This document shows positions 1-64,000 of a stretch of DNA of 64,000 nucleotides, piece after piece. The stretch is taken from assembly GCF_007747215.1 (NCBI RefSeq), contig NZ_CP036273.1, forward strand, positions 310,001 through 374,000, written 5' to 3'. The position numbers and the translations under genes were made by a program. The notes under the pieces were generated by a model. It saw nothing but the letters and a program-made list of their open reading frames with translations. It searched no databases and was not told the origin of the DNA. The stretch's first letter is position 1. The number at the start of each line of letters is the position of its first letter. Source of the stretch: Urbifossiella limnaea. Its GTDB lineage: Bacteria > Planctomycetota > Planctomycetia > Gemmatales > Gemmataceae.

Positions 1-882
1 GCCGCCGTGGTCCTTGTACACCTCGTCCTCGGTCACGATGTGGTCGCGGAACTCGGCCTTCGCCAGCTCGTAGCCCCAGTCCTTGAACGCGCCCTCGGTG
101 AACTTCATGATGTTCCCCTTGTGGCACAGCGTCACGCTCGGCAGCTTCTTGTCCACGGCGTACTGGATCGCCATCCGCACCAGCCGCCGCGTCCGCTCCG
201 GGCTGATCGGCTTGATGCCGATGCCGGCGCTGTCGAGCAGCACGTCCGGGCCGTAGCCCATCTCGCGCAGGAAGGCGACGAGCTTCTTCTGCTTGTCGGT
301 GCCGCTCTTGAACTCGATGCCGCAGTACACGTCCTCCGTGTTCTCGCGGAAGATGCACATGTCCACCTTGTTGGCGTTGCGGTTCGGGGCGTCCACGCCC
401 TGGTAGTACCGCACCGGGCGGACGCACCCGTACAGGTCGAACTTGAACCGCAGGTAGACGTTGATGCTGCGGAACCCGCCGCCGATCGGCGTCGTCAGCG
501 GCCCCTTCAGGCCGACCTTGTAGTAGTCGAACGCCTTGAGGGTGTCGTCCGGCAGGTAGGCGGCGCGCTGGCCGTCCTCGGGGAGCGCCTTCAGGGCGTC
601 GTCGGTGAGGTCGGGGCAGTACCGCTTGCGGGCCTCGTCGCCGGCCTCGGCCTCGAACCACACCACCTTCTTGGTGCCGCCGTACGCCTTCTTCACCGCG
701 GCGTCGAGCACCTTCACCGCGGCGGTGGTGATGCCGGGGACGTTCCCCACGTCGGCGCCGATGCCGTCGCCCTTGAGGAGGACGACGATCGGGTCGTTGG
801 GGATGGTCCACTTGCCGCCGTCGTACGTGACGCGGGTGCCGGACGTGGGGGCGGTGAGCTTGTCGTAGGTCGGGGCGGTCAT
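1..882 (-). CDS. icd: NADP-dependent isocitrate dehydrogenase, 3' end cut by window
   Basis: Converts isocitrate to 2-oxoglutarate in the TCA cycle, in the cytoplasm. The 294 N-terminal residues are present; the rest of the protein (family usually 415-470 aa) lies outside the window. Visible signatures are the N-terminal LLKGDGIG segment, GPLTTPIGGGFRSINV with the substrate-binding serine that is phosphorylated in E. coli Icd, RPVRYYQG, IFRENTEDVYCGIEF, and CHKGNIMKFTEGAFKDWGYE. These are E. coli-type (dimeric, NADP-preferring) features rather than isopropylmalate dehydrogenase features. The ATG was chosen because the conserved sequence begins about 25 residues after it and no better upstream start is seen. 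It is read away from the next gene, with a REP-like palindrome between them. Confidence 0.93.
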   Translation of the reverse strand, partial: MTAPTYDKLTAPTSGTRVTYDGGKWTIPNDPIVVLLKGDGIGADVGNVPGITTAAVKVLDAAVKKAYGGTKKVVWFEAEAGDEARKRYCPDLTDDALKALPEDGQRAAYLPDDTLKAFDYYKVGLKGPLTTPIGGGFRSINVYLRFKFDLYGCVRPVRYYQGVDAPNRNANKVDMCIFRENTEDVYCGIEFKSGTDKQKKLVAFLREMGYGPDVLLDSAGIGIKPISPERTRRLVRMAIQYAVDKKLPSVTLCHKGNIMKFTEGAFKDWGYELAKAEFRDHIVTEDEVYKDHGG

Positions 883-944
883 GGCGGAACCCGGGGTGTG
901 ACGGAAGAACGGGTAGCTTACAGATGGGAACCGTTCGCGGCTTC

Positions 945-1036
945 GCCCCCGCGAGACGCGAAGCCGCAAGCGGCAGCGTCACCACCCGAGTTGCCGCTTG
1001 CGGCTTCGCGCTTCCCCGCGCAACGCCGCAACCGGC
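945..1036. repeat. REP-like palindromic repeat, copy 1
   Basis: Two inverted copies of GCGAAGCCGCAAGCGGCA (958-975) and its reverse complement (992-1009), with further related half sites on each side. This is the longest member of the CCGCTTGCGGC family, which recurs at 7198, 24127, 24981, 52586, 54565, 58154 and 60150. It lies in the divergent gap between icd and the macroglobulin gene, upstream of the likely promoter of the latter. Confidence 0.8.
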
Positions 1037-1099
1037 GGCGCGTAACCGCCCTGTAACACCGCGGGACGCGCGCCCTTCCCCCGCCGTCCGAACTTCGTC

Positions 1100-1105
1100 T
1101 ATAAG
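1100..1105 (+). promoter_or_regulatory. candidate -10 box of the macroglobulin gene
   Basis: TATAAG lies 37 bp before the ATG of the alpha-2-macroglobulin gene, in an otherwise very GC-rich gap. No convincing -35 hexamer is seen at the usual spacing. Position and base composition are the only support. Confidence 0.4.
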
Positions 1106-1142
1106 ACACCAGCCGTCGCCTCCCCCGGTCGAGGATTCCGTC

Positions 1143-4100
1143 ATGCCCCGGTCGAAGCGCTTCCTCGCCGTCGGCGCCGCGCTGTGCGCCGCCGCCGTCG
1201 CCGCCGGGCTCGTCGCCACCTCCGACACCGCCGCCCAGCCGCGGCCCGAGCAGTGGAAGAAGGTGCAGGAGGCCGTCAACAAGGGGCTGCCGAAGACCGC
1301 CATCCAGGAGCTGGAGCCGATCATCGCGGCGGCGATCAAGGACAAGGCGTACCCCGAGGCGGTGAAGGCCGTCTGCACGAAGATCAACCTCGAAGGGAAC
1401 ATCCAGGGGAACAAGCCGGAGGAGAAGGTGGTGCGGCTGAAGGCCGCCATCGCCACCAGCCCGGCCGAGATGCACCCGGTGATGAACGCCGTACTCGCCC
1501 ACTGGTACTGGCACTACTTCCAGCAGAACCGCTACCGCATCATCGGCCGCACCGCCGCCGGCGACACCACCGGCGACGACGTGACGACGTGGGACCTGCC
1601 GCGCATCCTCACCGAGGTGGAGCGGCAGTTCGACCGCGCCCTCGCCGCCGACGCGCGGCTGAAGGCGACGCCCGTCGCGCAGTACGACATCCTGCTGCAA
1701 AAAGGCACGATCCCCGACCAGTTCCGGCCGACGATGTACGACGTGCTGGCGTTCGACGCGCTCGGCTTCCTCTCCGCCGGCGAGCACGGGCTGACGAAGG
1801 GCGAGGACAGCTTCGAGATCGCCGCCGACAGCCCCGTCTTCGCGCCGGCCGCCGACTTCCTCAAGTGGCAGCCGAAGACCGACGACGCCGGCTCGCGGTT
1901 GCTCAAGTCCATCAAGCTGTACCAGACGCTGCTGACGTTCCACGCCGGCGACGAGAACCCCAGCGCCCGCCTCGACGCCGACCTGCACCGGCTCCGCTTC
2001 GGGCACAGCCGCGCCGTCGGGCCGGACAAGGACGCGAAGTACATCGCGGCGCTCGAGCGCTTCGCCACGGAGAACGACAAGCACGAACTCTCCGCGATGG
2101 CCCGGTCGCTGTGGGCGCGCGCCGAGATGGGCCGCGGCGACCGCGTGAAGGCCCGGCAGGTCGCGCTCGCCGGCAAGGCCGCGTTCCCCGACAGCCCCGG
2201 CGGCAAGCTCTGCCACAACGTCGTCGTCGAGATCGAGGCCCGGAGCATCCAGGTGAGCACCGAGCGCGCCTGGGCCGACCCGCAGCCGGACGTGCGCGTG
2301 ACTTACCGCAACCTCAGCCGCGTCCACTTCCGGCTCGTGAAGGGCGACTTCGAGGCCCGGCTGCGGCGCAACCAGTGGCGGCCCGAGCAGATGGTCAACG
2401 ACATCGATCGGAAGGAACTGCTGGCCCAGAAGCCGGAGCTGACGTTCACCCGCGACCTGCCGCCGACGCCGGACTACCAGGACCGCACCGAGGCGTTCGC
2501 GGCGCCGAAGGGCGTCGCCCCCGGGTTCTACTTCCTCCTCGCCAGCCCCGACGCGAGCTTCGGCGAGGCCGACAACGTCGTCAGCGTCTGCGACGTGTGG
2601 GTGTCGGACCTGGCCGTCGTCAGCCGGACGGAGCACGGCAGCCTGCGCGTCGGCGGGTTCGTGCTGAAGGGGAACCCCGGGACGCCGGTCGAGGGCGCGA
2701 AGGTTCAAATCTGGCACCGCCGGCCGCAGGGCGGGTGGGAGGCCGGCGAGACGAACACGACCGACCGCAACGGCATGTACGCCCTCACCGGCCGCCAGCA
2801 GCACGGCTACCTCGTCGTCGCCACGCACGAGAAGCAGCAGCTCGCCGGCGCCCACGACGCTTACCTGTACCAGCAGGCCAACGTCGAGCGGGCGCACGAG
2901 CAGACGGTGTTCTTCACCGACCGCTCGCTGTACCGGCCGGGCCAGACGATCCAGTTCCGCGGCGTCTGCTTCCGCACCCACTACTCGACCGACGAGTACA
3001 AGGCGATCCCGAACCGCGACGTGACCGTCGTGTTCAGCGACGTGAACGGCCAGGAGGTGGCGAAGCTGCAGGTGCGCACGAACGAGCACGGCTCGTTCTC
3101 CGGCAGCTTCACGGCGCCGCGCGACCGGCTCACCGGCCAGATGACGATTCACACGCCCGGCGGCCCGCCCGGCGCCACGCGCGTAGCCGTCGAGGAGTAC
3201 AAGCGGCCCAAGTTCCTGGTGACCACCGAGTCGCCGCGCGAGCCGGCGAAGCTCGGCGCGGAGGTGAAGGTGCCCGGCAAGGCGGCGGCGTACACCGGCG
3301 CCGCCGTCGGCGGGGCGAAGGTGAAGTACCGCGTCGTGCGCGAGGTACGCTACCCGGCGTGGTTCTTCGAGTACTGCTGGTGGCGGCCGGTGCCGTGGCG
3401 GCCGGCGCAGGAGATCGCCCACGGCACCCTCACCACCGCGCCCGACGGCAGCTTCGACGTACCGTTCACCGCCGCCCCCGACCGGAGCGTGCCCGAGAGC
3501 GACGAGCCCACCTTCCGCTACACCGTGACCGCCGAGGTGACGGATACCACCGGCGAGACGCGCGTCGGCACGCAGAGCGTGGAAGTGGGCTACGTCGCGC
3601 TCCGCGCCACCGTCAGCGCCCCCGAGTGGCAGACGGCCGACGCGCCGGTCAAGCTGACGGTCGGCACCGCGAGCCTGGACGGCGCCGGCCGGGAGGCCGC
3701 GGGCACCGTGAAGGTGTACCGGCTGAAGACGCCCGAGCGGCCGGCGCGGGCCGACCTGCAGCAGTGGTTCCGGCCGCTGCCCGCGGGCGCGGCGCCGAAG
3801 CCCGACCCGACCAAGCCCGTGAGCTGGGAGCTCGGCGAGGTCGCGCACATCGCCGAGTTCAAGACCGACGGCAAGGGGAAGGCCGAGGCCGAGGCCAAGC
3901 TCCCCGCCGGCATCTACCGCGTGATCGTGGAGACGAAGGACGCCTTCGGCAAAGCCGTGACCGGCAAGGCGCAGCTGCTGGTGCTGGCCCCCGCCGCGGA
4001 CAAGCTGAACGTGCCGCTGACGAACGTGGTGTCGTCGCCGAAGTGGTCCGTCGAGCCGGGCGGCATCTTCACCCTGTACTGGGGCACCGGCTACGAGAGC

Positions 4101-7100
4101 GGCCGGGCGTTCGTGGAAGTCGAGCACCGCGGCCGCACGCTGCACGCCTTCTGGACCGACGCCGGCAAGACGCAGACGACGCTGACCGTGCCCGTGACCG
4201 AGGACATGCGCGGCGGGTTCACCGTGCGCACCACCTACGTCCGCGAGAACCGCGGCTACCTGGAGACGCGGCACGTGGACGTGCCGTGGACGAACAAGCG
4301 GTTCACGGTGAAGTGGGAGACGTTCCGCAACAAGCTGGAGCCCGGCAAGCGCGAGACGTTCACGGCGGTGATCACCGGGCCGGACGCGAAGCGGGCCGCG
4401 GCGGAGATGGCGGCCACGCTGTACGACAAGTCGCTGGACGCCTACCGCCCGCACCACTGGCAGCAGGCCATCGGCCAGTTCCGCCAGGACCACTCGCGGG
4501 TGCAGCAGCAGTTCGAGAACGTGCCGCGGCAGCTGCACCACCTGGCCGGCCACTGGCCGAGCCGGACCGTCGGGTTCACGATGACGTACCGCGGCCTGCC
4601 GCCGGAGCTGACCACCAACTACCAGGGCTACGACTACTTCTCGCAGGGGCTCGGCACCGCCTGGGCGGCGAACCAGTACCGCGAGTTCGCCATGGCCCGC
4701 GGCGGCATGGCCGACGGGGTGCCGCTCCCGACGATGGCCCCGGCCGCGCCTCCCGGCCCCGCCGGCGCGATGCCGTCGGAGGCGCTCGCTGCCGGCGTCC
4801 CCGCCGACCGCCAGAACGCCCTCGCCGACAAGCGCGCCGGCGACGAAGCCGGCGGCGCGCCCGAGCCCGACCTGTCGAAGGTCGCCGCGCGGACGAACCT
4901 GAACGAGACGGCGTTCTTCTTCCCGCACCTCGTCTCGGACGCCGAGGGCGTCGTCCGCATGGAGTTCACCATGCCCGAGGCGCTCACCACCTGGCGGTTC
5001 ATGGGCATCGCCCACGACCGCGACCTGCGCAGCGGCTTCCTCGACGGCGAGGTCGTGACCGCGAAGGACCTGATGGTGCAGCCGAACCCGCCGCGCTTCC
5101 TCCGCGAGGGCGACGTGCTCGAGTACCCGGTCAAGGTGTCGAACACGTCGGCCACCCGCCAGCAGGGGAAGGTGCGGCTGGCCGTCCGCGACGCGCGCAC
5201 CGACCGCGGCCAGGACGCCGAGCTGGGCCTGGCCAACGCCGAGCAGGCGTTCGACCTGCCGGCCGGCGAGTCGAAGACGTTCAGCTGGAAGCTCACCGTT
5301 CCCGAGGGCGTCGGCCCGCTCACCTTCAAGGCCGTCGCCGCCAGCGACCGGCACTCGGACGGCGAGGAGGGCGTGGTGCCCGTGCTGTCCCGCAAGGTGC
5401 TGGTGCAGGAGTCGCTGCCGCTGCCGATGCGCGGCGCCGGGCAGAAGGACTTCGACTTCGCCCGGCTGCGGAACTCGGCGGGCTCGAACAGCATCCGCCA
5501 CCAGTCGTTCACCATCCAGATGGTGAGCCAGCCGGCCTGGTACGCGGTGATGGCGCTGCCGTACCTGATGGAGTACCCGCACGAGTGCAGCGAGCAGACG
5601 TTCAACCGCCTCTACGCCAACGGCCTGGCGCGGCACATCGCCAACAGCGACCCGAAGATCCGCCGCGTGTTCGACCTGTGGAAGGGGACGCCGGCGCTGC
5701 AGAGCCCGCTGGAGAAGAACGCCGACCTCAAGAGCGTGCTGCTCGAAGAGACGCCGTGGGTGCGGCAGGCGGTGAAGGAGGGCCAGGCGCGGCAGAACGT
5801 CGGCATCCTGTTCGACGCCAACCGGCTCGACGCCGAGACGACGCGGCTGACCCGCCGCATGGCCGAGATGCAGTACCCCGACGGGATGTGGCCGTGGTTC
5901 CCGGGCGGCCGGCCGAACGAGTACATGACGCTGTACATCACCACGGGCTACGGCCGGATGCGGCACCTCGGCGTGAAGCAGGACGTGGCCCCGGCGGTGA
6001 AGGCCGTCACGGCGCTGGACGCGTGGATGGACCGCAACTACCGCGAAATCCTGCGCCACGGCCACCCGGAGAAGAACCACCTGAGCACGACGGTGGCACT
6101 GTACCTGTACGGCCGCAGCTTCTTCCTCGCCGACCGGCCCATCGCCAACGAGCACCGCGCGGCGTGGGACTACTGGGTGGGCCAGGCGAAGCAGTACTGG
6201 CTGCAACTCGGCCACCGCCAGAGCCAGGCGCACATCGCGGTGGCGCTGAAGCGCGTCAACGACGTGCCGGCGGCGCGCGGCATCATGGCGTCGATCAAGG
6301 AGCGGTCCGTCTCCAACGAGGAGATGGGGATGTTCTGGCGCGACCTGGAGCTGCAGCAGTTCTGGTTCCGCGCCCCGATCGAGACGCAGGCGATGATGAT
6401 CGAGGCGTTCGACGAGGTGATGAACGACCAGCAGGCCGTCGAGGACTGCAAGGTGTGGCTCGTCAAGCAGAAGCAGACGCAGGACTGGAAGACCACCAAG
6501 GCCACCGCCGACGCCGTCTACGCCCTGCTCCTCCGCGGCGAGAACCTGTTGAAGTCGGACGCGCTGGTCGAGGTGACCGTCGGCAACCGCAAGATCGAGC
6601 CGCGGAACGTGGAGGCCGGCACCGGCTTCTACGAGGAGAAGTTCCTGCGGACCGAGGTGCAGCCGTCGATGTCGGCGATCACGCTGAAGAAGACGGACGC
6701 GGGCGTGAGCTGGGGCAGCGCCCACTGGACGTACCTGGAGGACCTGGACAAGGTGACCGTGTCCAACGAGGGGCCGCTGAAGCTGGAGAAGCGGCTGTTC
6801 CTGAAGCAGTACACGAAGCAGGGGCCGAAGCTCGACCCGTTCGCCAAGGCGCCGCTGGGCGTGGGCGACGAGCTGCTGGTGCGGATGGTGCTGCGGACGG
6901 ACCGCGACATGGAGTACGTCCACCTGAAGGACCACCGCGGCAGCGGCACGGAGCCGGTGAACGTGCTGTCGCGGTACCGGTTCCAGGACGGGCTGGCGTA
7001 CTACGAGAGCACGAAGGACACGGCGACGCACTTCTTCGTGGACTACCTGCCGAAGGGGAACTACGTGTTCGAGTACCCGCTGCGGGTGCAGCACCGCGGG

Positions 7101-7190
7101 GCGTACACCACCGGCTTCGCGGCGATCCAGTGCCTGTACGCGCCGGAGTTCAACAGCCACTCGGAGAGCATCCCCCTGGTGGCGCGGTAA
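1143..7190 (+). CDS. bacterial alpha-2-macroglobulin family protein (thioester type)
   Basis: A 2015-residue exported protein with a signal peptide (residues 1 to about 29, cleaved near AAQ). An N-terminal region of about 450 residues is followed by macroglobulin-type beta domains, an alpha-2-macroglobulin core around residues 1250-1310 (FFFPHLVSDAEGVVRMEFTM), and a helical thioester domain with CSEQ at 1482-1485. The Cys and Gln needed for an internal thioester are both kept. The C-terminus (GFAAIQCLYAPEFNSHSESI) is typical of bacterial members. The family traps or covalently captures attacking proteases in the periplasm. Unlike many bacterial homologues it has no penicillin-binding protein 1C gene beside it. 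The ATG after the signal-peptide boundary is preferred; upstream in-frame codons only extend into the REP-like repeat. The lipid-attachment cysteine of many homologues is not evident. Confidence 0.9.
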   Translation: MPRSKRFLAVGAALCAAAVAAGLVATSDTAAQPRPEQWKKVQEAVNKGLPKTAIQELEPIIAAAIKDKAYPEAVKAVCTKINLEGNIQGNKPEEKVVRLKAAIATSPAEMHPVMNAVLAHWYWHYFQQNRYRIIGRTAAGDTTGDDVTTWDLPRILTEVERQFDRALAADARLKATPVAQYDILLQKGTIPDQFRPTMYDVLAFDALGFLSAGEHGLTKGEDSFEIAADSPVFAPAADFLKWQPKTDDAGSRLLKSIKLYQTLLTFHAGDENPSARLDADLHRLRFGHSRAVGPDKDAKYIAALERFATENDKHELSAMARSLWARAEMGRGDRVKARQVALAGKAAFPDSPGGKLCHNVVVEIEARSIQVSTERAWADPQPDVRVTYRNLSRVHFRLVKGDFEARLRRNQWRPEQMVNDIDRKELLAQKPELTFTRDLPPTPDYQDRTEAFAAPKGVAPGFYFLLASPDASFGEADNVVSVCDVWVSDLAVVSRTEHGSLRVGGFVLKGNPGTPVEGAKVQIWHRRPQGGWEAGETNTTDRNGMYALTGRQQHGYLVVATHEKQQLAGAHDAYLYQQANVERAHEQTVFFTDRSLYRPGQTIQFRGVCFRTHYSTDEYKAIPNRDVTVVFSDVNGQEVAKLQVRTNEHGSFSGSFTAPRDRLTGQMTIHTPGGPPGATRVAVEEYKRPKFLVTTESPREPAKLGAEVKVPGKAAAYTGAAVGGAKVKYRVVREVRYPAWFFEYCWWRPVPWRPAQEIAHGTLTTAPDGSFDVPFTAAPDRSVPESDEPTFRYTVTAEVTDTTGETRVGTQSVEVGYVALRATVSAPEWQTADAPVKLTVGTASLDGAGREAAGTVKVYRLKTPERPARADLQQWFRPLPAGAAPKPDPTKPVSWELGEVAHIAEFKTDGKGKAEAEAKLPAGIYRVIVETKDAFGKAVTGKAQLLVLAPAADKLNVPLTNVVSSPKWSVEPGGIFTLYWGTGYESGRAFVEVEHRGRTLHAFWTDAGKTQTTLTVPVTEDMRGGFTVRTTYVRENRGYLETRHVDVPWTNKRFTVKWETFRNKLEPGKRETFTAVITGPDAKRAAAEMAATLYDKSLDAYRPHHWQQAIGQFRQDHSRVQQQFENVPRQLHHLAGHWPSRTVGFTMTYRGLPPELTTNYQGYDYFSQGLGTAWAANQYREFAMARGGMADGVPLPTMAPAAPPGPAGAMPSEALAAGVPADRQNALADKRAGDEAGGAPEPDLSKVAARTNLNETAFFFPHLVSDAEGVVRMEFTMPEALTTWRFMGIAHDRDLRSGFLDGEVVTAKDLMVQPNPPRFLREGDVLEYPVKVSNTSATRQQGKVRLAVRDARTDRGQDAELGLANAEQAFDLPAGESKTFSWKLTVPEGVGPLTFKAVAASDRHSDGEEGVVPVLSRKVLVQESLPLPMRGAGQKDFDFARLRNSAGSNSIRHQSFTIQMVSQPAWYAVMALPYLMEYPHECSEQTFNRLYANGLARHIANSDPKIRRVFDLWKGTPALQSPLEKNADLKSVLLEETPWVRQAVKEGQARQNVGILFDANRLDAETTRLTRRMAEMQYPDGMWPWFPGGRPNEYMTLYITTGYGRMRHLGVKQDVAPAVKAVTALDAWMDRNYREILRHGHPEKNHLSTTVALYLYGRSFFLADRPIANEHRAAWDYWVGQAKQYWLQLGHRQSQAHIAVALKRVNDVPAARGIMASIKERSVSNEEMGMFWRDLELQQFWFRAPIETQAMMIEAFDEVMNDQQAVEDCKVWLVKQKQTQDWKTTKATADAVYALLLRGENLLKSDALVEVTVGNRKIEPRNVEAGTGFYEEKFLRTEVQPSMSAITLKKTDAGVSWGSAHWTYLEDLDKVTVSNEGPLKLEKRLFLKQYTKQGPKLDPFAKAPLGVGDELLVRMVLRTDRDMEYVHLKDHRGSGTEPVNVLSRYRFQDGLAYYESTKDTATHFFVDYLPKGNYVFEYPLRVQHRGAYTTGFAAIQCLYAPEFNSHSESIPLVAR

Positions 7191-7197
7191 GTTCCGA

Positions 7198-7244
7198 CGC
7201 CGCTTGCGGCATCGCGTCGCCCCGCGCGACGCCGCAAGCGGGTT
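7198..7244. repeat. REP-like palindromic repeat, copy 2
   Basis: GCCGCTTGCGGCATCGCG faces its inverted partner CGCGACGCCGCAAGCGG across a short loop. It directly follows the stop of the macroglobulin gene and sits in the gap before the convergent sulfatase gene, so it could form a 3' hairpin for either transcript. Confidence 0.8.
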
Positions 7245-7333
7245 CACTTCTTGCAGGAGTGCCACGGCGCGCCGGCTGTTGCCTCACCGCCGCGCCGGGC
7301 CTGGCGCCGGCGGCCGATCACCCGGAGGCGGCG

Positions 7334-8995
<1,662 letters not shown>

Positions 8996-9020
8996 GGCGG
9001 TTCCCCGGAAGGTTGGGGCA

Positions 9021-9026
9021 TCGTAG
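9021..9026 (-). promoter_or_regulatory. candidate -10 box of the sulfatase gene
   Basis: Read on the minus strand this is TACGAT, 25 bp before the GTG start of the sulfatase. It matches the TA(T/C)NAT-like box seen before several other genes here. No clear -35 element is visible. Confidence 0.3.
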
Positions 9027-9043
9027 CCGGCGGCACGGCCCGG

Positions 9044-9049
9044 TACAAT
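9044..9049 (+). promoter_or_regulatory. candidate -10 box of the kinase gene
   Basis: GGTACAAT with the hexamer TACAAT lies 31 bp before the kinase ATG, in the 85-bp divergent gap. A good -35 match at 16-18 bp is not seen, so an extended -10 promoter is possible. Confidence 0.45.
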
Positions 9050-9080
9050 CACCGCGACCGCCGCACCCGACGGGCCGCCG

Positions 9081-10487
9081 ATGGAAACCCAGCCGAGCGG
9101 GCAACCGCACCCGCCCCAGGACGCCACCGCCACGTTCCTGTCGCCGCCGCAGGCGGCCGACGAGGTCGGCCGGCTCGGGCCGTACCGCGTTCTCAAGGAA
9201 CTCGGCCGCGGCGGCATGGGGGCCGTGTTCCTCGCCGAGGACACCACGCTGAAGCGCCGCGTGGCGCTGAAGGTGATGCTGCCGCACGTCGCCGGGGACG
9301 CGGCGCGGGCGCGGTTCCTCCGCGAGGCGCGGGCGGTGGCGGCGCTGAAGCACGACCACGTCGTCACCGTGTACCAGGCCGGCGAGGAGAACGGCGTCCC
9401 GTTCCTGACGATGGAACTCCTCGCCGGCAAGACGCTCGACGAGTGGCTGCGGCCCGACCGCCGCGCCACCCCGGCCCAGGTGCTGACCATCGGCCGGCAG
9501 ATCGCCGAGGGTCTGGCGGCGGCGCACGCCGCGGGGCTCGTCCACCGCGACATCAAGCCGGCGAACATCTGGCTGGAGGCGCCGAAGGGGCGCGTGAAGC
9601 TGCTGGACTTCGGCCTGGCCCGCGGGGCCGGCGGCGGCGACCCCGGCCTCACCGGCACCGGCGACATTCTCGGCACGCCGGCGTACATGGCCCCCGAGCA
9701 GGCCCGCGGCCAGCCGCTGGACCACCGCTGCGACCTGTTCAGCCTCGGCTGCGTGTTGTACCGCATGGCCACCGGCCGCGTGCCGTTCCAGGGCGACTCG
9801 GCCTACGCGGTGATCGTGGCGGTGGCGTCCGAGGAGCCGGTGCCGCCGCGGGCCGTGAACCCCGACGTGCCGCCGGCGCTGGAGGCACTGATCGAGTCGC
9901 TGCTGGCGAAGGACCCCGCCGGCCGCCCGGCGTCGGCCGCGGCCGCGCTCGCCGAGATGCGGCGGGTCGCGGCCCGGCTCGACACGACGGAGAAGCTGCC
10001 GTCGGGCGACGCCGAAACGGTGGCGTGGCGCGACGAGTCGCGCGGGTCGCGGCGGTTCGTGATCGCCGGCGTCGCGGCGGTCGCGCTCGTGGCGGTAGTG
10101 CTGGTGCTGGTGTTCGGCCGCGGCCGCGATCCGGTGAAGGAGCCCGACGCGGCGCCGCCGGCGAAGGCCGGTGCGCCCGCGCCGGACCCGTCGGCCGCCG
10201 GCGAGCCGCCCGCGCCGGAGGTGCTGAAGGTGGTCGGGACGTGGGACCACACCCGGACGGGTGGGGTGAAGGCGCTGCTGGTGTTCACCGACGACGGCAA
10301 GGTGACCGGCAGCGAAGGGTTCCGCGGCAAATGGTGGCAGAGCGGCAAGTCGTTCGGGTTCGCCGGCGCCCACCCTGGGAAGGGGGCGCCGACGCTGAAG
10401 GTGAAGGGCGACCTCGACGCCGACGGGAGCACGTTCCGGCTGGTCAGCCCGAAGGGGACGATCGAGACGTGGCAGCGCCGGCCGTGA
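9081..10487 (+). CDS. transmembrane Ser/Thr protein kinase (PknB-like)
   Basis: A 468-residue Hanks-type kinase with cytoplasmic N-terminal catalytic domain. Motifs in order: glycine loop GRGGMG at residues 43-47, Lys64 in VALKV, HRDIKPAN at 155-162, DFG at 176-178, and GTPAYMAPEQARG for the activation segment and P+1 loop. A linker leads to one transmembrane helix near residues 325-345. The C-terminal part of about 115 residues is predicted outside the membrane and starts after a Pro/Ala-rich linker; it contains a small beta-rich module (VGTWDHTRTGG to the end) that could sense a ligand. It lies convergent to the following gene with only 11 bp between stops. Substrates are unknown. Confidence 0.94.
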   Translation: METQPSGQPHPPQDATATFLSPPQAADEVGRLGPYRVLKELGRGGMGAVFLAEDTTLKRRVALKVMLPHVAGDAARARFLREARAVAALKHDHVVTVYQAGEENGVPFLTMELLAGKTLDEWLRPDRRATPAQVLTIGRQIAEGLAAAHAAGLVHRDIKPANIWLEAPKGRVKLLDFGLARGAGGGDPGLTGTGDILGTPAYMAPEQARGQPLDHRCDLFSLGCVLYRMATGRVPFQGDSAYAVIVAVASEEPVPPRAVNPDVPPALEALIESLLAKDPAGRPASAAAALAEMRRVAARLDTTEKLPSGDAETVAWRDESRGSRRFVIAGVAAVALVAVVLVLVFGRGRDPVKEPDAAPPAKAGAPAPDPSAAGEPPAPEVLKVVGTWDHTRTGGVKALLVFTDDGKVTGSEGFRGKWWQSGKSFGFAGAHPGKGAPTLKVKGDLDADGSTFRLVSPKGTIETWQRRP

Positions 10488-10498
10488 CGCCGCCGCGG

Positions 10499-12409
10499 CT
10501 ACTGCGACAGCCCGCGCAGGTCGAGCACCAGCGAGCCGATCGGCCGGGCCGAGGCCGGGCCGATCAGGTCGCCGCCGCCGGGCAGCGGCAGGCCCATCTC
10601 CACCGCCACGCACCGCTTCGCGTCGCCGGCCGCCGGGATCAGCCCCCACAGGCTCTCCGTCAGCGCCGACGCCATCTTGTCCTCCGCGGCGCGAACGACG
10701 CCCTGCACCCGGAAGCCCTCGTCGGCGTCGATCACCACCGCCGTGCCCGGTCCCGCCGACACCGCCGCCACCCGGTCGCCCGCCCACCACGCCGCCGTCG
10801 GCTCCGGCGCGTCCGACGGCCAGCGCAGGATCGGCCCCGTCTTCCCCTCCGACATGTGGGCCACGGCCCTCTCCTTCTTGCCGTCGGCGTCCGTCTCGAA
10901 GGCGTACACCACCCGCCCGGCCGGCGACACCGACAGGGCCAGCGACCGGCCCACGTCGCCGCCCAGCTCCGCGACCGCGCTGCCGCCGACGGCGCCGACC
11001 GCGCTCACCGCGTACACCGCGCCGCCGACCGCCACCACCACGCCCTGCCGGTTCGTCGTCACCGCCGTGCCGCGGCCGGCGACCACCTTCCCGGGCGCGG
11101 CCCGCGGCGGCACGAACTCGCCGACCTCCGCCTTCGTCGCCACGTCCCACACGTTCACCACGCCCGCCGTCGTGACCGTGACGACCTTGTCCGGCGGCTG
11201 CGTGAGGTACACCGCCGCCAGCTTCGCCGCCTTGTGCTCCGGCTTGGCCGCGAACGGGTCGAAGGCGTCGAGCTTCTTGGCCTTCTTCTTCACGTCCCAC
11301 ACGGTGACGCGGCCGGTGGTACGGTTGCCGATGGCGAACGTGCCGGCGTCGGCGGACAGGTCGCAGGCCGGGTCGGCGGCGCCGTCGCCGTCGGCCTCCA
11401 CCTTCGCCGTCTCGCGGCCGCTGTCGGCGCTGAATAGCGTCAGCGTGATCTTCTCGCCGGCCCCCTGGAACCCGGCCGCCGACCGCCACGCCACGCCGAT
11501 CTCGGCGTCGCGCACGCCGGGCGGGAAGAAGCGGCGCACCTCGGCGAACGGCACCGCCAGCGGCACCGGGTTGGACGCCGGCGCGGCCGGGTCCTTCGGC
11601 GCCGCCGGCCGCGGCGGGAACGTCAGCGGCTTCCCCGCCGGCAGCGCCAGCATCGCCCCGCTGCCGCCCTTCGAGCCCTTCGTCCCCTTCCCGACCCCCG
11701 GCGGCGTGGTCCCCTTCGAGCCCTTCGTCTCCTTGCCCTTGGCCGGCGGCTCCTCCTTCTCCGGCGGCGGGGGCGTCGGCTCGTTCGGCGGCGGGTCGAG
11801 CTTCTTCTCGTTCTTGCCGTCGCCCTTCGCCACCTCGCCGGGCTTGGTGTTGGCGAGGTAGACGAGCACGCCGGCCACGACGCCGCCGGCGACCAGCGCG
11901 AACACCGCCGCCGCGACGGCGATCTTGATCAGCCCGCTCCCGCCGCTCGCCTTGGGCTTCTTCCGCGGCGCGGGGGCGGCGTCCTCGTCGTCCGCGTCGC
12001 GCGGCTTGCGGGCGGCCTTCGGCGCGGCGGCGGGGGTGAACGAGAACGGGTCGCCGGCGTCGGCGGCCTTCGCCGGCGCCGCCGAGAACGCGAACGGGTC
12101 GGCGGGCGGGTCGTCGGCCACCGCGGCGGGGAGCGGCTCGTCGTCGGCGACCGACGCGGGGAGCGGTTCGTCGTCGTCCACGGCGGTGGCGGAGGGGATG
12201 TCCTCTTCGGGCGGCGGGGGCGGCTTCAGGGCGGGCGCGGGGGCGACGGCGCTGAGCTGCTGGCTGTCGCCGACGCTGTCGACGGCGGGCGCGCCGGGGA
12301 TGCGGAACGAGGTGTTGCAGCGCTTGCAGCGGGCCTTCTTGCCGGCCGCGGTGTGGGGCGTCTTGAGGACGGCCTGACACCCCGGGCAGGCGACTTCGAG
12401 GAGCGGCAT
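10499..12409 (-). CDS. membrane protein with MJ0042-like zinc ribbon and WD40-like C-terminus
   Basis: A 636-residue protein of unknown function. The N-terminus has a zinc ribbon with Cys8, Cys11, Cys28 and Cys31 (CPGC and CKRC), of the type found at the start of many planctomycete proteins. It is followed by about 115 acidic, Pro/Ala-rich disordered residues, one transmembrane helix near 156-182, a Lys/Pro/Gly-rich linker, and a C-terminal domain containing VTVWDV and VNVWDV, which look like degenerate WD40 blades. The topology suggests a cytoplasmic zinc ribbon and an external beta-propeller-like part. No enzymatic motif was found. The ATG start places the zinc ribbon directly at the N-terminus. 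Confidence 0.75.
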   Translation of the reverse strand: MPLLEVACPGCQAVLKTPHTAAGKKARCKRCNTSFRIPGAPAVDSVGDSQQLSAVAPAPALKPPPPPEEDIPSATAVDDDEPLPASVADDEPLPAAVADDPPADPFAFSAAPAKAADAGDPFSFTPAAAPKAARKPRDADDEDAAPAPRKKPKASGGSGLIKIAVAAAVFALVAGGVVAGVLVYLANTKPGEVAKGDGKNEKKLDPPPNEPTPPPPEKEEPPAKGKETKGSKGTTPPGVGKGTKGSKGGSGAMLALPAGKPLTFPPRPAAPKDPAAPASNPVPLAVPFAEVRRFFPPGVRDAEIGVAWRSAAGFQGAGEKITLTLFSADSGRETAKVEADGDGAADPACDLSADAGTFAIGNRTTGRVTVWDVKKKAKKLDAFDPFAAKPEHKAAKLAAVYLTQPPDKVVTVTTAGVVNVWDVATKAEVGEFVPPRAAPGKVVAGRGTAVTTNRQGVVVAVGGAVYAVSAVGAVGGSAVAELGGDVGRSLALSVSPAGRVVYAFETDADGKKERAVAHMSEGKTGPILRWPSDAPEPTAAWWAGDRVAAVSAGPGTAVVIDADEGFRVQGVVRAAEDKMASALTESLWGLIPAAGDAKRCVAVEMGLPLPGGGDLIGPASARPIGSLVLDLRGLSQ

Positions 12410-12471
12410 GCGGCACCCGGCACGACGACTGGAGGCGAGTATTTTCTAGCCTACACGCCCGCCGCACGAGA

Positions 12472-12546
12472 GGGAATGACGAATGACGAATGACGAATGA
12501 CGAACACCGCGGGTCGTCATTCGTCATTCGTCATTCGTCATTCCCC
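12472..12546. repeat. GAATGAC-heptamer palindrome, copy 1
   Basis: Four tandem GAATGAC heptamers face four inverted copies (GTCATTC) across a short GC-rich loop, giving an almost perfect hairpin with arms of about 30 bp. It sits in a divergent gap, so it is not acting as a terminator there. A second, modified copy is at 37925. Confidence 0.85.
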
Positions 12547-12550
12547 GGGG

Positions 12551-12556
12551 TATCCT
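12551..12556 (+). promoter_or_regulatory. candidate -10 box of the secreted amidohydrolase gene
   Basis: GGTATCCT with hexamer TATCCT lies 25 bp before the ATG and just after the GAATGAC palindrome. It is followed by GGAG as a ribosome-binding site. Confidence 0.4.
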
Positions 12557-12581
12557 CACCGCACGCCCCCCGGAGGCTCCC

Positions 12582-13898
12582 ATGTCCCGCGCCGCCCTCC
12601 TCCTCGCGCTGCTCGCCGCCGCCGCGCCCGCCGGGCCGGCCGTCTTCCCCGCCGGGTGGACCACCCACGCCCCGCGCGACGAGATCCGCCCGGCCTTCTC
12701 CTACGACCCCGCCGGCGGGCCGAAGAAGGACGGCAGCTTCGTCATCACCCACGACCGCCGCGACGGCCTGCACGGCTGGGTGCAGAAGGCGGTCCCCGTG
12801 GACGGCGGCAAGCACTACCGGTTCCACGCGGTGCGGAAGGCGACCGGCGTCGAGGTGCCGCGGCGGAGCGTCGTGGCCCGCGTCCTGTGGCAGGACGCCG
12901 CCGGCCGCGGCGTGCCGATGAGCGAGCCCGCCCCGAAGGGCTACCTCGTCGGCTTCACCGGCCGCGCCGAGGCCGAGCACCCGACCGACAAGCCGACCCG
13001 CCCCGACGGCTGGACCGAGGTGTCCGACACCTACCAGGCGCCGGCGAAGGCCGCCCGCGCCGTCGTGGAGCTCGGCCTGCAGTGGGCGCCGGGCGGCAAG
13101 GTGGAGTGGGCCGACGTGTCGTTCGCGGCGGTGCCGGCCCCCGCGCCGCGGACGGTGCGGCTGGCGACGGTTCACTACAAGCCGACGGGCAAGTCCGCCC
13201 GCCAGAACTGCGAGGAGTACGCGCCGTTCATCGCCGAGGCCGCGAAGAAGAAGGCCGACCTCGTGGTGCTCGGCGAGACGATCACGTACGTCGGCGTCGG
13301 CAAGTCGTTCGCCGACCTGGCGGAGCCGGTCCCGGGGCCGAGCACGAAGCGGTTCGGCGAGCTGGCGAAGGCGCACGGCCTGTACATCGCCGTGGGCCTC
13401 GTCGAGCGCGACCGGCACCTCGTCTACAACGTGTGCGTGCTGATCGGCCCGGACGGCGCGGTGGTCGGCAAGTACCGGAAGGTGTGCCTGCCGCGCGGCG
13501 AGGTCGAGGCGGGGATCGCGCCGGGGAGCGAGTACCCGGTGTTCGACACGCGGTTCGGCAAGGTGGGGCTGATGGTGTGTTACGACGGCTTCTTCCCCGA
13601 GGTGGCGCGGGAGCTGAGCAACCGCGGGGCGGAGGTGATCGCGTGGCCGGTGTGGGGCTGCAACCCCGACCTGGCCGCGGCGCGGGCGTGCGAGAACCAC
13701 GTGTACGTGGTGAGCAGTACGTACGAGGACGTGTCGCGGAACTGGATGATTTCGGCGGTGTACGACCACGACGGCCGGCCGCTGGCACAGGCCCGCGCGT
13801 GGGGCACGGTGGCCGTCGCCGAGGTGGACCTGGGACGCCGGCTGCGGTGGAACAGCCTGGGCGACTTCAAGGGCGAGCTGCCGCGGCACCGGCCGTGA
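12582..13898 (+). CDS. secreted carbon-nitrogen hydrolase (nitrilase superfamily)
   Basis: A 438-residue protein with a signal peptide (about residues 1-20), an N-terminal beta-sandwich-like region to about residue 190, and a C-terminal nitrilase-fold domain. The catalytic triad is visible: Glu232 in [10 protein letters not shown], Lys300 in KYRKVCLP, and Cys333 in [10 protein letters not shown]. Members hydrolyse amides, nitriles or N-carbamoyl groups; the substrate cannot be inferred. The export signal and extra N-terminal domain are unusual, since most nitrilases are cytoplasmic. A GGAG ribosome-binding site precedes the ATG. It is convergent with the isomerase-like gene, with a large nested palindrome between them. 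Confidence 0.88.
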
Positions 13899-13910
13899 GG
13901 CCGTGAGTGA

Positions 13911-14105
13911 TTTCAGGCCGAAGGCCTGACAGCCCTCAGCCCAGGGCAACGCCCTGGGAAGGCGGCACGAAGCACCCCGCAGGCTGAAGGCCTGCGAGCC
14001 GGCTCGCAGGCCTTCAGCCTGCAATGAACACCAACCCCGTACCCAGGGCGGCGGCCCTCCGGGCCTTGCCCTGGGCTGAGGGCTGTCACCCCTTCGGGGT
14101 GAAAA
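13911..14105. repeat. large nested palindromic repeat, copy 1
   Basis: A central perfect 42-bp palindrome (13980-14021, beginning CAGGCTGAAGGCCTGCGAGC) is flanked by outer arms that also pair with each other: CAGCCCTCAGCCCAGGGC on the left and GCCCTGGGCTGAGGGCTG on the right. Local hairpins (GGCCGAAGGCC, CCCCTTCGGGG) lie at the ends. The same centre and arms recur at 50605-50817. It occupies almost the whole gap between two convergent genes. Confidence 0.88.
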
Positions 14106-14114
14106 CCAGCGGCC

Positions 14115-15032
14115 TCACCCGAAGTACCGCCCGAGGAAGTTCCGACTCTGCCGCAGCGCCCGCTGGCGGTCGGCGAGCGAGCCCTCGTAGGCGCGGTCCT
14201 CGACCTCGACGCACACCGGGCCGCTGTACCCCGCGTCCGTCAGCGCGGCGAAGAACTCGCCCCAGTTCACGTCGCCGAGGCCCGGCAGCTTCGGCACGTG
14301 CCAGCCGAGGCCGAGCGCCCCCACCTCGTACAGCCGCTCGCGGTCGATCCGCTCGTCCTTGGCGTGGACGTGGACGAGGTGCCGGCCGAACTCGCGCACG
14401 GCCCGGCCGCAGTCCACGAACTGCCACACCAGGTGCGACGGGTCGAAGTTCAGCCCCACCGTGCCGGGCGAAATCGCGTCGAACGTGCGGAACAGCTCGC
14501 GCCACACGGCCGGGGTGGTGGCGAGGTTCTTGCCGCCCGGCCACTCGTCCTCCGTGAACAGCATCGGGCAGTGCTCGATGCCGAGCCGCACCCCCGCCGC
14601 CTTCGCTTCCTTCACCAGCGGCGCCCACACGTCGGCGACTTCCGCGAGGCTCTTGCTCATCGACTTGGCGGGGTCGCGGCCGATGAACGTGTTCACCACG
14701 GTCACGCCGATCATGGGCGCGGCGCGGATGAGCTTGCGGAGGTGGTCGGCGACGCGGCCGCGGTGCTCGGGGTCGGGGTCGAGCGGGTTCGGGTAGTAGC
14801 CGAGGCCCGACACCTTCACGCCGTGGATGCGGAGCAGCTCGCGGACCTCGGCGGCGCGGGCGGGGGTGAAGTCGGACACGTCGAGGTGGGTGACGCCGGC
14901 GTACCGGCGGTCGGCCTTGCCGGGCGGCCAGCACATGAGTTCGACGACCGGGAAGCCCTCGTCGGCGGCGAACGCGAGGACTTCTTCGAGCGGCAGGTCG
15001 TGGAGGACGGCGGACACGAACCCGAGTTGCAT
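14115..15032 (-). CDS. sugar phosphate isomerase/epimerase-like TIM-barrel protein
   Basis: A 305-residue cytoplasmic protein of the xylose-isomerase-like (AP endonuclease 2 fold) family. Metal-ligand motifs expected for the fold are seen: GIEHCPM (Glu), LNFDPSHL (Asp and His), HVHAKD (His), and a C-terminal VCVEVED (Glu). Length is usual for the family. Such proteins isomerise or epimerise sugars or polyols, often in inositol-like catabolism; the substrate is not known. A GGAGG ribosome-binding site precedes the ATG at a normal distance, with GGTACGCT as a possible -10 box further up. It stands alone, divergent from ileS. Confidence 0.88.
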   Translation of the reverse strand: MQLGFVSAVLHDLPLEEVLAFAADEGFPVVELMCWPPGKADRRYAGVTHLDVSDFTPARAAEVRELLRIHGVKVSGLGYYPNPLDPDPEHRGRVADHLRKLIRAAPMIGVTVVNTFIGRDPAKSMSKSLAEVADVWAPLVKEAKAAGVRLGIEHCPMLFTEDEWPGGKNLATTPAVWRELFRTFDAISPGTVGLNFDPSHLVWQFVDCGRAVREFGRHLVHVHAKDERIDRERLYEVGALGLGWHVPKLPGLGDVNWGEFFAALTDAGYSGPVCVEVEDRAYEGSLADRQRALRQSRNFLGRYFG

Positions 15033-15139
15033 GGGGCGCCTCCGGGGTGCGGCGCCGTCAGCGTACCCGCCGGCCGCGCGGGTGTCACGCCCCGAGTTCG
15101 CGGATCGGCCCGCGACCCCGCCGGCGGCGGTGCGGTCCG

Positions 15140-15145
15140 TAAACT
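15140..15145 (+). promoter_or_regulatory. candidate -10 box of ileS
   Basis: TAAACT is the only AT-rich hexamer in the short gap before ileS and lies 30 bp ahead of the GTG start. A CGAGGAG ribosome-binding site follows it. The -35 is not recognisable. Confidence 0.3.
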
Positions 15146-15175
15146 ACCTCACCCGCCCGCGCCGAGGAGCCGTCC

Positions 15176-18100
15176 GTGCCCGCGAGTCCGTTTGCCCGCG
15201 TCGAGACCCAGAACGTCGACTTCCCCGCCCTCGAGCGCGCCATCCTGAAGTTCTGGGACGACAACCGCATCTTCGAGCAGCGCCGCGCCAGGAACGCCGG
15301 CCAGAAGAAGTGGAGCTTCCTCGACGGCCCCATCACCGCGAACAACCCGATGGGCGTGCACCACGCCTGGGGGCGCACGTACAAGGACGCCTACAACCGC
15401 TACTTCGCCATGACCGGCCACGACCTCCGCTACCAGAACGGCTTCGACTGCCAGGGGCTGTGGGTGGAAGTCGAGGTCGAGAAGGAACTGAAGCTGCGCA
15501 GCAAGCGCGACATCGAGAGCCTCGTCCCCGGCGACACCGACGCCAGCATCGACACGTTCGTGCAGGCCTGCAAGGACCGCGTCAACAAGTTCGCGCGCGT
15601 GCAGACCGAGCAGAGCATCCGCCTCGGCTACTGGATGGACTGGGACCGCACCGACGCCGACTGGGCGAAGAGCCCGGACGAGCGGAAGTCGTACTTCACG
15701 ATGGCGGAGCGGAACAACTACACGATCTGGTCGTTCCTCAAGAAGTGCCACGGCAAGGGGCTCGTCTACCGCGGCTACGACGTGATGCCGTGGTGCGGCC
15801 GCTGCGGCGTCGGCATTTCCGAGCAGGAGATGAAGGAGGGCTACAAGCTCACCGAGCACAAGAGCGCGTTCGTGAAGCTGCCCATCAAGGGGCGGCCCGG
15901 CGAGAATCTGCTGGTGTGGACGACGACGCCGTGGACGCTGACCAGCAACGTCGGCGCCGCGGTGAACCCGGAGCTGGTGTACCTGAAGGTGCAGCTCAAG
16001 GGCGAGGTGTACTACGTCTCGAAGGGCGCGTTCAAGCTCGACCGCATGGCCGGCGGCGCGGAGGAGGAAGGTGAAGAGACGGGCAAGAAGGGGAAGCGCC
16101 CCTGGCTCGACGGCGTGCCGCACCTCAACAGCATCGAGCAGCACTTCAAGGCGAAGGCCGGCAAGGACGGCTACGAGGTCGTGGGAGAAGTGAAGGGCGC
16201 CGAGCTGGTGGGGCTCGAATACGACGGCCCGTTCGACGACCTGCCGGCGCAGCAGCACCCGTTCGGCTTCCCGGCCGAGGTGGCGAAGGTGGTCGAGCAG
16301 CGCGGCTGGTGCCCGCCGAAGCCGGCGATGGAGTGTCACCGCGTTGTCAGCGGCGGCGGCGACGTGACCGACACGGAGGGCACCGGCATCGTCCACACCG
16401 CCCCCGGCTGCGGGCAGATCGACTTCCAGTGGGGCAAGGACAACGGCCTGCCGCCGGTCGCCCCGATCGGCGACGACGGCGTGTTCGTCGAGGGCTTCGG
16501 CACCCTCACGGGGAAGAACGCCGCCGACCCCGCCACCGCCGACGCGGTGTTCGAGCAGCTGAAGGGGAAGGACCGCCTGTTCGCCACGGAGCGCTACGTC
16601 CACCGCTACCCGCACTGCTGGCGCTGCAAGACGGAGCTGCTGTACCGCCTCGTGGACGAGTGGTTCATCGGCATGGGGCCGAAGCAGACCGACGAGGGGT
16701 TCCGCGGCGACATCATGAAGGTGGCGGATCAGGTGACGTTCCTGCCGGAGAGCATCAACGGCCGGGCCCGCGAGCGCGACTGGCTGCGGAACATGGGCGA
16801 CTGGATGATCTCGAAGAAGCGCTACTGGGGGCTCGCGCTGCCGATCTGGGTGGACGAGCAAGACCCCACCGACTTCGAGGTCATCGGCAGCCGCGAGGAG
16901 TTGCAGGCCCGCGCCGTCGAGGGCTGGGACGACTTCGCCGGCCACACGCCGCACCGGCCGTGGGTCGACCGCGTGAAGATCAAGAACCCGCGCACCGGGC
17001 GGCTGATGTCGCGCATCCCGGACGTGGGGAACCCGTGGCTCGACGCCGGCATCGTGGCGTACAGCACGCTGCCGGCCGACTGGCGCCCGGCCGACTTCAT
17101 CACCGAGAGCTTCCCCGGCCAGTTCCGCAACTGGTTCTACGCCCTGCTGGCGATGTCCACGATGATGGGCGAGGGGAAGGAACTGCCGTTCAAGACGCTG
17201 CTCGGGCACGGGTTGGTGCGCGACCAGTTCGGCCACGAGATGCACAAGAGCACGGGCAACTCGATCGAGTTCGTGGCCGCGGCCGACGCCGGCGGCGTGA
17301 CGGTGGACGCGAAGGGTCAGCCGCTGCCGTTCAAGGCGATCGGCGCGGACGTGATGCGGTGGCTGTACTGCCGGTCGAACCCGGCGGCGAACCTGAACTT
17401 CGGCCCCGGCCCGGCGGACGAGGTGCGGGCGAAGTTCGTGCTGAAGCTGTGGAACTGCTACGGTTTCTTCGCCAACTACGCCGCCCTCGACGGCTTCGAC
17501 CCCGCCGTGCCCGCGGTGCCGGTGGCCGAGCGGCCCGACATCGATCGCTGGATCCTGAGCGACCTGCAACTGCTGACGCGGACGGCCCGCGCCGCGTTCG
17601 AGCGGTTCGACGTGATGGCGTTCTGCCTCGCCGCCGAGGAGTTCATCGACGCCAAGCTGAGCAACTGGTACATCCGCCGCACCCGCGACCGCTTCTGGAG
17701 CAACGACGCGACGCTGGACGACACCGGCCGGCGCGACAAGCTCGCGGCGTACCAGACGCTGCACACGGTGCTGAAGGACGTGTGCCGGCTGTGCGCGCCG
17801 GTGGTGCCGTTCGTCACCGAGGTGATGTGGAAGAACCTGGCGGGCACCCCGGCGAGCGTCCACCTGACGGACTACCCGGTCGCCGACGACGCGCTGATGG
17901 ACACCACGCTGTCGCAGGACATGGACGCGGTGCTGCGGATCGTGTCGCTCGGCGGCGCGGCGCGGAACGCCGCGAAGCAGAAGGTCCGTCAGCCGCTCGC
18001 CGAGCTGCGCGTGTCGCCCGGCTCCGACGCCGACCGCCGCGCCGTCGATCGCTTTCCCGGCCTCATCACCGACGAGCTGAACGTGAAGCGCGTGACCCTG

Positions 18101-18646
18101 CACGCGGCGACGGAGCCGATGCTGAAGGCGTCCGCGAAGCTGAACAAGAAGACGGCCGCGGCCAAGCTCGGCCCGAAGCTGAAGGAAGCAGAAGCCGCCC
18201 TCGACGCGCTCGACGGCGCCGCCGTGGACGCGGCGCTGGCGGCGGGCACGTTCGCGCTCGCCGGCGTGGCGCTGGAGCGGGCCGACATCACCATCGGCTA
18301 CCTCGCCCCGGACGGCTGGTTCGGCGTGGTCGATCGCGGCACGCAGGTGATGATCGACGCGCGGCTGACGCCCGAGCTGAAGGCCGAGGGGCTGGCCCGC
18401 GACGTGGTGCGGCTCGTGCAGGACGCCCGCAAGGACGCCGGCCTCGACGTGGCCGACAAGATCGAGCTGCACCTCGGCACCGACGCCGAGCCGCTGCGGG
18501 CCGCCATCGCCGCGCACCGCGACACGATCGCCGGCGAGGTGCAGGCGACGACATGGGCCGACGCGCCGCCGGCCGGCGCGTTCACCCCCGCGGAGCCGCG
18601 CAAGGTGGACGGCCAAACCCTGACCATCGCGCTGCGGAAGGTGTGA
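15176..18646 (+). CDS. ileS: isoleucine--tRNA ligase, divergent form
   Basis: A 1156-residue class I aminoacyl-tRNA synthetase that charges tRNA-Ile. It follows the IleRS layout: a Rossmann fold, CP1 editing domain (WTTTPWTLTSN and GIVHTAPGCGQIDF), catalytic C-terminal half, anticodon-binding helical domain, and a DUF5915-like C-terminus. The signature motifs differ from the classical ones. HIGH is HHAW at residues 62-65, KMSKS is EMHKS at 688-692, and the usual WDCHGLPVE is FDCQGLWVE. The start is GTG with a good GAGGAG ribosome-binding site; no ATG is better placed. Long length with a C-terminal extension places it in the large IleRS group. Confidence 0.93.
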   Translation: MPASPFARVETQNVDFPALERAILKFWDDNRIFEQRRARNAGQKKWSFLDGPITANNPMGVHHAWGRTYKDAYNRYFAMTGHDLRYQNGFDCQGLWVEVEVEKELKLRSKRDIESLVPGDTDASIDTFVQACKDRVNKFARVQTEQSIRLGYWMDWDRTDADWAKSPDERKSYFTMAERNNYTIWSFLKKCHGKGLVYRGYDVMPWCGRCGVGISEQEMKEGYKLTEHKSAFVKLPIKGRPGENLLVWTTTPWTLTSNVGAAVNPELVYLKVQLKGEVYYVSKGAFKLDRMAGGAEEEGEETGKKGKRPWLDGVPHLNSIEQHFKAKAGKDGYEVVGEVKGAELVGLEYDGPFDDLPAQQHPFGFPAEVAKVVEQRGWCPPKPAMECHRVVSGGGDVTDTEGTGIVHTAPGCGQIDFQWGKDNGLPPVAPIGDDGVFVEGFGTLTGKNAADPATADAVFEQLKGKDRLFATERYVHRYPHCWRCKTELLYRLVDEWFIGMGPKQTDEGFRGDIMKVADQVTFLPESINGRARERDWLRNMGDWMISKKRYWGLALPIWVDEQDPTDFEVIGSREELQARAVEGWDDFAGHTPHRPWVDRVKIKNPRTGRLMSRIPDVGNPWLDAGIVAYSTLPADWRPADFITESFPGQFRNWFYALLAMSTMMGEGKELPFKTLLGHGLVRDQFGHEMHKSTGNSIEFVAAADAGGVTVDAKGQPLPFKAIGADVMRWLYCRSNPAANLNFGPGPADEVRAKFVLKLWNCYGFFANYAALDGFDPAVPAVPVAERPDIDRWILSDLQLLTRTARAAFERFDVMAFCLAAEEFIDAKLSNWYIRRTRDRFWSNDATLDDTGRRDKLAAYQTLHTVLKDVCRLCAPVVPFVTEVMWKNLAGTPASVHLTDYPVADDALMDTTLSQDMDAVLRIVSLGGAARNAAKQKVRQPLAELRVSPGSDADRRAVDRFPGLITDELNVKRVTLHAATEPMLKASAKLNKKTAAAKLGPKLKEAEAALDALDGAAVDAALAAGTFALAGVALERADITIGYLAPDGWFGVVDRGTQVMIDARLTPELKAEGLARDVVRLVQDARKDAGLDVADKIELHLGTDAEPLRAAIAAHRDTIAGEVQATTWADAPPAGAFTPAEPRKVDGQTLTIALRKV

Positions 18647-18955
18647 TTTCGTGGGGCCGGCCGAACCTGTTCCCACGTAACCCCTTCCGCGTTTCGTTCG
18701 CCCCGCGGATCGCCGGGACGAACTTTTTTATGAGTCGGTGACATGGTTCCGTGAATCGACCCCCACCGGCCGGAAACAAGAATCCCGGCCCGAGCGTCAG
18801 CCACCCGCGCAACCCCCCCAGTTTCCGCGCCCGGCGCCGATCCCCCGCGGCGCCGGCTCAACCGGCGTGCCCCATCCGTCCGATACCCCCATCAGACACG
18901 GACGTCGGTCGGGGTCAAGGACGACCCCCGCATTCGGCCGTCACGGAGGCCAGCC
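18647..18955. other. 309-bp gap with no gene, holding a shared 55-bp element
   Basis: No credible reading frame with a ribosome-binding site is seen. The recognisable content is the 55-bp element at 18721-18775 that recurs at 42284, and C-rich sequence up to the next gene. A promoter for the next gene probably lies in the last 100 bp, but no convincing -10 box was found. Confidence 0.5.
18721..18775 (+). repeat. shared 55-bp element, copy A
   Basis: Starts AACTTTTTTATGAGTCGGTG, continues ACATG, TTCCG, ATCGACCCCC and ends CCGGCCGGAA. It is nearly identical over its whole length to 42284-42338. TTCCG and CGGAA can pair to form a weak stem over a C-rich loop. Here it has the same orientation as the genes around it, whereas copy B is opposite to its neighbours. 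No function is recognised. Confidence 0.75.
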
Positions 18956-20146
18956 ATGACGCGGTGGATCGGCAAGCGCGGGTTGTGGGGCGTGGTGGCG
19001 GCGGGCGCCGTCGCCGGCGGGGCGTTCGCCACCGAGCCCGGCGACGTGGTCACCTTCAAGGAAGGTAACAAGGACCGCAAGGTCACCGTCACCAAAGTCA
19101 ACAAGAAGGCCGACGGCTCGGTCGAGGTGACCGGCAAGGACGCCTCGGGCGAGGTGACGAGTTGGGTCGAAGGCCCGGCCGCCGCCGCCGCCAAGGCCGC
19201 GACGCCGGGCAAGGCGACGGCCCCCGCGGCGCCCGTCACGCCGCCGGCGCTGCCGAAGGCCAAGGCCCGCGCCGAAGACCCGATGGGCGCGCCGACGGCG
19301 CCGATGCCGGAGACGGCGGCGGAGCGCGAGCGGCGGCTGTTCAACGGCAAGTTCTTCGGCCGCGACACGCCCGCGCCCACCCCCGCGGCCGCCGCCGGCA
19401 CGACCGCCCCGCAGATCGCGGAGGCCGGCGAGCCGAAGGCCAAGCCCGGGCTGCTGAACCGCATCTTCGGCAAGAAGTCGGCCCCGGTGCCGGCGGCGAT
19501 GCCCGGCCCGGCCGTCACCACGCCGACGGCCGCCGCCCCCGCGGCGAAGGCCGCCCCGACCGCGGTCGAGCCGAAGGTGGCGGCGCCGGTCCGCCCCGCG
19601 CCCGCGGCCGCGCCGCCGGTGAAGGCCGCGGCGCCGGTGCCGACGCCGTCGATCCCGGTGCCGATGCCGCTCCCGGCGACGCGGCCCGCGCCGGTGGCCG
19701 TGCCGGTGCCGCAGCCGCTGCCGCCGGTGGTGCCGCTGCCGACGATCCCCGGCGTCCCGCAGTCGGCCCGGCCGGGCGAGCCGGTCCACGTCGTGCTGCC
19801 GGTCGGGTACGTGCCGCCGGAGGTGGCGATGGCCGACGACGTGCGGCCGTTCGCGGGCACGCTCCGCGACGGCGGCTCGGCGGTGCGCGACCGGCTCCTC
19901 GCGGCGAAGGGGCTGGCCGACGGCCGCCACGGCTCGACGGACCAGGTGAAGGCGATGCTGTTCGCCGCGGCGCAGCGCGACCCGGCCGCGACGGTGCGGG
20001 CGGCGTGCGTCGACCACCTGGTGCGGCTCGGGTACTACCACCCGGACTTCATGAGCCACCTGAACCGGCTCGCGGAGGGCGCCGCCGGCGAGGAGCGCGA
20101 CGCCGCCCGCGCCGGCCTGGCGAAGATGACGCCGCGCCGGTGGTGA
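18956..20146 (+). CDS. secreted Pro/Ala-rich protein of unknown function
   Basis: A 396-residue protein with an N-terminal signal peptide (about residues 1-25). A small beta-type segment follows (GDVVTFKEGNKDRKVTVTKV), then about 200 residues that are very rich in Ala and Pro and likely disordered, and a C-terminal domain of about 110 residues. The C-terminal domain resembles HEAT-type helical repeats (VKAMLFAAAQRDPAATVRAA, VDHLVRLGYY). No catalytic motif is visible. The layout suggests an envelope scaffold or adaptor. It is monocistronic: a strong hairpin terminator follows. The start ATG is preceded by GGAGG at good spacing. Confidence 0.7.
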   Translation: MTRWIGKRGLWGVVAAGAVAGGAFATEPGDVVTFKEGNKDRKVTVTKVNKKADGSVEVTGKDASGEVTSWVEGPAAAAAKAATPGKATAPAAPVTPPALPKAKARAEDPMGAPTAPMPETAAERERRLFNGKFFGRDTPAPTPAAAAGTTAPQIAEAGEPKAKPGLLNRIFGKKSAPVPAAMPGPAVTTPTAAAPAAKAAPTAVEPKVAAPVRPAPAAAPPVKAAAPVPTPSIPVPMPLPATRPAPVAVPVPQPLPPVVPLPTIPGVPQSARPGEPVHVVLPVGYVPPEVAMADDVRPFAGTLRDGGSAVRDRLLAAKGLADGRHGSTDQVKAMLFAAAQRDPAATVRAACVDHLVRLGYYHPDFMSHLNRLAEGAAGEERDAARAGLAKMTPRRW

Positions 20147-20171
20147 GCGGCCCGTTCCGGCCCTCAATAAC

Positions 20172-20223
20172 CGGCACACCCCGCGGGCCGTTGCTTTTCA
20201 GCAACGGCCCGCGGGGTGTGCCG
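20172..20223. terminator. strong bidirectional hairpin terminator
   Basis: A perfect 23-bp stem (arms 20172-20194 and 20201-20223, beginning CGGCACACCCCGCGGG) closes a 6-nt TTTTCA loop. It lies between two convergent genes and is followed by a short T-containing stretch, which fits termination for both strands. Confidence 0.8.
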
Positions 20224-20262
20224 ATTTCGTTTCGGCTCGTTCCCCGACAGCGTCACGCCCCC

Positions 20263-21240
20263 TCACCGCGTCAGCCCGTCGCGCAAGTCCTGGGTCACAC
20301 GGCCGCCGGGGAAGTCGAGCGTGAACGCCGTGCTCCCCGCCGGGAGCGTGAACCGCAGCCGGGCCGGCAGGCCGTCGGCGTAGGTGTGGACCGCCCGGCC
20401 GCCGACGAGGACCGTGCCCCAGTCGGCGACCACCACGTTGTCCGACACCACCTCGGCGAAGATCTCGTGCAGCGACTTCATCTCGCTGGCCAGCTTGTGG
20501 TCCCACAGGTCGATCGGGTTGCCGGCCGGGTCGCGCAGCTCCGACTCCTCGAACATGTCGTCCAGCTCCTCCATCTGCCCCTCGTCCACCTCCTCGCCGA
20601 CGCCCAGCAGCACCAGCTTCACGAACCCCTGCTCGCCGCGCGCGACCCGGCGGGCGAACGCCCGGCAGTAGTCCTTCACCGCCTCCAGGTCCTCGATCAC
20701 GCCGTCGGTGACGAACACGGCGACGGCCCAGCGGGCGCCGGCGAACACGCCCTCGACGAAGTGGCGGACCGGCGGCAGCAGTTGCGTCTGCCGGCCCCAC
20801 TGCTTCGGCCCGCCGACCTTGAGCGTGGCGGCGGCGGCCTCGGTGACGGGGCCGATCGGCTCGACCTTCGACCCGTCCGGGCTGCACGCCCAGTACGCGA
20901 GGTGGACCTGCCCGTCGGACGCGAACCGGGCCAGGTACTCGGCCATCTTGCGGGCGACCGGCTCGACGAAGTTGACGCCGCCGGCGGCGGCCCGGAACAG
21001 CGGGCTGACCGGCCCCTTGGCCCCGTACATCTTCTGCATCGACGCCGACCCGTCGAGGGCGAGCCCGGCGCGGGCGCCTTCGATGTCGGGCTCCATCAGG
21101 ATGGTGGCGACGACGCGGACCGAGCCGTCCGGCTGGGGGTAGACGTTGACCTCCCCGAAGGGCTCCTCGGGGGACGGGAGTTGGGCCACCGGCCGGGCAC
21201 TCCGGAGCTGGGGGGGAACGATCGGTCCATCCTCCCCCAT
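20263..21240 (-). CDS. von Willebrand factor A domain protein
   Basis: A 325-residue cytoplasmic protein with a vWA fold. The metal-ion-dependent adhesion site is seen as LDGSASM (D-x-S-x-S), with a later FVTDGVIED supplying the last ligand segment. It has no signal peptide or membrane helix. The layout is similar to stress-related TerY-like vWA proteins, but no tellurite-resistance genes lie nearby. The ATG at MGEDGPIVPPQL was preferred, since the longer reading frame upstream is low-complexity and overlaps the promoter region of the divergent gene. The role is unknown; vWA proteins usually bind protein partners. Confidence 0.78.
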   Translation of the reverse strand: MGEDGPIVPPQLRSARPVAQLPSPEEPFGEVNVYPQPDGSVRVVATILMEPDIEGARAGLALDGSASMQKMYGAKGPVSPLFRAAAGGVNFVEPVARKMAEYLARFASDGQVHLAYWACSPDGSKVEPIGPVTEAAAATLKVGGPKQWGRQTQLLPPVRHFVEGVFAGARWAVAVFVTDGVIEDLEAVKDYCRAFARRVARGEQGFVKLVLLGVGEEVDEGQMEELDDMFEESELRDPAGNPIDLWDHKLASEMKSLHEIFAEVVSDNVVVADWGTVLVGGRAVHTYADGLPARLRFTLPAGSTAFTLDFPGGRVTQDLRDGLTR

Positions 21241-21400
21241 TCCGGCCGCGATTACAAGGGTGTTGGGGGCCGGCGGGCGGCGCGGCACCACCCCAAAAGA
21301 CTTGCGTCCCGCCGACTCATTGCGTCTACTGACCCCCCGGGGGTGAGCCGCAGACGCAACGAGCGCGGCCCGTCCCTCCCTCCCCGCCGGAGCCCACGTC

Positions 21401-22738
21401 ATGCCCCGCCTGCTCCTCACGTCCGCGCTGCTGCTGGCGCTCGCCGGCCCCGCCGCGGCCCAGGTCAACCCGCGCGAGAAGAAGGTCCGCGACGACAAGG
21501 CGAAGGTCGAGGCCGCCGGGTACTGGATCTACAACGACCTGCCGAAGGCCCGCGCCGAGGCGAAGGCCGCCGGCAAGCCGATCGTGGCCGTGTTCCGCTG
21601 CATCCCCTGCGAGGAGTGCGTGAAGCTGGACGACGAGCTGGTGGACACCGACGAGGCGCTGAAGCCGCTGCTGGCGCAGTACGTCCGCGTGCGCATCGTG
21701 TCGGCGAACGGGCTCGACCTGTCGCTGTTCCAGTACGACACCGACCAGTCGTTCGCCGTGTTCATGCTCAACGCCGACGGTACCATTTACGGCCGGTTCG
21801 GCACCCGCTCGGACCGCACGAACTGGATCGGCGACGTGTCGCTGCTGGGGCTGGCGAAGGCGCTGGCGGGCGGGCTGGAGCTGCACCGCGAGTACGCGGC
21901 GCGGCCGGCGGGCGCCCCCGTGCCGCCGGGGCTGGCGGCGAAGCGCGGCCCGGCGCCGCTGTTCCCCGTGCCGGAGCGCTTCCCGGCGCTGACGAAGTAC
22001 GGCGCGGGCCTGGACTACCAGGGGAAGGTGGTGCAGAGCTGCATCCACTGCCACCAGGTCGGCGACGCCCAGCGCGAGCACCTGTGGAAGGCCGGGCCGC
22101 TGCCCGAGGACGTGCTGTTCCCGTACCCGCACCCGAAGGCGCTCGGCCTGATCCTCGACCCGCGCGAGACGGCGACGGTGAAGGACGTGGTGCCGGGCTC
22201 GCCCGCCGAGGCCGCGGGGTTCAAGGCGGGGGATTCGATTCGCGCCATGAACGGGCAGCGGCTGCTCTCCATCGCCGACGTGCAGTGGGTGCTGCAGCGC
22301 ACGCCTCCGGCCGGCGGGACGATCGCGGCCGAGGTGCGGCGCGGCGGCGCGACGACGAACCTGACGTGGAAGCTGCCGGCGAGCTGGCGGCGCGCCGACG
22401 ACCTGTCGTGGCGGGCGAGTTCGTGGGGCTTGCGCCGCATGGCCACGGGCGGCATCAAGCTGGAGCCGCTGCCCGGCGGGCGGCCGGCCGGCGTGCCGGC
22501 GACGGGGATGGCGCTGCTGGCGAAGCACGTCGGCGAGTACGGCCCGCACGCGGCGGCGAAGAACGCCGGGTTCCGCAAGGACGACGTGATCGTGTCGTTC
22601 GACGGCCGCACGGACCTGACGCGCGAGTCGGACGTGTTCGCGCACGTGCTGCTGGGGAAGCGGCCCGGCGACGCGGTGGCGGTGCGCGTGGTCCGCGCCG
22701 GCCGGCCGCTCGACCTGAAGCTGCCGGTTCAACCCTGA
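21401..22738 (+). CDS. secreted thioredoxin-like / CxxCH / PDZ protein
   Basis: A 445-residue exported protein (signal peptide about residues 1-20, ending AAAQ). It combines three elements. The first is a thioredoxin-fold region with FRCIPCEECVKLDDE around residues 64-78. The second is a single c-type-haem-like motif SCIHCHQVG near residue 212. Two PDZ-like domains follow (VKDVVPGSPAEAAGFKAGDS and AAAKNAGFRKDDVIVSF). Planctomycete genomes encode a related family of thioredoxin/PDZ proteins in which one cysteine may be selenocysteine; here ordinary Cys codons are seen. It may act in redox folding or signalling in the periplasm. The ATG fits the signal peptide. It is 15 bp from the next gene, so the two are probably co-transcribed. 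Confidence 0.82.
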   Translation: MPRLLLTSALLLALAGPAAAQVNPREKKVRDDKAKVEAAGYWIYNDLPKARAEAKAAGKPIVAVFRCIPCEECVKLDDELVDTDEALKPLLAQYVRVRIVSANGLDLSLFQYDTDQSFAVFMLNADGTIYGRFGTRSDRTNWIGDVSLLGLAKALAGGLELHREYAARPAGAPVPPGLAAKRGPAPLFPVPERFPALTKYGAGLDYQGKVVQSCIHCHQVGDAQREHLWKAGPLPEDVLFPYPHPKALGLILDPRETATVKDVVPGSPAEAAGFKAGDSIRAMNGQRLLSIADVQWVLQRTPPAGGTIAAEVRRGGATTNLTWKLPASWRRADDLSWRASSWGLRRMATGGIKLEPLPGGRPAGVPATGMALLAKHVGEYGPHAAAKNAGFRKDDVIVSFDGRTDLTRESDVFAHVLLGKRPGDAVAVRVVRAGRPLDLKLPVQP

Positions 22739-22753
22739 CCCCGGAGGCTCCTC

Positions 22754-24118
22754 GTGCCGACCCGCCGCGCCGCCCTCGCCGCCCTCGCCGCCGCGCCGCT
22801 CGCCGCGGCGCAGGAGCCGCCGGCGCTGACGCTCTCGACGTTCAGCGCCGAGGTCACGATCCCCGCCGGCCACCCGTGCATGGGTGGCGGCGTCGCGCCG
22901 GTGAAGGAAGTGCTCGACCCGCTGGAGGCGCGCGGGTTCGTCCTCCGCGGGGCCGGGCGGCCGGTCGTGTTCCTCGCCGTGGACTGGTGCGAAATCCGCA
23001 ACGCCGCCTACGACCGGTTCCGCGCCAAGGTCGCCGCCGCGGTCGGCACCGACCCGGTGCGCGTGATGCTGTGCGCGCTGCACCAGCACGACGCCCCCAT
23101 CTTCGACACCGCCGCCGAGGAGCTGCTGGAGAAGCACAAGGCCGGAGCGTCGGTCGGCAGCGTCGCGGTGTTCGAGCGGCTCACGAGCGCCGTCGCCGAC
23201 GCCGCGGCGGCGTGCCTGAAGACGGCGCGGCGCGTCACGCACCTGGGCACGGGTCGGGCGCGCGTCGACCAGGTGGCGTCGAACCGCCGCTACCTGGATG
23301 ACGCCGGCGCGGTGCGCTACAACCGCATGTCCGCGACCCGCGACCCGAAGGTCCGCGCCGCCGGCGAGGGGATGATCGACCCTGAGCTGAAGCTGCTGTC
23401 GTTCTGGGACGGCGACGCGCCGCTCGCCGGGCTGTCGGCGTACGCGGTGCACCCGATGAGCTTCTACGGCCGCGGCGGCGTCAGCGCCGACTTCGTGGGG
23501 CTCGCCCGCCGCCGGCTCCAGGCCGACACGCCGGCGGCGCTGCAACTGTACGCCTCGGGGTGCAGCGGCAACGTGACGGCGGGCAAGTTCAACGACGGCG
23601 ACCCCGGCAACCGCCCGGTGCTGGCCGACCGCGTGTACCGGGCGATGGCCGCCGCGTGGCGCGACACCCGCAAGACGCCGGTGACGGCGCCGACGTTCCG
23701 CAGCGTGCCGCTGACGCTCGAAGCGCGCGGCGGGCACGAATTCACGGTCGAGGCGCTGACGCGGCGCCTGACGAGCGACGCGCGGCCGTTCGGCCGCTGT
23801 CTGGCGGCGCTGGGCCTGAGCTGGGCGAACCGCGTGCGCGCCGGCGTACCGGTGGACGTGCCGGTGCTCGACTTCGGCGGCGCGGCGCTGACGGTGCTGC
23901 CGGCCGAGAGTTACGTCGAGTTCCAGCTGGCGGCGCAGCGGGCGCGGCCGGACGACTTCGTGGTGGTGGCGGGGTACGGCGAGTGCGGCCCGGGGTACAT
24001 CCCGGTCGAGCGGGCGTGGGCGGAGAACGACGGCAACCTGAGCGACTGGTGCTGGGTGGCCCGCGGCAGCGAGGCGCGCATGACCGACGCGATTCGGCGG
24101 GCGCTGGCGCGGGGGTAG
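22754..24118 (+). CDS. neutral/alkaline ceramidase-like secreted protein
   Basis: A 454-residue protein with an N-terminal twin-arginine-like signal (PTRRAALAALAAAPLAAAQ). The body resembles the N-terminal domain of neutral/alkaline non-lysosomal ceramidases, zinc amidases that cleave the amide of ceramide: a GGGVAPVKE loop, VDWCEIRN, LHQHDAP with candidate zinc ligands, and YASGCSGNVT. The C-terminal domain of true ceramidases is not obvious, so the substrate may differ. The start is GTG after a GGAGG ribosome-binding site, 15 bp after the thioredoxin/PDZ gene. A perfect REP-like palindrome follows the stop. Confidence 0.82.
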   Translation: MPTRRAALAALAAAPLAAAQEPPALTLSTFSAEVTIPAGHPCMGGGVAPVKEVLDPLEARGFVLRGAGRPVVFLAVDWCEIRNAAYDRFRAKVAAAVGTDPVRVMLCALHQHDAPIFDTAAEELLEKHKAGASVGSVAVFERLTSAVADAAAACLKTARRVTHLGTGRARVDQVASNRRYLDDAGAVRYNRMSATRDPKVRAAGEGMIDPELKLLSFWDGDAPLAGLSAYAVHPMSFYGRGGVSADFVGLARRRLQADTPAALQLYASGCSGNVTAGKFNDGDPGNRPVLADRVYRAMAAAWRDTRKTPVTAPTFRSVPLTLEARGGHEFTVEALTRRLTSDARPFGRCLAALGLSWANRVRAGVPVDVPVLDFGGAALTVLPAESYVEFQLAAQRARPDDFVVVAGYGECGPGYIPVERAWAENDGNLSDWCWVARGSEARMTDAIRRALARG

Positions 24119-24126
24119 AACGATCC

Positions 24127-24166
24127 CCGCTTGCGGCGTAGCGCCGCGGCGCTACGCCGCAAGCGG
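24127..24166. repeat. REP-like palindromic repeat, copy 3
   Basis: A perfect 40-bp palindrome starting CCGCTTGCGGCGTAGCGCCG. It fills nearly the entire gap between two convergent stop codons, so it may serve as the shared terminator. Confidence 0.88.
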
Positions 24167-24173
24167 CGGAAGA

Positions 24174-24971
24174 TCACGCGCCGTCCCCGTACCGCTCGGG
24201 GGCGTAGCGCTTCGCCAGCAGCCCCGTCGCGGCGTCCAGGTCCACGTCGCACACCAGCACGCCCTCCTCGCCGTAGGGGAGGTGCGCCACCAGCCCGCCC
24301 TGCGGGCCGATCAGCGTCGTCGCCGACTCGGGGTAACGGAACGCGTAGTTCGCGCTCGCCACGTACACCGTGTTCTCCAGCGCCCGGCACATCACCGCCT
24401 TCTCGTAGTACGGCCCCGCGGGGTCACCCCACGCCCGCGGCACGGTGCCGGTGAGGTCGCTGCCGGTGCAGTGCGGGTGGAACACCACCTTCGCCCCGCG
24501 CGCCGCCGCCCAGCGCACCGTCTCGGGGTAGCGGAAGCCCTCGTGGCAGATCGCCACGCCGAACGTCAGCCCCTCGACGGTGAACAGCCGGCGGGTGCGG
24601 CCGGGGACGTACAGCGGCTCCTCCGACGGGTCGAGCTGGTTCTTCGTCTGCACGCCGACGAGATGGCCCTGCGCGTCGATCACGACCGCGGCGATGTGGC
24701 GGCCGAGGTCGGTGTGCCACTCCATGCCGAGGACCGCGGTGATGCCGTGGCGGCGCGTCATCTCGGTCGCGGCGCCGACGACGCGCTCCTGCTCGGCGCG
24801 GCCGAACGGCGGTACGGGGAAGTCGAGGCCGCGGAGGCCGGGGAGGTACGCTTCGGGGAAGCAAACGATTCGCGCGCCCTGTGCGGCGGCCGCGGCGAGG
24901 AGGCGGTCGGTGGCGGCGAGCCCGTCGGCGACGGTCGCCGCCACGCGCGGGCTGGCGAGGGCGATGTGCAT
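24174..24971 (-). CDS. carbon-nitrogen hydrolase (nitrilase superfamily)
   Basis: A 265-residue cytoplasmic amidase-type enzyme. The catalytic triad is clear: Glu40 in FPEAYLPG, Lys110 in TKNQLDP, and Cys142 in AICHEGFRYPE. Length matches single-domain nitrilase-fold amidases such as N-carbamoylputrescine amidase or omega-amidase; the substrate is not set by the sequence. The ATG directly precedes the first beta strand of the fold. On its upstream side a REP-like palindrome separates it from the DUF1501 gene, which is read in the same direction. Confidence 0.9.
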   Translation of the reverse strand: MHIALASPRVAATVADGLAATDRLLAAAAAQGARIVCFPEAYLPGLRGLDFPVPPFGRAEQERVVGAATEMTRRHGITAVLGMEWHTDLGRHIAAVVIDAQGHLVGVQTKNQLDPSEEPLYVPGRTRRLFTVEGLTFGVAICHEGFRYPETVRWAAARGAKVVFHPHCTGSDLTGTVPRAWGDPAGPYYEKAVMCRALENTVYVASANYAFRYPESATTLIGPQGGLVAHLPYGEEGVLVCDVDLDAATGLLAKRYAPERYGDGA

Positions 24972-24980
24972 ACTTGAGTT

Positions 24981-25014
24981 GCCGCTTGCGGCGGAGCGCT
25001 ACGCCGCAAGCGGC
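24981..25014. repeat. REP-like palindromic repeat, copy 4
   Basis: GCCGCTTGCGGCG pairs with CGCCGCAAGCGGC across 8 bases. It sits between two genes of the same direction (DUF1501 then the amidase), placing it inside a probable transcript. Confidence 0.85.
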
Positions 25015-25022
25015 GGGGCGGG

Positions 25023-26330
25023 TTACACCAGCTTGTCGATGACCTGCGCCGAGCCCGGGAGCACGGGGTTGGGGCGATTCGACACGTCGTACACCATCGC
25101 GTGCGGGTCGATGCCGAGGGCGTGGTACGTCGTCGCCAGCACGTTCGGGTACGGGATCGCGTCGGTCTTCGCCTCGCCGGCCTGGGCGTCGGTCGTGCCG
25201 ATCACCTGGCCCGTCCGCAGCCCGCCGCCGCTCATCAGCGCGAAGTTCACCCGCGCCCAGTGGTCGCGGCCGGCGTCCTTGTTAATCTTCGGCGTCCGCC
25301 CGAACTCGCCCCACACCACCACCAGGCAGTCCTTGTCCATGCCGCGGGCGTGGATGTCTTCCACCAGCGCCGACACGCCGCGGTCGAACAGCGGCAGCTG
25401 GCGTTCGAGGCTCTTGAAGTTGTTGCCGTGCGTGTCCCAGAAGCCGTAGGCCACGGTCACGACGCGGGCGCCGGCCTCCACCAGCCGGCGGGCCATCAGC
25501 AGCTGGTCGTTCCACTGCGGGGCGCCGTCGCCCTGGTGGCGCGGGGAGCCGCGGCCGTAGCGCTCGCGGACGCGCTCGGGCTCCTTCGTCACGTCCAGCG
25601 CGTCCACCACCTTGTTGCTGGCGAGCACGTCGAAGGCGCGGTCGTGGAACGTGTCCGTCGAGCCGCCGTCGGCGCGGCGCATCGCGTCCAGCCCGCCGAG
25701 GAGCGTGCGGCGGTCGGCGAGTTGGCCCGGCGGCACGACGACGTTCCGCATCACGCCGATCTCGTCGCCGTCCACCTTCACCGGGGCCGCGGCGCGGCCG
25801 AGGAGGGCGGCGCCGGGCGAGTTGTACGGCCGGTGCTGCATCGTCGGCGACAGGTCCACGAACGCCGGCACGATGGGGTCCGTCTGGCCCTGGAGGCGGG
25901 CGACGACGCTGCCGAAGTGCGGCTTGTTCTCGCGCTTGGCGGCGTCCATCGTGGTGGCGGTGTAGCTCTGCCAGCTGCTGTGCTCGTCGCGCTGGCCGAC
26001 GAGCGACCGCACGACGGCGACCTTGTCCATGCAGCGGGCGAGCATCGGCAGGTGCTCGCAGACGGTCACGCCTGTCAGGTTCGTGCGGATGGGGTTGAAC
26101 GTGCCGCGCACTTCCGCCGGGGCGTTCGGCTTGAGGTCGAACGTGTCCTGGTGGGCCATGCCGCCGGTCAGGTAGACCATGATGACGGACTTGTGCGTGC
26201 GGCGGCCGCTGGCCGCTTCGGCGCGCATCAGGTTCGGCAGGGTGAGGCCGGCGGCGGCGCCGGCGGTGAGGAAGCCGCGGCGGGTGACGCCGTCGCAGTA
26301 CCGGTGGGCGTGGCCGGGGATGGTGAGCAT
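25023..26330 (-). CDS. DUF1501 family protein (Tat-exported sulfatase-fold protein)
   Basis: A 435-residue member of the DUF1501 family, abundant in planctomycetes and usually placed in the alkaline-phosphatase/sulfatase superfamily. The N-terminus has a twin-arginine signal (TRRGFLTAGAAAGL), preceded by a short conserved YCDG segment. Typical segments include VIMVYLTGGMAHQDTFDLKP, DEHSSWQSYTATT, FWDTHGNNF, and WGEFGRTPKINKDAGRDHW. In other species the gene is often paired with a DUF1549/DUF1553 cytochrome-like gene; none is adjacent here. The function is unproven. The start was chosen at MLTIPGHAHR so that the Tat motif sits near the N-terminus. Confidence 0.9.
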   Translation of the reverse strand: MLTIPGHAHRYCDGVTRRGFLTAGAAAGLTLPNLMRAEAASGRRTHKSVIMVYLTGGMAHQDTFDLKPNAPAEVRGTFNPIRTNLTGVTVCEHLPMLARCMDKVAVVRSLVGQRDEHSSWQSYTATTMDAAKRENKPHFGSVVARLQGQTDPIVPAFVDLSPTMQHRPYNSPGAALLGRAAAPVKVDGDEIGVMRNVVVPPGQLADRRTLLGGLDAMRRADGGSTDTFHDRAFDVLASNKVVDALDVTKEPERVRERYGRGSPRHQGDGAPQWNDQLLMARRLVEAGARVVTVAYGFWDTHGNNFKSLERQLPLFDRGVSALVEDIHARGMDKDCLVVVWGEFGRTPKINKDAGRDHWARVNFALMSGGGLRTGQVIGTTDAQAGEAKTDAIPYPNVLATTYHALGIDPHAMVYDVSNRPNPVLPGSAQVIDKLV

Positions 26331-26378
26331 CGCAGCTCCGGGAGCGGGGGCACGGGGAACGCGCCGGCGGGTGGTATG

Positions 26379-26384
26379 AGTATA
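26379..26384 (-). promoter_or_regulatory. candidate -10 box of the DUF1501 gene
   Basis: Reads TATACT on the minus strand, in an AT-rich patch (GAATATACTCATACC) 48 bp before the ATG. No clear -35 element is seen. Confidence 0.4.
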
Positions 26385-26453
26385 TTCGGCCGTCCGGGTG
26401 CGCCGCAACACCCACATGCTCTTTCGCCGCCCGCCCGGGCGCCGCCGGCCGCG

Positions 26454-27224
26454 TCACCCGGCGCCGGTCAGGTGCAGCGCCTCGAGCAGCGCCGACCGCA
26501 GCGCCAGGAAGGCGGCGTCGGTGCGGCGGCGCGGCCGCGGCAGGCCCACGTCGATCACCCGGTCCACCCGCCCCGGCCGCGGCGACAGCACCACGATCCG
26601 GTCGCTCAGGTAAATCGCCTCGTCCACGTCGTGCGTCACCAGCAGCATCGTCGTGCCGCGGGCCGCCCACAGCCGCAGCAACTCGTCCTGCATCCGCATC
26701 CGGGTGAACTGGTCCAGCGCCCCCAGCGGCTCGTCCAGCAACAGCACCCGCGGGTGCGTCACCAGCGCCCGCGCCAGCGCCGCCCGCTGGGCCATGCCGC
26801 CGGAGAGCTGGTGCGGGTACGCCCCGGCGAACGCCGTCAGCCCGGTCAGCGCCAGGAGCTCGTCCACCTCGTGCCGCCGCTGCCGCAGCACGCCCTGCGC
26901 CACCAGCCCGGCCTCGACGTTCCGCCGCACCGTCAGCCACGGGAACAGGCTCGGGTCCTGGAACATCAGCCCGCGGTCGGCGCCCGGCCCGGTCACCGGG
27001 TTCGATCCGACGTGCAGCGCGCCGCGGGTCGGGGCGTCGAGGCCGGCCACCATCCGCAGCAGCGTGGACTTGCCGCACCCGCTCGGGCCGACCAGCGCCA
27101 CCAGCTCGCCGCCGGCCACGTCGAGCGAGACGCCGGCGAGCGCGACGACGGTGGCGCCGTCGGCGGCGCGGAACGTCTTGCTCACGTCGCGCACCCGCAG
27201 GGCGGCGCCGTCCGCGGGCGTCAC
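26454..27224 (-). CDS. ABC transporter ATP-binding protein (nitrate/sulfonate type)
   Basis: A 256-residue ATPase that powers the importer encoded just upstream. It has Walker A GPSGCGKST, Q-loop LMFQDPSLFPW, signature LSGGMAQR, Walker B VLLLDEPLGALD, and switch His in LLVTHDVDEA. The D-loop and FPWLTV sequence are typical of SsuB/TauB/NrtD-like ATPases. The GTG start overlaps the permease stop by 4 bp (GTGA), which indicates translational coupling. It is the last gene of the operon. Confidence 0.9.
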   Translation of the reverse strand: MTPADGAALRVRDVSKTFRAADGATVVALAGVSLDVAGGELVALVGPSGCGKSTLLRMVAGLDAPTRGALHVGSNPVTGPGADRGLMFQDPSLFPWLTVRRNVEAGLVAQGVLRQRRHEVDELLALTGLTAFAGAYPHQLSGGMAQRAALARALVTHPRVLLLDEPLGALDQFTRMRMQDELLRLWAARGTTMLLVTHDVDEAIYLSDRIVVLSPRPGRVDRVIDVGLPRPRRRTDAAFLALRSALLEALHLTGAG

Positions 27225-28219
27225 CACTTGATCACCCCCTGTTGCCACCGGAGCACGCGGTCGCGGACCTTGAACAGCAGCGTCATGAGCGTGGAGAAGA
27301 ACGCGGCGCTGATGAGGAGCGTGCCGTACACCTTGGCGTACTCCATGTACCCCTGCTGCCACCGCAGGTACCACCCGAGGCCGGCCTGCACGCCGACCGT
27401 CTCGGCGACGATGAGCGTGAGGAACGACGCGCCCAACCCCATGAACAGGCCGACGAAAATGTTCGGCAGCGCGGCCGGCAGCGCGACGCGGAAGATGAGG
27501 TACAGCCGGCCGGCGCCGAGGGTGCGGGCCACGTCCAGGTACGACAGCCGGACGTTGGCGATGCCCGACGACGTGAGGATGGTCATCGGGAACCACACGG
27601 CGAAGCCGATGAGCGCGACGGCGCACGGGAACGAGTCCTTCCACAGCGTCATCACCAGCGGGATGAGCGCCGTCGCCGGCACGGGGCCGACCAGCTTCAG
27701 CGCCGGCATCGCCCAGTAGCGCACCGCCGGGAACCAGCCGACGAGCACGCCGGTGACGAGCCCCGCGGCGACGCCGGCGGCGTACCCGGCGAGGAGCAGT
27801 TGCAGCGAGTGCCAGGCGCTTTCGAGCAGGATCGCGCGGTCGTCGAACACGGCCGCGAACACCTCGTCGGGGCCGGGGAAGAACGGCTGCTTCAGCCAGT
27901 TCATTTTGACGGTGACGAACTCCCACAGGGCCAGCAGCGCGACGGCGGCGGCGGTCAGCGGCGCGAAGTGGCGGACCGCGGGGCGCAGCGCCGGGAGCGC
28001 GGCCTGGAGCGCCGCGGCGAGGAGGCCGAGGGCGCCGACGGCGGCGACGACGACGGGGTACGGGTGCTGCCAGGCGGGGGCGGACGCGAGCCAGGTGAGC
28101 GGCGGCGGTTGCGCGTCGGCGAGGGCGAGGTGGGCGGCGAGCGCGGCGACGGCGGCGGCGGTCGGCGACAGGGCGGCACCCCAGCGGGCGGGCTGCGGGT
28201 CGGCGAGGTCGGACGCCAT
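27221..28219 (-). CDS. ABC transporter permease (nitrate/sulfonate type)
   Basis: A 332-residue membrane protein with two or three helices in an N-terminal extension (about residues 15-110) and then the six-helix SsuC/TauC-type permease domain. The cytoplasmic coupling loop is visible as DVARTLGAGRLYLIFRVALP, the EAA-type motif. Longer than the common 250-270 residues because of the N-terminal extension. It follows the binding-protein gene after 41 bp and overlaps the ATPase gene by 4 bp. The substrate is not defined by sequence. Confidence 0.88.
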   Translation of the reverse strand: MASDLADPQPARWGAALSPTAAAVAALAAHLALADAQPPPLTWLASAPAWQHPYPVVVAAVGALGLLAAALQAALPALRPAVRHFAPLTAAAVALLALWEFVTVKMNWLKQPFFPGPDEVFAAVFDDRAILLESAWHSLQLLLAGYAAGVAAGLVTGVLVGWFPAVRYWAMPALKLVGPVPATALIPLVMTLWKDSFPCAVALIGFAVWFPMTILTSSGIANVRLSYLDVARTLGAGRLYLIFRVALPAALPNIFVGLFMGLGASFLTLIVAETVGVQAGLGWYLRWQQGYMEYAKVYGTLLISAAFFSTLMTLLFKVRDRVLRWQQGVIKW

Positions 28220-28260
28220 CCGGCGAACTCCGCGGGCAGGTGGTCCGGGGGCGTGCGTGG

Positions 28261-29424
28261 TCACTGCGCCAGGCTCTCGCCCACGCAGCAGGCGGCGCAG
28301 CACGGGCACGCCCCCGAGCCCTTCGGGCCGAACAGCGCGGCGAACTGCGCCGCCGGCAGCAGCCGCGGCCGGCCGCCCGGCACGCGCTCCACCACTTGCG
28401 CCGTCACCCACTCGTCGGTCACGCCCGGCAGGTCGAGCCACGCCCGCCGCGCCAGCGCCGCCGCGTCCGTCGAGGCGCCCAAGAGCTTCGCCTTCTGCAT
28501 GTCGGCGGCGGCCTGCTCGACGCTGCTCTTCCCGCGCGCCACGGCCGGCGTGTACTTCAGGTGCATCAGCGCCTGCGTGTTCACCTCGGCGGACGCGGCC
28601 ACGTACTTCTTCTCCACGCCCAGCTCGGCCGCCGCCTTCGGGTTCTCCTGCACCCACTTCGCCGCCTTCAGAATCGCCTTCGTCACCTTCGCCGCCGCGG
28701 CCGGGTGCTGCCGCGCGAACTCGCCGTTGACGAGGACGGCACAACAGTACTCGTCCGCGTAGGGGGCGTCGGTCGCCTGGTCGGCGAGGGTGCGGACGAC
28801 CCCCTGCCCCTCCAGGATGGTGCCGATCGGGTCGGCGGTGGCGATCGCGTCGAGCTCGCCGTCCTGGAGCCGCTTGCCGAGCAGGCCGGGGTCCATCGCC
28901 ACCCACGTCACCTGCCTCGCCTCCAGCGACGGGTCGATGCCGGCGGCGGCGAGCACCCGGCAGGCGAACATGTACGGCGGGCTGCCGATGTGCGTCGGCA
29001 CGCCGATCCGCCTCCCCTTCAGGTCCGCGGCCGTCTTGATCGCCGACGTGGGCGGCACCTGCACCCGCAGGCAGCCGGTGTGGACGCCGCCGGTGATCTT
29101 GATGTCGCTCCCCTTCTCGATCCCCTTGAGGGCGTACATCACGAGCGTGTGGTTGGCGTGGAACGTGCCGTTGGCGAGGCCCTCCCGCAGCCCGTCCCAG
29201 TCGGTGCGGACGATCTCCGTCTCGACCCCCTGCTCGGCGAACAGCCCGCGCTCCTGGGCGACGAAGATGGGCGCCTCGCAGGTGAGGCCGAGGTACGCGA
29301 CCTTGAGCTTGCCGGCGCCCGGCTCGCCGGGCGCGACCGACCCGCGCCCGCCGCACCCGGCCGGGACGAGGGCGAGACCGGCCGCCAGCAGGCATGCGAC
29401 GGCGAGCAACGGGCGGCGGGTCAT
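28261..29424 (-). CDS. ABC transporter substrate-binding protein with Cys-rich tail
   Basis: A 387-residue periplasmic binding protein of the SsuA/TauA/NMT1 family. The signal region ends VPAGC with Cys24 as a possible lipid anchor, although Pro at -3 makes the lipobox imperfect. The mature part begins KLKVAYLGLTCEAPIFVAQE, typical for the family, and includes DLKGRRIGVPTHIGSPPYMF. The C-terminus carries an unusual five-cysteine tail, ACPCCAACC, after GPKGSG; this is not a normal family feature. It lies between a small heptad-repeat gene and the permease gene and is probably co-transcribed with both. Confidence 0.87.
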   Translation of the reverse strand: MTRRPLLAVACLLAAGLALVPAGCGGRGSVAPGEPGAGKLKVAYLGLTCEAPIFVAQERGLFAEQGVETEIVRTDWDGLREGLANGTFHANHTLVMYALKGIEKGSDIKITGGVHTGCLRVQVPPTSAIKTAADLKGRRIGVPTHIGSPPYMFACRVLAAAGIDPSLEARQVTWVAMDPGLLGKRLQDGELDAIATADPIGTILEGQGVVRTLADQATDAPYADEYCCAVLVNGEFARQHPAAAAKVTKAILKAAKWVQENPKAAAELGVEKKYVAASAEVNTQALMHLKYTPAVARGKSSVEQAAADMQKAKLLGASTDAAALARRAWLDLPGVTDEWVTAQVVERVPGGRPRLLPAAQFAALFGPKGSGACPCCAACCVGESLAQ

Positions 29425-29455
29425 GACGGCGTCTCCGCGGGGGTGGACGGCGAAC

Positions 29456-29704
29456 TCACTTCTTCAGGATGGCCTTCTGGTTCTCCAGGATCGTCTCCTG
29501 GTTCTTCAGCACTCTGTCGAGCTTCTCCTGGTTGGCCAGGATGCTCTTCTGGTTCGCCTGGATCTTGTCCTGGTTCGCCAGCAGCTTCTCCAGCTTGGCC
29601 TGGTTGCCCTCGATCGTCTTCTGGTTGGCGATGATCGTCTCCTGGTTGGCGATGATCGTCTTCTGGTTCGCCAGGATGTCGTCTTCCTTGGCCACGGGCG
29701 TCAC
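29456..29704 (-). CDS. small heptad-repeat (ANQ) coiled-coil protein
   Basis: An 82-residue protein built almost entirely of a 7-residue repeat of the form I-x-A-N-Q-x-x (ILANQKT, IIANQET, IIANQKT, then IQANQKS, ILANQEK and others). Isoleucine or leucine occurs at the core positions and Asn-Gln at fixed positions, so a continuous coiled coil is expected. No signal peptide or membrane helix is seen. A GTG start with a GGAG ribosome-binding site fits; a second GTG three codons later is possible. It is 31 bp ahead of the binding-protein gene and so probably the first gene of the ABC operon. The function is unknown. Confidence 0.72.
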   Translation of the reverse strand: MTPVAKEDDILANQKTIIANQETIIANQKTIEGNQAKLEKLLANQDKIQANQKSILANQEKLDRVLKNQETILENQKAILKK

Positions 29705-29838
29705 TCCGGAGAGAGGTACGATCGGCCGGGGGCCGACCCGCCCCGTGCGGGCCGGTCCCTCCGGCGTAGTGTAAGGGTTCGTGCGTCAACGGGTCGAACT
29801 CGCCCCGCGCCGCGGGGGCGACCGTCGAACGGGCCGGC

Positions 29839-30249
29839 TCAGGACCGCGGCGGTCGCTCGGGCCGGAAGGGACGGGTGGCGGGGTCGAAGGCGAGTGGCG
29901 AGGTGAAGGCAGGGCCGACCCCGGCCGCCGGGGGCACGGGCTCGTGCGGGGCACGCACGGCCTGCTCGACCGGCGGCGTCGCCGGGGCCGCCGGGGCGAG
30001 CGGGATCGGGTCGCGGTGCCGGGAGCAGGACGGCCCGTGGCACGGCTCCGGGGGGTGGGCGGGTGTCGGCGAGTCGGCCGCGGTCGCCCCCGTGGGGGAG
30101 ACGATCACGACGTAGTCGCCGCAGCCGGCGCGGGCGTCCGGAGCGAGGAGCGCGACCGCCACGACGGCGAGGAAGGCCCCCCACCGCGGCGCCCGTCGGC
30201 TGTTCCGCCTCGCCCGTTCCGACACGACTCTCGCCCACGGGGTTGTCAC
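29839..30249 (-). CDS. short secreted Pro-rich hypothetical protein
   Basis: A 136-residue protein with Arg-rich N-terminus, a hydrophobic signal segment (WGAFLAVVAVALLAPDARA), and a mature part starting GCGDYVVIV followed by a Pro-rich, low-complexity tail with CHGPSCSRH. The signal peptide and the GCGDYV start of the mature chain support a real gene. The start codon is uncertain: a GTG at VTTPWARVV was chosen, but other starts are possible. No domain is recognised. It is divergent from the PP-loop gene. Confidence 0.5.
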   Translation of the reverse strand: MTTPWARVVSERARRNSRRAPRWGAFLAVVAVALLAPDARAGCGDYVVIVSPTGATAADSPTPAHPPEPCHGPSCSRHRDPIPLAPAAPATPPVEQAVRAPHEPVPPAAGVGPAFTSPLAFDPATRPFRPERPPRS

Positions 30250-30287
30250 CCGCGCGGCGCGGGTGATGTGGTCACCAGGAATACGCC

Positions 30288-30293
30288 TATCAT
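30288..30293 (+). promoter_or_regulatory. candidate -10 box of the PP-loop / radical SAM / flavoprotein operon
   Basis: TATCAT, 75 bp before the first ATG, in an AT-rich patch after GC-rich sequence. It matches the recurrent TA(T/C)NAT box in this window. No clear -35 is seen. Confidence 0.4.
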
Positions 30294-30368
30294 GACCGCA
30301 ACGGCCCGCCGAGGCAACCGCCATCCGGCGCGAAGTCGCCACCGGCCGCCCTCCCGCCGAGCCCCGCG

Positions 30369-31703
30369 ATGCCCCGCACCGTCCCGCTCTCGCGCGTCAT
30401 CGACCTCACCGACCCCGCCGGCAACCGCGTCTACAACATGACCGTGGACGAGGCCCGCGCCCTCGTCGCCGCCGGCGACGCCGACGCGGTCCGCCGCATC
30501 GACGGCGAGTTCGCCCTGGTCGGCCAGCAGGGCAAGAGCGTGCTGATGGCCCGCACCATCGGCCGGCTGCTCCGCTACTTCATCGCCAAGTTCCGCGACG
30601 GCCCTATCCTCATCGTCGCCGACCGCATCGACGCCATCCGCGCCGAGCTCGACGCCCACGGCCTCGGCGACCAGTTCCACCCGTCATACACCCGCATGGT
30701 GCCGGCGCACCACGTCGTGCGGATCGAGCTCGTCGGCTGCCCCGACCCGAACCCGACGTACACCCGCTTCTTCGCCCCCGAACGGAACAGCCAGCCGGCC
30801 GACCCGGCGGCGATCGGCGAGCGCTACGTCGGCGCCGCGTTCGCCGAAATCACCCGCTGGCTCGACCGCGTCCCGGCGCACGAGCCGATCGGCGTGTGCT
30901 TCTCCGGCGGCGTCGACAGCGGGGCCGTGTTCCTGCTGACGTACCACGCGCTGCTGACCCGCGGCGACAGCCCGGCCCGGCTGAAGGCGTTCACCCTCGC
31001 GGTGGACGGCGGCGGCCCCGACCTGGCGCAGGCCCGCGACTTCCTCGGCCGCCTCGGGCTGGAGTTGTTCCTCGAACCGATCCCCGTCCGCGGCGCCGAC
31101 ATCGCCATCGAGGACGCCGTCCGGGTGATCGAGGACTACAAGCCGCTGGACGTGCAATCCGGCGCGATGGCGCTGGCGCTGTGCCGCGGCGTGCGCGCCC
31201 GCTACCCCGAGTGGCGCTACCTGCTCGACGGCGACGGCGGCGACGAGAACCTGAAGGACTACCCGATCGAGGACAACCCCGAGCTGACGATCCGCAGCGT
31301 GCTGAACAACCTGATGCTGTACCAGGAGGGCTGGGGCGTCGGGGCCATCAAGCACTCGCTGACGTACTCCGGCGGCCAGAGCCGGGGCTACGCCCGCACC
31401 TACGCGCCGCTGGCGGTGACGGGGTTCGTCGGGCTCAGCCCGTTCGTGTGCCCGGCGGTCATCGCCGTGGCCGAGGGCATCCCGTTCATCGAACTCACCG
31501 GCTGGGACCACGACCGGCTGTACGACCTGAAGGGGGCGGTGGTGGCCGCGGGGGTGAAGGCGGTGACGGGGCTGGAGCTGCCGGTGTTCCCGAAGCGCCG
31601 CTTCCAGCACGGGGCGGCGGACCGGCCGGCGGAGCTGTTCCCGGCCGGCGCGGCGGCCTACCGGCGGGCGTACCAGCGGGTGTACGAGGCGGCGGGGGCG
31701 TGA
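30369..31703 (+). CDS. asparagine synthetase-like PP-loop amide ligase
   Basis: A 444-residue protein related to AsnB and to beta-lactam-synthetase-like enzymes. The C-terminal synthetase domain has the PP-loop SGGVDS at residues 179-184 and LLDGDGGDENLKDYP, the family's acidic ATP-Mg segment. The N-terminal 130 residues resemble a decayed glutaminase domain (RIDGEFALVGQQGKSVLMAR), but the catalytic Cys at position 2 is absent, so it cannot use glutamine in the usual way. It may activate a carboxylate by adenylation and join it to an amine. It is the first of three genes that overlap by 4 bp, so the product is likely made together with the radical SAM enzyme and flavoprotein. Confidence 0.82.
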   Translation: MPRTVPLSRVIDLTDPAGNRVYNMTVDEARALVAAGDADAVRRIDGEFALVGQQGKSVLMARTIGRLLRYFIAKFRDGPILIVADRIDAIRAELDAHGLGDQFHPSYTRMVPAHHVVRIELVGCPDPNPTYTRFFAPERNSQPADPAAIGERYVGAAFAEITRWLDRVPAHEPIGVCFSGGVDSGAVFLLTYHALLTRGDSPARLKAFTLAVDGGGPDLAQARDFLGRLGLELFLEPIPVRGADIAIEDAVRVIEDYKPLDVQSGAMALALCRGVRARYPEWRYLLDGDGGDENLKDYPIEDNPELTIRSVLNNLMLYQEGWGVGAIKHSLTYSGGQSRGYARTYAPLAVTGFVGLSPFVCPAVIAVAEGIPFIELTGWDHDRLYDLKGAVVAAGVKAVTGLELPVFPKRRFQHGAADRPAELFPAGAAAYRRAYQRVYEAAGA

Positions 31704-31708
31704 CCGGC

Positions 31709-32614
31709 ATGACCCACCCGCTGCCGACCGACGACTGGGTGCTCGCCCGCCGGCCGCCGCGCAACGCCGTCGCCGCCGACCGGCCGTATGCGTTCCTGGT
31801 CGAGCCCGAGCCCGCCGCCGACGGCCGGCTCGTCGACGTCGCCACGCTGTTCCTCAGCAACCGCGAGTGCCCGTTCCGCTGCGTCATGTGCGACCTGTGG
31901 AAGAACACGCTCGCCGAGTCCGTCGCCCCCGGCCAGATACCCGAGCAGATTCGCTGGGCGCTCGCGCAGCTGCCGGCGGCACACCACCTGAAGCTGTACA
32001 ACGCCGGCAGCTTCTTCGACCCGCGCGCCGTCCCGCCCGCCGACTACGCCGCCATCGCACGCCTCGCGGCGCCGTTCGAGCGCGTCGTGGTCGAGTGTCA
32101 CCCGCGGCTCGTCGGCCGGCGCTGCTTCGAGTTTCAGGCGCTGCTCGCGGGCCAGTTCGAGGTGGCGATGGGGCTCGAAACCGTCCACCCCGACGTGCTG
32201 CCGCGGCTGAACAAGGGGATGACTCTCGCCGACTTCACCCGCGCGGCCGCCGACCTCCGCGCGGCCGGCGCCGCGGTGCGGGCGTTCATCCTGGTGCGGC
32301 CGCCGTTCCTGACCGACGCCGAGGGGCTGGAGTGGGCCAAGCGGTCGCTCGACTTCGCGTTCGCCGCCGGGGCCGAGTGCTGTAGCCTGATCCCCACGCG
32401 CGCCGGCAACGGCGCGATGGAAGAACTCGCGGCGCAGGGCCACTTCGCGCCGCCGTCGCTCGACGCGGTGGAAGCAGCCTTCGAGTACGGCCTGGGGCTG
32501 CGGGCCGGCCGCGTGTTCGTGGACCTGTGGGACATCGGCACGCCGGGCGCCGACGCGGCGCGCGTGGCCCGGCTCGGCCGCATGAACCTGTCGCAGAAGG
32601 TGGAAGCCCCGTGA
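31709..32614 (+). CDS. radical SAM enzyme of unknown specificity
   Basis: A 301-residue protein with the [4Fe-4S] cluster motif CPFRCVMC (Cys54, Cys58, Cys61) directly followed by DLWKN. Later segments of the barrel include LKLYNAGSFFDPRA, VVVECHPRLV, MGLETVHPDVLPRLNKGMT, and AFILVRPPFL. It lacks SPASM-type extra cysteine clusters and the TRAM/B12 domains of MiaB or methylthiotransferases. A GTG nine bases upstream (31700) overlaps the previous stop by 4 bp and may be the true start. Sequence style is near the TIGR01210-like group. The substrate is unknown; genomic pairing with a PP-loop ligase and a flavoprotein suggests a shared pathway. Confidence 0.83.
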   Translation: MTHPLPTDDWVLARRPPRNAVAADRPYAFLVEPEPAADGRLVDVATLFLSNRECPFRCVMCDLWKNTLAESVAPGQIPEQIRWALAQLPAAHHLKLYNAGSFFDPRAVPPADYAAIARLAAPFERVVVECHPRLVGRRCFEFQALLAGQFEVAMGLETVHPDVLPRLNKGMTLADFTRAAADLRAAGAAVRAFILVRPPFLTDAEGLEWAKRSLDFAFAAGAECCSLIPTRAGNGAMEELAAQGHFAPPSLDAVEAAFEYGLGLRAGRVFVDLWDIGTPGADAARVARLGRMNLSQKVEAP

Positions 32615-34089
32615 CGCGGCTCGACTGCGATCTCGTCGTACTCGGCTCCGGCTTCGGCGGCACGCTGCTGGCGATCGTGGCGCGATCGCTGGGCCTGTCG
32701 GTGGCGGTGGTCGAGCGCGGCACGCACCCGCGGTTCGCCATCGGCGAATCATCGACGCCGCTGGCCGACTTCAAGCTCGCCCGCATCGCCGACCGGTTCG
32801 GCCTCGACTGGTTGCGGCCGCTGGCGAAGTACGGCCCGTGGAAGGCGACGTACCCGCACCTCAGCTGCGGGCTGAAGCGCGGGTTCAGCTTCTTCCGCCA
32901 CCGGGCCGGCGAGTCGTTCGCGCCCGCCGAGGGGAACGCGAACGCCCTCATCGTCGCCGCCAGCCCGACGGACGCCACCGCCGACACGCACTGGTACCGC
33001 CCCGACTTCGACGCCCACCTCGTCGAGCGCGCCGTTGCCGCAGGCGCGCACTACCTCGACCGCTGCGAGGTTCACACACTTCGGCACACCAAGCCCGGTT
33101 GGGAAATCGAAGGGGCGCGGCCCGATGGCGCGGTGAGCGTCCGCGCCGGCCTGCTGATCGACGCCACCGGCACCGGGCAGGCGCTCGCCGAAGCGCTGAA
33201 GCTGGAGGCGGTCGATCCCGCGCAGCTGCGGACGCGGTCGCGCGCCCTCTACTCGCACTTCCGCGGCGTGGCCCACTGGCACGACGTGCTCGGCCCGGCG
33301 GCCACCGCCGACCACCCGTTCCCGTGCGACGCCGCGGCCCTGCACCAGATCATCGACGGCGGCTGGATGTGGGTGCTGCGGTTCGAGAACGGCATCACCA
33401 GCGCCGGCTTCTCGCTCGACCCCGACCGCCACCCGGTCCGGCCGGGCGAGTCGCCGGACGCGGAGTGGCGGCGGCTGCTCGACACGTACCCGTCGCTGGC
33501 GCGGCAGTTCGCCGACGCGGTGCCGACGCGGCCGCTGGTGCGCACGGGCCGGTTGCAGCGCCGCCTCACCCGCGCGGCCGGCCCCGACTGGGCGCTGCTG
33601 CCGCACGCCGCGGGCTTCCTCGACGCCTGGCTCAGCCCCGGCATCGCGCAGACGCTGTACGCGGTGAACCGGCTCGCCAACGTCCTGGCCGACGAGCCGG
33701 CCGCGCGCGCGCGCCGGCTGGCGGGCTACGGCGACGCGGTGCTGCGCGAGCTGGCGTGGGTGGACGAGATCACCGGGACGTGCTTCGAGTGCCTCGACCG
33801 CTTCCCGGTGCTGGCGACGGCGGTGATGGTGTACTTCACCGCGGCGATTTACTGTGAGGAGCGCGAGCGCCGCGGCGAGGCCGGGCCGGACGAGGGGTTC
33901 CTGCTCGCCGACCACCCGGAGTACCGCGCCGCCGCGGCGAAGTTGTTCGCGGCGGCGCGGACGACGGCGGACGCGGACGCGTTCCTCGCCGCCGCCCGCC
34001 GCGCGCTGGAGCCGTACAACTCGTGCGGCCTGTGCGACCCGCGGCGGCGGAACATGTACCCGTACACCGCGTCGCACGCCGCCCGGTAG
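32611..34089 (+). CDS. flavin-dependent oxidoreductase, halogenase-like
   Basis: A 492-residue FAD enzyme. The FAD-binding G-x-G-x-x-G is at residues 12-17 (GSGFGG), followed by the glutamate strand VAVVERG and the segment PRFAIGESSTPLADF, typical of tryptophan-halogenase-like and geranylgeranyl-reductase-like flavoproteins. The halogenase GWxWxIP motif is only partly kept (GGWMWVL), so halogenation is doubtful. The C-terminus has a conserved-looking CGLC pair (YNSCGLCDPRRRNMYPY). The GTG start overlaps the radical SAM stop by 4 bp. It probably oxidises or reduces the product of the two upstream enzymes. It ends 5 bp before the convergent esterase gene. Confidence 0.83.
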   Translation: MTRLDCDLVVLGSGFGGTLLAIVARSLGLSVAVVERGTHPRFAIGESSTPLADFKLARIADRFGLDWLRPLAKYGPWKATYPHLSCGLKRGFSFFRHRAGESFAPAEGNANALIVAASPTDATADTHWYRPDFDAHLVERAVAAGAHYLDRCEVHTLRHTKPGWEIEGARPDGAVSVRAGLLIDATGTGQALAEALKLEAVDPAQLRTRSRALYSHFRGVAHWHDVLGPAATADHPFPCDAAALHQIIDGGWMWVLRFENGITSAGFSLDPDRHPVRPGESPDAEWRRLLDTYPSLARQFADAVPTRPLVRTGRLQRRLTRAAGPDWALLPHAAGFLDAWLSPGIAQTLYAVNRLANVLADEPAARARRLAGYGDAVLRELAWVDEITGTCFECLDRFPVLATAVMVYFTAAIYCEERERRGEAGPDEGFLLADHPEYRAAAAKLFAAARTTADADAFLAAARRALEPYNSCGLCDPRRRNMYPYTASHAAR

Positions 34090-34094
34090 GCCCG

Positions 34095-35183
34095 CTACTG
34101 CGCGCCCTTCGCCGCGTACCCGCGCCACGTCCACTCGATCGCGTGCGGCAGGAACCGCCCCTGGGCCTTGCCGTCGCAGTGGCCCGACCCGCGGCAGAAC
34201 AGGTACTGGTACTCGTACCCCTTCGCCTTCAGCGCCGTCGCCATGCGGTGGTTCGCCGCCACCCAGTCGTGCATGTTGTCGCGCATCACGTTCGGGTTCA
34301 GCAGGTCGCGGTCGCCGACCTGGATGAACAGCCGGATCGGCTTCTTCGGCTCCTTCGGGATGAGCGTCTCGTGGAAGCCCCACGCCCCGTCCGGGTACTT
34401 CGGGTCGAACGGCCACGCCTGGTTGACGAACGTGCCCGAGGTGGTGAGCGCCCGGCGGTACAGGTCGGTGCGGAACCACGCCATGATGAGCGCGCACGAC
34501 CCGCCGGAGCTGCACCCCATCGCCGCCCGGCCGTCGGGGTCCTTGGTCAGCTTCACGCCGCAGGTCTTCTCGACGCGCGGCAGCACCTCGTCCTCGATGT
34601 ACGTGGCGTAGTCGCCGTTCATGTTGTCGTACTCCTTGCCGCGCTCGTGCCCCTGCGCGTCGCCGCCGCCGTTGGCGATGGAGATGAGGATGATCGGCGG
34701 GATCCGCTTCTGGTGGATGAGGTTGTCGAGGATGGTCTTGTACCCGTTGGCGTGGCCGGGGCCGTCGTGCACGACCATGAACGGCGCCGCCGTGCCCGGC
34801 TGGTACTGCGCCGGGACGTACACGCCGACCGCCCGCTTGTAGTCGATCGGGTGCGTCTCGACGACCAGCGTCTTGGGGTTGGTCGGGTCCACCTTGCCGA
34901 ACACCTTGCGGGCGATGCCGGGGTTGAACAGCTTCGTCTCCTTCGAGTCGATGACGAACTGCTGCACCTTCCCCTCGGGCACGCCGTCGGCCTTCTTGCG
35001 CTCCGGGGCGGTGACGTAGTCCGGCCCGATGACGAAGTTGTCGTAGGCGTCGAGCGGCGGGAGTTCGCCCTTGCCGAGCGTCTTGAACGGCGGGGCGCCC
35101 TTGTCGTCGGGGCTGCGGGTCGGCGGCTGCGCGACGGCGAGGCCGGCGGCGGCGAGGAGGAGCAGTGCGGCGAGGCGGGACAT
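34095..35183 (-). CDS. secreted esterase (alpha/beta hydrolase, enterochelin-esterase-like)
   Basis: A 362-residue exported hydrolase with signal peptide (about residues 1-18, ending AVAQ). The nucleophile elbow is GCSSGGS, within AAMGCSSGGSCALIMAW; likely acid and base are in QVGDRDLLN and GSGHCDGK. A typical strand with oxyanion region is PFMVVHDGPGHANGYK. The family cleaves esters, including those of sugars or siderophores; no siderophore genes are nearby. It is convergent with the halogenase-like gene. Confidence 0.87.
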   Translation of the reverse strand: MSRLAALLLLAAAGLAVAQPPTRSPDDKGAPPFKTLGKGELPPLDAYDNFVIGPDYVTAPERKKADGVPEGKVQQFVIDSKETKLFNPGIARKVFGKVDPTNPKTLVVETHPIDYKRAVGVYVPAQYQPGTAAPFMVVHDGPGHANGYKTILDNLIHQKRIPPIILISIANGGGDAQGHERGKEYDNMNGDYATYIEDEVLPRVEKTCGVKLTKDPDGRAAMGCSSGGSCALIMAWFRTDLYRRALTTSGTFVNQAWPFDPKYPDGAWGFHETLIPKEPKKPIRLFIQVGDRDLLNPNVMRDNMHDWVAANHRMATALKAKGYEYQYLFCRGSGHCDGKAQGRFLPHAIEWTWRGYAAKGAQ

Positions 35184-35290
35184 ACCGGCTCCGGGAGGGG
35201 TAGCGGGTGCTCGGACGGCACCCGGGCGTGCGCGGGTAGCTTATTCACGCCCCGCCGCACCGGCCGGCGACCGCGGCACCGCCGGCGTGG

Positions 35291-35296
35291 TATCAT
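35291..35296 (+). promoter_or_regulatory. candidate -10 box of the YHS-like gene
   Basis: GGTATCAT with hexamer TATCAT, 55 bp before the ATG; CGGAGG at 35339-35344 is the ribosome-binding site. Confidence 0.4.
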
Positions 35297-35351
35297 TCGA
35301 CCGGACGTCACACGGGTGTCGAGAACGAGACACACCCGCCGGAGGCCTCAC

Positions 35352-36407
35352 ATGACCCGCCCCGCCCTCGTCCTCGCCGCGCTCGCCGCCGGCGCCCTGC
35401 CGGCCCGCCCGGACACGCCGCCGCCCGTGCTGGCGCTGACCGGCCTCGACCCCGTCGCCCTGGCGGCCGGCACCGAGACGCCGGGCAAGGAGGGCATCGA
35501 GGCCACCTACGGGCGGTTCACGTACCGGTTCGCCAGCGAGGCGAACAAGGCCGCGTTCCTGGCCCGGCCGGGCGAGCGCGCCGTCCAGTTCGGCGGCGCC
35601 TGCGGCCGGATGGGGCCGTTCAGCGGCACCGGCAACCCGGCCCGATTCCACGTCCACGACGGCCGCATCTACCTCTTCGCCTCGGAGGCCTGCCGCGACT
35701 CGTTCAAGCGCGACCCGGACAAGCACGTCGAGCAGCCGAACCCGGCCCCGCAGGGGACCGCCGACGAGAAGGCCCGCGGCGCCCGGCTGGTCGAGCGGGC
35801 GCTCGACGGCTTCGGCGGGGCGAAGGCCGTGGACGCCCTCCGCACCCTCTCCCGCGTCGAGAAGGTCGTCTACACCCAGGGCGGCACGGAGACGGCCGGC
35901 ACCGCCCGGAGCGTCTGGGCGTTCCCCGACGCGGTGCGGACCGAGGAGAGCTTCGGCACGCCCTACGGCCACGTGGTGACGCGGGACGGCGGGTTCGAGT
36001 TCCTGGGGCAGAAGGACTGGGCGCTCGAGCCGGCGATGCGCGCCGACGCCTGGCGGCGGGCGCTGCGCGAGCCGCTGGTGCTGCTGCGGAACCGCGCCGC
36101 GCCGGGGTTCGTGGCCGTGGCCCGCGGCCCGAACACCGTCGAGGTGGCCCTCGCCGGCGCCACCTCCACCTGGACCCTCGACGAGAAGACCGGCCGGGTG
36201 GTGCGGGCCGAGTTCCGGGCGCGCCGCGGCACGGTCGGCGACAACGCGGTCGTGTTCGCCGACTTCCGGGCCGTGAACGGCGTCGTGCTGCCGCACAAGC
36301 GGACCGAGTCGTTCGACGGCAAGGAGATCACCGCCCCGGCGCGGCGCGTCGAGGCGCTGGAGGCGAACGGCGAGGTGAAGGCCGAGCTGTTCGTGCGGCC
36401 CAAGTGA
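35352..36407 (+). CDS. secreted protein with two YHS/TRASH-like segments
   Basis: A 351-residue exported protein (signal peptide about residues 1-19). Two segments resemble YHS domains, small metal-binding modules: LTGLDPVALAAGTETPGKEG...YRFASEANKAAF, and FHVHDGRIYLFASEACRDSFKRDP. The cysteines expected in metal-binding versions are only partly present (one in EACRDSF). The C-terminal 200 residues look like an outer-membrane-lipoprotein-sorting or DUF-type beta structure (ALDGFGGAKAVDALRTLSRV...). The role is unknown. The ATG follows a good ribosome-binding site. Confidence 0.7.
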   Translation: MTRPALVLAALAAGALPARPDTPPPVLALTGLDPVALAAGTETPGKEGIEATYGRFTYRFASEANKAAFLARPGERAVQFGGACGRMGPFSGTGNPARFHVHDGRIYLFASEACRDSFKRDPDKHVEQPNPAPQGTADEKARGARLVERALDGFGGAKAVDALRTLSRVEKVVYTQGGTETAGTARSVWAFPDAVRTEESFGTPYGHVVTRDGGFEFLGQKDWALEPAMRADAWRRALREPLVLLRNRAAPGFVAVARGPNTVEVALAGATSTWTLDEKTGRVVRAEFRARRGTVGDNAVVFADFRAVNGVVLPHKRTESFDGKEITAPARRVEALEANGEVKAELFVRPK

Positions 36408-36444
36408 CCCGGGCGAACGGCGCGACGCCGGCCCGCCGGCGGGG

Positions 36445-36450
36445 TATGAT
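36445..36450 (+). promoter_or_regulatory. candidate -10 box of the zinc-ribbon / rluA-type pair
   Basis: GGTATGAT with hexamer TATGAT, 36 bp before the ATG of the zinc-ribbon gene; GGGAGG follows as ribosome-binding site. Confidence 0.4.
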
Positions 36451-36486
36451 TCCTCCGGAGCGACCGGCAAACCCTGGGAGGCGAGC

Positions 36487-36957
36487 ATGTCCGAGGAGCG
36501 CGACCCGCGGGTGGTTCACGTGGCGCCCGACCTGCGCATCGCCAGCACCGTGGCGGCGTGGTTCGGGGAGAAGGGCTACCTGTGCGAGGTGGTGGTGCCG
36601 GAGCACCCGGCGGAGGCGCCGGACGGCATCGGCCTGACGGCGCACGCCCCGCCGGGCGTCGAGGTGCGCGTCCTCGACGTGGACCAGGCCCAGAAGGCGA
36701 AAGACCTGCTCGCCGACGCCTTCGCCGCCCGGGAGCTGGCCGAGCGCCGCGCGGCCCGCACCGGCACCGTGTCGGCGACGTGCGAGGAGTGCGGGACGGC
36801 GTCCGAGTGGGCGGCGGCCGACATGGGGAGCACGCAGGAGTGCCCCAGCTGCGGCCGGTACATGGACGTCCCCGACCCCGACGACGACTGGTCCGACGTG
36901 GACTTCGGGTCCGAGGACGACGCCGCCCCGCCCGCCGACCCGAAGGCCGAAGGCTGA
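36487..36957 (+). CDS. DUF2007-like protein with C-terminal zinc ribbon
   Basis: A 156-residue cytoplasmic protein. The first 70 residues resemble the putative signal-transducing DUF2007 fold (VVHVAPDLRIASTVAAWFGEKGY). The C-terminal part holds a zinc ribbon with CEEC and CPSC pairs, and the tail is strongly acidic. It sits 1 bp upstream of the pseudouridine synthase and is probably translated with it. The function is unknown. Confidence 0.7.
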   Translation: MSEERDPRVVHVAPDLRIASTVAAWFGEKGYLCEVVVPEHPAEAPDGIGLTAHAPPGVEVRVLDVDQAQKAKDLLADAFAARELAERRAARTGTVSATCEECGTASEWAAADMGSTQECPSCGRYMDVPDPDDDWSDVDFGSEDDAAPPADPKAEG

Positions 36958-36958
36958 C

Positions 36959-37921
36959 ATGCCCGCCGAACCGACCAGCTTCACCGTCGTCGCCGCCGAG
37001 GCCGGGCACACCCTGGCCAAGGTGCTCCGCAGCCGCCTCGGCGGGCCGTCGTGGGGCGAGGTCCGCAAGCTCATCGCCGCCCGCCGGGTCAAGGTCGGCG
37101 ACACGGTCAGCACCGACGACGCCCGCCGCCTCAAGGAGAACGAGGTCGTCGTCCTCCTCGAACACCCGAAGCCGCTGCCGCGGACGGCGCACCCCGAGCG
37201 GCTCGTCATCCGCCACCTCGACGAGCACGTCGTCGTGGTCGAGAAGCCGGCCGGGGTGAACACCGTGCGCCACCCGGCCGAGCTGGAGTGGTCCGAGGAG
37301 AAGCGCGAGCTCGACCCGACGCTCGAAGACCTGGCGCAGTGGGCCGTCGCCCACCGGCTGAAGCGGCCGGCGTCCGACCTGAACCGGCTGCGGATCGTCC
37401 ACCGGCTCGACAAGGAAACCAGCGGGCTGCTGGTGTTCGCCCGGTCCGTGCTCGCCGAGCGCGAGCTCGGCATGCAGTTCCGCAAGCACACCGTCACGCG
37501 CCGCTACCTCACCGTGGTGCCCGGCATCTTCCTCGACCGCACGGTCACGTCGAACCTGGTGCCGGACCGCGGCGACGGCCGGCGCGGCAGCACGCCCTTC
37601 CCGGCCGTGGGGAAGCGGGCCGTGACGCACTTCACCGTGCAGGAGCGGCTGCGCGGCTACACGCTGCTGTCGTGCCGGCTGGAGACCGGGCGGACGCACC
37701 AGATTCGGATTCACCTGTCGGAGGCGGGCCACCCCGTGTGCGGGGACAAGGTGTACTGCAAGAAGCCGAACGGCGAGGTGGTGGCGGACGCGAGCGGCGC
37801 CCCGCGGCTGGCGCTGCACGCCACGGAGCTGGGCTTCGCGCACCCGGCCAGCGGCGCGGCACTGCACTGGGACATGCCGCTGCCGCCGGACCTGGCGAAG
37901 TTCGTCGCGGCGCTGCGGTAG
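36959..37921 (+). CDS. RluA-family pseudouridine synthase
   Basis: A 320-residue enzyme that isomerises uridine to pseudouridine in rRNA or tRNA. An S4-like RNA-binding region is at the N-terminus (GGPSWGEVRKLIAARRVKV). The catalytic motif HRLDKETSG contains the nucleophilic Asp; the later RTHQIRIHLSEAGHPVCGD segment is also diagnostic. It belongs with RluC/RluD-like proteins, but the exact site modified cannot be told. The start lies 1 bp after the zinc-ribbon gene stop. A GAATGAC palindrome follows it and separates it from the convergent CBM9-like gene. Confidence 0.92.
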   Translation: MPAEPTSFTVVAAEAGHTLAKVLRSRLGGPSWGEVRKLIAARRVKVGDTVSTDDARRLKENEVVVLLEHPKPLPRTAHPERLVIRHLDEHVVVVEKPAGVNTVRHPAELEWSEEKRELDPTLEDLAQWAVAHRLKRPASDLNRLRIVHRLDKETSGLLVFARSVLAERELGMQFRKHTVTRRYLTVVPGIFLDRTVTSNLVPDRGDGRRGSTPFPAVGKRAVTHFTVQERLRGYTLLSCRLETGRTHQIRIHLSEAGHPVCGDKVYCKKPNGEVVADASGAPRLALHATELGFAHPASGAALHWDMPLPPDLAKFVAALR

Positions 37922-37924
37922 CCC

Positions 37925-38018
37925 GGAATGACGAATGACGAATGACCCACCAATGACGAAGGAAGACACACGCTGCTTTCCTTCGTCATTGGTGGGTCGT
38001 TCGTCATTCGTCATTCCC
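37925..38018. repeat. GAATGAC-heptamer palindrome, copy 2
   Basis: Arms of about 39 bp start GGAATGACGAATGACGAATG and include CCCACCAATGACGAAGGA; the right arm repeats this inverted with one mismatch. The loop is about 15 nt. Compared with copy 1 the tandem heptamers are partly replaced by new sequence on both arms in matching fashion, so pairing has been kept. It lies between convergent genes and may serve as a terminator. Confidence 0.85.
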
Positions 38019-39057
38019 GAACGACCCGCCCGTCGTCGCGGATGGTCAGCGTCGGCTTGCCGTCCGCGAGCCACGACGCCTCGAAGCCGGTGCGCGTCGC
38101 CCCGAGCGCCACGCGGCCCGCCGGCAGCATCAGCCCCAGGTCGCGCGGCTCGGCGGTGTAGCGGCCGGCCTTCTTGCGGTGGATACGCTCGGCGTAGCAG
38201 ACGCGGTGCAGCCAGTCGCGCGCCTCCCACTCCGGGTCCGGGCGGAACGCCTCGCCGGGCGCCGCCGCGAACTGGACGTAGCCCCAGCGCTCCGGCCGGT
38301 GCATGTCGATGACGCCCTGCGGCGACCACACCCAGTTGTGCTCGTCGCGCCCCGGCACCTTCTTGTACTTGCCGCCCTCCACGACCACGTCCCACTCGAC
38401 GCGCGAGAAGTTGATCCGCCACCGGTCGCCGGCCTTCGGCGGCGCCGCGGCCAGCTCCTTCAGCCCGGCCCACGGCCAGCGCACTTCGAGCGTCCAGCCG
38501 GTGTCGGTGTCGCGCGGGTCGTTCAGCGTGCCCTGCACCTTCACGGCCGTCTTCAGACCCGTGATTTCCCAGGCGTTCACGGCCTTGCCGCCGTCCTTGT
38601 ACGGCTTCGTGAGCAGTAAATCCCACGTCGTGTTGAGGGTGTTCAGCTCCAGCTCGCCGTAGGCGTGGTTGTCGCCGTCGGGGTCGAGGAACAGCTCGAA
38701 GTCGTTGTCGCGGAAGATGACGGAGTCGTGCTCGGTGAGCGTGCCCCACACGTGCGGCTCGACGAGCTCCGCGGCGACGTACAGCGCCTCGTCGTCCCAC
38801 GCCATCTTGACGCGGGTGCGGTGCCGCGGCGCCGGCCGGCGGTCGCCCTCGATGTCCGCGAACGCGTCCGACCACGGCACCGTGGCCCAGGCCTTGTCGG
38901 CGAGGTCGCCGTCGATGACGACGGGCTCGGCGAGCCGCGGGGCGACGTAGCCCTTGGGGTGGGGGAACGCGCCGGTCATGTCGGCGTCGGTGGGCGGGGC
39001 CGCGGGGGCGACGGCGGCGACCGCGAGTGCGACGAGGCAGAGAAGGCGGCGCGGCAT
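38011..39057 (-). CDS. secreted CBM9-like carbohydrate-binding protein
   Basis: A 348-residue protein with signal peptide (about residues 1-20). Its core resembles family 9 carbohydrate-binding or DOMON-like beta sandwiches: VVIDGDLADKAWATVPWSDAF, then MAWDDEALYVAAELVEPHVW, FELFLDPDGDNHAYGELELN, and a later RINFSRVEW. These domains bind sugars or haem, often as part of glycan-degrading systems. No catalytic module is attached. It overlaps the GAATGAC palindrome at its 3' end. Confidence 0.82.
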   Translation of the reverse strand: MPRRLLCLVALAVAAVAPAAPPTDADMTGAFPHPKGYVAPRLAEPVVIDGDLADKAWATVPWSDAFADIEGDRRPAPRHRTRVKMAWDDEALYVAAELVEPHVWGTLTEHDSVIFRDNDFELFLDPDGDNHAYGELELNTLNTTWDLLLTKPYKDGGKAVNAWEITGLKTAVKVQGTLNDPRDTDTGWTLEVRWPWAGLKELAAAPPKAGDRWRINFSRVEWDVVVEGGKYKKVPGRDEHNWVWSPQGVIDMHRPERWGYVQFAAAPGEAFRPDPEWEARDWLHRVCYAERIHRKKAGRYTAEPRDLGLMLPAGRVALGATRTGFEASWLADGKPTLTIRDDGRVVRE

Positions 39058-39110
39058 GGGCGGCCTCGGGTAACGGACGTGGTGCGGATGTGATACGAGT
39101 TCCCGGTTCG

Positions 39111-39256
39111 GAGCCCCGAAGGGGCGGCAGCCAATAGCCCGGGGCGCAAGCCCTGGGCAGCGTCGGCGGTGTCACGAGGGGTCACGCGGTTCGGACTTCG
39201 CCGCCGCCTACCCAGGATTTACACCCCGGGCTATTGGCTGCCACCCCTTCGGGCCT
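39111..39256. repeat. large nested palindromic repeat, copy 3 (divergent)
   Basis: Outer arms GCCCCGAAGGGG + CAGCCAATAGCCCGGGG on the left pair with CCCCGGGCTATTGGCTG + CCCCTTCGGG on the right. The inner part differs from the copies at 13911 and 50605, so it is a related but separate subtype. It fills the divergent gap between the CBM9-like gene and pxpA. Confidence 0.8.
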
Positions 39257-39286
39257 CAAGGCAACGGCCGTCGGCCGCCCGGCTGC

Positions 39287-39292
39287 TATCCT
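39287..39292 (+). promoter_or_regulatory. candidate -10 box very close to the pxpA start
   Basis: TATCCT is only 6 bp before the pxpA ATG. If it is the -10 box, transcription would begin at or near the ATG and the mRNA would be leaderless. No Shine-Dalgarno sequence lies before this ATG, which agrees. Confidence 0.35.
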
Positions 39293-39298
39293 TCCCTC

Positions 39299-40000
39299 AT
39301 GCTCCTCGACCTGAACGCCGACCTCGGGGAAGCCGCCGGGTTCGACGCCGCGCTGATGCCGCTGGTCACGTCCGCGAACGTCTGCTGCGGGGCGCACGCC
39401 GGCGGCCCGGACGAGACCGCCGCCACCCTCGCGCTGGCCCGCGCCCACGGCGTCGCCGTCGGCGCCCACCCCGGCTACCCCGACCGCGAGCACTTCGGCC
39501 GCCGCAACCTGCCGACGCCGTCGAACACCCTGTACGCGCAGCTCGTCCACCAGCTCGCCGGGTTCGTCGCCGCGGCCGCGCGGGCCGGCGTGGCGGTGCG
39601 GTACGTCAAGCCGCACGGGGCGCTGTACAACCAGGCCGCCGCCGACGCCGCGTTCGCCAACGTCCTCTGCTCCGCGGTCGCCGGGTGGGACTTGCCCGTC
39701 GTCGGCCTGCCGGGGTCGGAAGTCGAGAGGATGTGCGCCCTGCTGAACGTGCCGTTCGTGGCCGAGGGCTTCGCCGACCGCCACTACCGGCCCGACGGGT
39801 CGCTCGTGCCGCGGACCGAGGCGGACGCCTTCGTCCACGACCCGGCCGAGGCGGTGGCGCAGATCGAACGGCTGGTGCGGGAGCGCGGCGTCCGCACCGT
39901 CTGCGTCCACGGCGACAACCCGGAGGCGGTGGCGTTCACGACGGCCGTCCGCGCCGGGCTCCTGGCCCGCGGGTTCGAGCTGAGGGCGTTCGCCGCATGA
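39299..40000 (+). CDS. pxpA: 5-oxoprolinase subunit A (LamB/YcsF family)
   Basis: A 233-residue member of the PxpA/YcsF family, which with PxpB and PxpC hydrolyses 5-oxoproline to glutamate using ATP. Typical segments: LDLNADLGE, TSANVCCGAHAGG, GAHPGYPDREHFGRR, YVKPHGALYNQ, and VCVHGDNPEAV. Slightly shorter than E. coli PxpA (244). The stop overlaps the pxpC start by 4 bp (ATGA). A pxpB-like kinase-inhibitor-fold gene is not adjacent. Confidence 0.9.
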   Translation: MLLDLNADLGEAAGFDAALMPLVTSANVCCGAHAGGPDETAATLALARAHGVAVGAHPGYPDREHFGRRNLPTPSNTLYAQLVHQLAGFVAAAARAGVAVRYVKPHGALYNQAAADAAFANVLCSAVAGWDLPVVGLPGSEVERMCALLNVPFVAEGFADRHYRPDGSLVPRTEADAFVHDPAEAVAQIERLVRERGVRTVCVHGDNPEAVAFTTAVRAGLLARGFELRAFAA

Positions 40001-40914
40001 GTCTGTGCGTCAAGCGCCCCGGCATGCTGTCGCTGCTGGTTGATGCGGGTCGGCCGCGCAGCCGCGCCCTCGGCGTGCCCGTCGGCGGGGCCGCCGACCG
40101 CGCCGCGCTGGCGATCGGGAACGCGCTCGTGGGGAACGCGCCGGACGCGGCCGCGCTGGAACTCACGCTCGCCGGCCCGACGCTGGTGGCCGAGCACCCG
40201 ACGGCCGCGGTCGTGTTCGGGGCGCCGTTCGCGGTGTTGGCACGTGGCACGATTATCACCCCGGGCACGACGTTCCAGCTCGAACCGGGCGACACGCTGA
40301 CGATCGGCGCCACGCCGGCCGGCGCCCGCGGCTACCTGTGCGTCGCCGGCGGGTTCGACGGGCCGCTCGTACTCGGCAGCCGCTCGGCGCTCGACCCGCT
40401 GACGGCCGACGCCGTCCTGCCGTGCCGGCCGAGCCGCGGCGAACCGCGGGGGCTGGGGTTCGCGGCGCTGCCGGACGCGGAGCCGTACACCCTCCGCGCC
40501 CTCCCCGGCCCGCAGCGCGACTGGTTCGCCGCCGACGCCTTCTTCGGCCGTGAGTACACGGTGACGCCGGCCAGCAACCGCATGGGCGTCCGCCTCGCCG
40601 GCGAGCCGCTGACCCGCCGGCCCGGCGAGCTGGTGTCCGAAGCGGTCGGCCCGGGGGCGGTGCAGGTCGCCAACGACGGCCTGCCGATCGTGCTCGGCGT
40701 GGACGGCCAGACGATCGGCGGCTACCCGAAGGTGGCGCACGTGATCCGCGCCGACCTCGACCGCCTGGCGCAGCTGCGGCCCGGCGACCGCGTCCGCTTC
40801 CGACTGGTGACGTGGGAGGAGGCCGAGGCCGCCGCCCGCGAGCGCGCCGCGGCGGTGCGGGCGTGGCTGGTCCGCCTGCGCGCCGCCGACCGCGCCCCGG
40901 TGTGCGGGTACTGA
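39997..40914 (+). CDS. pxpC: 5-oxoprolinase subunit C (biotin-dependent carboxyltransferase family)
   Basis: A 305-residue PxpC/KipA-like protein. Recognisable segments are KRPGMLSLLVDAGRPRSRALGVPVGGAADRAAL at the N-terminus (KPGxxTxxQDxGR-type motif with Gln replaced by Val), YLCVAGGFDGPLVLGSRSA, and ASNRMGVRLAGEPL. The last part contains the usual IVLGVDGQTIGGYPK-type motif. The family normally pairs with PxpB. Here pxpB is missing from the locus. The stop codon lies inside an imperfect inverted repeat shared with the convergent TPR gene. Confidence 0.88.
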   Translation: MSLCVKRPGMLSLLVDAGRPRSRALGVPVGGAADRAALAIGNALVGNAPDAAALELTLAGPTLVAEHPTAAVVFGAPFAVLARGTIITPGTTFQLEPGDTLTIGATPAGARGYLCVAGGFDGPLVLGSRSALDPLTADAVLPCRPSRGEPRGLGFAALPDAEPYTLRALPGPQRDWFAADAFFGREYTVTPASNRMGVRLAGEPLTRRPGELVSEAVGPGAVQVANDGLPIVLGVDGQTIGGYPKVAHVIRADLDRLAQLRPGDRVRFRLVTWEEAEAAARERAAAVRAWLVRLRAADRAPVCGY

Positions 40915-41034
40915 CCCGTCGGTTGTCCGGGTTGCGTGAGGCGGGTGGTGGGCTTCATCGTGCGGGGTGAGGGGGTTAACCACCTGCGGGGAAACACGAC
41001 GGCGGCAACGCACCCCCGGCAACCCGCGGGTCAG
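40911..41034. terminator. imperfect long inverted repeat between convergent genes
   Basis: CTGACCCG-(T/C)GGTTG-CCGGG at the left end (starting at the pxpC stop) pairs imperfectly with CCCGGCAACCCGCGGGTCAG at the right end. A further AT-containing GTTAACC lies inside. It could terminate both transcripts. No T-tract is seen. Confidence 0.4.
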
Positions 41035-41061
41035 TCGGAAGGGGCGTCGCCGGCACCAACG

Positions 41062-42141
41062 CTACCGCCCCGCCGCGAGCGCCCGTGCCTGGTCGCGGGC
41101 GGCGCGCAGGTCGGCCCGCCCCGGGTCGTCGCGCAGGCCCGACTCGAACGCCTCCGCCGCCTCCGCCGGGCGGCCGAGTTCGCGCAGCGCCGTCCCCAGC
41201 AGCCGGGCCGCCGGCGCGTCCGGGCCGACCGCGTCGAGGTACGCCCGGGCCGGCTCCACCACCGCGGCCCAGTCGCCGGCCGCGGCCGCCGCCGCCGCCC
41301 GCAGGTAGTCCGCGGCCGGCATCCCCGGCACCGCCGCCGCCGCGCGGTCGGCCCACGCCCGCGCCTCCGCCGCGTTCCCCGTCATCGCCGCCACCCCGCC
41401 CTCGATCAGGCAGCGCACCGCGTACCCGTCGCGCGGCAGCGCCGCCGCCCGCGCCGGGGCCAGCGCCGCGGCCGCCCCCGCGGCGTCGCCGCCGCCGAGC
41501 TTCTCCGCCGCCGGCCCGAGCGCCGCCAACCCGGCCTTCACCTCCGCCGAGAGTCCGTCGCGGCCGAGCTGGCCCGCGGCCTGCCGGCTCAGGCGGACGC
41601 CGGTCCGCACGTCCTCCAGGTCGAACGCCTTCCACCCGGCGGCGGACCGGACGAGCCACCACCGGTACGTCGCGGCCCGGCCGCCACCGCGGTGCCGCGC
41701 CGCCACCACCAGCTCGTCGGCCTCGACGCCCGGCCCGACGCGCCGCACCTCGACCGACGCGGGGGCGAAGGCGAGGCCGCCGGCGCGGACGGCGGCGGCG
41801 AGCGCGAAGCGGGCCCGGACCGGGCCGCCGACGGGGTCGGCGGCGACGCCGGCGGCGCGGAACGTGTCGGAGCGGGCGACGGCGGCGTGGAACCGCTCGG
41901 CGTCCAGCAGCGCGACCGCGGCGGCGGGGTCGGTACGGGCGGTGGTGGTGAGCGCGTCCAGCGCCCGCACGACGGCGGGGTCGGGCGCGGCGTCGGGGGC
42001 GGCGGCCGGCGGCGGCGGTTCGGTGGTCGGTTCGGGGCGGACGACCCGGACGCCGAGCGCCCAGTCGCCGGCGAGCACGACCGCGACGAGGAGTGCGACC
42101 GGCACGGCGGGGACGAGCAGGAGCCAGCGCCGCGGCGTCAT
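41062..42141 (-). CDS. membrane-anchored TPR-like protein
   Basis: A 359-residue protein with a short N-terminal transmembrane or signal segment (LLLVPAVPVALLVAVVLAGDW). A Pro-rich linker, a middle region with beta content, and a C-terminal half with TPR-like helical pairs (ARLLGTALRELGRPAEAAEAFESGLRDDPG) follow. Very Ala-rich. Probably extracytoplasmic protein-protein interaction. The ATG has a GGGAGG ribosome-binding site close by, and a 7-bp inverted repeat spans its likely -10 box. Confidence 0.68.
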   Translation of the reverse strand: MTPRRWLLLVPAVPVALLVAVVLAGDWALGVRVVRPEPTTEPPPPAAAPDAAPDPAVVRALDALTTTARTDPAAAVALLDAERFHAAVARSDTFRAAGVAADPVGGPVRARFALAAAVRAGGLAFAPASVEVRRVGPGVEADELVVAARHRGGGRAATYRWWLVRSAAGWKAFDLEDVRTGVRLSRQAAGQLGRDGLSAEVKAGLAALGPAAEKLGGGDAAGAAAALAPARAAALPRDGYAVRCLIEGGVAAMTGNAAEARAWADRAAAAVPGMPAADYLRAAAAAAAGDWAAVVEPARAYLDAVGPDAPAARLLGTALRELGRPAEAAEAFESGLRDDPGRADLRAARDQARALAAGR

Positions 42142-42149
42142 CCGCACCT

Positions 42150-42170
42150 CCCGTGGCAGTGTACCACGGG
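42150..42170 (-). promoter_or_regulatory. candidate operator/promoter of the TPR gene
   Basis: CCCGTGG-N7-CCACGGG is a perfect 7-bp inverted repeat. The intervening bases read on the minus strand include TACACT, a good -10 match, so a bound protein would block the promoter. It lies 9-29 bp before the start. Confidence 0.4.
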
Positions 42171-42283
42171 GCGGTGGCGGGCGGCGAGTTGGGGCGTCGG
42201 CCCCGGCTTCTCGGATCGCGCGCCGCAAACTATTGCGGGTCAACGACCTGCTCCGATCGCCGGAGCCGCAGCTGGATCGAACC

Positions 42284-42338
42284 AACTTTTTTATGAGTCG
42301 GTGACATGATTCCGGGGATCGACCCCCCCCGGCCGGAA
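42284..42338 (+). repeat. shared 55-bp element, copy B
   Basis: Nearly identical to 18721-18775, from AACTTTTTTATGAGTCGGTG through to CCGGCCGGAA. Here TTCCGGGG and CCCCGG..CCGGAA can form a longer stem. It lies between two genes read on the minus strand, so its orientation relative to the flanking genes is opposite to that of copy A. Confidence 0.75.
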
Positions 42339-42355
42339 GAATCATTCCGCCGCGG

Positions 42356-43690
42356 CTACACCCGGCTGAACGCCGGTTGGGCCAACTCCGTCGGCTCGGC
42401 CGGCTCCGCGGGCGGCGGCGGCGCCCCGGGGTTCCGCAACTCCGCCACGAACGCCGCCAGCCGCGACAGCCCCTCGCGCAGCCGGCCGTCGTCCGCCGCG
42501 AAGCTCAGCCGCACGTGCCCCGCCCCCGACGGCCCGAAGGCGCAGCCCGGCCCCACCAGCACCCGCCGCTCGCGCAGCAGCCGCTCCGCGAACACCCGAC
42601 CGTCCAGACCCAGGCTGCTCACGGGCAGCCACACGAAGTACCCGCCCGCCGGCCACTCCGGTTCCAGGCCCAGGCCGCGGAGCCGGTCGATCACGTACCG
42701 CCGGCGGTCGCGGAAACGGGCCAGCGTCGGGGCGAAGTCGGTGTCGGCTTCCGCGACGGCCTGCGCCGCCGCCTGCTGGCACACCGTCGGCACGTAGGGG
42801 GCGCTCAGGCTCGCCGTCAGGGCGCACGCCCGGACCAGCGGCCGCGGCCCCGCCAGCCAGCCGACGCGCACCGAACCGAGCCCCCACCCCGGCGTCACGG
42901 AGCCGGCCGTGAGGACGCGCTTCTCGGCGCCCGGCAGCGCCCCCAGCGACTTGCCGCGGCCGTCGTAGCGGAACCGGCCGAACGACTCGTCGGCGTACAC
43001 CAGCGCGTCCGAGCCGGCGGCGATCCACAGCAGGTATTCCAGGTCTTCCGGCGCGAAGCACGCCCCGGTCGGGTTGGCGGGGTCGGCCAGCACCAGCAGC
43101 TTCGCCCCGCGGACGGCGCGCTCGAAGTCGCGCTCCAGGAACCGGCAGCGGCCGTCGTCGTTCCAGGTGGGCACGCGGCGGACGCGGGCGCGGCGCGACT
43201 TCGCCCCGAGGTCGAACAGCGGCGAGCACGGGTCGAACAGGACGACACGGTCGCCGGGGTTCACGAACGCATCCAGCGCCGCGGCGTAGGCGGCGGTGGC
43301 GCCGTGGGTGACGAACAGTTCGTGCTCGGGGTCCACGTCCCGGCCGTCGCGGCGGACGTAGTGGTCGGCGAGTGCGTTCTTCAGGTCGGGCGTGCCCCAC
43401 GGCGGCGGGGTGCCGCGGCGGTCGGGCGTGGGCCGGCCGGGGCCGACGGGCGAGTCGGTGCGCGGCGCGGGGAGGTTCAGGTCGAGCACGTCGGGCGGCA
43501 GCGGGCCGGGGAGGTAGGCGGGGTCGAGGAGTTCGTCGGCGGGGGCGGCGAGCACCTTGTCGGAGAAGTAGCGGACGGCGTGAGGGTGGCCGTCGGTGAG
43601 GCGGCGGGCGGACGGCAGGAAGCGGGCGACGCCGGTGCGAACGAGCAGCCGGGTGAGCCAGAACGGACGGGCCACGGGGTCGGCCTCCAT
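42356..43690 (-). CDS. aminotransferase class I/II-like protein lacking the PLP lysine
   Basis: A 444-residue fold-type I protein of the aspartate aminotransferase family. Recognisable are an N-terminal TPDLKNALADHY, FVTHGATAAYAAALDAF, DPANPTG (NPTG motif), VYADESFGRF (the Asp that contacts PLP), and C-terminal HVRLSFA with the substrate Arg. In the segment normally SxSKxxGLxGxRxG the sequence is SVTPGWGLGSVRVGW, so the expected lysine is Pro267. It should not form the usual internal aldimine and may be a pseudo-enzyme or act differently. The start was taken at MEADP; an ATG seven codons upstream is also possible. It is divergent from the nuo operon. Confidence 0.82.
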   Translation of the reverse strand: MEADPVARPFWLTRLLVRTGVARFLPSARRLTDGHPHAVRYFSDKVLAAPADELLDPAYLPGPLPPDVLDLNLPAPRTDSPVGPGRPTPDRRGTPPPWGTPDLKNALADHYVRRDGRDVDPEHELFVTHGATAAYAAALDAFVNPGDRVVLFDPCSPLFDLGAKSRRARVRRVPTWNDDGRCRFLERDFERAVRGAKLLVLADPANPTGACFAPEDLEYLLWIAAGSDALVYADESFGRFRYDGRGKSLGALPGAEKRVLTAGSVTPGWGLGSVRVGWLAGPRPLVRACALTASLSAPYVPTVCQQAAAQAVAEADTDFAPTLARFRDRRRYVIDRLRGLGLEPEWPAGGYFVWLPVSSLGLDGRVFAERLLRERRVLVGPGCAFGPSGAGHVRLSFAADDGRLREGLSRLAAFVAELRNPGAPPPPAEPAEPTELAQPAFSRV

Positions 43691-43833
43691 GCCGGGGGGC
43701 GGGCGCGGCATTGTGCCGCGCCGGCGTGGGGGGCCGTCAAGGGGAACCGCTTGCCGCCCCTACCCCCCTCTCTAGACTGATCCCGCACACGCAGCCCGGC
43801 CCGCCCCGCGGTCCGGGATGTTTTTTGGCCCGG

Positions 43834-43853
43834 CTTGTGAAAAACTTCACAAG
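43834..43853. promoter_or_regulatory. Rex-type redox operator ahead of the nuo operon
   Basis: A perfect 8-bp inverted repeat, CTTGTGAA-AAAC-TTCACAAG. It matches the known Rex repressor site TTGTGAA-N4-TTCACAA at every defined base. Rex senses the NADH/NAD+ ratio and in other bacteria controls nuo and cytochrome genes. It lies 6 bp before a TACAAT -10 box, overlapping where the -35 would be, so bound Rex would block RNA polymerase. No rex gene is in the window. Confidence 0.8.
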
Positions 43854-43859
43854 CCCCGC

Positions 43860-43865
43860 TACAAT
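43860..43865 (+). promoter_or_regulatory. -10 box of the nuo operon promoter
   Basis: TACAAT directly downstream of the Rex-type operator; TTGTGA inside the operator can serve as a -35 with a 19-bp spacer. An ATG overlapping this box (43864) is therefore unlikely to be the nuoA start. Confidence 0.55.
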
Positions 43866-43881
43866 GGGCCTGGGCTCGCAC

Positions 43882-43887
43882 GGAGGG
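43882..43887 (+). promoter_or_regulatory. ribosome-binding site deciding the nuoA start
   Basis: GGAGGG lies 6 bp before GTG 43894 and 9 bp before GTG 43897. No such site precedes the ATG at 43864. This favours a GTG start for nuoA. Confidence 0.65.
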
Positions 43888-43893
43888 CGGTGC

Positions 43894-44337
43894 GTGGTGA
43901 CGCCGGTGCCGGTGCCGACTGCGGCGGGGGTCGAACCCGCGTTCGACCTGTCGGCCTACTACCCGATCCTTCTGTTCGCCGGCGCCGCCGCTGCGTTCGC
44001 CCTCGGCTCGTTGCTCGCCACGCACGTGTTCCCGTTCAAGCCCCGTAAGCCCACCCGCGTCAAGCAGATGCCCTACGAGTCCGGCATGGACCCGGTCGGC
44101 TCGGCGCGGATGCAGTTCGACATCAAGTTCTACCTCATCGCCATCCTGTTCCTCGTCTTCGACGTGGAACTGCTGTTCCTCTACCCGTGGGCCGTGCTCG
44201 CCTACGGCGACGGTGGCAGCCCGGCGTGGCGCGAGGCGTTCGGCACCGTCGTGTTCGTCGAAATCCTGGTGTTCCTGGCGACGCTCGCCATCGCCTACGT
44301 GTACGCCTGGCGGAAGGGGGTGTTCCAGTGGCGATGA
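43894..44337 (+). CDS. nuoA: NADH-quinone oxidoreductase subunit A
   Basis: A 147-residue membrane subunit of complex I with three helices. Typical NuoA segments are [36 protein letters not shown] and the LYPWAV stretch that follows. Its length equals that of E. coli NuoA when the GTG start is used. GTG 43894 or 43897 is preferred because of GGAGGG; the upstream ATG falls in the -10 box. It is the first gene of a 14-subunit operon and overlaps nuoB by 4 bp. Confidence 0.9.
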
Positions 44338-44927
44338 CCGGCTACCTGCCCGACTTCTTGGTCACGAAGCTCGACTACGTCGCCAGCATGGTGCGGAAGC
44401 ACTCGCTGTGGCCGATGCCGTTCGCCACCGCCTGCTGCGGCATCGAGCTGATGGCGACGGCGAGCAGCCGGTACGACATCGCCCGGTTCGGCAGCGAGGC
44501 CATGCGGTTCAGCCCGCGGCAGTGCGACCTGATGATCGTCGCCGGCCGCGTGGTGATGAAGATGGTGCCGGTGATGCAGCGCATCTGGCTGCAGATGCCG
44601 GAGCCGAAGTGGTGCATCAGCATGGGCGCGTGCGCCAGCTCGGGCGGTGTGTTCGACGCTTACGCCACGGTGCAGGGCATCGACCGCTTCCTGCCGGTGG
44701 ACGTGTACGTGCCCGGCTGCCCGCCGCGGCCGGAGCAGTTGATCCGCGCCGTGCTCGACATCCAGGAGAAGGTGCAGCGGACCGGCACGATCGACGCCCG
44801 CGAGTTCGCCGCGCGGTCGGCCTACGAGGGGCCGACGGCGCTGGCCCGCGAGCTGGGGGCGGAGGAGGCCATCGTGGCCCCCGGCGACTACCGCACCGCG
44901 ACGCGCCTCCGCACGCCGTTGAACTGA
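44334..44927 (+). CDS. nuoB: NADH-quinone oxidoreductase subunit B
   Basis: A 197-residue peripheral-arm subunit carrying the last iron-sulfur cluster N2, which passes electrons to quinone. The four cysteine ligands are seen in ATACCGIE (two adjacent Cys), GACASSGG, and VPGCPPRPE. The ATG overlaps the nuoA stop (ATGA); a GTG six bases earlier is a second option. Confidence 0.95.
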
Positions 44928-44936
44928 GGCGACGCC

Positions 44937-45443
44937 ATGCCCGCCACCATCGACACGCTGACGACGAAGTTCCCCGGGGCGTTCACCGTCTCGGCGTTCA
45001 AGGACAACGCCCGGGTCGAGCTCGCCGCCGAGACGGCACCGGCCGTGTTGTTCGACCTGCTGAAGTGCCTGAAGGACGAGTGCGGGTTCGACTTCCTCGC
45101 GGACGTGGCCGGCATCGATTATTTGAACTACCCCGGGGCCGCGGACCGCTACGCCGTGGTGTACGCACTGGCGAACACGGCCACGGCGCAGCGGGTGTTC
45201 GTGAAGGCGTTCGCCAACGACCCCGACCCGGAGCTGCCGTCGGCGGTGCCGCTGTGGAAGGGGGCCGAGTGGATGGAGCGGGAGGTGTACGACATGTTCG
45301 GCGTCGTCTTCCGCGGCCACCCGGACCTGCGCCGCATCCTGATGCCGAGCGAGTTCACGAGCTACCCGCTGCGGAAGGATTATCCGCTGCGCGGCCTCGG
45401 CGAGCGGCACAACTTCCCGACCATCACGCGGGCCGAAAGTTAG
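44937..45443 (+). CDS. nuoC: NADH-quinone oxidoreductase subunit C
   Basis: A 168-residue peripheral-arm subunit. It has the 30-kDa subunit signature WMEREVYDMFGVVFRGHPDLRRILMP followed by PLRKDYPLRG. It is a separate protein rather than a NuoCD fusion as in E. coli. It is followed by a palindromic repeat before nuoD. Confidence 0.95.
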   Translation: MPATIDTLTTKFPGAFTVSAFKDNARVELAAETAPAVLFDLLKCLKDECGFDFLADVAGIDYLNYPGAADRYAVVYALANTATAQRVFVKAFANDPDPELPSAVPLWKGAEWMEREVYDMFGVVFRGHPDLRRILMPSEFTSYPLRKDYPLRGLGERHNFPTITRAES

Positions 45444-45458
45444 GAACCGAAGCAGAGT

Positions 45459-45548
45459 TTTGACAGGATAACAGGATGAAGCAGGATGAAAGGCCAAGAC
45501 TGATTTTGATCTGATTCTTATCCTGTTTCATCCTGTTGTCCTGTCAAA
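45459..45548. repeat. GACAGGATAACAGGATG palindrome, copy 1
   Basis: Left arm TTGACAGGATAACAGGATGA pairs with TCCTGTTTCATCCTGTTGTCCTGTCAA-type sequence on the right with few mismatches. Lower GC than its surroundings. It occupies the nuoC-nuoD gap. A better preserved copy is at 53897. Confidence 0.85.
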
Positions 45549-45563
45549 TAATCGGGTGCTGAG

Positions 45564-46790
45564 ATGCCGGTTGACGTGCTGCCGATCGCCGACGAAGCGG
45601 GTGCGGACCAGGAGTTCCTGTACACCCTCAATTTCGGCCCGCAGCACCCGGCCACGCACACCACGCTGCGCCTCGTCCTCACCCTCGACGGCGAGACCAT
45701 CGTCAAGGCCGTCCCCGACATCGGCTACCTCCACAGCGGGTTCGAGAAGCTCGGCGAAGACCTCGACTTCAACCAGTACGTCACCGTCGTCGACCGGATG
45801 AACTACATCAGCCCGTTCGCCAACGAGGTGAGCTGGCACCACACCGTCGAGAAGCTCCTCGGCATCGAGGTCACGCCGCGCTGCAAGTACCTGCGTGTGA
45901 TTCTCGCCGAACTGGCCCGCATCAACGACCACCTGTTATGTGTGGGTGCGGCGGCGCTCGACCTGGGGGCGCTCACGGCGTTCCTCTACGCCTTCAACGA
46001 GCGCGAGAAGATTTACAACATCTTCGAGGCCGCGTCGGGGCAGCGCTTCCACCCCGGGTTCAGCCGCGTCGGCGGGCTGATGAACGACATCACCGACGAC
46101 GTGGCCAGGCTCATCCGCGACTTCCTCGCCACGTTCCCGAAGGCGCACGCCGACGTGGTCCGGCTGCTGAACCGCAACCGCATCTTCGTGGACCGCACCA
46201 AGGGCATCGGCGTGCTGTCGAAGGCCGACGCGATCAGCTTCAGCTGCTCGGGGCCGGTGGCGCGGGCGTCCGGCGTCGTGCGCGACCTGCGGAAGGACGA
46301 GCCGTACCTGGCGTACCCCGAGCTGCAATCGGCGTTCAAGGTGGTGTGCTCGACCGGCGGCGATTGTTACGCCCGCTACCACGTGCGGATGGAAGAGATC
46401 GTGGAGTCGGTGAACATCATCAAGGCGGCGGTGGAGAACATCCCGAGCGGGCCGGTGAACGTCGCGCTCAACGACAAGGTGACGATCCCGGACAAGACGG
46501 CGACGTACCGCAGCATCGAGGGGCTGATTCAACACTTCGAGCTGTTCATGTGGAACCGGCAGTGGGCGCCGCCGGTGAACGAGGTGTACGGCGCGACCGA
46601 AACCGCGAACGGCGAGCTCGGCTTCTACCTGGTGTCGGACGGCGGCCCGCGGGCGTGGCGGGCCCGCACCCGGCCGCCGTCGTTCATCCACTTCGCGGCG
46701 TTCCCGTCGATGATGGAAGGGCACCAGATTTCGGACGTGCCGGCGGTGCTGGGGAGTTTGAACATCATCGCCGCGGAGCTGGACCGGTGA
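45564..46790 (+). CDS. nuoD: NADH-quinone oxidoreductase subunit D
   Basis: A 408-residue subunit that forms part of the quinone-binding site (49-kDa subunit family, related to NiFe hydrogenase large subunit). Recognisable are FGPQHPATHTTLRL, DIGYLHSGFEKLGE, DRMNYISPFANEVSW, and ETANGELGFYLVSDGG. The stop overlaps the GTG of a small membrane-protein gene by 4 bp. Confidence 0.95.
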   Translation: MPVDVLPIADEAGADQEFLYTLNFGPQHPATHTTLRLVLTLDGETIVKAVPDIGYLHSGFEKLGEDLDFNQYVTVVDRMNYISPFANEVSWHHTVEKLLGIEVTPRCKYLRVILAELARINDHLLCVGAAALDLGALTAFLYAFNEREKIYNIFEAASGQRFHPGFSRVGGLMNDITDDVARLIRDFLATFPKAHADVVRLLNRNRIFVDRTKGIGVLSKADAISFSCSGPVARASGVVRDLRKDEPYLAYPELQSAFKVVCSTGGDCYARYHVRMEEIVESVNIIKAAVENIPSGPVNVALNDKVTIPDKTATYRSIEGLIQHFELFMWNRQWAPPVNEVYGATETANGELGFYLVSDGGPRAWRARTRPPSFIHFAAFPSMMEGHQISDVPAVLGSLNIIAAELDR

Positions 46791-47053
46791 GACGCCGCGG
46801 CCGCGTGGTCCACGGCCCGGGGGTCCGGCTGCTGTGCGTGGCGTGCGTCGCCGCCGGCGGCTGCCTGTGCCTGTGGTTCGCGGTCGCGCTGCCGTGGGTC
46901 GTCGCGGGCGACGCCGACCCGCCCGACGACTGGCTGGAGGGCGTCGGCGAGTGGTGGCCGTTCGCCGTGCTGCTGGCGGGGGCGGGGCTGTTGCAGTTGG
47001 CGGTCGCGGGGTGGGGCGTGTGGTCGTGGGGTTCCGCGGAGGGGGCGGGCTAG
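46787..47053 (+). CDS. small two-helix membrane protein inserted in the nuo operon
   Basis: An 88-residue protein with two predicted membrane helices (VRLLCVACVAAGGCLCLWFAVALPW and FAVLLAGAGLLQLAVAGWGVW) joined by an acidic loop (DADPPDDWLEGVGEWW). The GTG start overlaps the nuoD stop by 4 bp and its stop is 1 bp before nuoE, so translation is coupled on both sides. It is not a canonical complex I subunit. It could be an accessory or assembly factor; a non-functional filler cannot be excluded. Confidence 0.6.
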   Translation: MRRRGRVVHGPGVRLLCVACVAAGGCLCLWFAVALPWVVAGDADPPDDWLEGVGEWWPFAVLLAGAGLLQLAVAGWGVWSWGSAEGAG

Positions 47054-47054
47054 C

Positions 47055-47537
47055 ATGGGCGTTCTCACCGAAGACCAGAAGCGCCGCATCCGCGGGTACG
47101 TCGAGAAGTACCCGCGCAAGCAGGCCGCCACGCTCCCGGCGCTGCACCTCGTCCACGACGAGAACCGCACCGTCTCGAACGACGCCATCGTCGAGATCGC
47201 GGAGATTCTCGACCTGCACCCGAGCGAGGTGCAGGACACGATGACCTTCTACGCCTTCTTCAAGGGCGAGGGGCAGAAGAACGGCGCGACGCGGCTGTGG
47301 GTGTGCCGCGGGCTGGCGTGCATGCTCCGCGGCGCCTACGAGCTGATCGAGCACTGCGAGCACAAGCTCGGCGTCCACTGCGGCGAGACGACGGGCGACG
47401 GCCGCATCACGCTGGAATTCGCCGAGTGCATCGGCGCCTGCGACGGCGCCCCGGCGTGCCTGCGGGAGGACGTTCACGTCATGGACGTGACGCCCGAGAA
47501 GGCCGACGCGCTGATCGAGGAGTTGCGGCGGGCGTAG
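47055..47537 (+). CDS. nuoE: NADH-quinone oxidoreductase subunit E
   Basis: A 160-residue thioredoxin-like [2Fe-2S] subunit (24 kDa) of the NADH-oxidising module. The ligands are in VCRGLACM and AECIGACDGAPACL. N-terminal helical part EDQKRRIRGYVEKYP is typical. Confidence 0.93.
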   Translation: MGVLTEDQKRRIRGYVEKYPRKQAATLPALHLVHDENRTVSNDAIVEIAEILDLHPSEVQDTMTFYAFFKGEGQKNGATRLWVCRGLACMLRGAYELIEHCEHKLGVHCGETTGDGRITLEFAECIGACDGAPACLREDVHVMDVTPEKADALIEELRRA

Positions 47538-47553
47538 GAGTGGGGGCCGGGCC

Positions 47554-48024
47554 GTGAGCATCTACGCGACGCTCTGGGCGATGAAGCTCCCCAAGGCCCA
47601 CGCCTTCGACACGGAGTGGATCGAGGTGTACGCGCAGGCCGTGCCCGCGCACATCGGCCACCCGAGTTGCTACCCGGAGGGGGATCCGTACTCGGACTTC
47701 CTTCCGCCGGTCGTGGAATGCGACCCGAAAACCGGTACCGGGCCGTTCGACCGGGCCGTCGTGATCGTGGCTGAAGGTCGTGACGAGAAGGTGGGCCAGC
47801 GGTACACAGACCCGCTGCTCGTGATGACCGGAGCGGAGTACAGCCGGGCGACGTTCGAGGGCTTGCTGGACGCCATCAAGCAAGCCCTACCCTGGGACCG
47901 GGACGTGATTGGGATGTTCACCGGGCCGGGTGGCGAAGAGCGTGTCATCCGGTCGCCTGCGAGACCGGACGACGGAGTAGGACGAGGCGACGCGAGCCCG
48001 ACGACAGATTCACCGCACGGGTAG
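47554..48024 (+). CDS. conserved hypothetical protein between nuoE and nuoF
   Basis: A 156-residue soluble protein starting MSIYATLWAMKLPKAHAFDTEWIEV. Distinct segments are VPAHIGHPSCYPEGDPYSDFLPP, FDRAVVIVAEGRDEKVG, and YTDPLLVMTGAEY. Proteins with this start are remembered as widespread uncharacterised proteins in other phyla, especially actinobacteria; this could not be checked. It is not a complex I subunit. GTG start. The less GC-rich coding sequence than its neighbours hints at later insertion. Confidence 0.7.
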   Translation: MSIYATLWAMKLPKAHAFDTEWIEVYAQAVPAHIGHPSCYPEGDPYSDFLPPVVECDPKTGTGPFDRAVVIVAEGRDEKVGQRYTDPLLVMTGAEYSRATFEGLLDAIKQALPWDRDVIGMFTGPGGEERVIRSPARPDDGVGRGDASPTTDSPHG

Positions 48025-48030
48025 ATTCGG

Positions 48031-49392
<1,362 letters not shown>

Positions 49393-49612
49393 CGCCGGCC
49401 GGTCGTTCGGGCCGGGTTCATTGTGTGTACGGCTCCCCCCCGGGGGGTCGAGGCACGAATTGAGTCGATGCCACAAATGAATGTTGGAGCGATTCGGACG
49501 GCGTGAACAGGCTGAAAGTTTGGTGGCTCAAGGGGTTGTGATGGTTCGGCCCGGGGCGCGGCCCCGGGCGGGTTCCGCTGACGATGGATCACTGGCCCGG
49601 GAGGGTGGTGTC

Positions 49613-50575
49613 ATGCGGCGGTTCGCTCTGCTCGCGGTATGCGTCCTGGCGCTGGCCGGGTGCAAGAAGAAGCCGAAGCCGGCCCCGGCCGAGCCCGAGC
49701 CGGCGCCGGGCCTGAAGAAAGACGGCCTGCCGCAAGAAGGGCCGGCGCCGTCGGGCGGTGGCGGTGGGGGCGGCGGCGGCATCATCGCCGCGGGCGGGGG
49801 CATCGGCGTCGTGAACCCGGTGCAGGCGCTCGGCGGCGGGGGCGGCGGCGGGGCGGCGATGGCCGTCCGCAAGGCCGCCCGCCGTACGCAGGCGCTCAAC
49901 GAGCTGAAGAACATCGGCGAGATCATCTTCGCCATGCAGATCGAGACCGGCCGCATGCCGACGGTGCCGCAGATCCTGGAGGAGCTGAAGCGGACGCCGC
50001 AACTGTTGACCGGGGTCTCCGAAGGCGCGTACGTGCTGACCGGAACGACGGAAGCGGGCGGGCTGTACGCCTTCGAGGTGGACGCGGACAAGCAGCCGGG
50101 CATCGCCGTCATCGGCGGCCGCGCCACCCGCTCCACGCCGGAGGAGTTGCGGCCGTACCTCCTGGCGCTCCCGCCGTCGGTGCTTCAGCCGCAGCAGCCG
50201 CAGCAGCCGCCCCGGCAGCCGGCGCCGCAGCCGATGGGAAAGATCGACAACCGCCCGATGCCGCCGCAGCCGGCCGGGCAGCGAATCCCGGTCGGGCAGA
50301 AGGACATGGAGGACGTGCGAATCTTCATCGACAACTTCTCCGGGGCGGGCGGCCGCATGCCGACGCAAGCGGAGACGCGGGCGGCGTTGCAGATGAGCGG
50401 CACGCCGGCGTTCGGGCTGGTGCAGCGCGGGGCCATCACGCTGACCGGCGCCACCACCCGCGAGGGCGTGTGGGCCTACGAGACGGCGGCCGCGAACAGC
50501 GGCGGCCTCATCGCCGGCGCGAACGGGACCGAGACCGTGACCCCCGCCGAGTTCGCCCGCCGGCTGGGGCGGTGA
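49613..50575 (+). CDS. lipoprotein inserted between nuoF and nuoG
   Basis: A 320-residue protein with a classic lipobox (LALAGC, lipid Cys17) followed by Lys/Pro/Gly-rich linkers (GGGGGGGGG runs). Two short related segments follow: ALNELKNIGEIIFAMQIETGRMPT and DMEDVRIFIDNFSGAGGRMPT, each followed by a similar YxLTG or ITLTG stretch. This looks like an internal duplication with a Pro/Gln-rich spacer. The segments resemble the helix-plus-sheet tails of type II pseudopilin-like planctomycete proteins. Function unknown. GGGAGG ribosome-binding site present. Confidence 0.75.
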   Translation: MRRFALLAVCVLALAGCKKKPKPAPAEPEPAPGLKKDGLPQEGPAPSGGGGGGGGGIIAAGGGIGVVNPVQALGGGGGGGAAMAVRKAARRTQALNELKNIGEIIFAMQIETGRMPTVPQILEELKRTPQLLTGVSEGAYVLTGTTEAGGLYAFEVDADKQPGIAVIGGRATRSTPEELRPYLLALPPSVLQPQQPQQPPRQPAPQPMGKIDNRPMPPQPAGQRIPVGQKDMEDVRIFIDNFSGAGGRMPTQAETRAALQMSGTPAFGLVQRGAITLTGATTREGVWAYETAAANSGGLIAGANGTETVTPAEFARRLGR

Positions 50576-50604
50576 GGCCAGAGGTCAGCGGCCTCGGGCT
50601 TCGG

Positions 50605-50817
50605 TTTTCAGGCCGAAGGCCTGACAGCCCTCAGCCCAGGGCAAGGGCCGAAGGCCCGCCGCCCTGGGTACGGCGTCGTGTGGATTTGCAGGCTGAAGGC
50701 CTGCGAGCCGGCTCGCAGGCCTTCAGCCTGCGGGGTGGTTGGATGTGCGAACCCAGGGCGACGGGTGCTGCGCACCCTTGCCCTGGGCTGAGGGCTGTCA
50801 GGCCTTCGGCCTGAAAA
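50605..50817. repeat. large nested palindromic repeat, copy 2
   Basis: The central 42-bp palindrome (50689-50730) is identical to that at 13980-14021. Outer arms again carry CAGCCCTCAGCCCAGGGC and its complement, plus GGCCGAAGGCC end hairpins. It fills most of the 306-bp gap between the lipoprotein gene and nuoG, where no other gene is seen. Confidence 0.88.
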
Positions 50818-50881
50818 CCGTGTTCCGCGGCAACCGCCCGCGGACCTCTGTGACAGGACCGACCCACCGGGTACGTCAGAC

Positions 50882-52582
50882 ATGCCGACCGTGTACGTGA
50901 ACGACAAGCCGGTCGAGATCGGCACCGCCCGCCTGAACTGCGTGCAGGCCGCCGGGCTCGCGGACACGTTCGTCCCGCACTACTGCTACCACGAGGCGCT
51001 CTCGGTCGTGGCGTCGTGCCGGATGTGCCTCGTCGAGGTCGGCGAGCGCAAGCCGGACGGCACCGTCGTCATGCAGCCGAAGGTGCTCCCCGGCTGCCAG
51101 ACGCCCGTGAAGGACGGCACCGTCGTCGTCACCGGCGACTACGCCAAGCGCGACCAGACGCAGGCGGCGCTGGCCTACCCCGCCGACTACGTGAAGGGCG
51201 GCCAGCCCGGCGACCGGGCCAAGCGGGCGCAGGCCGACACGCTCGAAGGGCTGCTGCTGAACCACCCGCTCGACTGCCCCGTCTGCGACAAGGCCGGCGA
51301 GTGCAAGCTGCAAGACTACAGCTACGACTACGGCCGCTCCGAAAGTCGCATGGTCGACGAGAAGAACCAGCCGCCGAACAAGCCGGGGCTGTCGAGCAAG
51401 ATCACGCTGTTCACCGACCGCTGCATCATGTGTACGCGGTGCGTGCGGTTCACCCGCGAGATCAGCGGCACCGCCGAGCTGATGGTGAACGGCCGCGGCC
51501 ACCACGAGGAGATCGACACCTTCCCCGGCCGGCCGCTGGAGAACAAGCTGGCCGGGAACGTGGTCGATCTGTGCCCCGTGGGTGCCCTCGGCAGCAAGGA
51601 CTTCCTGTACAAGCAGCGCGTGTGGTACCTCAAGACCGTCGATCAGGTCTGTTCGCGCTGCAGCACCGGGTGCAGCACGCACGTCGACAGCAACAAGGAC
51701 ATCGTGTACCGCCTGCGGGCGCGGGAGAACCCGCTGGCGCAGGGCCACTTCATGTGCGACGAGGGCCGCTACGGCTACCACTTCGCCAACAGCGCCGAGC
51801 GGTTCGTGCGGCCGCAGGTGAAGCGCGACGGCCGCTTCCAGCCGGCCCCGTGGGCGCAGGTCACGCCGCAGCTGAAGCAGGAGCTTTCGGCCGCGGTGCA
51901 GGCGAACGCCCGCGGCGTCGTGGCCGTGCTGTCGCCTTATCTCACCGTCGAGGAAGCATTCCTGCTCGGCAGCTACTTCAAGGGGCTGTCCGCGGACGTG
52001 CGATTGACGCTCGGGCCGGTGCCGGTGGTCGGCGAGGACGACCGCTACCCGAAGGACGTGCGCGGCAACGCCGTCGAGCCGACGAAGTTCGTCATCCGCG
52101 CCGAGAAGTGCCCGAACCGCCGCGGCGTCGAGGCGGTGCTGACCCACTTACAGGGGGCGGTGATCCCGTTCGCGGACGTGGCGCGGGAGGCGCTGGACGC
52201 GCTGTGGTTCGCCGGCGGCTACCCCGAGCCCGGCTACGCGGAAGCCGGCATCCCGAGCGACTGGAAGGCGCCGGCGCTGCTGGTGGCGCAGGACCTGTTC
52301 CCGTCGCTGGTGACGGCCGCGGCGAAGTACGTGCTGCCGGGCACGTCCTCCTTCGAGAAGGAGGGGACGTTCGTGAACCACGCCGGGCTGGCGCAGTCGT
52401 TCGGGCGCGCCGCGCGGCCGCCGGTCGAGGCGCGGACGGAGTTGCAGCTGGGCTACGACCTGCTCGGCCGCCGCGGGCTGGCGCAGGCGGCGGTTGTTCG
52501 CGCGGAAGTTGCCGGGGCCGTATCGTGGCTCGCGCCGCTGGGCGGCGAGGTGCCGGCGAACGGTGTGAAGTTGGGTGATTGA
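50882..52582 (+). CDS. nuoG: NADH-quinone oxidoreductase subunit G, short form
   Basis: A 566-residue iron-sulfur subunit. N-terminal [2Fe-2S] ligands lie in HYCYHEALSVVASCRMCLVEV and PGCQTPV. The N5-type cluster follows (NHPLDCPVCDKAGECKLQ with a His ligand). N4 follows (CIMCTRC and NVVDLCPVGAL). An extra N7-type motif, C-x2-C-x3-C-x27-C, runs from CSRCSTGC to FMCDEGRYGYHF. The C-terminal molybdopterin-oxidoreductase-like part is much shorter than in the 780-910 residue forms of E. coli or Thermus. The ATG directly follows the palindromic repeat region. Confidence 0.93.
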   Translation: MPTVYVNDKPVEIGTARLNCVQAAGLADTFVPHYCYHEALSVVASCRMCLVEVGERKPDGTVVMQPKVLPGCQTPVKDGTVVVTGDYAKRDQTQAALAYPADYVKGGQPGDRAKRAQADTLEGLLLNHPLDCPVCDKAGECKLQDYSYDYGRSESRMVDEKNQPPNKPGLSSKITLFTDRCIMCTRCVRFTREISGTAELMVNGRGHHEEIDTFPGRPLENKLAGNVVDLCPVGALGSKDFLYKQRVWYLKTVDQVCSRCSTGCSTHVDSNKDIVYRLRARENPLAQGHFMCDEGRYGYHFANSAERFVRPQVKRDGRFQPAPWAQVTPQLKQELSAAVQANARGVVAVLSPYLTVEEAFLLGSYFKGLSADVRLTLGPVPVVGEDDRYPKDVRGNAVEPTKFVIRAEKCPNRRGVEAVLTHLQGAVIPFADVAREALDALWFAGGYPEPGYAEAGIPSDWKAPALLVAQDLFPSLVTAAAKYVLPGTSSFEKEGTFVNHAGLAQSFGRAARPPVEARTELQLGYDLLGRRGLAQAAVVRAEVAGAVSWLAPLGGEVPANGVKLGD

Positions 52583-52585
52583 TTT

Positions 52586-52633
52586 CGCCGCTCGCGGCGT
52601 AGCGGCGTCTACGCCGCTACGCCGCGAGCGGCG
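52586..52633. repeat. REP-like palindromic repeat, copy 5
   Basis: Perfect 23-bp arms, CGCCGCTCGCGGCGTAGCGG and complement, around a 2-bp loop. It lies between nuoG and nuoH, with the nuoH ribosome-binding site following directly. Confidence 0.88.
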
Positions 52634-52649
52634 GACCAGAGAGGGACCG

Positions 52650-53879
52650 ATGCCGCAGTTCGACCTGGTAACCGCGCTGATCCTCATCGTCGCCGTCATG
52701 GGCGGCGGGCTGGGCCTCGTCGCGTACCTGACGCTCGGCGAGCGGAAGGTGAGCGCCTGGATTCAGGACCGCGTCGGCCCCAACCGCGTCGGCCCCTTCG
52801 GGCTGCTGCAACCGCTCGCGGACGGCGGCAAATTCTTCCTCAAGGAGGAAGTGATCCCCGCCCACGTCGACCGCATCTTCTACGTCCTCGCGCCGGCCGT
52901 GGGCGTGATTACGGCGCTGCTGGCGCTGGCAGTGGTGCCCGTCGGCGGCGCCACCCCGCCGCCCGACCCGGCCCCCACCGTCGCCGCGTTCGACCAGGCG
53001 CAGGCCGACTACCGCTCGAAGCTGAACCTCGTCATCGCCCCCGGCATCGACGTGGGCGTGCTGTACGTGTTCGCCCTCGGGTCGCTCGCCGTGTACGGCG
53101 TGATCCTCGCCGGGTGGAGCGCCAACAACAAGTATTCGCTGCTCGGCGCGATGCGGAGCTCGGCGCAAATCATCAGCTACGAGATTCCGCTCGGCATGGC
53201 GGTGCTCGGCGTGTTCCTCATCGTGGGGTCGCTGAACCTGGAGCGGATCGCGGCGTGGCAGGAAACGCACACGTGGTGGCTGGTGTTCTTCCAGCCGCTG
53301 GCGGCGCTCTTGTTCATGATCTCGGCCTACGCCGAGGGGAGCCGCCTGCCGTTCGACCTGCCCGAAGCCGAACAGGAACTCGTGGGCGGGTTCCACACCG
53401 AGTACTCGAGCATGAAGCTCGGCCTGCTGCTGATGACGGAGTTCATCCACCTCATCACGGCCGGGTTCATGATGTCGATCCTGTTTCTCGGCGGGTGGTC
53501 GCTGTTCGGGCTGGAGAACGTCTCCGCCGACCCGACGGTGACCGCGGTGCTGAAGGCGGGCATCCTGCTCACGAAGATGTTCCTGTACTGCGTGTTCGCG
53601 CTGATCGTGCGCTGGACGATCCCGCGGTTCCGGTTCGACCAGCTGATGAACCTGGCGTGGAAGGTGATGATCCCGCTCGGGCTGGCGAACGTGGTGTGCG
53701 TGGTGGTCGCCCTCCAGTTCGGCGCCCCGCTGTGGGTGCTGACGGCCGCGTCGGCGGGGCTGTTCCTCGTCGCCGGGTGCATCGCGGTGCGGGCGGCCGG
53801 GTCGATCACGAACCCCAAGCGCGCGGTGCGGAAGCTGCCGCCGGGGATGCCGGTGGGTGTTACGTACGCGGGTCGATGA
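52650..53879 (+). CDS. nuoH: NADH-quinone oxidoreductase subunit H
   Basis: A 409-residue membrane subunit at the junction of the two arms, forming part of the quinone tunnel. Signatures: GLGLVAYLTLGERKVSAWIQDRVGPNRVGP, ISAYAEGSRLPFDLPEAEQELVGGFHTEYSSMK, and FRFDQLMNLAWKVMIPL. A polar insertion (GGATPPPDPAPTVAAFDQAQ) follows the second helix. AGAGAGGGA ribosome-binding site. Confidence 0.95.
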   Translation: MPQFDLVTALILIVAVMGGGLGLVAYLTLGERKVSAWIQDRVGPNRVGPFGLLQPLADGGKFFLKEEVIPAHVDRIFYVLAPAVGVITALLALAVVPVGGATPPPDPAPTVAAFDQAQADYRSKLNLVIAPGIDVGVLYVFALGSLAVYGVILAGWSANNKYSLLGAMRSSAQIISYEIPLGMAVLGVFLIVGSLNLERIAAWQETHTWWLVFFQPLAALLFMISAYAEGSRLPFDLPEAEQELVGGFHTEYSSMKLGLLLMTEFIHLITAGFMMSILFLGGWSLFGLENVSADPTVTAVLKAGILLTKMFLYCVFALIVRWTIPRFRFDQLMNLAWKVMIPLGLANVVCVVVALQFGAPLWVLTAASAGLFLVAGCIAVRAAGSITNPKRAVRKLPPGMPVGVTYAGR

Positions 53880-53896
53880 GCGGAGCAAGAATATTA

Positions 53897-53971
53897 GACA
53901 GGATAACAGGATGAAGCAGGATTCAAAACCCGGCCTTGATTCGGCATCCTGCTTCATCCTGTTATCCTGTC
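53897..53971. repeat. GACAGGATAACAGGATG palindrome, copy 2
   Basis: Perfect 26-bp arms (53897-53922 and 53946-53971) around a 23-nt loop. It lies in the nuoH-nuoI gap and matches the less perfect copy at 45459. Confidence 0.9.
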
Positions 53972-53999
53972 AAAACTCGGATTTGACGAGGCCCGTGCT

Positions 54000-54560
54000 A
54001 TGCCGTTGACGGAAACCGACGTGCGCTGGGTCGAAGCTCCCAAGTTGGGCTTCTGGGACCAGCTGTACCTCCCCGCGATGGTCGACGGGCTCAAGACGAC
54101 GCTCGGCCACATGTTCTCGAAGAAGATCACCGAGCAGTACCCGGAGCAGGAGCCGACGCTGCCGCCGAACTACCGCGGCGTCCACCGGCTCAACCGCGAC
54201 GAGGCCGGGCGGGTGAAGTGCGTGGCGTGCTACATGTGCGCCACCGCCTGCCCCGCCCACTGCATCGACATCGTCGCCGCTCCCGCCCCGACCGAGTGGA
54301 AGGACCGCGAGAAGTACCCCGAGACGTTCGTCATCGACGAGCTGCGGTGCATCTACTGCGGCATGTGCGAGGAGGCGTGCCCGGTGGACGCCATCGAGCT
54401 GACCACCCTGTACGACCTGACGGGGGCGAGCCGCGAGCAGATGGTGTTCGACAAGGAGAAGCTGCTGAGCGTCTTCGACCAGACGACGAAGGCCGGCACC
54501 GACCCCGTGCGCAGCCGCGCCGGGAAGCTCGGCGCGGCGTCGGAACCGCCGCCCCAATAA
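54000..54560 (+). CDS. nuoI: NADH-quinone oxidoreductase subunit I
   Basis: A 186-residue ferredoxin-type subunit with two [4Fe-4S] clusters (N6a and N6b). Ligands are CVACYMCATACPAHC and CIYCGMCEEACPVDA. It relays electrons to NuoB. The C-terminus ends in a polar tail. Confidence 0.95.
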   Translation: MPLTETDVRWVEAPKLGFWDQLYLPAMVDGLKTTLGHMFSKKITEQYPEQEPTLPPNYRGVHRLNRDEAGRVKCVACYMCATACPAHCIDIVAAPAPTEWKDREKYPETFVIDELRCIYCGMCEEACPVDAIELTTLYDLTGASREQMVFDKEKLLSVFDQTTKAGTDPVRSRAGKLGAASEPPPQ

Positions 54561-54564
54561 CTGG

Positions 54565-54583
54565 TTCCGCCGCTTGCGGCGTT
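54565..54583. repeat. REP-like repeat, half copy 6
   Basis: CCGCCGCTTGCGGCGTTGC is one arm of the REP-like family with no clear partner arm. It follows nuoI directly. Probably a decayed copy. Confidence 0.6.
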
Positions 54584-54630
54584 GCACTGGGGTGACGCGA
54601 CCCGTGCCCTCCGTATAAGAACCCCGACCG

Positions 54631-54650
54631 CTTGTGAAAAACTGCACGAG
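54631..54650. promoter_or_regulatory. degenerate Rex-type site ahead of nuoJ
   Basis: CTTGTGAA-AAAC-TGCACGAG differs from the perfect operator at 43834 at only two bases, and similarity continues into the following AGCCCCGC. Because both mismatches are in the right arm, Rex binding would be weaker. Only 6 bp remain before the nuoJ ATG. GTATAAGA just upstream (54613-54620) could be a -10 box. It may be an internal regulated promoter or a duplicated relic. Confidence 0.45.
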
Positions 54651-54656
54651 CCCCGC

Positions 54657-55760
54657 ATGACCCTCCTCGCCGTGCAACCCCCGTCGGCCGCCGGGCAGCT
54701 CGCGCTGGCCGCCGTCCTCGCCGCGGGCGGCGCGTTCCTGCTGCTGCCGAAGCCCGGCCTGCGCTCCGTCGCCGGCGGCGTCGCGGGGCTCGTCGCCGGC
54801 CTGGCCGTCGCCGTGGCGTGGGTGCTGACCACGTTCGGCGGGCCGGTTACCAACTACGTCGAGACGGTGCTGTTCGCCCTGTTCGCGGCGGGGGCCGTCG
54901 GCTTCGGCGCGGTGCTCGTCACGAACGCGAACCCGGCCCGCGGGGCGATCGCGTTCGCGTTCGTCATCCTCAGCGTGTGCGGGCTGTTCCTGCTGCTGGC
55001 GGCCCCGTTCCTGATGGCCGCGACGGTCATCATCTACGCCGGCGCCATCATCGTGACGTTCCTGTTCGTGCTGATGCTGTCGCAGAACGACGGCCCCTCG
55101 GACGAGAACGACCGCACCCGCGAGCCGCTCCTCGGCAGCCTCGCCGGCTTCGCCTTCGTCGGGCTCATCCTGTTCGCCCTCGGCCAGGGTCACGCCGCGG
55201 AATCCGCCCTTCCCGCCCAGGCGATCACGCCGGCGGAACAAGCCAGCTTGCGGGCCGCGGCCGACCAGCTGAAGGCGCTGGAGGACGACGACTTCTACAC
55301 CGGCCCGACGCCGCGCAAGGAGCGGGCCGACAAGCTGAGCCGCACCGAGGCGGCCATCGAGGACGTGGTCGGCGTGTCGTTCCGCAAGGAGGACGGCACC
55401 CTCCGCGACGGCCCGGTCGCGGCCCGGCTGGCGGTCCGCTCCGACCTGCACGCGCAGGGCGTGCGGGCCCGCGTCGCCGCGGCGCGGGACCAGGCGGCGC
55501 TCGCCTTCCGCTACGCCGAGACCGCCGTCCTCGACCCCGCCCGCGGCCGGCCGGCGGAGGCGAAGGCCGAGGCGACGAAGCTCCGCGAACAGCTGCTGCT
55601 GCTGGCCGGCGTCGGCGAGCTGCCGGCGCGGAACGTCGCCAACCTGGGCGTGCTGCTGTACGCCGACCACCTGCTCGCGGTCGAGCTGGCCGGCACGCTG
55701 CTGCTGGTGGCCACCATCGGCACCGTCGCCATCGCCCACCGCCGGGGGACCGCCGCGTGA
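54657..55760 (+). CDS. nuoJ: NADH-quinone oxidoreductase subunit J with a large soluble insertion
   Basis: A 367-residue membrane subunit, about twice the length of E. coli NuoJ (184). The N-terminal half has the usual helices and FVILSVCGLFLLLAAPFLMAATVIIYAGAIIVTFLFVLML. About 130 polar, helical residues (roughly 180-310, Ala/Glu/Arg-rich) are inserted before the last helix (NLGVLLYADHLLAVELAGTLLLVATIGTVAI). The ATG is directly after the Rex-like site. It overlaps nuoK by 4 bp. Confidence 0.92.
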   Translation: MTLLAVQPPSAAGQLALAAVLAAGGAFLLLPKPGLRSVAGGVAGLVAGLAVAVAWVLTTFGGPVTNYVETVLFALFAAGAVGFGAVLVTNANPARGAIAFAFVILSVCGLFLLLAAPFLMAATVIIYAGAIIVTFLFVLMLSQNDGPSDENDRTREPLLGSLAGFAFVGLILFALGQGHAAESALPAQAITPAEQASLRAAADQLKALEDDDFYTGPTPRKERADKLSRTEAAIEDVVGVSFRKEDGTLRDGPVAARLAVRSDLHAQGVRARVAAARDQAALAFRYAETAVLDPARGRPAEAKAEATKLREQLLLLAGVGELPARNVANLGVLLYADHLLAVELAGTLLLVATIGTVAIAHRRGTAA

Positions 55761-56179
55761 TTACCCTCTGGCACTACCTCGCGGTCGCGGCCGCGCTGTT
55801 CGGCCTGGGGCTGGTCGGGTTCCTGACCCGGCGCAACCTCATCACCATGTTCCTGTCCGCGGAACTGATGCTGCAGGGCGTGGCGATCAACTTCGTCGCC
55901 TTCGCCCGGTTCCACGGCAACCTGCACGGGCAGGTGTTCGTGCTGTTCCTGCTGGCGGTGGCGGCGTGCGAGGCGGGCGTGGCGCTGGCCCTGATCCTGA
56001 TGCTGTACCGCCGCGGCCGGTCGCTGGACGTGTCGCGGTGGCACGACCTGCGCGAGCTCGGCGTGCCGGCGGCGGTCGATCTGGAGTCGCTGCCGGTCGT
56101 CCACGCCGAGCCGGACCCGACGCTGACCCCGGCCGGCGCCCGGCCCGTTCCGGTTGCCGAGGAGCCCGCCCGTGTCTGA
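55757..56179 (+). CDS. nuoK: NADH-quinone oxidoreductase subunit K
   Basis: A 140-residue membrane subunit with three helices and the conserved glutamates in the proton channel (MFLSAELMLQGVAINFVAF and ACEAGVALALILMLYRR). A C-terminal Pro-rich extension of about 40 residues is longer than usual (E. coli 100 aa). The GTG start overlaps nuoJ by 4 bp, and its end overlaps the nuoL start by 8 bp. Confidence 0.93.
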   Translation: MITLWHYLAVAAALFGLGLVGFLTRRNLITMFLSAELMLQGVAINFVAFARFHGNLHGQVFVLFLLAVAACEAGVALALILMLYRRGRSLDVSRWHDLRELGVPAAVDLESLPVVHAEPDPTLTPAGARPVPVAEEPARV

Positions 56180-58148
56180 CCCGGTCACGTTCGCCCTCAC
56201 GGTGCTGGCGCTGCTCCTCGGGGCGGCGGTGCTGACGGCCCTGTTCAGCGGCGCGAAGGCGCTGACGTCGGTCGCCCACGTCCCGCTCGTCATCGCGTGC
56301 GGCCTCTCCGCGCTGCTGGCGATCTTCCTCGTGTCGAAGGTCGCCGGCGCGGACACGCCGCAGTTCGTCTCGGCGCCGGTCACGTGGTTCGCGGCCGGGA
56401 AGTTCGCCGCGAACTTCACCATCGCCGTGGACCCGCTGTCGGCCATGATGCTGGCGATGATCACGTTCATCGCCACGTTCATCGCCGTCTTCAGCAGCGG
56501 CTACATGCGCGGCGAGCACGGCGAGCCCGACGCCGGGTACGTGCGCTACTTCGCGGTGATGAGCCTGTTCGTGTTCTGCATGTGCGGCCTCGTGCTGGCG
56601 AACAACTTCCTGCTGCTCGTCGGCTTCTGGGAGGGCGTCGGCCTCTGCTCGTACCTGCTGGTCGGGTACTACTACGACAAGCCGTCGGCCGCCGCCGCGG
56701 CCCGCAAGGCGTTCCTCGTCACGCGGCTCGGCGACACCGGCTTCCTCCTCGGCATCATGCTGCTGTGGAAGCTCGGCGGCTGGCACACCGACCTGACGGC
56801 GCTGTTCGACCACATCGCCAAGAACCCGCCGCCGACGGAGCAGATCACGGCCGCGTGCCTGCTGCTGTTCTGCGGCGCCGTCGGCAAGAGCGCCCAGTTC
56901 CCGCTGTACGTGTGGCTCCCCGACGCGATGGAAGGCCCGACCCCGGTGTCGGCCCTCATCCACGCGGCGACGATGGTGACGGCCGGCGTGTACCTCGTCG
57001 CCCGCTGTGCGCCGCTGTTCGCGCTGGCGCCGGACGCGCAGGCGGTGGTGGCGTGGGCCGGCGGCATCACGGCGCTCCTGGCGGCGTTCATCGCGCTGGC
57101 GCAGACGGACCTGAAGCGCGTGCTGGCGTACAGCACGGTGAGCCAGCTCGGGTTCATGTTCCTGGCGCTCGGCACGCTCGGCGCGGTGAGCCCGGTGTTC
57201 GCCGTGGTCGCGGCGATGTTCCACCTGTTCACGCACGCCTTCTTCAAGGCGCTGCTGTTCCTCGCGTCCGGCTCGGTGATGCACGCGATGGGGAACGTCA
57301 TCGACATGCGCCGGTTCGGCGGCCTGCGGACGGTCATGCCGACGACGCACCTCACGTTCCTGTGCGGGGCCGCGGCGCTGGCGGGGCTGCCGCTGCTGTC
57401 GGGCTTCTGGAGCAAGGACCTGGTGCTGGAGTCGCTCCAGTTCGGGGCGCACAGCGGCCACCCGCACGCGGGCTCGTTCTACCTGCTGATGCTGGTGGCG
57501 ATGCTGACCGCGGGGCTGACGGCGTTCTACACCTTCCGCGCGTACTTCCTCACCTTCTGGGGGCCGACGGTGGTCCCGGAGGAAGCCGGGCACCACGCCC
57601 ACGAGTCGCCGTCGGTGATGACGGTGCCGCTGATCGTGCTCGCCGCCGGGGCGCTGTTCGTGGGGATCGTGGCGGAGCCGTTCACGCACTGGTTCAGCGG
57701 CTTCGTCGGCCGCACGCCGTCGATCGGGCTGGCGGCGAAGCTGGCGGGCGCGGCCGAGGTGGCGCACCACTTCAACTGGGGCATCGCCGGCGTGAGCACG
57801 CTGCTGGCGGTGGGCGGCGTGGCGCTGGCGTACATGGCCTACGGCGCCGGCGGCCCGGAGCGGGTGCCGGTGCCGCTGGCGGGGGTGTTCGCGCTGTCGC
57901 GGAACAAGCTGTACGTGGACGAGGTGTACGAGGGCGCGTTCGTGAAGCCCGCCGAGTGGCTGGCCGTGATGGCGCGGGTGTTCGACCTGCTCCTGGACTC
58001 CGTGTCCCGCGTGATCGCCGCCGTGCCGCGGCTGGTCGGCGTGGCGGTGCGGCCGATCCAGAACGGGCTCGTGCAGTTCTACGCCCTGTCGATGGCGTTA
58101 GGGTTAGCCGTGTTCCTGAGTTTCGTGGTGTTCCGGGCCGGCCGTTAA
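56172..58148 (+). CDS. nuoL: NADH-quinone oxidoreductase subunit L
   Basis: A 658-residue antiporter-like proton-pumping subunit. Signatures: LVGFWEGVGLCSYLLVGYYYDK, VGKSAQFPLYVWLPDAMEGPTPVSALIHAATMV with the key Lys and His residues, LKRVLAYSTVSQLGFMFLALG, and LFLASGSVMHAMG. A long lateral helix and final membrane helix follow. GTG start inside the end of nuoK. Confidence 0.95.
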   Translation: MSDPVTFALTVLALLLGAAVLTALFSGAKALTSVAHVPLVIACGLSALLAIFLVSKVAGADTPQFVSAPVTWFAAGKFAANFTIAVDPLSAMMLAMITFIATFIAVFSSGYMRGEHGEPDAGYVRYFAVMSLFVFCMCGLVLANNFLLLVGFWEGVGLCSYLLVGYYYDKPSAAAAARKAFLVTRLGDTGFLLGIMLLWKLGGWHTDLTALFDHIAKNPPPTEQITAACLLLFCGAVGKSAQFPLYVWLPDAMEGPTPVSALIHAATMVTAGVYLVARCAPLFALAPDAQAVVAWAGGITALLAAFIALAQTDLKRVLAYSTVSQLGFMFLALGTLGAVSPVFAVVAAMFHLFTHAFFKALLFLASGSVMHAMGNVIDMRRFGGLRTVMPTTHLTFLCGAAALAGLPLLSGFWSKDLVLESLQFGAHSGHPHAGSFYLLMLVAMLTAGLTAFYTFRAYFLTFWGPTVVPEEAGHHAHESPSVMTVPLIVLAAGALFVGIVAEPFTHWFSGFVGRTPSIGLAAKLAGAAEVAHHFNWGIAGVSTLLAVGGVALAYMAYGAGGPERVPVPLAGVFALSRNKLYVDEVYEGAFVKPAEWLAVMARVFDLLLDSVSRVIAAVPRLVGVAVRPIQNGLVQFYALSMALGLAVFLSFVVFRAGR

Positions 58149-58153
58149 GCCCC

Positions 58154-58197
58154 GCCGCTTGCGGCTTCGCGTCGCCCAGCGCGAAGCCGCAAGCGGC
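58154..58197. repeat. REP-like palindromic repeat, copy 7
   Basis: Perfect 18-bp arms, GCCGCTTGCGGCTTCGCG and complement, around an 8-nt loop. It starts 5 bp after the nuoL stop, in the nuoL-nuoM gap. Confidence 0.88.
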
Positions 58198-58230
58198 AAC
58201 CGAACCACCGGATTCCCCGTCAGGGTGAAA

Positions 58231-60138
58231 ATGTACCCCGCCTTCCGGATCATCGTTCTGCTGCTGGTCGCGTTCCCGCTGCTGTCGGCGCTGGTCGTGT
58301 GCGCCCTGCCGCAGCGGGCCGCCCGGCGGGTGGCGCTGTGGCTGGCGCTGATCCACGTCGGCCTCACCGCCGCCGTCGTCGCCGGCACTCTCATGGCCGT
58401 CGAGGTCCGCAACGAGGCGATCACCGCCGGCGTCGACTACAGCCACCAGCGGTTCCACCCCGAGTTCGTCCCCGGCGACCCCGGCCTCCGCGGCAGTGAC
58501 GAGGTCAGCTCCGGCACCACCCGGCTCACCCTCCTCAGCCTCGCCGACATCCCGGAGGAACTCGCCGGGCCGCGCGTGCAGCTGTACCTCGGCACCGACG
58601 GCCTCAACGTCTGGCTCGTCGCCCTGTGCAGCGTCATGATGCTGCCGGCCATCCTGGTGAGCTGGAGCGGCATCCGCGAGAAGGTTGGCGGGTACTACGC
58701 CTGGCTGTTCGTGTTGCAAGCGGGCGCGGTCGGGGCGTTCCTGTCGTTCGACGTGATCCTCTTCTACGCCTTCTTCGAGCTGACGCTGGTGCCGGCGTTC
58801 TTCCTGATCGGCCGGTGGGGCAACGGCTCCGGCCGCCGCGACGCGGCCCGCAAGTTCTTCCTCTACACCCTGGCGGGGAGCCTGCTCACGCTCGTCGGCG
58901 TGATCGGCGTCGTGCTGACGAACCCGATCACGCACGTCACCCCGGCCGGCAACTTCACCACGTACACGTTCGCCCTCCCCGAGCTGATGGCGAGCGTGCA
59001 GCAGAACCTGGTGCAGCCGGCCCAGGACGCCCTCGACGGGAAGCCCGAGGCGCTGGCGGCGAAGCAGGCGGTGCAGTTCTGGCTGTTCCTGGCGCTCATG
59101 GCCGGGTTCGCGGTCAAGACGCCGATCGTGCCGTTCCACACCTGGCTGCCGGCGGCGTACAACGAGGCGCCCGTCGGCGTCACCGTGTTGCTCTCCGCCC
59201 TGCTGGCGAAGCTCGGCACGTTCGGCATCCTGCGGTTCGTCATCCCGCTGACGCCCGACGCGGCCGTGCAGTACGGCCTGCCGGTGGTCGGCACCCTAGC
59301 GGCGTTCGGCATCGTGTACGGGGCGCTGTGCGCGTACGGCCAGCGCGAGATCAAGCTGCTGGTGGCGTACAGCTCCGTGTCGCACCTCGGCTTCCTCGTG
59401 CTCGGGCTGTTCGCCCTGAACGCCGAGGGGCTGTCCGGCGCGGTCCTGCACATGGTGAACCACGGCGTCAGCACCGGGGCGCTGTTCGCGGCGCTGGCGT
59501 TCCTCGTGGACCGCTACCGCACCACGAGCATGAGCCAGTTCGGCGGCCTGACAGGCCGGTTCCCGAAGTTCGCCTTCGTGACGTTCGTGCTGGCCCTGGC
59601 GAGCGTCGGCCTGCCGGGGCTGAACAACTTCTGCAGCGAGATGCTGATGCTGTCGGGGTTGTTCAACCTGAAGACGCCGGGCGTGACCGGGTACGGGTTC
59701 GCGGCGGTCGCGGCGGCGGGCGTGTTCCTGAGCGCGTGGTACACGCTGACGATGCTGCGGCGGGTGTTCTTCGAGCCGCTGCGCGAGCCGCCGGCGACGG
59801 GCGTGGAGCCGGCGGGCGACCTGAACCGGCGCGAGGTGTTCGCGCTGGGCGGGCTGGCGGCGCTGTGCCTGGCGCTGGGCCTGTTCCCGCAGTTCCTGCT
59901 CGACCCGATGAAGGCCGACGTCCGCGTGCTGACGACGATCGGCGAGTTCGCCCGCGGCCGGGTGGCGGGCACGAAGCCGACGTTCGAGGAGCTGCCGCCC
60001 CCGCCGCCGGCCCCGGTCGGCGCGCCGAAGGAGATGAACAAGGCCGCCGGCGGCGAGAAGAAGGGCGGCGGCGGCAAGGGCGGTGGCGGCAAGAAGGGCG
60101 GGGGCAAGGGCGGCCCGCCGATGAAGGGCGAAGAGTAG
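58231..60138 (+). CDS. nuoM: NADH-quinone oxidoreductase subunit M
   Basis: A 635-residue antiporter-like subunit, longer than E. coli NuoM (509). Core motifs: FYAFFELTLVPAFFLIGRWG, AVKTPIVPFHTWLPAAYNEAP, LVAYSSVSHLGFLVLGLFAL, and LVDRYRT. Extra sequence lies in an early loop (residues about 55-115) and in the C-terminus, which ends in an unusual Gly/Lys-rich tail (GGGGKGGGGKKGGGKGG). The ATG is 30 bp after the REP-like repeat. Confidence 0.94.
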   Translation: MYPAFRIIVLLLVAFPLLSALVVCALPQRAARRVALWLALIHVGLTAAVVAGTLMAVEVRNEAITAGVDYSHQRFHPEFVPGDPGLRGSDEVSSGTTRLTLLSLADIPEELAGPRVQLYLGTDGLNVWLVALCSVMMLPAILVSWSGIREKVGGYYAWLFVLQAGAVGAFLSFDVILFYAFFELTLVPAFFLIGRWGNGSGRRDAARKFFLYTLAGSLLTLVGVIGVVLTNPITHVTPAGNFTTYTFALPELMASVQQNLVQPAQDALDGKPEALAAKQAVQFWLFLALMAGFAVKTPIVPFHTWLPAAYNEAPVGVTVLLSALLAKLGTFGILRFVIPLTPDAAVQYGLPVVGTLAAFGIVYGALCAYGQREIKLLVAYSSVSHLGFLVLGLFALNAEGLSGAVLHMVNHGVSTGALFAALAFLVDRYRTTSMSQFGGLTGRFPKFAFVTFVLALASVGLPGLNNFCSEMLMLSGLFNLKTPGVTGYGFAAVAAAGVFLSAWYTLTMLRRVFFEPLREPPATGVEPAGDLNRREVFALGGLAALCLALGLFPQFLLDPMKADVRVLTTIGEFARGRVAGTKPTFEELPPPPPAPVGAPKEMNKAAGGEKKGGGGKGGGGKKGGGKGGPPMKGEE

Positions 60139-60149
60139 GTGCGGGTTCC

Positions 60150-60193
60150 GCCGCTTGCGGCTTAGCGCTGCCAAGCGCTAAGCCGCAAGCGGC
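60150..60193. repeat. REP-like palindromic repeat, copy 8
   Basis: Perfect 20-bp arms, GCCGCTTGCGGCTTAGCGCT and complement, around a 4-nt loop, in the nuoM-nuoN gap. Confidence 0.88.
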
Positions 60194-60243
60194 ACCGCCC
60201 CGAGGCCGCGACACGAATCACCGACGACCGAGGACGTTCCCCC

Positions 60244-61806
60244 GTGACCGTGCTGACCGACCCCGGCGTGCCGGCCGCCTTCACCGGCGTGTTCCCGGCC
60301 GTCCTCCCCGAGATCGTCCTCGTCGGCACCGCCTGCCTGGCGTTCCTCGCCGGCCCGTTCGCCAACCGCCGCTGCCTGTGGTTCGTCGCGTCGCTCCTGG
60401 GCCTCACCGCCGCCATGGTCGTCGCCGGCGTCGTGAAGGTGGCCGTGCCCGAGGTCCCCGCCGCGGCCGCGATCCTGCCGGACGGCCCCGCCGAGTTCGT
60501 CCGCTGGGTCGCGCTCGTCGCCGCGGTCGTGTTCGTACTCGTGTCGTGGCCCGAGGTGACCGGCACCAACGCCGCCGAGTACTACGGCTGCCTCCTCGTC
60601 GCCGCCGCGGGCGTGTCGCTGACGGGGCGCGCCAACGACCTCGTCACGCTGTTCCTGGCGCTCGAACTGATCTCGATCCCCACCTACATCCTGCTCTACC
60701 TGCCCGCCCAGGGGCGCACGGGGCAGGAGGCGGCGGTCAAATACTTCCTGCTGAGCGTGATGTCGTCCGCGGTGCTGCTGTTCGGCTTCAGCTACCTGTA
60801 CGGCCTGACCGGCACCACCAACATCACCGCGATCGTGGACGCCCTCACGAAGGCGCACCAGGGCGGGGCCGCGCACTCGCCGCTGGCGCTCGTCGCGGCG
60901 GTGATGGTGATCGCGGCGATCGGCTTCCGCGTGACGGCGGTGCCGTTCCACTTCTACGCCCCGGACGTGTACGAGGGCGCCCCCGCCGGCGTCGTCGCGC
61001 AGCTGGCGTTCCTGCCGAAGGTCGCCGGGTTCGTGGCGCTGGCCCGCGTCCTGGGCCTGGTCGGCGCCGACCCGCGGCACCTGCCGTTCGACGCGGCCAC
61101 GCAGCTGCCGCTGCTCCTGTGGATCATCGCCGTGGTGACGATGACCGTCGGCAACGTGATGGCCCTGCTGCAGGACAACGTGCGGCGGATGCTCGCGTAC
61201 TCCGGCGTGGCCCACGGCGGCTACATGCTCATCGGCCTCGTGGTGGCCAGCTCGCTGCCGGAGGCGACGGGCACGCCGGCGGTCGGCGGCATCGAGGCGC
61301 TGCTGGTGTACCTCGCGGCCTACGGCATGATGACAGTTGGGGCGTTCGCCGTGGTGCTGTACCTGAGCACGCCCGACCGGCCGATCGACGCGATCGACGA
61401 CCTCGCGGGGGCCGGCCAGTCGCACCCGCTGTCGGCGGCGGCGATGGCGGTGTTCCTGCTCAGCCTCATCGGCCTGCCGCTGACGGCGGGCTTCGCCGGG
61501 AAGTTGATGCTGTTCGTCGGCGCGTTCACCGCCCCGGCCGACACGCCGACGATGCGGAACCTGTACGTGCTGCTGGCGGTGATCGCCGCGGTGAACTCGG
61601 CGGTCGCGGCGGTGTACTACCTGCGGGTGCTGGGCGTGATGTACCTGCGGACGTCGCTGCGGCCGGCCCCGAAGCTGCGGGCGGTGCCCACGTTCGTGGC
61701 GGCGGCCGCGCTGGCTGCGGCCACGCTGGTGTTCGGCGTCTGGCCCGAGCCGCTGGTGAAGGCGGCCCGGACCGCGGCCCCGGTGCCGGCCGTGGCGGGG
61801 CGGTAG
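60244..61806 (+). CDS. nuoN: NADH-quinone oxidoreductase subunit N
   Basis: A 520-residue antiporter-like subunit closing the operon. Motifs: LFLALELISIPTYILLYLPA, FRVTAVPFHFYAPDVYEGAP, VRRMLAYSGVAHGGYMLIGL, and LIGLPLTAGFAGKLMLF. GTG start. With it all 14 subunits A-N are present, including the E, F and G NADH module. Confidence 0.94.
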   Translation: MTVLTDPGVPAAFTGVFPAVLPEIVLVGTACLAFLAGPFANRRCLWFVASLLGLTAAMVVAGVVKVAVPEVPAAAAILPDGPAEFVRWVALVAAVVFVLVSWPEVTGTNAAEYYGCLLVAAAGVSLTGRANDLVTLFLALELISIPTYILLYLPAQGRTGQEAAVKYFLLSVMSSAVLLFGFSYLYGLTGTTNITAIVDALTKAHQGGAAHSPLALVAAVMVIAAIGFRVTAVPFHFYAPDVYEGAPAGVVAQLAFLPKVAGFVALARVLGLVGADPRHLPFDAATQLPLLLWIIAVVTMTVGNVMALLQDNVRRMLAYSGVAHGGYMLIGLVVASSLPEATGTPAVGGIEALLVYLAAYGMMTVGAFAVVLYLSTPDRPIDAIDDLAGAGQSHPLSAAAMAVFLLSLIGLPLTAGFAGKLMLFVGAFTAPADTPTMRNLYVLLAVIAAVNSAVAAVYYLRVLGVMYLRTSLRPAPKLRAVPTFVAAAALAAATLVFGVWPEPLVKAARTAAPVPAVAGR

Positions 61807-61832
61807 CCGGCGCGACCGGTGTGGTCCGAATC

Positions 61833-61953
61833 TCACACCCGACCGGTAAAAATTCCCACGCTTATCTCACGTTCCCATCTTCACACCCGGCGCGGGGTGT
61901 GATACATCACCTCATACAGGGGGGCGCGTCCCCTCACACCCAGACTCACACCC
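61833..61953. promoter_or_regulatory. cluster of TCACACCC boxes ahead of the small DNA-binding-like gene
   Basis: Direct copies of TCACACCC lie at 61833-61840, 61881-61888, 61934-61941 and 61946-61953. An inverted copy at 61895-61902 makes the palindrome TCACACCC-N6-GGGTGTGA. The last box ends 10 bp before the ATG. This is the arrangement of a multi-site operator; the gene product itself is a candidate binder. A partial TCACACCC-like TCTCACG also lies nearby. Confidence 0.6.
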
Positions 61954-61963
61954 GGGGCACACG

Positions 61964-62305
61964 ATGGCACGGCCGAAGGCGGACGGCGAGGCGGCGGGCG
62001 GCCCGACGCAGGCGGACATGGTGCGGGCGGCGCTCGCCGAGCTGGGGCCGAAGGCCAAGCCGAAGGCCATCTACGACTTCATCAAGGAGAAGTTCGGCCG
62101 CGAGGTCACGAAGGGGATCATCTCCAACTACAAGTCCACGATGAAGAAGAAGGGGCTGCTCCCCGGCCGCCGCGGCCCGGGCCGCCCGCCGAAGGCCGCC
62201 GCGACCGGCGAGACGGTGCGGATCGACGACCTGGAAGCCGTCCGCGCTCTGGTGACGCGCATCGGCGCCGACCAGGTGGCGCGGCTCGTGAAGGTGCTGG
62301 GGTAG
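61964..62305 (+). CDS. small DNA-binding-like protein with AT-hook
   Basis: A 113-residue basic protein. The N-terminal helical part (ADMVRAALAELGPKAKPKAIYDFIKEKFGREVTKGIISNYKSTMKKKG) has the spacing of a small winged-helix or helix-turn-helix domain. An AT-hook-type core, GRRGPGRPPKA, follows, and a C-terminal helix pair (LEAVRALVTRIGADQVARLVKVL) may dimerise. Similar proteins are recalled as a multi-copy planctomycete family. It may regulate itself through the TCACACCC boxes. Confidence 0.75.
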   Translation: MARPKADGEAAGGPTQADMVRAALAELGPKAKPKAIYDFIKEKFGREVTKGIISNYKSTMKKKGLLPGRRGPGRPPKAAATGETVRIDDLEAVRALVTRIGADQVARLVKVLG

Positions 62306-62316
62306 GATCAAATAGA

Positions 62317-62346
62317 AAAGCCCACCCGATACGTCGGGTGGGCTTT
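62317..62346. terminator. bidirectional hairpin terminator
   Basis: Perfect 13-bp stem, AAAGCCCACCCGA and TCGGGTGGGCTTT, with a 4-nt loop, ending in T's on the + strand and A's on the left. It separates two convergent genes and fits rho-independent termination for both. Confidence 0.85.
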
Positions 62347-62381
62347 GTCGCGCTCACGTCTCCCGCCTCACGTCTCCCGGC

Positions 62382-63302
62382 TCACGCCACCGGCTGCGGC
62401 TTCGCGATGAGCTTCGCCGCCAGCGCCTTCGGCGTCGGCTCGCGGACGTCCCAGATCAGCCCGACCGCGGCCAGCCCCCGCAGCACGTAGTAGCTGATGT
62501 CGATCTCCCACCACACGAAGCCCTGCCGGGCGCAGCTCTGGTAGTGGTGGTGGTTGTTGTGCCACCCCTCGCCGAGCGTCAGGATCGCCGCCCACCACAG
62601 GTTCTTGCTCTGGTCCGTCGTCTCGTACCGGCGGTAGCCCCACAGGTGGCACGCCGAGTTGATGAGGAACGTGCCGTGGTACAGGCACACGGTGGACACC
62701 AGGAAGCCCCACACGAACCCCGGCAGGCCCATCCACAGGTAGCACCCGGCGGCCAGCAGGATGCCCGGCGTCCAGTACAGCTTGTTCATCACCCGCAGTT
62801 CGGGGTACTTGGCGAAGTCCTTGATCTCGTCGTAGTTCGGGAAGCGGAACAGGCCCGACATCACCCACCCGGCGTGCGACCACCACACGCTCCGCTTGAT
62901 CGGCGAGTGCGGGTCCTCGTCCTGGTCGGAATACTTGTGGTGGTGGCGGTGGTGGACGGCCCACCACAGCGGCCCCTTCTGCATCGCGGTGCAGCCGACC
63001 CAGGCCAGCACGAACTGGAACCACCGGCTCGTCTTGTACGCCCGGTGGGCGAAGTACCGGTGGTACACCCCGGTGATGCCGAACATGCGGACCACGTAGA
63101 GGGCCACGCCGAGGGCCGCGGCCTCCCACGTCGGCGTCACCAGGCACGCGCCGACCAGCGCGGCGACGTGGATCAGGATGAACGGCAGGCCGCGGAGTCG
63201 CCGCCACACCGCCTTGCGGGTGGACTCGGAGACGCTGGGCACCGACGGCATCGAAACCCGGGGGAGTGAGGCGGTCGAAATGGTGCGACTCCTGACGGCC
63301 AT
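62382..63302 (-). CDS. membrane fatty acyl desaturase (delta-9 type)
   Basis: A 306-residue integral membrane di-iron enzyme that puts a double bond into acyl chains. The three histidine boxes are HRYFAH, HRHHH and HNNHH, as in stearoyl-CoA desaturases and bacterial DesC-like proteins. Four membrane helices are predicted around them. The ATG at MAVRSRTIS was chosen because the further upstream GTG lies in an AT-rich TATTTTAAC stretch that looks like the promoter. Confidence 0.9.
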   Translation of the reverse strand: MAVRSRTISTASLPRVSMPSVPSVSESTRKAVWRRLRGLPFILIHVAALVGACLVTPTWEAAALGVALYVVRMFGITGVYHRYFAHRAYKTSRWFQFVLAWVGCTAMQKGPLWWAVHHRHHHKYSDQDEDPHSPIKRSVWWSHAGWVMSGLFRFPNYDEIKDFAKYPELRVMNKLYWTPGILLAAGCYLWMGLPGFVWGFLVSTVCLYHGTFLINSACHLWGYRRYETTDQSKNLWWAAILTLGEGWHNNHHHYQSCARQGFVWWEIDISYYVLRGLAAVGLIWDVREPTPKALAAKLIAKPQPVA

Positions 63303-63393
63303 CGGTGGGGTACGGTTAAAATAGGACACCGGGGGCGGATTTCTCGCCGAAATCCGCCCGCCCCGGCCGACCGGGCTCCGCCGGCGGGCTACC

Positions 63394-63399
63394 TACAAT
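63394..63399 (+). promoter_or_regulatory. candidate -10 box of the SRPBCC gene
   Basis: CCTACAAT with hexamer TACAAT, 30 bp before the GTG start. It matches the TACAAT boxes before nuoA and the kinase gene. Confidence 0.45.
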
Positions 63400-63429
63400 G
63401 ATAGGACCCGCACCCGAAAGGATGCACCC

Positions 63430-63867
63430 GTGATCGCGTTTGCCGGCGACCGCCAGTTCCCGCAGCCGGTTTCGGCCGTCGCCGAGGCGCTGGCGGACGT
63501 GGCCTGGCTGGTCGCCACGCTCCCCGACGTGCAGGTGACGACCGCGGCCCCGGACCACGCCGCGTGGCGGATGAAGCCGAAGCTCGCCTTCATGGCCGGC
63601 CACCTCGACACGACGATGCACCGCACCGAGCACCGGCACGGCGAGGTGGTCGGCTTCCGGGTGGTCACGAAGGCCGTCGGCGCGACGAGCACGGTGACTA
63701 TCCGGCTGGCGTTCCACGACGCCGACGGCGGCACCCGGGTGGCGTGGACGGGCGAGCTGGCCGAGGTGACGGGCCTGCTGAAGATGGTGCCGAAGGGGCT
63801 GCTCCAGGCGACGGCCGAGAAGGTGATCGGCGACGTGTGGGTGGCGGTGGCGGCGCGGCTGGGGTGA
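63430..63867 (+). CDS. SRPBCC (CoxG-like) family protein
   Basis: A 145-residue soluble helix-grip-fold protein: start MIAFAGDRQFPQPVSAVAEAL, middle GHLDTTMHRTEHRHGEVVGFRV, and a final long helix LLKMVPKGLLQATAEKVIGDVWVAVA. Similar to CoxG/START-type lipid or ligand binders. GTG start with an AAAGGATG ribosome-binding site. It stands alone, divergent from the desaturase; a lipid-related role is only a guess. Confidence 0.75.
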   Translation: MIAFAGDRQFPQPVSAVAEALADVAWLVATLPDVQVTTAAPDHAAWRMKPKLAFMAGHLDTTMHRTEHRHGEVVGFRVVTKAVGATSTVTIRLAFHDADGGTRVAWTGELAEVTGLLKMVPKGLLQATAEKVIGDVWVAVAARLG

Positions 63868-63889
63868 CCGCGCCGCCCGGCCGGCGACC

Positions 63890-64000
63890 TCAGTTCTTCT
63901 TGCCCCCCGCCGTCGGCGGCGCCACGGCCGTCAGCAGGTCGTCCCAGTACGTCGGCAGCCGGTCCCACGGGTTCGGCATCCGGGCGTCCGTCACGAACAC
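63890..64000 (-). CDS. C-terminal end of an unidentified gene
   Basis: Only the last 36 residues lie in the window: VFVTDARMPNPWDRLP, then TYWDDLLTAVAPPTAGGKKN before the TGA. No domain can be assigned. Codon use is like that of neighbouring genes. Confidence 0.55.
   Translation of the reverse strand: MFVTDARMPNPWDRLPTYWDDLLTAVAPPTAGGKKN

Follow-up and report, generated by a model that had tools for sequence, protein, structure and literature searches.

A widely distributed gene trio for a ligase, a radical SAM enzyme and a halogenase-like flavoprotein in Urbifossiella limnaea: candidate core of an uncharacterised biosynthetic pathway

Three consecutive genes of the planctomycete Urbifossiella limnaea, encoding a PP-loop ligase (A), a radical SAM enzyme (B) and a halogenase-like flavoprotein (C), raise the question of which product, if any, their enzymes make together. 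The genes lie in a 64,000-nucleotide stretch of contig NZ_CP036273.1 (positions 310,001 to 374,000), herein called the window, and had been regarded in a preliminary description as an uncharacterised three-gene pathway whose exact gene set is not known from any described pathway. A literature search, with subscription papers mostly outside its scope, returned no description of the A-B-C set, nor did the searches on UnbU/UnbV, in keeping with an uncharacterised set; it is, however, not a closed trio, because A and B form the core, D accompanies A throughout the planctomycetes sampled, and F and an importer are co-inherited with A within the window's family. We consider, with a probability of about 0.5, that the three genes supply the core enzymes of a widely distributed, uncharacterised pathway of small-molecule biosynthesis.

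The three enzymes

All three open reading frames were recovered in the order A-B-C at the coordinates previously given (Table 1). The 4-bp GTGA overlaps at 31700-31703 and 32611-32614 apply provided that the GTG starts are used; that between B and C stands with the GTG start, whereas that between A and B is uncertain, because the alternative ATG of B matches the starts of its homologues equally well.

Table 1. Features of the trio and of the region upstream (positions in the window)
Feature	Position	Strand	Description	Basis
Importer ATPase	26454..27224	-	ABC importer ATPase; start approximate	PF00005, 111 bits
Importer permease	27221..28264	-	permease of the ABC importer; approximate start, at GTG 28264 or ATG 28219	PF00528, 66 bits
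Importer substrate-binding protein	28261..29424	-	NMT1/NrtA-type, probable lipoprotein, Cys-rich C-terminal tail	PF13379, 81 bits
ILANQ-repeat protein	29456..29704	-	short, coiled-coil-like; conserved, upstream of the binding protein	
A	30369..31703	+	amide ligase of asparagine/beta-lactam-synthetase type, glutaminase-dead, 444 aa	PF00733, fold, motifs
B	31700..32614	+	radical SAM enzyme, RaSEA/TIGR01210-related; start GTG 31700 or ATG 31709	
C	32611..34089	+	FAD-dependent halogenase-like enzyme, CtcP/PltM type, 492 aa	

The A protein matches PF00733 with 51 bits over part of the synthetase domain only, and its AF2 model (pLDDT 85.5) has beta-lactam synthetase 1mbz as the best structural match (Z 24.4, rmsd 3.7, 371 residues aligned), with human ASNS and AsnB within 1 Z of it. 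The SGGVDS PP-loop (residues 179-184) is intact and invariant in homologues save for a V/I exchange, and an alignment of 16 relatives shows no cysteine in the N-terminal region, in agreement with the earlier view of a ligase with a dead glutaminase domain. The two-domain fold (Z 20-24) and the SGGxDS loop are common to A, beta-lactam synthetase, carbapenam synthetase and asparagine synthetase B, and beta-lactam synthetase likewise has no glutaminase cysteine, but A is only 11-19% identical to these enzymes and scores 35.7 bits against the AsnB model TIGR01536, below its cut-off of 267.1. Its relatives at the retained loci share 59-87% identity with A of the window and make up a group separate from the asparagine and beta-lactam synthetases. 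Amide formation by A is predicted from the fold and the PP-loop. Of the two roles proposed earlier, the beta-lactam synthetase-like one fits the closest folds, whereas the lasso-type one is without support, no lasso peptidase or precursor having been noticed beside the genes. Close to its C-terminal end, A has a conserved motif, PKRRFQ, which is a candidate for the C-terminal lysine of beta-lactam synthetase.

For B, the best family model is TIGR01210 (97.4 bits over 209 residues, below the equivalog cut-off of 212.15), followed by TIGR01212, and PF04055 is matched with 33 bits. Its CxxxCxxC motif (CPFRCVMC) is conserved among 80 homologues, and no cysteine other than C57, C61 and C64 reaches 95% conservation across these sequences; no conserved set for auxiliary clusters is therefore visible, and the earlier assignment of the basic cluster alone holds. 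Although the archaeosine-forming enzyme RaSEA (TIGR01210) also has a single CxxxCxxC motif, B scores below half the equivalog cut-off, is bacterial, and is partnered by an AsnB-type ligase rather than ArcS.

The C protein is homologous to CtcP and PltM over about 360-410 residues (phmmer, 4e-52 and 1e-45, respectively), and its FAD motif GxGxxG is present as GSGFGG (residues 12-17). Lys89, which went unmentioned in the preliminary description, aligns with K87 of PltM and K98 of CtcP and is present in 32/32 homologues; the equivalent K87A mutant of PltM is inactive (PMC6424973, PMC12400496). As described earlier, the halogenase motif is partial: the complete WxWxIP is absent from C in the window, where it reads WMWVLR, with GWxW retained, as in CtcP and PltM, and IP lost. 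In nearly all C homologues IP is replaced by (L/I)R, with arginine in place of the proline, and Pro occurs there in just one listed motif. The C-terminal part of C is its own, with a GLCDP-like motif in most homologues. In view of the lost WxWxIP proline, C may, less probably, be a monooxygenase.

Distribution and linkage

Far from being specific to this strain, the trio is conserved across phyla; the refuting condition named earlier, a trio confined to one strain, therefore does not hold. Relatives of A were found at no fewer than 580 loci (at least) in Planctomycetota, Bacteroidota, Verrucomicrobiota, Calditrichota and others, the best 80 of which are 59-87% identical to A of the window; identity between phyla is about 60%. 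The occurrence is nevertheless patchy within each phylum, A being present in 16 of the 95 genomes of the window's family and in 22 of 392 planctomycete genomes (phylum sample). This combination of patchiness with about 60% identity of A-B across phyla points to one specific and useful product, apparently unnamed.

The genes A-B-C are contiguous in 14 of the 16 A-positive family genomes, which together with the identity of A between phyla exceeds what chance would give, and the same order recurs in further planctomycetes and in Verrucomicrobia, Calditrichia, Abditibacteria and Acidobacteria. C is absent from 22 of 25 A-positive genomes searched, mostly Bacteroidota, in which A-B occur without C. 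Distances of A correlate with those of B (r=0.77, 78 taxa, permutation maximum 0.13) and of C (r=0.85, 31 taxa, permutation maximum 0.24). Thus, A and B evolve together and constitute the core, with C confined to some lineages. No relative of A turned up among plasmid records, and a match to A in genome G073, with five stops and 30% identity along 84 residues, was taken as spurious. Neighbouring DUF1501 and DUF1559-like families, which are very common in planctomycetes, were dropped as candidate partners for that reason.

Partners and their relation to enediyne cassettes

In nine genomes the trio continues without interruption into three further genes, forming a single A-B-C-D-E-F run, whereas in the present genome D-E-F lie about 165 kb from the trio (G000:C1:504122-510434). 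D is a large TPR/FG-GAP/UnbV protein with an N-terminal hydrophobic segment and with invariant residues that include the Cys of a GSCPF motif. It is found in 22/22 A-positive versus 113/370 A-negative planctomycetes (1.9e-11, kinship ignored) and directly adjoins A-B in many Bacteroidota loci. When an enzyme domain was sought in the modelled C-terminal region of D, the only match was a discoidin/CBM32/35-like sandwich (residues 119-271, Z 8-10), with the remainder of the region barely covered.

F, an UnbU/RnfD-like membrane gene, occurs in the same 16/95 family genomes as A (Fisher 1.8e-18, kinship ignored), and in the five genera that have both A-positive and A-negative genomes (g1, g6, g7, g25 and g29) the two are present or absent together. 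Outside the window's family, F does not hold as an obligatory partner of A, being absent in 20 of the 22 A-positive genomes of the phylum sample. Since D and F-like genes are also present in many genomes without A, neither is dedicated to the product of the trio.

E and F are adjacent homologues of the enediyne proteins E4/UnbV and E5/UnbU, E being 26% identical to SgcE4 (159 bits) and F 29% identical to SgcE5 (60 bits), and SgcE4 and SgcE5 are likewise adjacent in the C-1027 plasmid. Unlike in the enediyne cassette, the E-F pair of the window's family follows A-B-C-D in the genomes with the single run, and D is an extra large protein. No polyketide synthase was noticed among the conserved neighbours, so the enediyne-cassette proteins become approachable here in a setting whose conserved neighbours include none.

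That no transporter lies within the trio, as stated earlier, is literally true, but a divergently oriented ABC importer operon begins about 0.95 kb upstream of A, and its binding protein co-occurs with A (12/16 A-positive versus 0/79 A-negative family genomes). Both this importer and the short conserved ILANQ-repeat gene beside it had been missed.

Proposed pathway and alternatives

In the predicted pathway, A would adenylate a carboxylic acid at its PP-loop and join it to an amine. Because the glutaminase half is unable to liberate ammonia from glutamine, this amine may be an amino compound, free ammonia or a group within the same molecule. B, through its single [4Fe-4S] cluster, would act on the product or on a precursor of it by 5'-deoxyadenosyl-radical chemistry, and C, in the lineages having it, may use reduced FAD and oxygen for halogenation, or less likely hydroxylation, of an electron-rich, probably aromatic part. 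D, with its TPR, FG-GAP, UnbV and binding modules, would handle the product outside the cytoplasm, as may the E-F pair in the window's family, and the cysteine-rich importer may import a substrate, a metal or the product. We thus envisage a small molecule that bears an amide, may be halogenated and is handled outside the cytoplasm; that there is a single such product, and in what order the steps would occur, is part of the same proposal. More tentatively, A-B(-C) may represent an unrecognised class of small-molecule biosynthesis over many phyla, and D with UnbV/UnbU a general extracytoplasmic module for reactive products common with enediyne pathways.

The partners could also be read the other way round, with A-B-C as maturation enzymes that modify the extracytoplasmic client D (or E) covalently or provide it with a prosthetic group, by a logic comparable to quinone-cofactor maturation (QhpD/QhpG, LodB). 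D accompanies every A in the sampled planctomycetes and directly adjoins A-B in many Bacteroidota loci, its occurrence with and without A is expected if the client has relatives needing no modification, it has invariant residues such as the GSCPF cysteine, and C scores 30-53 bits against the QhpG, GoxB and LodB models. Nevertheless, C is far closer to the small-molecule halogenases CtcP and PltM than to QhpG, B shows none of the conserved auxiliary cysteines that SPASM enzymes acting on peptides usually have, and the N-terminal hydrophobic segment of D means that cytoplasmic enzymes would need to act before export, so that we regard this as unlikely. Rather less probable still is a system for soft-metal acquisition, or for producing a metallophore that is exported and then taken up again, as suggested by the co-inherited binding protein with its cysteine-rich tail (e.g., CLCCTRCCIE) and conserved GLTCEAP, TGCLR and (E/D)(Y/F)CC motifs, and by the TonB receptor, SusD and haem proteins that occur in Bacteroidota loci; the binding protein is found in part of the window's family only, its sequence relatives include nitrate/bicarbonate-type proteins, and a metal-binding group of the product cannot be predicted.

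Maturation of a ribosomal peptide by the trio appears improbable. The sole short candidate for a precursor with leader and core is the ILANQ-repeat protein, whose gene lies about 0.7 kb from A and occurs in 14/95 family genomes, of which 12 also have A. Its linkage, however, is with the importer rather than with A-B-C: it precedes the binding-protein gene in 8 other genomes too, and A-less genome G040 has it, again ahead of an NrtA-like binding protein. The gene was not found in the examined loci of other phyla, and the protein resembles a regular coiled coil that shows no split into leader and core. Since tRNA modification often involves PP-loop and radical SAM enzymes, A and B might modify tRNA, as the top scores of B (TIGR01210 and TIGR01212) and its characterised relatives RaSEA, MnmL/YtqA and Elp3 would suggest, RaSEA acting in tRNA modification (PMC11298593). 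Against such a role, which we hold to be very improbable, stand the patchy occurrence of A, the ties of the trio to extracytoplasmic D/E/F and halogenase-like C, and the AsnB-like fold of A along its whole length.

Returning to the small-molecule pathway, its product would be searchable in cultured members, namely Gemmata, Limnoglobus roseus and Roseithermus. In a few Bacteroidota operons, A-B-D are accompanied by a DAHP synthase gene and a RidA/chorismatase-N-like gene, which hints at an aromatic precursor.

Enzyme families of the three genes

The three open reading frames of the preliminary description, encoding a PP-loop ligase (A), a radical SAM enzyme (B), and a halogenase-like flavoprotein (C), are all present as described. 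On the assumption of GTG starts, the reported 4-bp overlaps (GTGA) hold for both junctions, but B may start at the ATG at 31709. As had been claimed, A carries an intact SGGVDS loop and is missing the N-terminal cysteine typical of glutaminase domains. It scores 51 bits against PF00733 and far under the cut-off against TIGR01536. The best structural match of its AlphaFold2 model, built from 42 homologues (pLDDT 85.5), is beta-lactam synthetase (Z 24.4, rmsd 3.7 over 371 residues), tied within ~1 Z with human ASNS (23.9) and AsnB (23.4), and followed by carbapenam synthetase (21.0) and TsnB9 (19.2). B contains the cluster motif CPFRCVMC, its top family model being RaSEA/TIGR01210 (97 bits, under cut-off).

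C has the FAD motif and, in agreement with the partial GWxWxIP noticed earlier, the sequence GWMWVLRF; its homologues retain WxW, and nearly all have lost the proline of IP. The nearest solved structures are CtcP (4e-52) and PltM (1e-45). Lysine K87 is required in PltM, K87A being inactive (PMC6424973), and K98 has been named as the catalytic lysine of CtcP (PMC12400496). K89 of C aligns with both and is kept in 32/32 homologues.

Features of the trio, its partners and neighbouring genes (window coordinates unless a locus or genome is named)
Feature	Position	Strand	Length (aa)	Remark
Importer binding protein	28261-29424			divergent from A; starts of importer genes approximate
Small putative secreted protein	29839-30342	-		between importer and trio
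A	30369-31703		444	PP-loop ligase
B	31700-32614			radical SAM enzyme
C	32611-34089			halogenase-like flavoprotein
YHS-domain frame	34023-36404	+		downstream of trio
D	G000:C1:504122-510434 (with E, F)		~1170	TPR, FG-GAP, UnbV
E	as D		~607	FG-GAP, UnbV
F	as D		~380	RnfD/NqrB-like membrane protein
Alcohol dehydrogenase (PQQ/haem)	L101:7587-9908			Calditrichia MAG
EF-hand/deiodinase-like protein	L082:8565-9977			directly upstream of A
EF-hand/deiodinase-like protein	L075:4386-5669

Conservation and partner genes

A-B-C is a real, widely conserved enzyme set that occurs beyond this strain. By presence/absence calls that, here and below, rest mostly on draft or metagenome genomes, A occurs in 16 of 95 Gemmataceae genomes (a seventeenth match was dismissed as spurious); in the stretches examined, A-B-C is consecutive in 14, one genome has A-B without C nearby, and in another neither B nor C adjoins A. 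A scan of named genomes gave at least 580 relatives of A; the best 80 of these, the loci examined, are 59-87% identical and come from Planctomycetota, Bacteroidota, Verrucomicrobiota, Calditrichota, Marinimicrobia, Gemmatimonadota, Abditibacteria, Acidobacteria, and others, with B in 65 and C in 24 of the clustered loci. Since C was found in only 3 of 25 A-B genomes searched, it is missing from most Bacteroidota A-B genomes, not merely unlinked. The distance matrix of A correlates strongly with those of B and C.

In nine family genomes A-B-C runs on into D, E, and F, which in the window's genome lie together ~165 kb from the trio. F was found in the same 16 family genomes as A, including ones where the two are unlinked, and in 0/79 others (Fisher 1.8e-18, shared ancestry ignored). 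This strict pairing breaks down outside the family: among 392 planctomycetes, A occurs in 22, an F-like gene in 24, and both in two. D is a more general partner of A than F, being present in 22/22 A-positive versus 113/370 A-negative planctomycetes (Fisher 1.9e-11, shared ancestry ignored) and near A-B in many Bacteroidota loci; in this sample, therefore, A is always accompanied by D, but D also occurs without A. Homologues of the E-F pair are found in the C-1027 enediyne cluster as SgcE4-SgcE5.

Among other neighbours, the alcohol dehydrogenase gene of the Calditrichia locus ends at the start of A's open frame, and a YVTN/MauG-type protein and a hydrazine-synthase alpha middle domain protein recur beside A-B and UnbV proteins in L111, L143, L148, L156, and similar Bacteroidota loci. 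No conservation of the YHS-domain frame with the trio was seen.

Importer and short gene upstream of A

An ABC importer operon (binding protein, permease, ATPase) diverges from A. Its binding protein, with conserved cysteines in the body and a Cys-rich tail, is found in 12/95 family genomes, all A-positive; in one (G027) its gene is far from the trio, yet present. The search for a short conserved gene nearby did yield one, encoding an ILANQ-repeat protein of ~80 residues between the binding protein and A (14/95 genomes, 12 of them A-positive), but it seems to go with the importer rather than the trio, since in G040, one of the two A-less exceptions, it likewise lies upstream of a gene for an NrtA-like binding protein. 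In that locus (L199, G040:C49), ~1.4 kb into the reverse-complemented sequence, the binding protein gene has an in-frame TGA at the conserved Cys position (GLTC) of its relatives, which suggests a candidate selenocysteine. The small putative secreted protein (motifs GCGDYV and CHGPSC) is weakly conserved in two related loci and has no Pfam match.

Proposed function and alternatives

Enzyme families, key residues, and co-inheritance are directly established. A would form an amide without glutamine, B would use a single cluster for radical chemistry on the product or a precursor, and C would halogenate or oxygenate, the product possibly being handled outside the cytoplasm by D, E, and F. A few Bacteroidota operons also encode DAHP synthase and a RidA/chorismatase-N-like protein, which suggests an aromatic precursor; a phenol-type halogenase would be in keeping with this, but C is lacking from the Bacteroidota genomes that were searched. 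Planctomycetes are known to contain halogenated metabolites, and for one of these, alichondrichlorin, the genes are unknown (PMC12078418).

As the strongest alternative, A-B-C would mature D as their client protein, which fits the constant presence of D alongside A but less well the kinship of C with CtcP/PltM. The importer's cysteines make a metallophore plausible as a special case. Maturation of a peptide precursor by the trio and a role in tRNA are both unlikely. The enzyme classes are already known, but their combination and its partners are not: in line with the earlier claim, no description of this exact set was found as far as could be searched, most subscription papers lying outside the literature search.

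In several Gemmataceae, A or the importer has as its neighbour an EF-hand protein that also contains an iodothyronine-deiodinase-like domain (PF00837, 97 bits). This is a possible halogen link, but planctomycetes may commonly encode proteins of this kind.

Follow-up and report, generated by a model that had tools for sequence, protein, structure and literature searches.

We report that the palindrome at 43835-43852 of the 64,000-nucleotide stretch analysed here (the window) is almost certainly an authentic operator for the NADH sensor Rex, controlling the operon for respiratory complex I (nuo), and that in related genomes an inverted repeat with a T-tract stands at a near-fixed distance ahead of this operator. 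By a small measure we favour an explanation of the whole arrangement in which Rex controls nuo, acting mainly as a roadblock at a terminator, additionally blocks a second promoter in this lineage, and governs a small regulon.

The nuoA operator and its association with rex

The region upstream of nuoA contains the following elements, in their order along the window.

43751..43756, + strand: -35 element of promoter P1, TTGCCG (relatives have TTGACN-N16-TANNNT ahead of the hairpin)
43773..43778, + strand: -10 element of P1, TAGACT (16-bp spacer; inferred start near 43785)
43795..43817, + strand: predicted terminator hairpin, CCCGG-C-CCGC-CCC-GCGG-T-CCGGG (9 pairs, one 1x1 mismatch)
43818..43826, + strand: T-tract of the predicted terminator, ATGTTTTTT (its T6 ends at 43826, 8 bp before the operator)
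43835..43852, strand not assigned (.): Rex operator of nuoA, TTGTGAAAAACTTCACAA (exact, 14/14)
43837..43842, + strand: -35 element of promoter P2, GTGAAA (within the Rex operator)
43860..43865, + strand: -10 element of P2, TACAAT (7 genomes have TACAAT or TAGAAT in this position)
43882-43887, + strand: nuoA ribosome-binding site, GGAGGG
43894..44337, + strand: nuoA (GTG start; PF00507; start conservation)

An earlier note on this DNA had proposed a perfect TTGTGAA-N4-TTCACAA operator, and all 14 defined positions are indeed matched, the exact pattern lying in the regulatory region of the operon; the surrounding palindrome reaches 10-bp arms (GGCTTGTGAA-AAAC-TTCACAAGCC). The same note counted 6 bp from operator to TACAAT, a gap that is in fact 7 bp (GCCCCGC), and it placed the nuoA start at the GTG (43894) following GGAGGG, with which close relatives agree: G004 and G005 have GGAGGG and then ATG at the matching place, and G001 has GTG. 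An in-frame ATG at 43864 falls inside the -10 box TACAAT.

Sites with at most three mismatches to the Rex pattern number three in the window, versus 0.12 in dinucleotide shuffles. Nowhere else in the 7.8-Mb genome is the pattern matched exactly, and the nuoA site is also the only place retrieved with at most one mismatch (reversed-pattern control, 0); with at most two mismatches there are five places (control, 2), three of which precede energy operons, namely nuoA, nuoJ and the ATP synthase operon. With few sites elsewhere, the motif is not widespread; wide occurrence at sites unrelated to redox genes is what the earlier note had named as a refutation. Neither a cytochrome bd nor an alcohol dehydrogenase gene was seen behind any of the five. 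The two weak sites of the genome are at 1448992, beyond a dnaB-type gene on its 3' side, and at 6387046, within long open frames.

All nuo genes from A to N are present, with A, B, D, E, F, H, I, J, K and N checked against Pfam or NCBIfam, and C, G, L and M identified from their translations only. Two open frames in the operon, 47554-48024 (nuoE/nuoF) and 49481-50575 (nuoF/nuoG), matched nothing in Pfam or NCBIfam. Another, more distant NuoA-like match lies at G000:C1:1422144-1422377, as also in most relatives, and has no Rex box at up to two mismatches. Elsewhere in the window, an Acido-Lenti-1 RNA (RF01687) at 39112-39157 on the minus strand scores above the gathering threshold.

The genome encodes one Rex protein (G000:C1:6554060-6554722), which scores above the NCBIfam equivalog cut-off of NF003993 and the cut-off of PF06971, contains both Pfam domains, and matches Rex structures in the PDB over its full length (E about 1e-42), thereby supplying the homologue that the earlier note had asked for. 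PF06971 was detected in 48 of 79 relatives. Sixty-three of the 79 have a close nuoA with readable upstream DNA and 15 have no close nuoA; G060, whose nuoA match begins at a contig end, was omitted from the 63. With up to three mismatches allowed, a box precedes nuoA in 41 of 42 genomes with rex versus 4 of 21 without detectable rex (p = 9.8e-11); the corresponding fractions are 34/42 versus 3/21 at up to two mismatches and 27/42 versus 1/21 at up to one, and 37/38 versus 2/17 (up to three mismatches) among genomes at least 90% complete. The reversed-pattern control occurs before nuoA in 2/63. The genomes carrying a box without rex (G016, G036, G039 and G043) are all drafts, 83-92% complete, in which a search for full-length Rex at a loose cut-off returned only a non-significant match, in G039; the opposite exception, G056, has rex and no box. 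A tree of NuoABCD shows 13 changes in rex and 12 in the box, and among nine independent pairs differing in rex, the box follows in six, opposes in none and does not differ in three (median p 0.03), a pattern that we read as the box and rex being lost together. The presence of Rex in the genome and its co-occurrence with the operator across genomes support the control of nuo by Rex that had been suggested from the window itself.

TGTGA-N6-TCACA is also the core of CRP-type sites, and one CRP-type HTH match occurs in the genome, such that the palindrome might be taken for a CRP/FNR-type operator. Yet the box does not follow regulators of that type, being present with strong CRP matches in 11/15 genomes and without them in 34/48 (p = 1.0), and exact boxes occur in G071, G074 and G077, which have no CRP match; it tracks rex instead. 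We consequently rejected CRP/FNR as owner of the site, and give that reading hardly any credence. No autoregulation of rex was seen in the 31 rex loci read, where a box (at most two degenerate mismatches, within about 3 kb) occurs in three and directly before rex only in L024:1343.

Promoters and a predicted terminator ahead of the operator

RNA from 43785 to 43826 folds at -19.0 kcal/mol. Of the 45 loci with a box, 34 have a terminator-like hairpin immediately ahead of it, compared with 2 of 18 boxless loci and none on the reverse strand. For closer comparison we assembled 38 composite loci. Thirty-three come from the 34 in which a terminator was called, and the other five, G052, G065, G069, G071 and G074, combine a T-tract with a weaker hairpin; G023 (37 bp of upstream DNA) and G040 (four mismatches, terminator present) were omitted, and both the hairpin criteria and the list of loci were set after the first sequences had been inspected. 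The distance from the last T run to the operator is 8 bp in 24 loci, 9 in four, 10 in six, 11 in three and 12 in one, hence within 8-12 bp in all 38. The stem is 87% paired across loci, versus 28-50% when slid, although the stem sequences themselves differ. In an alignment of 33 of these loci, covariation is 0.219 versus 0.162 in shuffles, above all 500 of them, and cells changed on both sides number 9 versus 3.3. RNAalifold applied to a MAFFT alignment predicted no consensus structure, and the covariation test therefore depends on a helix named by the analyst. A stable hairpin, a T-tract on the transcribed strand and compensatory changes in the stem together characterize the element as a predicted intrinsic terminator. 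Its order and spacing relative to the operator, its covariation and its co-occurrence with rex are read directly from the sequences. The pattern of T-tract plus box was retrieved from 43 distinct places across the 79 genomes (reversed control, 3), and in 33 cases nuoA follows directly.

A predicted sigma-70 promoter lies upstream of this hairpin. Scored against TTGACN-N16-TANNNT, the 38 loci average 8.37 of 12 versus 5.28 in dinucleotide shuffles (z 9.4), and 23 of them score at least 9, versus at most two in shuffles. In the window, P1 matches 8/12 only and the hairpin carries a mismatch. With starts inferred from sequence, the operator lies inside the transcribed region, downstream of a promoter of the P1 type. 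By contrast, a promoter scoring at least 9/12 follows the terminator in only six of the 38 loci, with weaker ones (8) in G001, G065, G002 and G050. In six box-bearing loci lacking the hairpin, a strong promoter has its -10 element starting 16-24 bp before the operator. The alternative pairing of the T-tract as -35 with the operator as -10 gave no score of 9 or more in the 38 loci and was discarded.

The simplest account of repression would be plain occlusion, with nuo transcribed from P2, Rex covering its -35 element and the hairpin irrelevant. P2 scores 9/12 and is kept in seven genomes of the nearest clade (G000, G001, G003, G004, G005, G037 and G047), and in Streptomyces avermitilis the nuoA1 operator overlaps the -35 element, according to the available part of that account (PMC5355995). 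The geometry described earlier for the window, an operator over the -35 of the TACAAT promoter, occurs in only 7 of the 38 comparable loci; P2 is absent from the other 31, while the upstream promoter and hairpin are retained. Because P2 is rare, and because a conserved promoter lies upstream with a terminator between, occlusion of the -35 element cannot be the general mechanism, and as a complete explanation it appears decidedly unlikely. P2 is present in the window and six relatives, and in this genome direct occlusion may therefore matter more. With the promoter upstream, and a downstream one in seven genomes, polymerase would have to cross both terminator and operator to reach nuoA in most genomes.

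A second possibility is that the terminator insulates nuo from stray upstream transcription, its nearness to the operator having no mechanistic meaning. Terminators between transcription units are common, and some upstream genes do aim at nuo (G001, G002, G003, G006, G013 and G026). The recognised neighbour nevertheless points away from nuo in the window (a divergent aminotransferase), in G012 (a gene of the IMS polymerase family) and in G036 (a Usp gene); elsewhere the neighbours are co-directional genes of several families. Neighbours so unrelated in kind and direction indicate that the terminator belongs with nuo. Insulation is further opposed by the sigma-70 promoter just upstream of the hairpin, by the nearly fixed gap to the operator, by the scarcity of recognisable promoters past the terminator in most loci, and by the rarity of the hairpin where rex is absent (31/42 genomes with rex versus 5/21 without, p = 3e-4). 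We consider insulation improbable.

The hairpin lies about 10 nt from the inferred 5' end of the RNA, a position that would also suit a 5' stabiliser of nuo mRNA, or a small RNA in its own right, with Rex acting separately. Only the stem and T-tract are conserved, however, in a leader with 38% mean column identity, and no Rfam family matches at the hairpin; a stabiliser would moreover need neither a T-tract nor a fixed gap. This reading seems to us very improbable.

Proposed action of Rex at the terminator

Proteins of the Rex family bind DNA and repress in the absence of NADH, which releases them when present. In this host, Rex would occupy the operator and repress nuo when NADH is low, and a high NADH/NAD+ ratio would remove it and permit expression. 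In the type of leader found here and in most Planctomycetia with rex, transcription is predicted to start at P1, some 60 bp upstream, producing an RNA of about 42 nt that would fold into the intrinsic terminator before polymerase meets the operator. A published model of roadblocking assigns the elongating polymerase a footprint of 30 bp (the value as given in the available part of PMC6593788); on that footprint, a complex in the T-tract reaches an operator 8-12 bp ahead, and polymerase with its RNA 3' end in the T-tract would already contact bound Rex. Rex could then act as a roadblock pinning polymerase over the T-tract, where the hairpin frees the RNA. Without Rex, the terminator would be read through: T-tracts in relatives are often interrupted (TTGTTTTTT, TTTCTTTTT), consistent with a terminator of low efficiency by itself. 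A near-fixed gap is required by this roadblock model and not by insulation. In the clade of the window, transcription from P2 would begin past the operator and be prevented by Rex lying over the -35 element.

We judge the chances of such coupling between Rex and the terminator to be about even. A broader proposal, of a 'protein-triggered terminator' across the Planctomycetia at which NADH/NAD+ sets the efficiency of termination and not access to the promoter, is put forward more tentatively, at slightly less than even prospects. It suggests a form of attenuation in which a DNA-bound sensor, rather than a sensor in the nascent RNA, would decide whether a terminator fires. At a LacI roadblock, stalled polymerase terminates with the help of Mfd, which clears it (as far as the available part of PMC6593788 describes); a terminator built in at the point of stalling would do so unaided.

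Further Rex operators and comparison with known systems

A second operator, absent from the earlier note, lies within the nuo operon, a short way past an internal promoter.

54592..54619, + strand: nuoJ promoter, GTGACG-N16-TATAAG (read from sequence)
54632..54649, strand not assigned (.): second Rex operator, TTGTGAAAAACTGCACGA (2 mismatches), before nuoJ, at about +6 from the inferred start
54657..55760, + strand: nuoJ (PF00499)

Twenty loci were fetched for a survey of nuoJ, of which 11 had a readable nuoJ; using at most two mismatches to a pattern with TY and RA ends, the operator was found before nuoJ in 7 of 10 readable relatives with rex, with a TATA-like -10 element just upstream. The nuoJ operator, in the region 54592-54657, has 25 of 27 bases in common with the nuoA site and its flanks.

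A Rex box with up to two mismatches also precedes the ATP synthase operon (G000:C1:7322012), where Pfam matched the downstream genes atpB, E, F, H, A, G and C, an atpI-type match fell below threshold, and the frame tried for atpD had no Pfam match. Of the 76 genomes with a match, 50 loci were read; a box (at most two mismatches, within 1500 bp of atpB) is present in 23/33 with rex versus 3/17 without (p = 8e-4), and the reversed control in 0/50. In 19 of 24 clear boxes, counted from the listing (L129:3013-3030 and the leaders of 23 relatives), TTGAC occurs within the next 6-8 bp, so the atp operator abuts its promoter from the upstream side. This placement is more usual for activators than for repressors. 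A terminator precedes none of the 24. We infer that the nuoA, nuoJ and atp operators constitute a small Rex regulon, through which a single NADH sensor would govern both complex I and ATP synthase in a phylum that has received little study.

Classical leader attenuators, such as trp and riboswitches, likewise have a promoter, a short leader, an intrinsic terminator and then the operon. The order is the same here, but about 10 nt cannot accommodate an antiterminator, aptamer or leader peptide, and a protein bound to the DNA farther downstream would provide the signal. Roadblocks by repressors have been described for PurR, GalR, ArsR, CcpA, CodY and C.Kpn2I in a review (PMC10310618); there, as proposed here, elongating polymerase is stopped by a regulator that binds beyond the transcription start. 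In the available text of that review the word 'intrinsic' is never used, whereas the present arrangement places a built-in intrinsic terminator before the operator, at near-fixed spacing.

Control of nuo and atp by Rex is known in Streptomyces, and its extension to planctomycetes is new. In the available part of the S. avermitilis account (PMC5355995), Rex controls nuoA-N and atpIBEFHAGDC, with footprints at -42 to -16 (nuoA1) and -50 to -22 (atpI). The Streptomyces regulon there resembles the one proposed here in its operator (TTGTGAANNNNTTCACAA), its targets nuo and atp, repression by Rex, weakening of binding by NADH, and the occurrence of operators both over the -35 element and downstream of the start. 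It differs, within that same portion (PMC5355995), in that no terminator precedes the operator in the sites described, no operator is mentioned at nuoJ, and the atp operator lies over the promoter, while the planctomycete ones lie just upstream of TTGAC; cyd and rex-hem are listed there as targets, whereas no box (at most two degenerate mismatches) occurs near rex in L001. A search of the open-access literature found no paper dealing with planctomycete Rex or with the coupling of a repressor to an intrinsic terminator, and as far as that literature shows, the terminator-operator module has not been described.

The module seems confined to the Planctomycetia. In 199 genomes of the phylum, the T-tract with a box was retrieved from 12 (the window's own included), at 14 places versus nine for the reversed control, giving no sign of it outside that class. 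A scan of contigs yielded, among the matches listed, a hairpin with nuoA in at least five of 80 loci read (at least 120 stretches), all from Planctomycetota; L292 in that scan is the same contig as G042:C25 and not an independent case. L319 (Acidobacteria bacterium NP130) has an exact Rex box and a T-tract before a nuoA homologue, with no hairpin called, and in L273 (Planctomycetota PLA2) the terminator and Rex box stand before a gene for a HEAT-repeat protein, not before nuo.
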